From Gemmatimonadota bacterium (GTDB taxonomy: Bacteria; Gemmatimonadota; Gemmatimonadetes; Palauibacterales; Palauibacteraceae): a DNA stretch of 37,659 bases. Position 1 is the stretch's first letter, and every line of letters starts with the position of its first letter. Of the stretch, positions 1 through 37,659 are shown one piece after another. Position numbers and translations under genes: made by a program. The notes under the pieces are model-generated. The model was not told the DNA's origin and searched no databases. It saw nothing but the letters and a program-made list of their open reading frames with translations. The stretch spans positions 1 to 37,659 of the forward strand of contig JAJDWE010000074.1 in the NCBI GenBank assembly GCA_022825725.1. The letters are read 5' to 3'.

Positions 1-969
1 TTCGCCTTCAGCGTCCTGCCCACGATCATCTTCTTCTCCTCTCTCATGGCCCTCGCCTATCACCTGGGGTTCATGCAGCGCGTCGTGCGGGCTGTCGCCT
101 GGGCGATGCAGCGGACCCTCGGGACGAGCGGCGCGGAGACGACTTCGGCGGCCGGCAACATCTTCGTCGGCCAGACGGAGGCACCCCTCCTCATCCGGCC
201 CTTCGTGGATCGGATGACGAGGTCGGAACTCAACACCGTCATGACGGGAGGGTTCGCGACGGTGGCGGGCGGGGCGCTGGCCGCCTACGTCGCGATCCTC
301 GTGGGGGTGTTTCCGGGTATCGCCGGACACCTCCTGGCGGCGAGCATCATGGCGGCGCCGGCGGGGATCGTGGTGAGCAAGATGCTGATGCCCGAGACGG
401 AAGAACCCGAGACGCGCGGCACGCTGGACATCGACCCGCCGCAGGCCCACGCGAACGTGATCGACGCGGCGGCCGGAGGGGCGGGGGACGGGCTGAAGCT
501 CGCCCTGAACGTGGGGGCCATGCTCCTCGCCTTCCTCGCCATCATCGCCCTGGGGAACGGCATCATCGGCTGGGTGACGGGGCTGTTCGGCGTGGAGGGA
601 ATCACGCTCGAGCGGATCTTCGGCTGGGTCTTCGCCCCCGTGGCCTGGCTCATCGGAGTGCCGTGGGCCGACGCGGTCGATGTCGGGACGCTGTTCGGGG
701 TGAAGATGGTCGCCAACGAGTTCCTCGCCTTCACGAACCTCGGGGCCGGCCTCGCCGGCGACCTTCAGCTCTCGAACAAATCGCTCATCATCTGTACGTA
801 CGCGCTGACGGGCTTCGCGAACTTCAGCTCGATCGCGATCCAGATCGGGGGGATCGGGGGGATCGCGCCCGGCCGCCGCGAGGATCTGTCGAAGCTCGGC
901 CTGCGGGCGATGCTCGGAGGTACGGTCGCGACCTGGATGACGGCGACGCTGGCCGGAGTCCTCGCGTGA
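1..969 (+). CDS. CNT-family nucleoside transporter (NupC-type), 5' end missing
   Basis: The reading frame is open from the first base, so this is the C-terminal part of a longer gene; an internal ATG at position 46 is not a convincing start. The product is an inner-membrane concentrative nucleoside transporter, which imports nucleosides with H+ or Na+. The family shows in the stretch SAAGNIFVGQTEAPLL near the start, in NEFLAF near 715, and in the GFANFSSIAIQIGG block near 810-850, all conserved in the gate and core domains of CNT proteins. Several hydrophobic helices alternate with short loops; a polar loop around 400-480 separates two membrane blocks. Its stop overlaps the GTG start of the purine nucleoside phosphorylase by four bases, which suggests translational coupling and a shared role in nucleoside salvage. 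Substrate preference and coupling ion cannot be read from this fragment. Confidence 0.9.
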   Translation, partial: FAFSVLPTIIFFSSLMALAYHLGFMQRVVRAVAWAMQRTLGTSGAETTSAAGNIFVGQTEAPLLIRPFVDRMTRSELNTVMTGGFATVAGGALAAYVAILVGVFPGIAGHLLAASIMAAPAGIVVSKMLMPETEEPETRGTLDIDPPQAHANVIDAAAGGAGDGLKLALNVGAMLLAFLAIIALGNGIIGWVTGLFGVEGITLERIFGWVFAPVAWLIGVPWADAVDVGTLFGVKMVANEFLAFTNLGAGLAGDLQLSNKSLIICTYALTGFANFSSIAIQIGGIGGIAPGRREDLSKLGLRAMLGGTVATWMTATLAGVLA

Positions 970-1811
970 GCCGCGCCGCCGACATCCAGGCCGGTGTCGA
1001 GACGGCGGCCGCGGCGCTGCGGGCCCGCATCGGGGACCGGCTGGACGGCGCCATGCCGCACGTCGTGATCACGATGGGCTCCGGACTCGGCGGCCTCGGC
1101 GAGGAGATCGAGGACCCGGTGCGGGTGCCGTACGAGGACCTTCCCGGCTGGCCGCGCCCCACGGTGATCGGGCACGCCGGGCACGCGCTCATCGGGACGC
1201 TCGGCGGCCGGCCCGTGCTGGGCCTCAGCGGACGCGTCCATCTCTACGAGGGCGGTCCGCCGGACCGCGTCGTCTTCTACGTGCGGGTCGCGGCGGCGCT
1301 GGGGATCCCGGTCCTCTTCCTCTCGAACGCGGCCGGGGCGATCCGGGAGGGCTGGCACCCCGGCGAGCTGATGCTGATCTCGGACCACCTGAACCTGACC
1401 GGCACGAGCCCGCTTATCGGCCCGGTCGTGGGAACCGAGAATCGCTTCCCGGACCTGACGTTTGCCTACGACCGCAAGCTACGCACGATCGTGCGGGATA
1501 CCGCCGCCGAACTGGGCCACACGCTCCACGAAGGGGTCTATGCCGCGATGCACGGCCCCGCTTTCGAGACGCCCGCGGAAATCCGCATGCTGCGAACGCT
1601 GGGCGCCGACGCCGTCGGCATGTCCACCGTGCCGGAGGTCATCGCGGCCCGCGCCCTCGGCATGCGCTGCGTCGCCATCTCCTGCCTAACGAACTACGCG
1701 GCGGGAGTCCTCGACGAGCCTCTGAATCACGAGGAAGTCCTCGAGACGACGAAGCTCGCCCAGGCCGATTTCCAGCACCTCGTCGCCGAGTCGATCTCGC
1801 GTTTTCCGTAA
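966..1811 (+). CDS. punA: Purine nucleoside phosphorylase (trimeric, PNP/MTAP family)
   Basis: The enzyme splits purine (deoxy)nucleosides with phosphate into the free base and (deoxy)ribose 1-phosphate in the cytoplasm. The product is 281 residues, normal for the low-molecular-mass trimeric class. Visible signatures are the phosphate-binding MGSGLGGL near residue 37, GHAGHALIG near 69-77, GRVHLYEG, and the purine-site motif GPAFETPAE, whose Glu falls at residue 201. SCLTNYAAG places the base-recognising Asn at residue 243; an Asn there usually goes with 6-oxopurines such as inosine and guanosine. I chose the GTG at 966 because it overlaps the transporter stop (GTGA) and gives the expected family N-terminus; the frame remains open further upstream but only as a shadow of the transporter. 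5'-Methylthioadenosine phosphorylase is a less likely alternative. Confidence 0.93.
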   Translation: MSRAADIQAGVETAAAALRARIGDRLDGAMPHVVITMGSGLGGLGEEIEDPVRVPYEDLPGWPRPTVIGHAGHALIGTLGGRPVLGLSGRVHLYEGGPPDRVVFYVRVAAALGIPVLFLSNAAGAIREGWHPGELMLISDHLNLTGTSPLIGPVVGTENRFPDLTFAYDRKLRTIVRDTAAELGHTLHEGVYAAMHGPAFETPAEIRMLRTLGADAVGMSTVPEVIAARALGMRCVAISCLTNYAAGVLDEPLNHEEVLETTKLAQADFQHLVAESISRFP

Positions 1812-1856
1812 GAGGCATAGGACTCGAATTCCCCGACCCGGGCGCCGCGGTGCGGA

Positions 1857-5242
<3,386 letters not shown>

Positions 5243-5282
5243 GGCCAGGGGCGAGGGTCGGGTTGAGAGGGGATTGAGGGAG

Positions 5283-7712
5283 ATGCCGAAGATCGCGGAA
5301 CTGTTCGAGACGATGGAGTACGGTCCGGCCCCGGAGGCCGCGGACGAGGCGCGGGCGTGGATCGCCGAACGGGGACCCCGCTTCGGGCACTACATCGGCG
5401 GTGCATGGTGCGAACCGGCGGACGGGGAGTTCTTCGCGACGCTCGATCCGAGCACCGAGGAGCAGCTGGGCGAGATCGCACAGGGCGGCCCCGGCGATGT
5501 GGACCGCGCGGTGGCGGCGGCGCGGTCCGCCCAGGCGGCCTGGCGCGACCTCGGAGGACACGGACGGGCGCGCTACCTGTACGCGATCGCCCGTCACCTG
5601 CAGAAGCACTCCCGACTCTTCGCGACGCTCGAGACGCTCGACAACGGGAAGCCCATCCGCGAATCGCGCGACATCGACATTCCGCTCGTCGCGCGGCACC
5701 TCTACCATCACGCGGGCTGGGCCCAGCTCATGGACGCCGAACTCGCGGACTGCGAGCCGCTCGGCGTCGCGGGCCAGATCATCCCCTGGAACTTCCCGCT
5801 CCTCATGCTCGCATGGAAGATCGCGCCCGCCCTCGCGACCGGGAACACCGTCGTCCTCAAGCCCGCCGAGTTCACGTCGCTGACCGCGCTCCGGTTCGCG
5901 GAACTCTGCCGCGAGGTCGATCTCCCCCCGGGCGTCGTGAACATCGTCACCGGCGATGGCCGCACCGGCGCCGCGATCGTCGAACATCCGGACGTCGACA
6001 AGGTCGCCTTCACGGGCTCGACGGAGGTCGGGCGCCTCATCCGCGAGGCGACGGCGGGAACGGGAAAGAAGATCTCGCTCGAACTCGGCGGCAAATCGCC
6101 CTTCCTCGTCTTCGACGACGCGGATCTCGACAGCGTCGTCGAGGGCGTCGTCGACGCGATCTGGTTCAACCAGGGGCAGGTGTGCTGCGCCGGCTCGCGG
6201 ATCCTCGCCCACGAAGGGATTGCCGACGCGCTCGCCGACCGCCTGCGCGCCCGCATGGAGACGCTCCGCATGGGGGCCCCGCTCGACAAGGGCGTCGACC
6301 TCGGGGCGATCATCGCGCCCGTCCAGTTGAAGAAGATCGAGTCGCTCGTCGAAGAGGGACGCGAGGAGGGTGCCGCGATCTGGCAGCCCTCCTGGAGCGT
6401 CCCGAAGGACGGCTGGTTCTACCCGCCCACCCTCTGCACCGACGTGTCGCCGGCCGCGCGGATCGCGCAGGTCGAGATCTTCGGTCCCGTCGTGGTTCAG
6501 ATGACGTTCCGCACGCCCGCGGAGGCGGTCGCGCTCGCGAACAACACGCGCTACGGCCTCGCGGCGAGCGTCTGGACCGAAAACGTGAACCTCGCGCTCG
6601 ACATCGCCTCGCAGATCAAGGCCGGGACGGTCTGGATCAACTGCACGAACGTGTTCGATGCCGCCTCCGGGTTCGGCGGCTACCGCGAGAGCGGATTCGG
6701 CCGCGAGGGCGGCCGGGAAGGACTCCGCGAGTATGTCCGCCGCCGGCCCGAGCCTGCGGAGCCGACCCCCGAAGACAACTCGGAGACGGCGGAACACGAC
6801 GGGCGGGAAGAGGTGCGCGACGGGCGGGGAGACGCCGGCGAGACGGCCCAGGCACCCGCGGCGCCGATGCCCGCGATAGACCGGACGGCGAAGCTCTACA
6901 TCGGTGGCCGGCAGGCCCGGCCGGACGGCGGCTACAGCCTCGAGGTCCTCGACTACAGGGGACGCGCCGCGGGGGATGTGGCCCGCGCAAACAGAAAGGA
7001 CGCGCGCAACGCGGTCGAGGCGGCGCTCGCCCCGGACTGGGCCCGGACGACGGCCCACCTGCGGGCGCAGATCCTCTACTACCTGGGCGAGAATCTCGAC
7101 GCCCGCCGGACGGCGTTCGAGGACCGGCTGCGCGCGCTCACCGGCTGCGGTGCGGAAGCGGCGGGGCGGGAGGTCGAAGCGTCCGTGCGCCGCCTCTTCA
7201 CCTACGCGGCGTGGGCGGACAAGTGGGATGGGGCCGTCCACCGGACGCCCTTCCGCAACGTGACGCTCGCCATGCCCGAACCGCTGGGCGTGATGGCGGT
7301 GGTCTGTCCGCCGGAGCCCGGCCTCCTGGGCTTCATCTCCACCGTGATCCCGCCGGTCGCCCTCGGGAACTCCGTCGTCGCCGTCGCCTCGGAGCGCTGG
7401 CCGCTCCTCGCCACCGACTTCCAACAGGTGATCGAGACCTCGGACGTGCCTCCGGGGGTCATCAACATCCTCACGGGCCTCGAGGAGGAACTGCGGCCCA
7501 CCCTCTCCGGCCACGATGCCGTGGACGGGATGTGGTACTTCGGGACGGAAGAGGGGGCCGCCGACGTGGAGCGCCGCTCCGCCTCCAATCTGAAGCGCAC
7601 GTGGACGGAGGCCGTTCGCGGGCGGGACTGGTTCGGTTCCGACCGCGAGGGACGGGAGTTCCTCCGGCACGCCTCCCAGATCAAGAACATCTGGGTTCCG
7701 TACGGAGAGTAG
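5283..7712 (+). CDS. ALDH16-type two-domain aldehyde dehydrogenase
   Basis: One 809-residue protein carries a complete aldehyde dehydrogenase domain (about residues 1-500) and a second, shorter ALDH-like domain (about 525-809), joined by an acidic Glu/Ala-rich linker. The first domain has the catalytic Cys in QGQVCCAGS (Cys301/302), the general base Glu267 in ELGGKSP, and the NAD-binding FTGSTEVG. The second keeps scaffold motifs (PPGVINILTG, MWYFGTEEG, NIWVPYGE at the C-terminus) but has no QGQxC-type cysteine, so it is probably non-catalytic. The N-terminal FETMEYGPAPEA and the C-terminal blocks match my recollection of the ALDH16 family, in which vertebrate members have lost the catalytic Cys while some bacterial ones keep it. 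GAGAGGGG lies about ten bases before ATG 5283. Position after deoC suggests acetaldehyde oxidation; this is inference. Confidence 0.92.
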   Translation: MPKIAELFETMEYGPAPEAADEARAWIAERGPRFGHYIGGAWCEPADGEFFATLDPSTEEQLGEIAQGGPGDVDRAVAAARSAQAAWRDLGGHGRARYLYAIARHLQKHSRLFATLETLDNGKPIRESRDIDIPLVARHLYHHAGWAQLMDAELADCEPLGVAGQIIPWNFPLLMLAWKIAPALATGNTVVLKPAEFTSLTALRFAELCREVDLPPGVVNIVTGDGRTGAAIVEHPDVDKVAFTGSTEVGRLIREATAGTGKKISLELGGKSPFLVFDDADLDSVVEGVVDAIWFNQGQVCCAGSRILAHEGIADALADRLRARMETLRMGAPLDKGVDLGAIIAPVQLKKIESLVEEGREEGAAIWQPSWSVPKDGWFYPPTLCTDVSPAARIAQVEIFGPVVVQMTFRTPAEAVALANNTRYGLAASVWTENVNLALDIASQIKAGTVWINCTNVFDAASGFGGYRESGFGREGGREGLREYVRRRPEPAEPTPEDNSETAEHDGREEVRDGRGDAGETAQAPAAPMPAIDRTAKLYIGGRQARPDGGYSLEVLDYRGRAAGDVARANRKDARNAVEAALAPDWARTTAHLRAQILYYLGENLDARRTAFEDRLRALTGCGAEAAGREVEASVRRLFTYAAWADKWDGAVHRTPFRNVTLAMPEPLGVMAVVCPPEPGLLGFISTVIPPVALGNSVVAVASERWPLLATDFQQVIETSDVPPGVINILTGLEEELRPTLSGHDAVDGMWYFGTEEGAADVERRSASNLKRTWTEAVRGRDWFGSDREGREFLRHASQIKNIWVPYGE

Positions 7713-7715
7713 CCT

Positions 7716-8534
7716 TCAGTCGCGGGAGCCGGCTCCGGGGTCCGCCCAGTGATCCAGGGGGCCGCGGCCGGAGCCGAGGCCCGGCGCCGCCGCGATGGCG
7801 GCATGAGTGAAGGCGAGTCCCCGCTCGATCGCCGGCTCGAGGTCGAGCCCCGAGGCCAGCCCCGCCGTGATCGCGGCCGAGAGCGTACAGCCGGTCCCGT
7901 GCGTCTCCGTCGTCCGGATGCGCGGCGTCCGCCACACGCGCTCGCGATCTCCGTCCCGGAACAGGTCGACGACCTCCTCGCCGTCCAGGTGCCCGCCCTT
8001 CACAAGTACGGCCCCGGCTCCGCGCGCGAGGATGGCGAGCGCGGCCGCGGACATGTCGGCCTCTGTGCTCACGGTCCGTCCGGCGAGGATCTCGGCCTCC
8101 GGCAGGTTCGGCGTGACGAGGGCGGCCAGAGGCAGGAGTTCCTCGACGATGGCGGCGACGGCGGCCGGGTCGAGAAGCCGGTCGCCGCTCGTCGCCACCA
8201 TCACGGGATCGACGACCAGCGGTGCTTCAAAGCCATGCAGCCCCGCGACGACGGCCCGCACGATATCCTCGTGGGCGAGCATCCCCGTCTTCGCGGCCCC
8301 CGGCGGCAGATCCGCCCGCACCGATTCGATCTGGCGCCGCACGATCGACGGGTCGAGCGCCTGCACCGCCTGGACTCCAAGGGTGTTCTGCGCGGTCACG
8401 GCGGTGACCGCGCTCGTTCCGAACACGCCGAATGCGTGGAAGGTCTTGAGGTCGGCCTGGATGCCGGCTCCGCCCCCCGAATCGCTTCCCGCGATCGTGA
8501 GGGCCGTCGCCCGCGCTGCTTTCTTCCCTGTCAC
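7716..8534 (-). CDS. thiD: Hydroxymethylpyrimidine kinase / phosphomethylpyrimidine kinase ThiD
   Basis: ThiD phosphorylates 4-amino-5-hydroxymethyl-2-methylpyrimidine twice to give the pyrimidine diphosphate used in thiamine phosphate synthesis. The 272-residue product has the family opening TIAGSDSGGGAGIQADLKTF, the VTAQNT segment, DPVMVATSG, and the ribokinase-fold anion hole ETHGTGCTLSAAI, in which the Asp or Glu-type catalytic base region is expected. The GTG at 8534 was chosen because the motif block follows within about ten residues and the length then fits the family; the frame continues upstream into unrelated sequence. No TPP riboswitch was recognised in the 109-bp upstream gap. The other thiamine gene here, thiE, lies 16 kb away, so the two are not one operon. 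The stop converges on the ALDH16-type gene, 3 bp apart. Confidence 0.95.
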   Translation of the reverse strand: MTGKKAARATALTIAGSDSGGGAGIQADLKTFHAFGVFGTSAVTAVTAQNTLGVQAVQALDPSIVRRQIESVRADLPPGAAKTGMLAHEDIVRAVVAGLHGFEAPLVVDPVMVATSGDRLLDPAAVAAIVEELLPLAALVTPNLPEAEILAGRTVSTEADMSAAALAILARGAGAVLVKGGHLDGEEVVDLFRDGDRERVWRTPRIRTTETHGTGCTLSAAITAGLASGLDLEPAIERGLAFTHAAIAAAPGLGSGRGPLDHWADPGAGSRD

Positions 8535-8607
8535 GTTCTTCGGTGGCAAAGCTCGACTCCGCTCGAGGCTGTGGGGTCCACCAGCTCGGTTGCGCTCCCG
8601 CACCGCG

Positions 8608-8637
8608 ATGACACTGCGTTGCGCCGCGGCGTAAAAT
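8608..8637 (+). promoter_or_regulatory. Candidate sigma-70-type promoter for the SpoU methyltransferase gene
   Basis: ATGACA at 8608-8613 and TAAAAT at 8632-8637 are separated by 18 bp. The predicted start of transcription, about seven bases beyond the -10, falls on or next to the ATG at 8644, so the mRNA may be leaderless. Only a weak AAGGG lies before the start codon. Found by eye. Confidence 0.4.
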
Positions 8638-8643
8638 AAGGGC

Positions 8644-9411
8644 ATGCTGACGCGCGCGGAGATCAAGACCTGGCGGTCGCTGCACCGCGGAAAGGGACGC
8701 CGGGAAACCGGGTGTTTCCTGGCCGAGGGGCGGCGGCTCGTCGGCGAGATGCTCGAGTGGCCGGGTCGCACGGTCGCGGTGCTGCACGCGGGCGCGGTCG
8801 GGGCCGAGCCGGACGTGAAGAAGTTGCTCGCGCGTGCGGCGGCCCGGGGCGTGCGCACGGAGGCGGTGCCCGAGGCCGTCGTTCGGAGGCTGGCGGATGC
8901 CGCCACGCCCCAGCCCATCCTCGCGATCGGCGAGACCCCGGCGTACGGCTGGGACGACGTGGGCGAGGGCGCGATCGTGCTTCTCGACGGCGTGCAGGAT
9001 CCGGGCAACTTCGGCACCCTCGTGCGCACCGCACTCGCGGTCGGAGCGGCCGCCGTGATCGGCGTCGGGGAGACCGCGGATCCCTGGGGGCCGAAGGCTC
9101 TGCGGGCCTCGGCGGGAGCGTCGTTCCGCGGCCCCGTCTTCCGCGCGGACGCCCGGGAGGCGATGGAGCGGCTCGCCGAGCGGGGGATCCCGATATGGGT
9201 CGCCGCGGCCGGAGCCCCGCCGCTCGAGGGGCCATCTCCCGGGCCCGTTGCGCTCGCGCTGGGGAGCGAGGCACACGGCGTCTCCGCCTCTCTCCTCGCC
9301 GCCGCCGACCGCGCCGTCTCCGTGCCGCTCGCCCGCGGCGTGGAGTCGCTGAACGTGGCGTCGGCCGGCGCCATCCTGCTCGACCGCTTGCTGGCCCGGA
9401 CGCCCGATTGA
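8644..9411 (+). CDS. SpoU/TrmH-family RNA 2'-O-ribose methyltransferase
   Basis: The 255-residue product is a SPOUT-fold, SAM-dependent RNA methyltransferase. An N-terminal substrate-binding segment (about residues 1-95, starting with the TRAEIKTWRSLHRGKGRRETGCF type sequence of the RlmB/TsnR group) precedes the knotted catalytic domain. The three SpoU motifs are visible: DGVQDPGNFGTLVRTA (115-130) with the catalytic Asn-Gly-Arg region, LALGSEAHGV (204-213), and VPLARGVESLNVASAGAILL (227-246). The target is more likely a ribose in 23S rRNA than tRNA, but the exact nucleotide cannot be inferred. The TGA stop overlaps the TTG start of the prepilin peptidase by four bases, so the two are probably co-translated although they have no obvious functional link. 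Confidence 0.9.
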   Translation: MLTRAEIKTWRSLHRGKGRRETGCFLAEGRRLVGEMLEWPGRTVAVLHAGAVGAEPDVKKLLARAAARGVRTEAVPEAVVRRLADAATPQPILAIGETPAYGWDDVGEGAIVLLDGVQDPGNFGTLVRTALAVGAAAVIGVGETADPWGPKALRASAGASFRGPVFRADAREAMERLAERGIPIWVAAAGAPPLEGPSPGPVALALGSEAHGVSASLLAAADRAVSVPLARGVESLNVASAGAILLDRLLARTPD

Positions 9412-10217
9412 CGGGCGCCGCTACCCTGGGCGCGGCCGCCGTGCTCGGCGCCGCGCTAGGCTCCTTCCTCAACGTGTGCATCACGCGCATGCCCGCCGGA
9501 GACAGCGTCGTGCGTTCGCGCAGCCGCTGCCCGGCGTGCGGGGCGGCGATCCGTTGGCGCGACAATCTCCCCGTCCTCTCCTGGTGGCTCCTGCGGCGAC
9601 GGTGCCGCGACTGCGGCGTCCGCATCTCCTGGCGCTACCCGGCGATCGAGGTCGCGATCGCTCTGGTCTGGGGCGGCATGGCCTGGGCGTACGGTGCGTC
9701 GCCGACCGCGCTGGCGGGCGCAGTCCTCTTCACCCTCCTCATCGGAATCGCGGTCATCGATGCCAGCCACTACATCATCCCCGATGAGCTGTCGCTCGGG
9801 GGGTGTGCCGCGGGCCTCGCCCTTTCCGCGCTCCCGGGGCCGGCATCGCCGCCCGCCGCCCTTGTCGGGGCCCTGCTCGGCTTCGGCCTCATGTACATCG
9901 TGGGCTGGCTCGGCGAACGAGCATTCCGGAAGCCCGCGCTCGGCGGCGGCGACGTGAAGATGATGGCGATGGTGGGAGCGTTCCTCGGGCCCGGTGGCGC
10001 CCTTCTCACGATCTTCCTGGGAGCGCTCGCCGGGTCCATCGTCTTCGGGCCCGTCGCACTTCGCACCGGGAGGCCCGTCCCCTTCGGAACCTTCCTCTCG
10101 CTCGGCGCGGCCCTCGCGTTCCTGTTCGGCGAGGCCCTGTTCGACTGGTACCTGCGATCGGCTGCTCTGGGTCCTGCGGCAACGCCGCCGCCGGATCTTG
10201 CCGTGGCGCCGTGCTAG
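9408..10217 (+). CDS. Prepilin peptidase / N-methyltransferase (A24 family)
   Basis: This inner-membrane aspartic protease removes the leader of type IV prepilins or type II secretion pseudopilins and methylates the new N-terminus. It has 269 residues. The N-terminal GSFLNVCITRMP is diagnostic. Two zinc-type CxxC pairs sit at residues 41/44 (CPAC) and 66/69 (CRDC), as in bifunctional PilD/GspO enzymes. The catalytic aspartates are Asp118 in VIDASHYIIPDE and Asp182 in GGGDVKMMAMVG. Most of the rest is hydrophobic helices. The start is the TTG at 9408, which overlaps the previous stop (TTGA); no ATG or GTG is placed well upstream of the first motif. The C-terminal tail is Pro/Ala-rich. It converges on the CBS-domain gene with a 4-bp overlap at a CTAG. 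No pilus genes are nearby. Confidence 0.94.
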   Translation: MTGAATLGAAAVLGAALGSFLNVCITRMPAGDSVVRSRSRCPACGAAIRWRDNLPVLSWWLLRRRCRDCGVRISWRYPAIEVAIALVWGGMAWAYGASPTALAGAVLFTLLIGIAVIDASHYIIPDELSLGGCAAGLALSALPGPASPPAALVGALLGFGLMYIVGWLGERAFRKPALGGGDVKMMAMVGAFLGPGGALLTIFLGALAGSIVFGPVALRTGRPVPFGTFLSLGAALAFLFGEALFDWYLRSAALGPAATPPPDLAVAPC

Positions 10218-11437
10218 CGGCGGCGGATGCGGGCCCGCGTCACCTGTGTGTCCGTGCTCGCGACAACCCGGATTCGAACATCGCCGTGTTCGACGGTCTC
10301 TCCCGCGGCCGGAACCCGGCCCAGTACGCCGAGCAGGAACCCGTTCAGCGAGCGGTACTCGTCCACCGGGAACGAAGTGCCGAAGGCATCGTTGATCTCG
10401 CGGAGCTCCGCCCCGGCGTCCACGGCGATCTCGTCCCGCCGCAGCCGGATGATCGGCTCCGGCGGCAGGTCGGTCTCGTCCACGATGTCGCCGACGAGTT
10501 CTTCGAGGATGTCCTCGAGCGTCACGAGTCCGTCGAGCCCGCCGTGCTCATCCACCACAAGTCCCATGTGCACGCGCCGCGCCCGGAACTGCTCGAGCAG
10601 TTCGATGAGGGTGATCGTATCCGGGACGAAGTAGGGTTCGCGGGCGACGCGCGAGAGCGCTGCGTCCCGCTGGCCGCCGAGCAGCGCCCGGTACGCCTCC
10701 GTGCGGTACAGCACGCCCGTCACGTCATCGAGCGATTCGCCGTAAACGGGGATCCGGCTGAAGCGCACGTCGGCGAGCTCGTCCGCGATGTCCCCGAGGC
10801 TGCGCGAGTCCTCCCAGGCGAGGATCTCGACCCTGGGAGTCATGATTTCCCTCGCCCGCAGGCGGTCCAGGGTGAACACGCGGTCGATGAACTGGCGCTC
10901 GTGCGCTTCGATGTCGCCCGACTGATGCCCGAGGCGCACCATGGAGCGGATCTCCCACTCGCTCACGTGCGTGTCGCCCCCGCCGTCGGGCAACACCCGT
11001 CGCGCGAGCCATTCGAGCGGGAGGATGACCGGCAGGAGCAGGCGCCCCAGGCCCGAGAGAAACGGGGCGCCCAACAGCGACAGCCGGTCCGCGTGGCGCG
11101 CCGCGAAGCTCCGCGGCGTGATCTCTCCGAAGAAGAGGACCAGGAGGGTCATGACGCCCGCGGCGAGCCCCACCCCCGCGGAACCGAACCGTTCGGTCGC
11201 CGCGTAGGTCGCGACCGCCGCGGCCCCGATCCTGGCGCCGTTGTTCCCGATCCGGAGGATGATGAGCAGGCGCTCGGGGTTTCGCTTCAGCCTCTCGAGC
11301 GCGCGCGCTCCCGGACGCTTGGCGCGTACCAGGGCCCGGACCCGGGGTTCTCCAAGCGAAAAGAGTGCGATCTCCGCGCCGGAGAAGAACCCGGAGACGA
11401 TGAGAAGGAAGACGAGCAGCGCGAAGGTGCCGGTCAC
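10214..11437 (-). CDS. CNNM/CBS/CorC-HlyC-domain membrane protein
   Basis: The 407-residue product has the three-part layout of the HlyC/CorC family: an N-terminal membrane domain (about 1-180, with SGFFSGAEIALFSL and the GEITPRSFA signature of the CNNM fold), a pair of CBS domains (about 200-320, with MTPRVEIL, FSRIPVYGESLDDVTGVLY and LVVDEHGGLDGLVTLEDILEELVGDI), and a C-terminal CorC/HlyC domain (about 330-405, with the usual SLNGFLLGVLGRVP). Members take part in magnesium or sodium homeostasis; the old haemolysin name is misleading. The start is GTG 11437, with GGAG about ten bases upstream. The MoxR gene lies upstream on the same strand, 80 bp away, so the two may be co-transcribed. Which ion it handles cannot be told from sequence. 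Confidence 0.92.
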   Translation of the reverse strand: MTGTFALLVFLLIVSGFFSGAEIALFSLGEPRVRALVRAKRPGARALERLKRNPERLLIILRIGNNGARIGAAAVATYAATERFGSAGVGLAAGVMTLLVLFFGEITPRSFAARHADRLSLLGAPFLSGLGRLLLPVILPLEWLARRVLPDGGGDTHVSEWEIRSMVRLGHQSGDIEAHERQFIDRVFTLDRLRAREIMTPRVEILAWEDSRSLGDIADELADVRFSRIPVYGESLDDVTGVLYRTEAYRALLGGQRDAALSRVAREPYFVPDTITLIELLEQFRARRVHMGLVVDEHGGLDGLVTLEDILEELVGDIVDETDLPPEPIIRLRRDEIAVDAGAELREINDAFGTSFPVDEYRSLNGFLLGVLGRVPAAGETVEHGDVRIRVVASTDTQVTRARIRRR

Positions 11438-11517
11438 GGACGGGGGACTCCGGCCCGAGCCTCACGGCCCGCGCGAACTGTCGTCCAACGCTGCGTACTG
11501 TCGGTTTCGTCCAACGT

Positions 11518-12528
11518 CTACCAGCCGCGGCTGTGTTCGATCAACTCCGCGACGATGTCGTCCGCGGTCTTCCCTTCGGCCTCCGCCTCGAACCCCGGAA
11601 CCACCCGATGCCGGAGCACGGCCGGCGCAACCGCCCGCACGTCGTCGAGATTGGGGGCGGGACGGCCATCGAGCGCCGCCCGCGCCTTCGCCGCCAACAC
11701 CGTGTGCTGCGAAGCCCGAGGCCCGGCGCCCCAGCTCACCATGCGGCGCACGAATTCCGGCGAGGAAGCCTCGCGAGGCCGCGTGGCGCGCGCCAGCCGC
11801 ACCGCGTAGCCGACCACCGATTCCGAGGCCGGAACCCTCTGCACGAGCGCCTGGTAATCGAGAAGCTGGCCCGCCGTCACGACGGGGCTCACCTGGGCGG
11901 GCGGTCCGCTCGCCGCCATGTCCGCGATGACCGACTCCTCCTCCGCCGTCGGATACCCGATCCGAAGCTCGAACATGAAGCGGTCGAGCTGGGCTTCGGG
12001 CAGGGGATACGTTCCCTCCTGCTCGATCGGGTTCTGCGTCGCGAGGACGAAGAACGGGCGGCCCAGCGGGAACGTCTCGCTGCCGACCGTGACCTCCCCC
12101 TCCTGCATCGCCTGCAGAAGGGCGGCCTGCGTCTTGGGCGGCGTCCGGTTGATCTCGTCCGCCAGGATCACATCCGCGAAGATCGGCCCCCGGACGAAGG
12201 CGAAGCGGCGCTCCCCCGTGCGCTGGTCGTCCTGCAGCACCTCCGTCCCGGTGATGTCGGACGGCATGAGGTCCGGCGTGAACTGGATCCGGCTGAATTC
12301 CAGGTGAAGAGTTTCGGCGAGCGTCGAGACGAGCAGCGTCTTGGCCAGGCCGGGGACGCCGACCAGGAGCGCGTGTCCATCGGCGAGCAGCGTGATGAGC
12401 AGCTTCTCGACGATCTCCCGCTGCCCGATGATCCGCCTCCCGACTTCCTCCTCGATCCGAAGCCGGGCGTGACCCAGTTCCTCGAGCAGCCGAACGTCAT
12501 CCGTCTCGACCTTTCGACCGGCTTCCAA
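11518..12528 (-). CDS. MoxR-family AAA+ ATPase
   Basis: The 336-residue product is a cytoplasmic MoxR AAA+ ATPase, a family that acts as a chaperone, often with von Willebrand A-domain partners, in assembly or stress functions. Walker A is GVPGLAKT (57-64), Walker B is ILADE (121-125), and sensor 1 is in ATQNP (163-167); IQFTPDLMPSDITG and GTYPLPEAQLDRF are family hallmarks. The start must be the TTG at 12528 or later, because a stop codon lies two codons upstream in frame; GGAG sits about eleven bases before it. The usual DUF58 and VWA-domain partner genes are not downstream; instead a CBS-domain membrane protein follows. It is divergent from the ATP synthase operon and shares its 233-bp upstream region, so the operator pair there could also affect it. 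Confidence 0.93.
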   Translation of the reverse strand: MEAGRKVETDDVRLLEELGHARLRIEEEVGRRIIGQREIVEKLLITLLADGHALLVGVPGLAKTLLVSTLAETLHLEFSRIQFTPDLMPSDITGTEVLQDDQRTGERRFAFVRGPIFADVILADEINRTPPKTQAALLQAMQEGEVTVGSETFPLGRPFFVLATQNPIEQEGTYPLPEAQLDRFMFELRIGYPTAEEESVIADMAASGPPAQVSPVVTAGQLLDYQALVQRVPASESVVGYAVRLARATRPREASSPEFVRRMVSWGAGPRASQHTVLAAKARAALDGRPAPNLDDVRAVAPAVLRHRVVPGFEAEAEGKTADDIVAELIEHSRGW

Positions 12529-12671
12529 GACTCAATCGGCTCCAGGCGTGAGGGGGGCCGCGGGAATGCGAGACCCGGGCGTCGGCGAGGCCATTTCGGA
12601 GTTGACCAGAGGCCTTCAATATGGTGGCAGCAACCTAGGCCTTCTCTGCCCAGCGTCAAGCGAAACCGGCA

Positions 12672-12689
12672 TTGCGAAATTTTTCACAA
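12672..12689 (+). promoter_or_regulatory. Rex- or CRP/FNR-like operator, copy 1
   Basis: The site reads TTGCGAA-ATTT-TTCACAA. It matches the Rex consensus TTGTGAA-N4-TTCACAA at 13 of the 14 specified positions. Rex is an NADH/NAD+ sensing repressor. The core TGCGA-N6-TCACA also resembles a CRP/FNR-family site, so the regulator is not settled. It precedes the ATP synthase operon. Confidence 0.6.
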
Positions 12690-12704
12690 GCGGACAGATT
12701 GGGC

Positions 12705-12722
12705 TTGGGAAATTTTTCACAA
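12705..12722 (+). promoter_or_regulatory. Rex- or CRP/FNR-like operator, copy 2
   Basis: The site reads TTGGGAA-ATTT-TTCACAA and again has one mismatch to the Rex consensus, at the same half-site position as copy 1. It lies exactly 33 bp (about three helical turns) from copy 1, with identical sequence GAAATTTTTCACAAGCGG in both, and ends 39 bp before the first start codon of the ATP synthase operon. Confidence 0.6.
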
Positions 12723-12761
12723 GCGGTCGGCGTGGGGCTCTGACGACGGAGATGTATCCCC

Positions 12762-13076
12762 ATGCACCAGCCGCCTCCCGCTTCGACAAACCGGCCGGAA
12801 CCCGAGAAACCACAGGGGAGCATCGGCCGCCGGTACGCGAAGGCGGCGGGCTCGGAATTCGCGAGCCTCGGCATCGCGATGGGCCTGGCGATTGCGCTCC
12901 TCGCCGTCGGCGGCAACTGGCTCGACGACCGCCTCGGGACCGCGCCTCTCTTCGTGCTCCTCGGCGTGTTCGCGGGGTTCGCGGGAGGCTGCTACAGCAT
13001 GTTCGGCCGGCTGGCCGCACAGCGCGGCGGCTCCAAGGACGGTGAGACGGACGGGGAGGCGGACCGGAGGAAGTGA
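12762..13076 (+). CDS. AtpZ/AtpI-family small membrane protein
   Basis: The 104-residue product has a Pro-rich hydrophilic N-terminus, two transmembrane helices (about 31-51 and 60-82) with the GNWLDDRLGTAPLFVLLGVFAGFAGG pattern typical of AtpZ/putative F0F1 ATPase assembly subunits, and a charged C-terminal tail. It is the first gene after the paired operators and begins the ATP synthase operon. Proteins of this group are thought to help c-ring assembly or Mg/Ca handling for the ATP synthase; the exact role is inferred from position and topology. A weak GACGGAG precedes ATG 12762. Its stop overlaps the next start by four bases (GTGA). Confidence 0.8.
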   Translation: MHQPPPASTNRPEPEKPQGSIGRRYAKAAGSEFASLGIAMGLAIALLAVGGNWLDDRLGTAPLFVLLGVFAGFAGGCYSMFGRLAAQRGGSKDGETDGEADRRK

Positions 13077-13486
13077 AGAGGATTCCCGCCGGCTGGATGC
13101 GGCGCACGCCGACCTATGCGCTGGCCACGTTCGGGCTCGCGGCGGTGGCGGCCGCGTGGCTGCAGGACGGCGAGCGCACGTGGGGGATCGCGACGGCCTG
13201 GATGATTCAGGTGGTGGCGGTCTGGCCGCTGAACCGGGCGCTCCTGGAAGGACGGCGGGCGACCCGGCCCTGGATGGCCGGGATCGGCCTCCGCATGGGA
13301 GGGCTGGTCGTGACGGGCGGACTCGCATGGACGGGGTCGGCGACGCCCGACCTGCCCATCGCGTACGGACTCGCCATGCTGGTGCTGTTGTGGACGGAAG
13401 CCTTGTGGCTCGCGCTCGCGCGCACGAAGAGCAAGAAGACCAACTCGACACGGAACGCACAACCGGATGAACCCGGTGTTCGATAG
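13073..13486 (+). CDS. AtpI-like membrane protein of the ATP synthase operon
   Basis: The 137-residue product is almost entirely four transmembrane helices (about 13-29, 38-56, 66-84, 92-112) ending in a basic, polar tail. I do not see a firm family motif; size, four-helix topology and place between the AtpZ-like gene and atpB fit the variable ATP synthase protein I group. The GTG at 13073 has GGAGG a few bases upstream and overlaps the previous stop. The C-terminal coding region overlaps atpB by 20 bp, so the gene is probably translated together with both neighbours. Confidence 0.65.
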   Translation: MKRIPAGWMRRTPTYALATFGLAAVAAAWLQDGERTWGIATAWMIQVVAVWPLNRALLEGRRATRPWMAGIGLRMGGLVVTGGLAWTGSATPDLPIAYGLAMLVLLWTEALWLALARTKSKKTNSTRNAQPDEPGVR

Positions 13487-14465
13487 ATCGATGGCCCCCT
13501 TCCGCAATCTCGGCGGCTGGCTCCAGGAGCACGCCGCTCCCGCGGCTGCGTCCGCCCAGGAACACCACGGCGAAGCCGGCGCGGCGGGCGGGCACGCCGA
13601 CGAGTGGGGCACCGAGGTCATGATGCACCACGTCGTGGACTCGAACATCTGGGAGTTCGGCCCCTTCGGCGAGATCCATCTCCCGGAAATCCCGGCCTTC
13701 AACATCGGCGGCCTCGAGATCGACCTCTCGATCACGAAGCACGTGCTGTTCCTCGTGTTCGCCGCCGTTCTCACGATCGTGACGATGTTCATCGCCGCGC
13801 GTTCGACGGAGCGGCTCAAGGGGGGCGAGAAGGCGCCCGGAGGGGTCCTCAACGGGATCGAGGCCTTCTATCTCTACCTGAGGGATGACGTCGTGATGGC
13901 CAACATCGGGCGCGGCGGCGAGAGGTTCGTCCCCCTCGTCATCACGCTCTTCTTCTTCATCCTCTACGCGAACCTGCTCGGCCTCATCCCCTTCGGCGCG
14001 ACGGCGACGGGGAACATCATGGTCACGGCCGCGCTCGCGATCATCGCGCTCGTCGTGATCGAGACGGCGGGATTCATCGCCCTCGGCCCGCTGGGCTACG
14101 CGAAGACCGTCTTCTTCCTGCCGCCCGGGCTGCCCGGGCCGCTGAAGCCGGTCACGCTGCTCATCATGGCCCCGGTCGAACTCATCGCGAAGTTCTCGAA
14201 GATCATGGCGCTCGCGATCCGGCTCTTCGCCAACATGACGGCGGGACACTTCGTCATCCTCGCCTTCATGGGTCTCATCCTCACCTACGGCTCGATGGTC
14301 GGCCAGGGATTGTTCGGAACGACCGTCGGTGCCGCGACGATTCTGGGGTCCATGGGCCTCGCGCTGTTCGTGATGATGCTGGAGATCTTCATCGCGCTTC
14401 TTCAGGCGTACATCTTCGCGATGCTGGTCTCGGTATTCATCGGATTGATTCGCCACGCGCACTGA
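13467..14465 (+). CDS. atpB: ATP synthase F0 subunit a
   Basis: Subunit a forms the proton half-channels beside the c-ring in the inner membrane. The product is 332 residues, longer than the roughly 270 of E. coli because of an Ala/His-rich periplasmic N-terminal region. The essential arginine is Arg252 in SKIMALAIRLFANMTAGH; the C-terminal EIFIALLQAYIFAMLVSVFI helix is also diagnostic. ATG 13467 overlaps the upstream gene by 20 bp; ATG 13491 is an alternative, starting just after the upstream stop but without a visible ribosome-binding site. A 99-bp spacer with two hairpins follows before atpE. Confidence 0.96.
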   Translation: MNPVFDRSMAPFRNLGGWLQEHAAPAAASAQEHHGEAGAAGGHADEWGTEVMMHHVVDSNIWEFGPFGEIHLPEIPAFNIGGLEIDLSITKHVLFLVFAAVLTIVTMFIAARSTERLKGGEKAPGGVLNGIEAFYLYLRDDVVMANIGRGGERFVPLVITLFFFILYANLLGLIPFGATATGNIMVTAALAIIALVVIETAGFIALGPLGYAKTVFFLPPGLPGPLKPVTLLIMAPVELIAKFSKIMALAIRLFANMTAGHFVILAFMGLILTYGSMVGQGLFGTTVGAATILGSMGLALFVMMLEIFIALLQAYIFAMLVSVFIGLIRHAH

Positions 14466-14488
14466 TCCGGAAGGGTCCGCGGGCAACT

Positions 14489-14538
14489 TCCGCGCCGGGG
14501 AGGCGCGGACGGAACGGGGGGTGTCGTCCGAACCCCCG
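14489..14538 (+). promoter_or_regulatory. Two GC-rich hairpins between atpB and atpE
   Basis: The first hairpin pairs TCCGCGCC (14489-14496) with GGCGCGGA (14502-14509) across a five-base loop. The second pairs CGGGGG (14515-14520) with CCCCCG (14533-14538). No T-run follows, so they are not intrinsic terminators. They may stabilise or mark a processing point for the downstream atpE message. Confidence 0.5.
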
Positions 14539-14564
14539 ACTGAGAAAGGGAACTGGAGCAAACG

Positions 14565-14828
14565 ATGCTGAACATGTTGACGCTGCTGCAGGGCATGTCG
14601 ACGGGAGACGGCCTCGCGGTCGGTCTCGCCATCGTCGGGGGCGGGCTCTCCGTGCTCGGAGCCGGTATCGGAATCGGTCTTATCGGCGGGCGCATGACGG
14701 AAGCGATGGCCCGCCAGCCCGAGGAAGCGCAGACCATCCAGACGGCCGCGATCGTGTTGGCCGTTTTCATCGAGGGTGTGGCGCTGTTCGGACTCGTGAT
14801 CGCCGGCTTCATCCGCGGTGGCCTCTGA
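14565..14828 (+). CDS. atpE: ATP synthase F0 subunit c
   Basis: Subunit c is the hairpin protein that forms the rotating ring. The product has 87 residues and two helices: the first carries the glycine repeat GAGIGIGLIGG, followed by the polar loop ARQPE; the second carries the ion-binding Glu70 in AVFIEGVALFGLVIAGF. The residues around Glu70 (EGVALFG) and the lack of the Gln/Glu-Ser/Thr set in the helices point to proton rather than sodium coupling. GGAG lies about eight bases before the ATG. Its TGA overlaps atpF by one base. Confidence 0.96.
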   Translation: MLNMLTLLQGMSTGDGLAVGLAIVGGGLSVLGAGIGIGLIGGRMTEAMARQPEEAQTIQTAAIVLAVFIEGVALFGLVIAGFIRGGL

Positions 14829-15379
14829 TGCGTCTGGCCGGTCTCGGCGCGCTCTGGAGTATTGCGACGCCAGTGAAGCTGGCCGCCCAGGCGGAGACGG
14901 GGATCTTCTCGCTCAATCTGGGGCTCGTGGTTTGGACCTGGATCCTGTTCGGGCTCACGCTCCTCGTCCTGGCGAAGTGGGTCTTCCCGCTCATCGCGGG
15001 CGGACTCGAGCAGAGGCACGCGAAAATCCAGGGCGCGATCGACGATGCCCTCTCCGCGCGCGACGAGGCGAAGGGGCTGCTCTCGCAGCAGGAGGCCGCG
15101 CTCGAAGCGGCCCGCAGCGAAGCTCGCGAGATGCTCGAGAGCGCGCGGCAGCACGCCGACGGCCTTCGCAAGGAGATGCTCGAGGAGGCGCGGGCTCAGC
15201 AGTCGCAGATGCTCGATGACGCGCGCCGCGAGATCGGTCACGAGCGGGACCGCCTGCGCGAGGAGATCCGGCGGGATGCCGTGGACCTCGCGCTGGCGGC
15301 CTCCGAGCGGCTGATCCGGGCGCGGCTGGACGCCGAGGAGAACCGGCGCCTGGTCCACGACTTCGTGTCGGACGTCTAG
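14828..15379 (+). CDS. atpF: ATP synthase F0 subunit b
   Basis: Subunit b is the peripheral stalk. The 183-residue product has a short N-terminal segment, one transmembrane helix (about 32-52, LGLVVWTWILFGLTLLVLAKW), and a long charged coiled coil to the C-terminus, rich in Ala, Glu and Arg heptads. The FPLIAGGLEQRHAKIQGAIDDA block after the membrane helix is typical of the family. The start ATG overlaps the atpE stop (TGATG). Only one b gene is present, so the stalk is probably a homodimer. Confidence 0.95.
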   Translation: MRLAGLGALWSIATPVKLAAQAETGIFSLNLGLVVWTWILFGLTLLVLAKWVFPLIAGGLEQRHAKIQGAIDDALSARDEAKGLLSQQEAALEAARSEAREMLESARQHADGLRKEMLEEARAQQSQMLDDARREIGHERDRLREEIRRDAVDLALAASERLIRARLDAEENRRLVHDFVSDV

Positions 15380-15386
15380 CGAAGCG

Positions 15387-15920
15387 ATGAGCGCGTCGGC
15401 GGTGGCCCGCAACTACGCGGCGACCCTCTTCGAACTCGCGGCCCGGGACGGGAGCGAGGCGGAGTACGGGCGGCTGATCGAGGAGATCGGGGACCTGTAC
15501 ACGAAGGTCCCGGATTTTCAGCGCTTCCTCGAAGTGCCCGCGGTGTCGCTGTTCGAGAAGAAGGAGGCGATCCAGGCGGCGCTCTCCGCCAGGGCGCCGG
15601 ATCTCTTCGTCCGCTTTCTGCTCATCATCCTGGATCGCCACCGGCAGCGGGCCCTCCCCGGGATCGCGCGCGCCTACCGCGACCTGCTGGACCAGAGGGC
15701 GGGACGGGTCCGCGCCACGGTGACGCTGCCCTTCGAGGCGGATGACCGCGTCCGGAGCGAGGTGGTCTCGGCGCTCGAGCGGCGCTTCGAGCGGGAGGTC
15801 GTCCCGGAGTTCCACGAGGACCCGAAGATTCTGGGCGGCGTGATCATCCGCGTCGGCGACGAGTTGCTGGACGCCTCGCTGCGACGGCAACTCGAGCAGA
15901 TGCGGCGCGAACTGTACTGA
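15387..15920 (+). CDS. atpH: ATP synthase F1 subunit delta
   Basis: Delta joins the peripheral stalk to the top of F1. The 177-residue product has the all-helical N-terminal domain opening with [12 protein letters not shown], the mid-domain [26 protein letters not shown], and the C-terminal [30 protein letters not shown], all diagnostic for AtpH. It starts 8 bp after atpF. The following 49 bp before atpA contain a short tandem repeat (CGGTAAC...AAA twice) and a purine-rich ribosome-binding region. Confidence 0.95.
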
Positions 15921-15969
15921 GACGCCCGGTAACGAAACGCTCGGTAACAAAAATAGAGAAGAGAAGACG

Positions 15970-17583
15970 ATGACAGGTTTCGACAGCTCCCTTCGAGCGA
16001 GCGAGATCAAGAAGGCCCTGCTCGAGCAGATCGACCGCTACGAGGAGGAACTCCGGGTCGAAGAGGTGGGCGAGGTCCTCGAGGTGAAGGACGGCGTCGC
16101 CCGCATCTGGGGCCTCTCCACGTGCGTCGCGAACGAGATGTTGGAGATCACGTCCCGCGACACCGGGGTCTCCGTGATCGGTCTCGCCTCGAACCTCGAG
16201 GAAGACAACATCGGCGCCGTGATCCTCGGCGACTACCTGGCCCTCAAGGAGGGAGATCCGGTGCGCCGCACCGGCCGCGTCCTCTCCGTGCCCGTCGGCC
16301 CGGAGATTCTCGGCCGCGTCGTGGACACACTGGGGCAGCCGCGCGATGGCCGCGGGCCGATCGAGACCGTCACCTACATGAAGGTCGACCGGAAGGCACC
16401 CGGCATCGTGTACCGCCAGCCGGTGAACGAGCCGCTCCAGACGGGCCTCAAGGCGATCGACTCCATGATTCCGATCGGCCGCGGCCAGCGGGAACTGATC
16501 ATCGGGGACCGGGGCACCGGCAAGACGGCCGTGGCGATCGACGCGATCATCAACCAGAAGGGCGAGGACATCGTCTGCGTCTACTGCGCGATCGGGCAGA
16601 AGGGCTCGACGGTCGCCGGCATCGTGGAGAAGCTCCGCGAAGAGGGCGCGCTCGACTACACCGTCGTGGTGGCGGCGAACGCGTCGGAGCCCGCGCCGAT
16701 GCAGTTCATGGCCCCCTACGCCGCGTGCGCGATCGGCGAGTACTTCATGTACGAGGAGGGGAAGGCCGTCCTCGTCATCTATGACGACCTCACGAAGCAG
16801 GCCGACGCCTACCGCGAGGCCTCCCTCATCCTGCGGCGTCCGCCGGGGCGCGAGGCATACCCGGGCGATGTCTTCTACCTGCACAGCCGCCTGCTCGAGC
16901 GCGCGGCCAAGATCAGCAACGATCCCGAAGCGGTCGCCGGCCACCCGGACATCAAAAAGCCCGGCGGTTCGCTGACCGCGCTCCCGATCATCCAGACGGC
17001 GGCCGGCGACGTGTCCGCCTACATCCCGACGAACGTCATCTCGATCACCGACGGCCAGATCTTCCTCGAGACCGACCTCTTCTACTCGGGCGTGCGCCCG
17101 GCGGTGAACGTGGGGATCTCGGTCTCGCGCGTGGGCGGAAACGCCCAGATCAAGGCGATGAAAAAGGTCGCCGGACGTCTGCGGCTCGACTTGGCGCAGT
17201 TCCGTGAGATCGAGGCTTTCGCGCAGTTCGGCACGGAACTGGACGCCGCGACGCAGCGGCAGTTGGACCGGGGCCGGCGCACCGTCGAGATCCTGAAGCA
17301 GGGCCAGTACGAGCCGATGCCGGTCGAGGAGCAGGTGATGGTGATCTTCGCGGCCACCCAGGGCTTCCTGGACGACCTGGACGTGTCGCGGATCCGCGGC
17401 TGGGAGGTCGGGTTCCTCGAGTACATGGGCACGAACCATCCGGAGGTCGGGGAGGCGATCCGGACGGAGAACGTGATGTCGGACGAGACCGAAGCCGCGC
17501 TCCGCGAGGCGATCGAGTCCTACTCGGACACCTTCGTCCATGACGACGCCTCCCGAGGGGACGCCTCGGACGCCGCGGCATGA
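15970..17583 (+). CDS. atpA: ATP synthase F1 subunit alpha
   Basis: Alpha subunits carry the non-catalytic nucleotide sites of F1. The P-loop is GDRGTGKT (179-186), and the visible signature [26 protein letters not shown] is the family pattern near the C-terminal third; the arginine in SVSRVG is the expected arginine finger. The product is 537 residues, some 25-35 longer than usual, ending in a hydrophilic tail rich in Asp and Ala. The ATG at 15970 follows a GA-rich stretch and gives the classic [14 protein letters not shown]-terminus. The stop overlaps atpG by four bases (ATGA). Confidence 0.97.
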
Positions 17584-18446
17584 GCAAGTCGAGGGACATC
17601 TATCGGCGGATGAAATCCGTCGACAGCACGAAGAAGATCACGCGCACCATGGAGATGGTCGCGACCGCCAAGCTCGCACAGGCGCAGGGGCGGGTGATCC
17701 GCGCACGTCCCTACTCGGCCGAACTGATGGACATGATCGCCCGGCTCGCCACGCCGGATCTGGCGGAATCCCGGCCTCTGCTGCGCCAGCCCGCGCGCAT
17801 CGAACGCGCCGCGGTGGTGCTCGTGACGAGCAATCGCGGGCTGTGCGGCGCCTTCAACGCGAATCTCATTCGCACCGCGCAGACACAGCTCGCCGAACTG
17901 GAGGAAGCCGGAGCCCGGGTCGAGTTCCACGTCTACGGGAACAAGGGAATCTCGTACTTCCGGTTCCGCGGCGTAGAGATGGCGCACACGCGCAACGACC
18001 TGGGGGATCCGCCGACGACGGATGACGCCCGCGCGCTCATCGACGACCTGGCCGCACGCTTCGTGGCCGGGGAACTGGACGCCGTGCGGCTCGTCTTCGC
18101 GGAGTTCCGGAACATGGTGAGCACGCCCCCTTCGGTCCGGCAGGTGCTCCCGGTCGGCGTAGGCGAGGCGCGCAAGGGCCCGCAGCCCTTCTACATCCTG
18201 GATCCGTCGGAGGAGGAAATCCTCGATCATCTCCTGCCGCTCTACGTGACGAACTCGACGTACAGCGCGCTCCTGGAGACGGCGGCGGCGGAGCAGGCGG
18301 CCCGCCGGACGGCGATGAAATCGGCGACCGACAACGCCAACGATTTCCTCGACAACCTGCGGCGGACGTACAACCGCGCCCGCCAGGCCGAGATCACGAA
18401 TCAGATCGCGGAGATCATCGGCGGCGCGGACGCGTTGGACGGGTGA
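17580..18446 (+). CDS. atpG: ATP synthase F1 subunit gamma
   Basis: Gamma is the central rotor shaft. The 288-residue product begins with the coiled-coil helix [28 protein letters not shown], has the Rossmann-like middle part ([18 protein letters not shown]) and ends with the second coiled-coil helix [42 protein letters not shown], which is the family signature. The start overlaps the atpA stop. A 61-bp spacer separates it from atpD. Confidence 0.96.
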
Positions 18447-18504
18447 CGGACGAATAGCGTACAGGGGCGGCGGCGCCCCCGAGAACCGATAGCCATGAGG
18501 CTGA

Positions 18505-20222
<1,718 letters not shown>

Positions 20223-20247
20223 CGTTTCCGGAGTCCGTGGCGGGTGC

Positions 20248-20276
20248 TTGACGCTCCCCCGACCCGACCCTATTTT
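20248..20276 (+). promoter_or_regulatory. Promoter of the 23S-5S rRNA unit
   Basis: TTGACG (20248-20253) and TATTTT (20271-20276) are spaced by exactly 17 bp, starting only 26 bp after the atpC stop. This is the best sigma-70-type match in the window and gives a leader of about 115 bases before the mature 23S. Confidence 0.75.
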
Positions 20277-20285
20277 ATCCGTCTT

Positions 20286-20316
20286 CCCTGCGAGCGCCTT
20301 GGGGCGTCTCGCGGGG
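20286..20316 (+). promoter_or_regulatory. Leader hairpin before boxA
   Basis: CCCTGCGAG (20286-20294) pairs with CTCGCGGGG (20308-20316), with a further GCC/GGC pairing above an internal loop. Six T residues begin five bases after the stem. It could act as a weak terminator for read-through from the atp operon or as part of the rRNA leader structure. Confidence 0.45.
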
Positions 20317-20319
20317 TCC

Positions 20320-20332
20320 GCTTTTTTGACAA
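20320..20332 (+). promoter_or_regulatory. boxA-like antitermination element
   Basis: GCTTTTTTGACAA resembles the rRNA boxA consensus GCTCTTTAACAA (NusB-S10 binding in the nascent RNA), with one extra T and an A-to-G change. Its place in the leader of an rRNA unit is as expected. The embedded TTGACA has no -10 at a proper distance. Confidence 0.55.
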
Positions 20333-20398
20333 TCTGGTAGCGAGTGAGAGTGCTGGGCGCCGAGTGCGTCTGAGGTGCTTGATGCCGTCAACGAAGAT

Positions 20399-23425
<3,027 letters not shown>

Positions 23426-23502
23426 TATCTTCCATATGAGGTCGATAAGCGCTTCAGCGCGCTCGATCGCCCTGCACTCGACTCGTTAGCCGGATCCCTG
23501 AT

Positions 23503-23620
23503 TGCCGGCGGCTTTAGCGAGGGGGAAACACCTGGTCCCATCCCGAACCCAGCAGTTAAGCCCCTCAGCGCCGATGGTACTTGGGCGGGGACGCCCTGGG
23601 AGAGTAGGTCGCTGCCGGCG
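23503..23620 (+). rRNA. rrf: 5S ribosomal RNA
   Basis: The terminal stem pairs GCCGGCGGC (23504-23512) with GCTGCCGGC (23611-23619). Between them are the conserved 5S stretches CCTGGTCCCATCCCGAACCC, AGCAGTTAAGCCCCTCAGCGCC, GATGGTA and GGGAGAGTAGG. The spacer after 23S is about 78 bases and holds no tRNA. Confidence 0.96.
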
Positions 23621-23631
23621 ACTTTCTTGAA

Positions 23632-23669
23632 AACGCCTCGTGTCCGTTGCGGATGCGAGGCGTTTTTTT
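23632..23669 (+). terminator. Intrinsic terminator of the rRNA unit
   Basis: AACGCCTCG (23632-23640) pairs perfectly with CGAGGCGTT (23656-23664), followed directly by a run of T residues to 23669. It sits 12 bases after 5S. Confidence 0.92.
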
Positions 23670-23679
23670 GCATCGGGGT

Positions 23680-23728
23680 GGGAGGGCGAGGGGAGCCGTC
23701 GGCGGTGGCTGGCTGGTGAACGCCGCGG
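23680..23728 (+). repeat. Alternating 47-bp repeat, copy 1 (forward)
   Basis: First of four related copies. Its first 24 bases are an exact reverse complement of 23817-23840 in copy 2, and its last part (23712-23731) is an exact reverse complement of 24026-24045 at copy 4. It lies 11 bp beyond the rRNA terminator. The common pattern is GGGGAGG-n3-AGGG, then CG-rich GCGGT, then TGAACGCC. Confidence 0.8.
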
Positions 23729-23795
23729 CCCGCTCCGCGGCTCGTGGTGCCGATCGTCGCGGTTCCAGCAGGTCGCAGGTCAGGCGGGTTGGAGA

Positions 23796-23840
23796 GCGTT
23801 CAAGGCTGGCGCCATCGCCGACGGCTCCCCTCGCCCTCCC
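23796..23840 (-). repeat. Alternating 47-bp repeat, copy 2 (reverse)
   Basis: Reverse-oriented copy. The segment GCGTTCAAGGCTGGCGC (23796-23812) is an exact inverted match to 23946-23962 in copy 3, while its other half matches copy 1. Copy 2 therefore shares one half-variant with each forward copy. Confidence 0.8.
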
Positions 23841-23920
23841 CGCCGCCAATGCGGGGGAGTAGGCGGGGGCCGGGGTGCGGATCGTCGCGGGGTGGAGCAC
23901 GCTCGCAGGGTGCTGGCTCC

Positions 23921-23967
23921 GGGGAGGAGGAGGGTGTCGGCGGTAGCGCCAGCCTTGAACGCCTGCG
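23921..23967 (+). repeat. Alternating 47-bp repeat, copy 3 (forward)
   Basis: Forward copy starting GGGGAGGAGGAGGGTGTCGG and ending in TTGAACGCCTGCG. Its first half resembles copy 4 most closely, its second half copy 2. Confidence 0.8.
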
Positions 23968-24028
23968 AATTCGGGCCCTTGCGTCCGGGCCGCCGCGCGA
24001 CGGGGTGCGCCCCGGCCGCTCAGCGGGG

Positions 24029-24074
24029 CCGCGGCGTTCACCAGCAAGCTACCGGCGACACCCTTCTCCTCCCC
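24029..24074 (-). repeat. Alternating 47-bp repeat, copy 4 (reverse), overlapping the end of thiE
   Basis: Reverse copy. It contains the thiE stop codon (24049-24051) and the last codons of thiE. Its CCGCGGCGTTCACCAGC end is the inverted match to copy 1. Confidence 0.8.
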
Positions 24075-24705
24075 GGGCGATACGCAGCAATTTCCGTACG
24101 ACGGCGCCCGGGTCCGGTGCGGACATTACGGTAGAGAGGACGGCGATGCCCGCGCCGGTTTCGAGTACCGCGGGCGCGTTTTGCAGCGTGATGCCGCCGA
24201 TTCCGAGACAGGGGAGGCCGCTGGCCTCCCGGACGAGCCGAACTCGGTCGGGGCCGATGGCTTCGTTGGCGAGACCGGGTTTTGAGCGCGTGCCGAACAC
24301 GGCCCCGACGCCCAGATAGTCCGCTCCTGCAGCCGCGGCGCGACGAGCGTCCTCGGGATCATCGGTGGAATAGCCGATGATGAAGCCCGGGGGGGCGATG
24401 TCACGGGCCGCCGGGAGGGGGAGGTCGTCCGGGCCGAGATGGACGCCGTCCGCGCCGGTGGCGAGCGCGACGTCCAGACGGTCGTTCACGATCAGGGCGG
24501 CGCCCGCGGACTTCGTGATCGCCCGGAGCCGCGCGGCGGTCGTGGTGAGCGCCCGGCTGTCCGCGGTCTTGTCGCGGAGCTGGATCGCGGGCGTCCCGGC
24601 GTCCAGACATTCGGCCACGACCCGCTCGAGCGGCTGGCCGCAGGCGGGCCGCGGGTGCGTGATCACCATCAGAGGCCAGCCATCGGACGTGGGCGAGCCG
24701 GGCAT
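24049..24705 (-). CDS. thiE: Thiamine-phosphate synthase ThiE
   Basis: ThiE joins the pyrimidine diphosphate (made by ThiD) to thiazole phosphate to give thiamine phosphate. The 218-residue product is a TIM barrel with QLRDK (diphosphate binding), LIVNDRLDVALATGADGVHLGPDDLP, and GVGAVFGTRSK followed by GIGGI, all classic motifs. The start is ATG 24705 with AGAAGGA just upstream; ATG 24669 (MVITHP) is an alternative that would remove 12 residues. The last eight or so codons (RGGEGCRR) and the stop lie inside copy 4 of the repeat, so the natural C-terminus seems to have been replaced. It is followed at its 5' side by mltG, 13 bp away, in the same orientation. Confidence 0.93.
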   Translation of the reverse strand: MPGSPTSDGWPLMVITHPRPACGQPLERVVAECLDAGTPAIQLRDKTADSRALTTTAARLRAITKSAGAALIVNDRLDVALATGADGVHLGPDDLPLPAARDIAPPGFIIGYSTDDPEDARRAAAAGADYLGVGAVFGTRSKPGLANEAIGPDRVRLVREASGLPCLGIGGITLQNAPAVLETGAGIAVLSTVMSAPDPGAVVRKLLRIARGGEGCRR

Positions 24706-24718
24706 GGTCCTTCTCGTC

Positions 24719-25750
24719 CTACCGTTCCGCCGGCTCGCGGTCGAGGCGTATCCGGTTTATCGCGTTGTTGTGCTCGCGCAGAGTCCGGGTGAATTCGTGC
24801 GAGCCGTCGTTTCGTGCCACAAAGAAGATGTACTCGTGGTCGGCGGGCCGGAGGGCGGCGTGCAGCGAGGCCGCGCCCGGCGAAGCGATGGGCCCGGGCG
24901 GCAGTCCCTGCTGCGTGTAGGTGTTGTAGGGGTGATCGGCGACGGAGTCGATGTCGCGGTAGAGCAGGCGCGCGCGCGGCTCGCCGAGGGCGTACTGCAC
25001 CGTGGGATCCGCCTGCAGCAGCATGTCGCGCTGAAGGCGGTTCCAGTAGACCCCCGCGACCACCGAACGCTCGTCGTCCCACCGGACTTCCTTCTCGACA
25101 ATGCTCGCGAGCGTCACGATCTCTCGTTCATCGAGGCCGAGCGCGGCAGCTTGAGCGCGCTCCTCCATCCCCCAGAAATCCCTGTACCGTCCGACGATCG
25201 CCCGGACGATGACCGGGAGTCCGACACCATCGGCGAATCGATACGTCTCCGGGAACAGGTACCCCTCCAGCGTGGGGCCCGGCACGCCCAGCTCCTCGAC
25301 CCGCTTCGGGTTCGTCAGATAGGCGAGGACGCTCGCGGTCGAATCGCCGACGTAGGCGGCCAGGCGTTCCGCCACCTGCGGGATCCGAAGACCCTCCGGG
25401 ATCGTGAGCGGCGTCGTAACGACGGCTCCGGTTCGGAGCACCTCGAGCAGGTAGGTGTACGAGGCGCCGTGCGGAATCTCGTACCGGCCGGCCTTCAGCT
25501 GCCGCCCCTGACCCTTGAGGCGCACGTACGCGTCGAAGATGCGGGGATGGAAGATCAGCTCCTGCGCCCGGAGCACGCCGGCGACCTCGAGCGACGCGGC
25601 GCCATCCGGGACGAGAACCTCGACCACCGACCCATCGGGAACGCCGCGGCCCCGGAACTCGACGGAGAAGAACCCGTATGCCACGGGCGCGAGGGCGGCG
25701 AGAGCGGCGAGGAGCAGGCGAACGCCCGTCCGTTTCGGCAGGAGTTTCAC
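24719..25750 (-). CDS. mltG: Endolytic murein transglycosylase MltG (YceG-like)
   Basis: MltG cleaves nascent glycan strands at the periplasmic face of the inner membrane and sets glycan length. The 343-residue product has an N-terminal signal anchor (about residues 10-28), a LysM-like region (about 40-95), and the catalytic YceG domain. The catalytic Glu is in the LASIVEKEV motif; GVYWNRLQRDMLLQADPTVQYALG and YNTYTQQGLPPGPIASPG are the other signature blocks. The GTG start at 25750 overlaps the ruvX stop by three bases. The pairing of ruvX and mltG is common in many bacteria, where the two form a conserved cluster. Confidence 0.95.
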   Translation of the reverse strand: MKLLPKRTGVRLLLAALAALAPVAYGFFSVEFRGRGVPDGSVVEVLVPDGAASLEVAGVLRAQELIFHPRIFDAYVRLKGQGRQLKAGRYEIPHGASYTYLLEVLRTGAVVTTPLTIPEGLRIPQVAERLAAYVGDSTASVLAYLTNPKRVEELGVPGPTLEGYLFPETYRFADGVGLPVIVRAIVGRYRDFWGMEERAQAAALGLDEREIVTLASIVEKEVRWDDERSVVAGVYWNRLQRDMLLQADPTVQYALGEPRARLLYRDIDSVADHPYNTYTQQGLPPGPIASPGAASLHAALRPADHEYIFFVARNDGSHEFTRTLREHNNAINRIRLDREPAER

Positions 25751-26211
25751 GGGCCTCGGGGGACGCCGGCACCGGCGGGGGCGCTGCGCAGGTAAGCGGC
25801 GAGCATCAGCGCCGCGGCCATTTCGTCCGTCCGGCCCTTCCGCCGCCGTCGGCCTCGAGGCGGATCCATGCTGAGGATCTCTCGTTCCGCCCGGGCGGTG
25901 GACAACCGCTCATCCCACTCGATCGTTCGTACTCCCGTCGCTTCCTCCAAAGCTCGGGCGAAGGCCCGCGCCTCTTCAGCCATCTCGCCTGCGGTCCCAT
26001 CCATCGAGAACGGAATACCCACGAGGATGCCGGACGGATCCATTTCCGCCACGAGTTCGGTCAGCGCGCCCGGGATCGCGGTTCCCGGAGCCCGTCGGTT
26101 GGGCCTCTCCACCACGCCGTGGGGCGCCGCGATCGTTTGTGTCGGATCCGTGACGGCCACCCCGATGCGGCGCCGGCCGTAGTCGAGCGCCATCAAACGA
26201 CCGCGGGGCAT
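25747..26211 (-). CDS. ruvX: RuvX/YqgF-type nuclease (pre-16S rRNA processing)
   Basis: The 154-residue product is an RNase H-fold nuclease of the YqgF family, implicated in maturation of the 16S rRNA 5' end and in recombination. Conserved acidic motifs are MALDYGRRRIGVAVTD near the start, ILVGIPFSMDGTAGEMAEEARAFA, WDERLSTARAE, and DEMAAALMLAAYL at the C-terminus. ATG 26211 was chosen: it begins two bases after the stop of the upstream gene and gives the family length; the longer frame would add 36 residues of unrelated sequence. The stop overlaps mltG. Confidence 0.93.
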   Translation of the reverse strand: MPRGRLMALDYGRRRIGVAVTDPTQTIAAPHGVVERPNRRAPGTAIPGALTELVAEMDPSGILVGIPFSMDGTAGEMAEEARAFARALEEATGVRTIEWDERLSTARAEREILSMDPPRGRRRRKGRTDEMAAALMLAAYLRSAPAGAGVPRGP

Positions 26212-26213
26212 GC

Positions 26214-26711
26214 TCAGTGCGCCTGGTCCCCGGCCCCCGATTGACCACCGATCCGCAGTCGTTCGATCGCCTCCGCGGATCCGAACACGAACCAGCATGG
26301 CTCCCCGCCGCCGCTGCATTGCACCTCGGCGACCTCCACCGCGCGGTCCGCCACACGGCTCAGAACGCCGCGCAACAGCGCGGCCGAAAAGTGGCAGCGG
26401 ACGTTCCCGGCCGTTGTGGCCTCCGGCGGGTCACGCCAGGCGATGGCGGCGGATGTTCCTCCCCCGGGCTTGAACGATATCGATCCGAGGCCCGCCTTCC
26501 GGAGGATCTCGTCGAGGAAAGCCCAGAACTCCGCTGCGGGAAGCGCGTCCGGCGAGTCGCCGAGGAGGGCGACGGCCTCCGCTCCCGTACGGTCCCCCGC
26601 CTCGTTCAACGCCGCGATACCGGCGTCGCCCAGGCTCGCGCAACGGTGAAAGAGATCCGCGAGGACCGATCTCGGCAGGATGACGGGAGGGACCTGCGTG
26701 GGGGTGATCAT
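26214..26711 (-). CDS. V4R-like domain protein of unknown function
   Basis: The 165-residue protein is not one I can name. Its second half (CHFSAALLRGVLSRVADRAVEVAEVQCSGGGEPCWFVFGSAEAIERL) resembles the V4R (4-vinyl reductase) small-molecule-binding domain, with the typical pair of cysteines spaced by a Gly-rich turn (CSGGGEPC) before an FxFG-like strand. The first half is helical with an Asp/Ala-rich segment. ATG 26711 was chosen as the first start giving a plausible N-terminus (MITPTQVPP); ATG 26762 and 26780 are further upstream but overlap the divergent nucleoside phosphorylase start. It ends two bases before ruvX, so the four genes from here to thiE are probably one transcript. Ligand and role are unknown. 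Confidence 0.6.
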   Translation of the reverse strand: MITPTQVPPVILPRSVLADLFHRCASLGDAGIAALNEAGDRTGAEAVALLGDSPDALPAAEFWAFLDEILRKAGLGSISFKPGGGTSAAIAWRDPPEATTAGNVRCHFSAALLRGVLSRVADRAVEVAEVQCSGGGEPCWFVFGSAEAIERLRIGGQSGAGDQAH

Positions 26712-26760
26712 CGGCAAAAAAGCTAGACAGGGGGCCGGGGGCGGACAAGGTTGGCGCCCC

Positions 26761-28062
26761 ATGCTCCCCACCCGGATCATCGAGAGGAAGCGAGACGGCG
26801 GGCGGCTCTCTTCCGACGAACTCGCGGCCTTCCTGCGCGCTTATCTTCAGGGAGACGTCGCCGAGTATCAGATGTCCGCCTTCCTCATGGCCGCGTTCAT
26901 CCGCGGGCTGGATCCCGCCGAGCTCTCCGTGCTCCTGCGAGAGATCATCGACTCCGGGGCGCGACTGCGGTTCGAGGACGATGGTCCGCCGCCGGTCGAC
27001 AAGCACTCCACCGGCGGCGTCGGCGACAAGGTCTCGCTCATCCTGGCGCCGCTCCTGGCCGAAGCCGGACTTCGCGTCCCCATGATGTCGGGCCGCGGTC
27101 TCGGACATACCGGGGGGACGCTGGACAAGCTCGAGGCGATCCCCGGCTTCGACGTGTCCGTGGACCTGGGACGATTCCGGGCCATTCTCGATGAGGTCGG
27201 GTGCGCGATGATCGGCCAGACGAAGGAAATCGCGCCGCTCGACGGACGTCTCTACGCCCTCCGGGATGTGACGGGAACCGTGCCTTCACCACCCCTGATC
27301 GCGGCCTCGATCGTTTCCAAGAAAGTCGCGGAAGGGATCGGGGCGCTCGTGCTCGACGTGAAGTGCGGGCGTGGCGCCTTCATCACCGAGCTTGAGCAGG
27401 CGCGTGGGCTGGCGCGGACCATGGTCGACCTCGCGGCCGCCGAGGGGGTGCGGACCAGCGCGCTTCTCACCGCTATGAACGCCCCCCTGGGTCGCACCGT
27501 CGGCAACGCGCTGGAGGTGCGCGAGGCGATCGAGACGTTGAGAGGCGGAGGGCCTGCGGATCTGCGCGAAGTCACTCTCGCGCTGAGCGCCGAGCTGCTC
27601 GTCTCCGTCGGTCGCGCCCCCGATGCCGAAGAGGCTGGGGCGGAACTCGGCGCGATCCTGGATGGCGGGGCCGCGCTCGAGCGCTTCGTGCGGCTCATCG
27701 AGATTCAGGGAGGGGATCCGAGGGTAGCCGACGACCCCGGGCGCCTCCCCACGGCCCCGCTCCGCGAACCCTTCCGATCCCCCGGCTCCGGCTGGCTGGA
27801 TGTCCACGCTCGCAGGGTGGGCGTCGCCTCTGTGGAACTCGGGGCCGGTCGCCGGCGCGTCGAGGATGCGGTGGATCCGAGGGTGGGGTTCGAGTTTCAC
27901 CGCCGCGCCGGCGACCGAGTTTCCGAAGGCGAGTCTCTCGTCACCGTACACGCGGCGGACGCGGCGGGCGCCGCGACGGCCTACCACCGCCTCTCGGACG
28001 CGATCCGGGTCTCTCCGGAGCCACCCGCGCCCCAACCGCTGATTCTGGAGCGGATCGCCTGA
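26761..28062 (+). CDS. deoA: Pyrimidine-nucleoside / thymidine phosphorylase
   Basis: The enzyme splits thymidine, deoxyuridine or uridine with phosphate to the base and (deoxy)ribose 1-phosphate. The 433-residue product has the full type II nucleoside phosphorylase layout: helical N-terminal domain (about 1-65), glycosyltransferase domain with KHSTGGVGDK, the signature MMSGRGLGHTGGTLDKLEAIPGF, SKKVAEG, and a C-terminal PYNP domain with RRVEDAVDPRVGFEFHRRAGDRV. Whether it prefers thymidine (deoA) or both pyrimidines (pdp) cannot be told. ATG 26761 gives the classic N-terminus; the frame runs 81 bases further upstream, over the divergent gene. It is separated from that gene by 49 bp. The stop converges on the penicillin-binding protein gene (4-bp gap). 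Confidence 0.94.
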   Translation: MLPTRIIERKRDGGRLSSDELAAFLRAYLQGDVAEYQMSAFLMAAFIRGLDPAELSVLLREIIDSGARLRFEDDGPPPVDKHSTGGVGDKVSLILAPLLAEAGLRVPMMSGRGLGHTGGTLDKLEAIPGFDVSVDLGRFRAILDEVGCAMIGQTKEIAPLDGRLYALRDVTGTVPSPPLIAASIVSKKVAEGIGALVLDVKCGRGAFITELEQARGLARTMVDLAAAEGVRTSALLTAMNAPLGRTVGNALEVREAIETLRGGGPADLREVTLALSAELLVSVGRAPDAEEAGAELGAILDGGAALERFVRLIEIQGGDPRVADDPGRLPTAPLREPFRSPGSGWLDVHARRVGVASVELGAGRRRVEDAVDPRVGFEFHRRAGDRVSEGESLVTVHAADAAGAATAYHRLSDAIRVSPEPPAPQPLILERIA

Positions 28063-28066
28063 ACGG

Positions 28067-30235
28067 CTAGTGTCGCGCGAAATCTCGCCCGCCGGGGCCG
28101 TGCCCGCTCCACGGACCGTGCTCGTCGCACGTCTCGGTCGGTTCCGTCCCCTCGAGGTAGATCTCCACATAACTGGCTTCCACCGGGCACCAGCGCGTGG
28201 ACAGCAACCCCGTGGTCTCGTCCACGATCCGCTCGATGAGGCCGGGTGGCCGCTCCCACGGGTCGGGGTGTTCGTGCGTCTCGTAGTAGTGAGCGAGCAC
28301 CGCGGCTCCGACCGGCGCCGCCGTGCCTCCGCCCGTGGCGCCGTTGTAGATGCGGCGCGGCCGGTCGAGCCCGATCCACGTCGTCGTCACGAGGTCCGGC
28401 GTGAATCCGACGAACCAGGTGTTGGTCGCATCGTTCGTCGTTCCCGTTTTGCCCGCCACCGGAACGGAGAAGGGAATCGCATAGCGAGATCTCACCGCCA
28501 GCGTCCCGGTCCCCCGGTCCACCGCATCACGCAGCATCGACTGGGCGATCCAGGCGATGTCCGGCTCCAGTACCCGCTCACGCTGGACCCGGCTCTCCCA
28601 GAGCACGCGGCCGTCCTTGCTCTCCACGCGGAGAATCGACCGGGGAGAGACCCGGACGCCGAGGTTCGCGAAGGTGCTGTAGGCGCTGGCGATCTCGATC
28701 GGACGAACGTCCATCGAACCGATCGCGGCCGACGGCACCCGCGGGACATTCGATGAGATGCCCATGCGCTCGGCCATCTGCGCGAACGACTCCTCGCCGA
28801 CGCGCTGCCCCAGCTTGACCGCCACGATGTTGATCGACCGGGCCAGCGCTCGCCGCAGGGTCAGCGGGCCCTTGAAGTCGTTGTCGAAGTTGCGCGGCGC
28901 GTAGGGATCGCCGCCGACATTCTCGAGGTAGTACGGCTGGTCGTAGATGATCTCCGATGCCGGGATGCCGGCCGCGATCGCCGTCGCGAAGACGAACGGC
29001 TTGAACACGGAACCCGGCTGCCGGATGGCCTGGGTCGCGCGGTTGAACTCGGAGTCGCCGAAATCGCGCCCGCCCACCATCGCGCGCACGTCGCCGGTCG
29101 CCGCGTCCAGCGCGATGAACATCCCCTGCACGTACGGCATCTCCGCGCCTCCGCGGCTCACCTGGTACAGGCTGTCGGGCGGCCACGCCCGCACTTCCTC
29201 GAAGGTGACGCCGGAATAGGCCGGGTGGCGGTCCACCCACTCCAGCTGGGCGAGGAGCGCCGAGTCCGCGACCGACTGGAGATCCGGGTCGAGCGTCGTG
29301 TAGACGCGAAACCCCTTCTCGTAGATGTCGGTGCCGTATCGATCGTAGAGCCGCTGTCGCACCCATTCCACGAAGTAGGGCGCGTCCTGCTCGATGCGGG
29401 CTCCCCTCGCGAGTTCCAGCGGGTAAGCCTTCGCGGCCTCGGCGTCCTCGATGCTCACGAGGCCCTGCGCGGCCATCAGTTCAAGGACGAGATTGCGCCG
29501 TCCAATGGCCCGCTCGGGGCGCCGGATCGGGTTGTACCCCGCCGGATTCCGCGGGATGGCCGCGAGCAGCGCCGCCTCCGGCAGATTGAGCTGCGCAGCG
29601 GTCTTTCCGAAGTAGCGCTCCGCCGCGGCCTGGACCCCGAACACCCCGTCGAAATTGATCTGGTTGAGGTAGGCCTCGAGGATCTCCCACTTGCTGTACG
29701 CGCGCTCGAGATCGATCGCGACCCGCATCTCGCGCAGCTTCCTCCGGATGCTGATGTCGCGCCGGTTCACGGAACTCTCGAACATGTTGCCCGCGAGCTG
29801 CTGTGTGATCGAACTGCCGCCCGCGGCCCCGTACCCCCTCATCAGGAAATCGAAGAAGGCCCGGGTCGTCCGCAGCGGATCCACCCCGGCGTGCCCCCAG
29901 AAACGCTTGTCCTCGACGGCGATGAAGGCGTTGTACACATGGCGCGGAAGCGCCTCCATCCGGATGGGCGTCCGCCGTTCGATGGCGAGTTCCGCGAGGA
30001 GCGATCCGTCCGCCGCGAAGAGTTTCGTCGCTTCCCTGGGTTCGAAGGCGTAGATCTGGGCGATGGAGGGACACTCGTCGCACACGTGCGTCCACCCGCG
30101 CCACGCTACCCCCGCACCCAGTCCGCCGCCGATCAGAACCGCGAGCACCAGAGCCCGCCGCACGTAGCTCCGCTTCCGGGGCGTCCGCGTTTTCGCGCCC
30201 CGCGACCGGCGCGCGCCTCGTCGTCGACGGATCAT
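28067..30235 (-). CDS. Class A penicillin-binding protein (PBP1A type)
   Basis: The bifunctional enzyme polymerises lipid II and cross-links peptidoglycan in the periplasm, anchored in the inner membrane. A basic N-terminal tail precedes a transmembrane helix (ALVLAVLIGGGLGAGVAW). The GT51 transglycosylase domain follows with AVEDKRFWGHAGVDPLR (catalytic Glu), GGSSITQQLAGNMF, and NQINFDGVFGVQAAAERYFGK. The transpeptidase domain has the SxxK motif in QPGSVFKPF, the SxN motif in RSINIVAVKLG, and KTGTTNDATNTWFVGFTPD. The C-terminal tail is Cys-, Gly- and His-rich and not assigned. The start is ATG 30235 with a G-rich ribosome-binding site, giving 722 residues; GTG 30277 would add 14. A TAGAAT element at 30305-30310 (minus strand) may be its -10. 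Confidence 0.95.
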   Translation of the reverse strand: MIRRRRGARRSRGAKTRTPRKRSYVRRALVLAVLIGGGLGAGVAWRGWTHVCDECPSIAQIYAFEPREATKLFAADGSLLAELAIERRTPIRMEALPRHVYNAFIAVEDKRFWGHAGVDPLRTTRAFFDFLMRGYGAAGGSSITQQLAGNMFESSVNRRDISIRRKLREMRVAIDLERAYSKWEILEAYLNQINFDGVFGVQAAAERYFGKTAAQLNLPEAALLAAIPRNPAGYNPIRRPERAIGRRNLVLELMAAQGLVSIEDAEAAKAYPLELARGARIEQDAPYFVEWVRQRLYDRYGTDIYEKGFRVYTTLDPDLQSVADSALLAQLEWVDRHPAYSGVTFEEVRAWPPDSLYQVSRGGAEMPYVQGMFIALDAATGDVRAMVGGRDFGDSEFNRATQAIRQPGSVFKPFVFATAIAAGIPASEIIYDQPYYLENVGGDPYAPRNFDNDFKGPLTLRRALARSINIVAVKLGQRVGEESFAQMAERMGISSNVPRVPSAAIGSMDVRPIEIASAYSTFANLGVRVSPRSILRVESKDGRVLWESRVQRERVLEPDIAWIAQSMLRDAVDRGTGTLAVRSRYAIPFSVPVAGKTGTTNDATNTWFVGFTPDLVTTTWIGLDRPRRIYNGATGGGTAAPVGAAVLAHYYETHEHPDPWERPPGLIERIVDETTGLLSTRWCPVEASYVEIYLEGTEPTETCDEHGPWSGHGPGGRDFARH

Positions 30236-30379
30236 CCCCGTTCCCCCCCTGCGTTCTCCCGGCCGTTCACTCTTCACCCCTCGCGTCGAACCGCCGATGG
30301 TCCGATTCTATCGTCACGCCGTCCCCGGCGGGAGCGACCCGCGACGGGACGATAGGGAATATACCGACACCAGGCGCAG

Positions 30380-31594
30380 ATGTTTCTCCCCGTAGACGAA
30401 CAGATCCGCCGGATCCGGGCGGGGGCCGAGTCCATCGTCCCCGAAGACGAACTCGTGGCCAAGCTCGAGCGTTCGGCGCGAGAGGATCGGCCTCTCCTTA
30501 TTAAACAGGGGTTCGATCCGACCCGGCCCGATCTCCACATCGGCCACGGCGTGTCGATCCACAAGCTGCGGACATTCCAGGAACTCGGCCACCGCGTGGT
30601 CTTCGTGATGGGCGACTTCACGGCCCGCGTGGGCGACCCGAGCGGAAGGGACGAGACGCGGCCGATGCTGTCCGAAGGAGAGATCGAGTCGAACCTGGCC
30701 ACCTACGAGGACCAGCTGTTCCGCATCCTCGACCCGGAGGCGACGGAGATCCGGAAGAACAGCGAATGGCTCGCCGGCCTCGCGCTGGCGGACATCCTGC
30801 GGCTGACCTCGCAGTACACCGTCGCCCGCATGCTCGAACGCGACGACTTCGCCGCGCGTCACCGGGAGGGTCGTCCCATCAGCCTCGTCGAATTCCTCTA
30901 TCCGATGATGCAGGCGTACGATTCCGTCGCGCTGCGGGCCGACGTCGAACTCGGGGGCACCGATCAGCGGTTCAACCTGCTGCTGGGAAGAACGCTTCAG
31001 GAGCGCGCGGGCCAGGAGCCTCAGGTGTGCCTCATCATGCCGCTTCTGCGCGGGACCGACGGGCATCGGAAGATGTCCAAGAGCTACGGCAACTACGTCG
31101 GTATCGCGATGGAGGTGGGAGAGACCTTCGGGCGAGTGATGTCGATCCCGGATACGCTGCTCGACGAGTGGCTCGTACTCGTATCGAGCGCCTCCGGCGA
31201 GGCGCTCGCGACCCGCCGCGATCAGGCGGAGACCGATCCGCTCGCCGCCAAGCGATGGCTGGCCGGGGACCTCGTGGCCCGCTACCACGGCGCGGCGGCG
31301 GCCGACGAGGCACGGGAAGCGTTCGACCGCCTGCACCGGCGCCGGGAGGTGCCGGAGGATGTCCCTGCCGTATCGCTCTCGCTCGGAAGGCAGGAAACGC
31401 TCTGGATCGCGCACATCCTTCGCGATTCGGGGCTCGCGGCTTCCTCGTCGGAGGCGGGTCGCCTCATACGCCAGGGCGCGGTGCGGGTGGACGGCAGCGT
31501 GATCCGGGAGGGCGACCTCCGTCTGGGAGCGGGCGAGTATCTCGTGCAGCGGGGCAAGCGAACCTTCGCGCGGGTCTCTCTAGCAGATTGCTAG
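30380..31594 (+). CDS. tyrS: Tyrosyl-tRNA synthetase
   Basis: The enzyme charges tRNA-Tyr. The 404-residue product carries the class I motifs HIGH (53-56, in DPTRPDLHIGHG) and KMSKS (231-235, in HRKMSKSYGN), the tyrosine-binding block EFLYPMMQAYDSVALRADVELGGTDQRFN, and a C-terminal S4 RNA-binding domain (from about residue 338, SSSEAGRLIRQGAVRVDG). The GFDPTRPDLHIGH form puts it in the TyrZ-like group rather than with E. coli TyrS. ATG 30380 lies 144 bp from the divergent PBP start. No T-box leader was seen upstream. Confidence 0.96.
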   Translation: MFLPVDEQIRRIRAGAESIVPEDELVAKLERSAREDRPLLIKQGFDPTRPDLHIGHGVSIHKLRTFQELGHRVVFVMGDFTARVGDPSGRDETRPMLSEGEIESNLATYEDQLFRILDPEATEIRKNSEWLAGLALADILRLTSQYTVARMLERDDFAARHREGRPISLVEFLYPMMQAYDSVALRADVELGGTDQRFNLLLGRTLQERAGQEPQVCLIMPLLRGTDGHRKMSKSYGNYVGIAMEVGETFGRVMSIPDTLLDEWLVLVSSASGEALATRRDQAETDPLAAKRWLAGDLVARYHGAAAADEAREAFDRLHRRREVPEDVPAVSLSLGRQETLWIAHILRDSGLAASSSEAGRLIRQGAVRVDGSVIREGDLRLGAGEYLVQRGKRTFARVSLADC

Positions 31595-32027
31595 GGCCCT
31601 GAAGTCCCGGGTTTCACGAGCCCGAGTGGCCCCGCACGGGGTCCCGCAGCGGTCCCTCCGAGGGTCTTGCACGCGCCGAAGTCGGCGCTCATGTTGACCG
31701 GTCCCGTTCGTCGGGGGAGTTGCGGGTGTGCGCCGAAAGGGCGCACGCCGCATGTGGGAATCGTCGAGCTTCGGAGTGTGACGGAGAGCGCGGTTTCGGC
31801 TCGCTGCTCGTGGCGCATCCGAGATTGCGGCGCCCGGTGCGTCGCAAAACGGTTCCGCCAATCGTTGTAAAGGAGTAGTGACACGACACGACGCGCAGGT
31901 AACGACGATCGGAAAGCTCTTTTGGTTGGTCTCGACGCGGTGTACTGACCCGGCCGCGTCGGGCGGGGGTTCGGCCCTCGAACAGGTTCGGGTCGCAGAG
32001 GATCCCACTGCCACAGGAGGGAGATCC
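31595..32027. other. 433-bp non-coding leader region between tyrS and susC
   Basis: No gene is credible here. A 32-base hairpin lies at 31721-31752: TGCGG pairs with CCGCA and GTGCGCC with GGCGCAC around a GAAAG loop, with no T-run. A second, imperfect GGCCCCG/CGGGGTCC stem lies at 31628-31644 just after tyrS. No clear -35/-10 pair was found. The last 50 bp resemble the region before the second susC copy (a GGTTCGGGTCGC-like stretch, then a purine-rich ribosome-binding region and ATCCATG). Confidence 0.55.
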
Positions 32028-35000
32028 ATGTTGTTTCACTTGTCAGGACGGCGGCGGCGCGCGAGCGCGCTGACCGCTACAGCAGTGAGCGCCTGGCTCT
32101 TTATCGGCGCGGCCCCGCTGCTCGCTCAGGGAGCGATCTCGGGGACGGTAACCGACGCGGAGTCGCTGGCCCCGGTGGCCGGCGCGCAGGTGTTTGTTGC
32201 GGGAACGGTGATCGGTGCGCTGTCGGGTCCGGAGGGCACGTACCGGTTGGACGGTGTACCGGCGGGCGAGCAGACCGTGACGGTCCGCCTGATCGGCTAC
32301 CGGGAGCTGTCGCAGACGGTGACGGTGGCGTCGGGTCAGGTGGCGACGGCGGACTTCGCCGTGGAGCAGACGGCGCTACGCCTCCAGGACATCGTCGTGA
32401 CGGGAGTGGTGGGCGAGACGCCTCAGGTGAAGCTCCCGTTCACGGTGGAGCGGCTGTCGGCGCAGGACCTTCCGGTCCCGGCCGCGGACGCTTCCTCGCT
32501 GTTGGCGGGTAAGGCGGCGGGCGTCTCCGTGATCTCCGGTTCCGGCCAGCCCGGCGCCCAGGCGTCCATCACGCTGCGCGGTCCCACGTCGATCAACGCC
32601 TCCGGCCGAAGCCAGTCGCCGCTGATCGTGATCGACGGTGTGATCCAGGCCGACGGCGCCTCGCTTTCGGACGTGGGCGCGCTGGACATCGACCACGTGG
32701 AGATCGTGAAAGGCGCGGCGGCGGCGTCGCTGTACGGTTCGCGTGCGCAGAACGGCGTGATCCAGATCACGACGAAGCGCGGCACGGGCCTGCAGACGAA
32801 CTCGCTGAACATTACGGGCCGCGGCGAATACGGCTTCGGCCAGCTCGTCGGTGATGTCGGCCTCGTGCGTTCGCATCCGTACGAGATGAACGCGTCCGGC
32901 TCGAAGTTCATCGACAGCGAGGGCAACGAGGTCGACTTCGGCGACCTGAACCGCCCCGGTTTCGGTTCCGCCAAGCTCTACAACCAGATCAACCCGGGCG
33001 AGGCGCCGACGCCGCAGACCGCGTTCGCGAACCAGGCGTTCCCGAACGAGCTGTTCGACCACATGGACACGTTCTTTGATCCCGGCGAGACGTTGGACGT
33101 CTACGGCGCCGTGACGGGCCGGTTCGGCGAGTCGAGCTTCCGGGTGAGCGTGAACCAGTTCCGCGAGGCCGGCGTCGTGAGTTGCTCCGTCTGCGTCGAC
33201 AATCTCGCCACGCTGAACGCGGATCGCGTGGCGCAGGGTCTCACGGCCTTTGACGTCGGTATTCCGAACGACGAGGGCTACGAGCGGCAGAACGTGCGCC
33301 TGAACGTGGACACGAGCTTCGGCGATCTCGACATCGCGGCGAGCGGCTTCTACTCGCGTTCCGACCAGGACGACAAGGCCGTGTCGACGGGCGCATTCTC
33401 CCGGCTGACCTTCATGTCTCCGGCGCTCGATATTTCGCAGGTCGACCCGATGGACGGGTATCCGGATCTAAACGCGGATCCGCAGTCGATCGAGCCCAAT
33501 CCGCTTTACCTCCTGGCCGTCAACGACAGCCGGGACGAGCGGACGCGGACGATGGGTTCCGTGGACCTCAACTTCTCGCCCGCGGCCCTCGACTGGCTGA
33601 CGCTCGAGGCGAATGCCTCTTTCGACCGGACGGACTTCAGCGACTACACGATCCGGCCCAAGAACGAGCGTACGGCGGGCGGCGGCGGCACCGGCGACTT
33701 CACCGGCGGCAGCCTCCGCGAATTCAACTCCACCAACGAAGCGGTCAATGCCTCGGTGACGCTCGGCGCGAGCCAGATGTTCATGGACGGCGACCTCACG
33801 GTGCGCGCCAAGGCCCGCTACCTGATCGAAGACCAGGGCTACGAGTCGAACGGCGTGTTCGGCAGCCGGTTCTCGGTGCAGGACGTGCCGAACTTCGGCG
33901 CGATCATCGGCGAGACGTCGGGGAACAACTTCACGAGCGCCGTCAAGGCGGAAGGGCTGTTCGGGATCGCGAGCGCCGACTACCGCGGCCGCTACATCCT
34001 CGACGGTCTCATTCGGCGCGACGGCTCCTCACTGTTCGGACCCGATGAGCGGTGGCAGACGTACTACCGCGGCTCCATCGCGTGGCGCGTGGCGCAGGAA
34101 GACTTCTGGAACATCGACGCGATCGATGAGCTGAAGGTGCGCTTCTCGCTGGGGACGGCGGGCGGGCGCCCGAACTTCGCCGCCCAGTACGAGACGTTCG
34201 GCGTCTCGGCGGGCGCGATCTTCCCGATCAACCTCGGGAACCGCGCGTTGAAGCCGGAGTTCACGTCCGAGAAAGAGGCGGGATTGAACTTCGTGTTCTT
34301 CGAGAACCTCGGTCTCGACCTGACGTATGCCTGGCAGACGACGGACCAGCAGCTTCTGCAGGTTCCGCAGCCGGCGTTCGTCGGCTTCTCGAGCCAGTGG
34401 CAGAACGCGGGCGAGATCGCGGCATCGACGTATGAGGTCTCGATGCGCTACGCGGTGATCGACGAGCAGGACATGGGCCTCCAGTTCCGGCTGAACTGGG
34501 ACCGGACGCGGCAGGAGATCACGCGACTCGACGTGCCCGATTACACCTTCGGCAACTTCTACGTTTCCGAGGGTCGTCCGCTGGGCGAGCTGTGGGGCGA
34601 AGTGTGGGCCACGAGTTGTGCGGACCTGGCGCCGATCGGCGTGTCGGCTTCCGACTGCAGCGCCAACTTCCAGGTCAACGATGACGGCCTCCTCGTCCCG
34701 ACGGGCGGCGCCGCCTTCACGGAAGGCTTCAGCAAGAAGCTGTGGGGAACCCAGGTCGAAGTCGCGACGGCGGACGGCTCCAACTCGTACCACTGGGGTC
34801 TCCCGATCAAGGTCCAGGATTACTCGCCGGCTTGCGTGGCGAAGAATCCCGGCGACTACGAGGAGAAGTGCACGCTGACCGAGTTCCTGCCGTTCGGGAA
34901 CACGACGCCGGACTTCAACGCATCGTTCGCGACGAACTTCCGGTATCACGGTCTCAGCCTGAACGCGCTCCTGGAGACCTCGCAGGGCCAGTCGATCTAC

Positions 35001-35408
35001 AACGGCACGGCACAGTGGTCGCTTCGCGAGTTGCGGGGCGAGGACACAGACCAGACGGGCAAGCCGCTGGAGCACAACAAGCCTGTGGGCTACGCCTCCG
35101 CGGTCTACTCGGTCAACGCCGACAATTCCTGGTTCCGCGAGGACGGCAGCTGGGTCAAGCTGCGTGAGCTTTCGCTCGGCTACACGCTGCCCCAGAACAT
35201 GGTCGAGAGCCTGTTCAGCGGCGTCTTCGATCGGGTTACGCTGAACGTGATCGGCCGCAACCTGTTCACGATCACGGACTACCGCGGCTACGACCCCGAG
35301 GTCGGTGGGGGCGGCGGCCAGCTTGGTAGTGCCGCGCTCAACCGCGTGGACAGCTTCGGGTATCCGAACTTCCGGTCGTTCACCTTCTCGGCGGAACTGG
35401 TATTCTGA
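32028..35408 (+). CDS. SusC/RagA-family TonB-dependent outer-membrane protein
   Basis: The 1,126-residue product is a TonB-dependent transporter of the SusC type, which imports polymers or peptides together with a SusD lipoprotein. In order: an Arg-rich signal peptide ending near LLAQG (residue 35), a carboxypeptidase-like regulatory domain (about 35-118; ISGTVTDAESLAPVAGAQVFV), the plug (about 120-255; VVTGVVGE, IVIDGVIQADGASLSDVGALDIDHVEIVKGAAAASLYGSRAQNGVIQITTKRG), and the 22-strand barrel ending in the aromatic FTFSAELVF. ATG 32028 has a perfect AGGAGG seven bases upstream; the frame is open for 50 codons further but without signal-peptide features. The substrate is unknown; the SusD-like gene follows. 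Confidence 0.95.
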   Translation: MLFHLSGRRRRASALTATAVSAWLFIGAAPLLAQGAISGTVTDAESLAPVAGAQVFVAGTVIGALSGPEGTYRLDGVPAGEQTVTVRLIGYRELSQTVTVASGQVATADFAVEQTALRLQDIVVTGVVGETPQVKLPFTVERLSAQDLPVPAADASSLLAGKAAGVSVISGSGQPGAQASITLRGPTSINASGRSQSPLIVIDGVIQADGASLSDVGALDIDHVEIVKGAAAASLYGSRAQNGVIQITTKRGTGLQTNSLNITGRGEYGFGQLVGDVGLVRSHPYEMNASGSKFIDSEGNEVDFGDLNRPGFGSAKLYNQINPGEAPTPQTAFANQAFPNELFDHMDTFFDPGETLDVYGAVTGRFGESSFRVSVNQFREAGVVSCSVCVDNLATLNADRVAQGLTAFDVGIPNDEGYERQNVRLNVDTSFGDLDIAASGFYSRSDQDDKAVSTGAFSRLTFMSPALDISQVDPMDGYPDLNADPQSIEPNPLYLLAVNDSRDERTRTMGSVDLNFSPAALDWLTLEANASFDRTDFSDYTIRPKNERTAGGGGTGDFTGGSLREFNSTNEAVNASVTLGASQMFMDGDLTVRAKARYLIEDQGYESNGVFGSRFSVQDVPNFGAIIGETSGNNFTSAVKAEGLFGIASADYRGRYILDGLIRRDGSSLFGPDERWQTYYRGSIAWRVAQEDFWNIDAIDELKVRFSLGTAGGRPNFAAQYETFGVSAGAIFPINLGNRALKPEFTSEKEAGLNFVFFENLGLDLTYAWQTTDQQLLQVPQPAFVGFSSQWQNAGEIAASTYEVSMRYAVIDEQDMGLQFRLNWDRTRQEITRLDVPDYTFGNFYVSEGRPLGELWGEVWATSCADLAPIGVSASDCSANFQVNDDGLLVPTGGAAFTEGFSKKLWGTQVEVATADGSNSYHWGLPIKVQDYSPACVAKNPGDYEEKCTLTEFLPFGNTTPDFNASFATNFRYHGLSLNALLETSQGQSIYNGTAQWSLRELRGEDTDQTGKPLEHNKPVGYASAVYSVNADNSWFREDGSWVKLRELSLGYTLPQNMVESLFSGVFDRVTLNVIGRNLFTITDYRGYDPEVGGGGGQLGSAALNRVDSFGYPNFRSFTFSAELVF

Positions 35409-35429
35409 TTCCCTGTCCGTGGCAGTGGC

Positions 35430-35455
35430 GGGTCGCCCTCTCCGGAGGGCGGCCC
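35430..35455 (+). terminator. Hairpin between susC and susD
   Basis: GGGTCGCCCTC (35430-35440) pairs with GAGGGCGGCCC (35445-35455) around a four-base loop, with one mismatch. No T-run follows, so it may protect the 3' end of susC or attenuate rather than fully terminate. Confidence 0.4.
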
Positions 35456-35509
35456 GGCCTCGTTACGGTGCAAGGGGTCCGGAGATACCGACTGAACAAC
35501 GGAGAGATC

Positions 35510-37234
35510 ATGAAAAGGAAGCTGACGCTACCGGCCTTTGCGCTGGCGCTGACGGTCGGCTTTTCGGGCTGCGACCTGCAGGTCGACAACCCGAACCAGC
35601 CGGACCGGGCGCGAGCCCTCGCCGGCCCGGACGACGTGGAGACGCTCATCGCGAGCTCCTTCCTCAAGGTCTGGGAAATCGGACATTACTGGAACAACGC
35701 GAACTTCGCGTTCGGCCACATGGCCAGTCGCCACACGGCGACCTGGGGCAACATGGGGATGAACGACCTCGGTCGTGAGCCCCGCGAGTCCCTGCCGAAC
35801 TCGCCTTCGTATCGCTGGGCCTACGTGTTCGAGGCCAACTGGGGCGACGCCTACGGCGGCATCTCGGGAGCATCGGACGGGATCCGGGCCATCGAGGCCG
35901 GCCTCGAGATCGGTCCGGGCGGCGAGCGTAACGCGCGTGCCCTCGCTTTCGCCGCCGGCAACCAGGCGATCCTTTCCTGTCTGCTCGCGCTCTGGTACGA
36001 CCAGGCCTTCATCGTTGACGAGACGACGGATCTCGGGGGCGAACTCGAAACGGTCGACTACAACGCCATGTTCAGCTACGCCATGGGCAAGCTGGACGCG
36101 GCGGAGTCGCAGGCCCGTGGGAGTTCGTTCACGCTCGAGGAGACGTGGATCAACGGGAATTCCTGGGACAACAACCAGTGGGCCGACTATCTCGTGGGCT
36201 GGAAGGCGCGCTGCGCGGCGAACATGCCGCGGACGGACGCCGAGGCCGCCGGGGCGAACTGGGGTCAGATCATCTCGAACGCCCAGAACGGCATCCAGGA
36301 TGTCGTCGTCACGGGTGAGGACTCTTCATCGGACAGCCCGTGGTACGATGGCCTCAAGACCCTCATGCAGGAGAACGAAACCTGGCACCGGATGCACATG
36401 GACTGGGTGGGCATGGCCGACCAGACCGGGGAGTATCAGGACTGGCTGTCGATCCCGACGCAGCAGCGCACCGCGCGCCGGATGGCGTTCGGCGACGACA
36501 TGCGGTTTCCGCCGGTCAATGAGAACGGCGCGGAGTCGGAGATCATAAGCCCGTCGGTCGCTTCCTTCGGTCCGCGGTCGCGCTACAACTCGACGATCAT
36601 CTTCCGGCCGGAGCGTGGGACGTACCGGCAGTCGCACTACGGCGACATGCGGTACGACGCCTACACGCTCAGCTGCAGCTTCTGCTTCTTCGGCGACATG
36701 GAGCACATGACCACGCAGGAGATGCAGAGCTACATCGCGGAGGCGCACTACCGCATGGGCAACTTTGCGGGCGCAGCGGAGATCGTGAACAAGACGCGGA
36801 TGGAGGCCGGGCTGCCGGCGGCGCCGTCGAACCCGACGGACGCCGTACCGTCCAACGGTGCGGGCGAGTGCACGCCGCGGAAGCGATACGATACGCAGGG
36901 CCGTTGCGGCAACCTGCGGGATGCGATGTGGTTCGAGAATTTCGAGACCGTGTTCAACGTGTTCGGTGGACTCGAGTTCTGGCACGGGCGTCGCAACGAC
37001 ATCCTGCCGGCGGGTACGGCGCTGCAGTTGCCGATTCCCGCCGCGGACCTCGAAGTGCTTCAGCGCGACATCTACACGTTCGGCGGCGGCGGTGGGAGTT
37101 CGGCCGGCGATCCTACGCCGAGCGTCGTTCCCGGCAGCCTCGACGCTGCGCTGGAGCGGGTGACGTTTGCGCTTGAGCGCATTCGTGAGCAACAGGCTGC
37201 GGAACGCCGCTCGCGGGATCTCGTCGTTCGGTAG
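35510..37234 (+). CDS. SusD/RagB-family outer-membrane lipoprotein
   Basis: SusD proteins are surface lipoproteins that bind the ligand and close over the SusC barrel. The 574-residue product has a lipoprotein signal with a FSGC lipobox (Cys about residue 25), preceding DNPN, and then a long helical, TPR-like fold with the Trp- and Asn-rich segments usual in this family. The C-terminal part carries ENFETVFNVFGGLEFWHGRRNDILPAGTALQLPIPAADLEVLQ, typical of SusD. ATG 35510 follows GGAGAG. It is the partner of the upstream SusC gene, from which it is separated by 101 bp with one hairpin. The ligand cannot be deduced. Confidence 0.93.
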   Translation: MKRKLTLPAFALALTVGFSGCDLQVDNPNQPDRARALAGPDDVETLIASSFLKVWEIGHYWNNANFAFGHMASRHTATWGNMGMNDLGREPRESLPNSPSYRWAYVFEANWGDAYGGISGASDGIRAIEAGLEIGPGGERNARALAFAAGNQAILSCLLALWYDQAFIVDETTDLGGELETVDYNAMFSYAMGKLDAAESQARGSSFTLEETWINGNSWDNNQWADYLVGWKARCAANMPRTDAEAAGANWGQIISNAQNGIQDVVVTGEDSSSDSPWYDGLKTLMQENETWHRMHMDWVGMADQTGEYQDWLSIPTQQRTARRMAFGDDMRFPPVNENGAESEIISPSVASFGPRSRYNSTIIFRPERGTYRQSHYGDMRYDAYTLSCSFCFFGDMEHMTTQEMQSYIAEAHYRMGNFAGAAEIVNKTRMEAGLPAAPSNPTDAVPSNGAGECTPRKRYDTQGRCGNLRDAMWFENFETVFNVFGGLEFWHGRRNDILPAGTALQLPIPAADLEVLQRDIYTFGGGGGSSAGDPTPSVVPGSLDAALERVTFALERIREQQAAERRSRDLVVR

Positions 37235-37337
37235 CAAGCGGTAGCCCGGCAAGGCCCGGGCAGGGGATGGGTTCTCCCCGAGGTTTTTGAACCAGGAAGG
37301 CGGTTGTTTGGTTAGACAGCCCTTACAGGGAGCGTGG

Positions 37338-37376
37338 ACGCCTCCCGGCGCCGTCAGTGACGGTTCCGGGAGGCGT
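37338..37376 (+). promoter_or_regulatory. Long nested hairpin after susD
   Basis: ACGCCTCCCGG (37338-37348) pairs perfectly with CCGGGAGGCGT (37366-37376); inside the loop, CCGTC pairs with GACGG. No T-run follows. A smaller hairpin GCCCGG/CCGGGC lies at 37244-37261. Confidence 0.5.
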
Positions 37377-37408
37377 GCGCTTAACGACGAGGCGAACGCT
37401 TACGAAAC

Positions 37409-37445
37409 AATGATCGGGGGTCGCGGTCCTGCGCCCCCGATCATT
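37409..37445 (+). terminator. Candidate terminator between susD and the second susC
   Basis: AATGATCGGGGG (37409-37420) pairs perfectly with CCCCCGATCATT (37434-37445), followed by TCCATTTG. The stem is strong but the T-tract is interrupted, so it may terminate the susC-susD message or act as an attenuator for the next gene. Confidence 0.6.
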
Positions 37446-37510
37446 TCCATTTGTGAGGAGGGGAAAGGGTTCGGGTCGCCGAGGCTATCACGTTAGAGGA
37501 AGGGCAATCC

Positions 37511-37659
37511 ATGCTACACAAGTCGTCAGGACGGCGGAGGCGCGCGAGCGCGCTGGCCGCCACGGCAGTGAGCGCCTGGCTCTTTATCGGCGCGGCCCCG
37601 CTGCTCGCTCAGGGAGCGATCTCGGGGACGGTGACCGACGCGGAGTCGCTGGCCCCGGT
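37511..37659 (+). CDS. Second SusC-like gene, 5' end only (cut by the window edge)
   Basis: The first 49 codons are present. They encode a signal peptide and the start of the regulatory domain, nearly identical to the first susC (only a handful of differences after the first ten residues). GAGGAAGGG lies before the ATG. It shows that SusC genes form a tandem cluster here. Whether the rest of the protein is equally similar cannot be seen. Confidence 0.9.
   Translation, partial: MLHKSSGRRRRASALAATAVSAWLFIGAAPLLAQGAISGTVTDAESLAP

Follow-up and report, generated by a model that had tools for sequence, protein, structure and literature searches.

ERIC and Correia-type MITEs are intergenic, non-coding elements of <500 bp that have long imperfect inverted repeats and form a strong RNA hairpin; they occupy tens to hundreds of loci, and occupied and empty sites are found between species. 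attC sites and IS200/IS605 ends have a variable stem in which pairing is kept, conserved boxes and a conserved mispaired bubble. REPs usually exceed 100 per genome and are dispersed in intergenic DNA, and REPINs combine alternating orientation with hairpin-forming doublets (PMC3116915). Template switching can make and keep perfect stems with multi-base compensatory changes (PMC8794818).

The element described here lies in a window of 37,659 nucleotides, which is the whole stretch of DNA that was analysed and represents one contig (G000:C80) of an assembly with 84 contigs, 3.49 Mb and 97.7% completeness. It is like ERIC and Correia-type MITEs in its intergenic position, its lack of coding content, its size, its long imperfect inverted repeats and strong RNA hairpin, its occupied and empty sites between species, and a direct repeat at one insertion. 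In contrast to them it is a composite of two convergent palindromes, is found at 1–2 loci per genome and is limited to one genus as far as searched; MITEs are usually AT-rich (PMC10969869), whereas this twin-hairpin element is GC-rich. As in REPINs and BIMEs, its inverted copies form hairpins on a single strand, alternate in orientation within a cluster and allow alternative folds, but its arms of ~45 nt are not REP palindromes, no RAYT was found and genome-wide dispersal is lacking. The kept pairing, conserved boxes and mispaired bubble may be compared with those of attC sites and IS200/IS605 ends as a general resemblance; unlike these systems, the element has no linked integron or IS200 gene, its boxes are apical rather than outer, and there is no cassette. 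With template-switch quasi-palindromes (PMC8794818) it shares paired double changes, few G-U steps and exchange tracts between arms or units, whereas the conservation of its boxes between loci and species is not explained by within-locus template switching.

Organization of the element

The 5S rRNA gene (23504–23620, + strand; Rfam RF00001), the single copy found in the genome, is followed by the terminator-like hairpin and T-run of the 23S-5S operon (23630–23666, + strand; inverted repeat I5). The element begins directly after this terminator and spans 23668–24080, with outer limits that are uncertain by about 10 nt. Beyond it lies a thiE-like thiamine monophosphate synthase gene (open reading frame at 24049–24705, − strand; Pfam TMP-TENI, E 2e-53), with its last codons and stop inside the fourth repeat copy; comparison with a relative whose site is empty (G005 contig C57) suggests that a few codons at the thiE end (24049–24090) were replaced by the insertion. 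The 23S and 5S genes (20400–23620) directly follow ATP synthase genes (17500–20390), an order that is kept in three relatives (G001, G008 and G010). The window has no 16S gene or tRNA, and the 16S gene appears to be unlinked from 23S-5S in the genus Ca. Palauibacter.

Four copies of ~45 nt in alternating orientation (+,−,+,−) occur beside the terminator at 23677–24079, as the original prediction had stated. They are not independent 47-bp repeats but the arms of two hairpin units. Both units are imperfect hairpins of ~159 nt and they converge. Unit 1 (23682–23840, + strand) has copies 1 and 2 as arms and scores 130.6 bits (E 2.2e-21) with covariance model R1; unit 2 (23918–24075, − strand) is inverted relative to unit 1, has copies 4 and 3 as arms, and scores 144.4 bits (E 5.5e-24). 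These scores are no independent confirmation because the model was built from 18 units that include both; BLAST searches do confirm the units. The 5′ apical box of unit 1, GGCTGGCTGGTGAACGCCGCG (23707–23727, + strand), is 98% identical among unit 1 orthologues and 87–99% across paralogous groups; for its 3′ apical box, GCGTTCAAGGCTGGCGCC (23796–23813, + strand), the values are 98% and 93–97%. The 5′ and 3′ apical boxes of unit 2 (24030–24050 and 23945–23962, both on the − strand) are 96% and 94% identical among unit 2 orthologues. The spacer between units (23841–23917) contains direct repeat D1, in which a section of loop 1 (23736–23762) recurs over 27 nt at 81% (23864–23890). The whole element of ~410 bp is non-coding and has no conserved gene; each unit has long inverted arms, and the ends of the element are only weakly alike.

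Exact inverted matches between copies had been given as 24, 17 and 20 bases. The last two lengths are correct: GCGTTCAAGGCTGGCGC links copies 2 and 3 (17 nt; 23796 versus 23946) and GCTGGTGAACGCCGCGGCCC links copies 1 and 4 (20 nt; 23712 versus 24026). The first match, GGGAGGGCGAGGGGAGCCGTCGGCG, which links copies 1 and 2 (23680 versus 23816), is 25 nt long. When mismatches are allowed, the arms match over 30 nt at 97% (copies 1 and 2), 29 nt at 93% (copies 3 and 4), 34 nt at 91% (copies 1 and 4) and 27 nt at 93% (copies 2 and 3). Inner arm halves are of two types: a 5′ type that ends in GGTGAACGCC and is common to copies 1 and 4, and a 3′ type that ends in CCTTGAACGCC and is common to copies 2 and 3. 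Copies share inner types in this way because unit 2 is inverted, and the window copies look mosaic because outer halves match within a hairpin while inner halves match by arm type. The mosaic comes from hairpin geometry rather than from recombination in the source genome.

Distribution of the element

A second complete copy lies reversed at C60:50817–51225. It has all four arms and is 72% identical to the window element over ~424 nt. The consensus is thus present elsewhere in the genome, and copies elsewhere occur in inverted pairs: the same four-arm layout recurs at C60 and in other species. The covariance model detects the element in 12 of 17 Ca. Palauibacter genomes, each with 1–2 loci (2–4 units); in a 13th genome (G012) a fragment lies where a contig ends, and no element was found in G004, G006, G013 and G014. 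Local duplication is ruled out by the full reversed copy at C60 and by this distribution within the genus. The four-arm element of ~410 bp, rather than the single 47-bp copy, appears to be what replicates. Searches of the genome with the arm sequences yielded no additional significant copies; short GGTGAACGCCGCGGCC matches elsewhere in it are single, 14–20 nt long, lack a second arm and are unsupported by the covariance model.

Outside the genus, the element is absent from the other 26 genomes searched in the order and from all 229 genomes of a class sample. A box-pattern scan of 84,980 species genomes matched this genus only, plus one locus in two Akkermansia-labelled bins; within the genus, two matching records are named Ca. 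Palauibacter and others are labelled Gemmatimonadales or Gemmatimonadetes and match genus loci. As far as searched, the element is confined to Ca. Palauibacter. Plasmid or phage origin was rejected: no plasmid matched, and the box pattern was seen in none of the viral contigs. The exceptional locus (L141:1940–2023) is a membrane-protein open reading frame, in a bin labelled Akkermansia muciniphila, that matches the 26 specified bases of the box pattern. This exact match would suit descent of the element from a protein-coding gene, with boxes that read LVNAA and AFKAG, but in the element the boxes do not share a reading frame, and no homologue of the Akkermansia-bin protein was found in the genome (in a search run without a positive control). 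Such an origin is disfavoured as extremely improbable, and chance in 257 billion bases is simpler; label and match both look accidental.

The original prediction of an intergenic mobile or REP-like family holds as far as a mobile-like intergenic family is concerned, given the C60 copy, the orthologous and additional sites and the empty sites; REP-likeness is not supported. Membership of a REP, REPIN or BIME family moved by a RAYT would explain why the copies alternate in orientation and form hairpin doublets, features that REPINs also have (PMC3116915). However, 1–2 loci per genome are not many, no copy taken singly is a short REP palindrome, and the REP-associated tyrosine transposase gene that was looked for was not found: Y1_Tnp (PF01797) had no match in the source genome, while 6 of 14 control genomes were positive. 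This origin is disfavoured and very improbable.

The relatives are draft genomes, mostly metagenome-derived, so collapsed or broken copies may partly be assembly effects. Several contigs start within or just beside the element (L087:1–250, L088:1–340, L093, L095, L096, L097, L099, L100 and L101). Many assemblies break there, and the element seems either to break short-read assembly or to vary between strains.

Occupied and empty sites

The orthologous 5S-thiE site holds the element or a remnant in eleven relatives. In G013 and on another contig of the G005 bin (C57), the 5S gene adjoins thiE with no element between them; both are distant relatives, and these empty sites do not fix the element ends. 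The latter contig bears a second 23S-5S-thiE locus of that bin (L120; G005:C57:68653–69185), in which thiE is 74% identical to that of the window; it is possibly a contaminant from another lineage. No flanking direct duplication is seen at the 5S site in the window.

At C60, an intergenic site unrelated to the first, the element lies between two divergent amidohydrolase genes. This site is occupied in G000, G005 and G008 and empty in at least seven genomes (G002, G003, G007, G009, G010, G011 and G012). Empty sites have a flank stretch of ~50–60 nt once, whereas occupied genomes have a diverged copy on each side of the element. The duplication is a diverged direct repeat of 48 nt that none of 500 shuffles equalled, whereas a MITE duplicates a few bases. 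It could stem from rearrangement because it is overlong for a target duplication and diverged, and because the start of neighbouring gene A has diverged as well. With at most two loci per genome, the case for mobility depends on a single additional insertion. Taken together, the sites of insertion, the duplicated flank and the composite size suggest that a miniature element was copied whole, long ago.

Folding

The 418-nt element folds better than any of its dinucleotide shuffles, with z-scores of −7.2 (RNA, + strand), −7.5 (DNA, + strand) and −7.9 (RNA, − strand). The inverted match is not due to chance, because shuffles fold worse and the arrangement of four arms is seen again at C60 and in other species. 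Inverted pairs had been expected to form mutually exclusive hairpins, and the folds agree: for the copies in the window and at C60, a pair of local hairpins and a single nested long-range fold have nearly the same energy (−281.9 versus −275.7 kcal/mol for alternative folds of the window copy, + strand). The nested fold is much stronger than the local hairpins in G011 and G003.

Sequence evolution and decay

Among orthologues, the outer stem is 55–70% identical, the loop 69–75% and the apical boxes 94–98%; by comparison, fourfold-degenerate sites of neighbouring thiE are 64–83% identical. Outer stems thus drift about neutrally yet stay paired, with 94.9% of stem cells pairing. Double changes occur in 15 of 37 stem pairs, and slid controls are only 37–55% paired; these paired-change counts take in related sequences and count cells, not events. 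G-U is almost absent from outer stems (0–1 per 21 pairs), except in one misaligned row, unit 1 of G008a, which a 3-nt deletion displaces in alignment A2. The distance from box to box is 94–96 nt in every complete unit, although loop sequence drifts.

The main rival explanation, which we consider unlikely, is a domesticated cis structure or structured RNA that would either be transcribed, for example by 23S-5S read-through, and act as RNA, or serve as an extended insulator or terminator or as protein-binding DNA, with selection keeping fold and boxes. Conservation of boxes well above thiE fourfold sites, the strong compensatory pattern in stems, constant box spacing despite loop drift, and retention, across most of the genus, next to the single 5S gene found all fit this explanation, and fold covariation supports a conserved structure. 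Template switching gives the same signal, however. The element has no Rfam match at gathering or relaxed thresholds, its outer stems have almost no G-U intermediates, and a one-strand transcript would have one unit sense and the other antisense. A terminator role is senseless at C60, between the starts of two divergent genes, and loss of one unit is seen in several species: unit 1 is gone from G010, most of unit 2 is gone from G002, and in G001 unit 1 is reduced to bare outer arms. In the last case (L098:6400–6460) unit 1 has collapsed to a nearly uninterrupted perfect palindrome, AGGGCGAGGGGAGCC-GTC-GGCTCCCCTCGCCCT; the cause is either deletion at a GGC microhomology or an effect of assembly.

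A selfish or neutral quasi-palindrome would be an old inversion-duplication with arms homogenised by replication template switching, without protein recognition, and the C60 copy would be a chance ectopic duplication. Template switching can account for perfect stems and multi-base compensatory changes (PMC8794818), and few G-U pairs, the collapsed palindrome in G001 and one exchange tract agree with it. That tract is in G011, in which the loop of unit 1 carries the tract found in unit 2, identical over 50 nt, while G003 and G002 keep the other form. This is one clear and real exchange between units, although the exchange of halves that the original prediction had read into the window copies is hairpin geometry. 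Within-locus homogenisation cannot, however, equalise boxes across loci and species when the stem and loop beside them have drifted to 55–75% identity, and we regard this origin as quite unlikely.

Proposed origin

The reading that we prefer, at a probability of roughly 0.47, is that this is an old, rarely moving, low-copy, non-autonomous MITE- or ERIC-like twin-hairpin element of ~410 bp. It would have entered and been copied as one unit beside 5S-thiE, and in a sub-lineage a copy would have been placed between the two amidohydrolase genes, leaving the flanking duplication of ~48 nt. The conserved boxes amid drifting stem and loop imply recognition in trans. The apical boxes, which include a mispaired bubble that is conserved and a stem of 8 bp that closes it off, may be recognised on a folded single strand by a trans-acting protein; candidates are a recombinase or transposase, or an RNA- or DNA-binding protein, which could act as at REPIN/IS200 ends or attC sites. 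Template switching from one arm to the other would be the main, DNA-level means by which outer stems stay complementary, and could produce paired double changes without G-U steps. Stem drift with kept pairing and few G-U pairs fits such copying better than slow RNA compensation, although both may act, and the tract in G011 is a direct sign of exchange between units. Most copies would now be vertically inherited and decay by internal deletion. Both the recogniser and the mobility of the element are what we infer, and no transposase is linked to it. Against a MITE-like reading, variable outer ends and conserved apical boxes are the reverse of a MITE, in which the outer ends should be the most conserved part and here are the least. 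The element could even represent a genus-specific mobile class of twin hairpins, with arm-to-arm copying, a duplication of ~50 nt and an enzyme unrelated to known REP/IS200 transposases that reads the boxes on the single strand once it has folded; we consider this distinctly improbable.

Significance

Ca. Palauibacter is an uncultured genus of sponge- and coral-associated marine symbionts. As far as the tools show, this is an undescribed intergenic element of that genus, of which orthologous, deleted, collapsed and converted copies coexist among related species. It offers a clean natural example of stems that change roughly as fast as neutral sequence, or faster, yet remain paired and show few G-U steps. 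This makes it a suitable system for telling template-switch homogenisation and selection on RNA apart; many RNA claims that rest on covariation are affected by confusion of the two.
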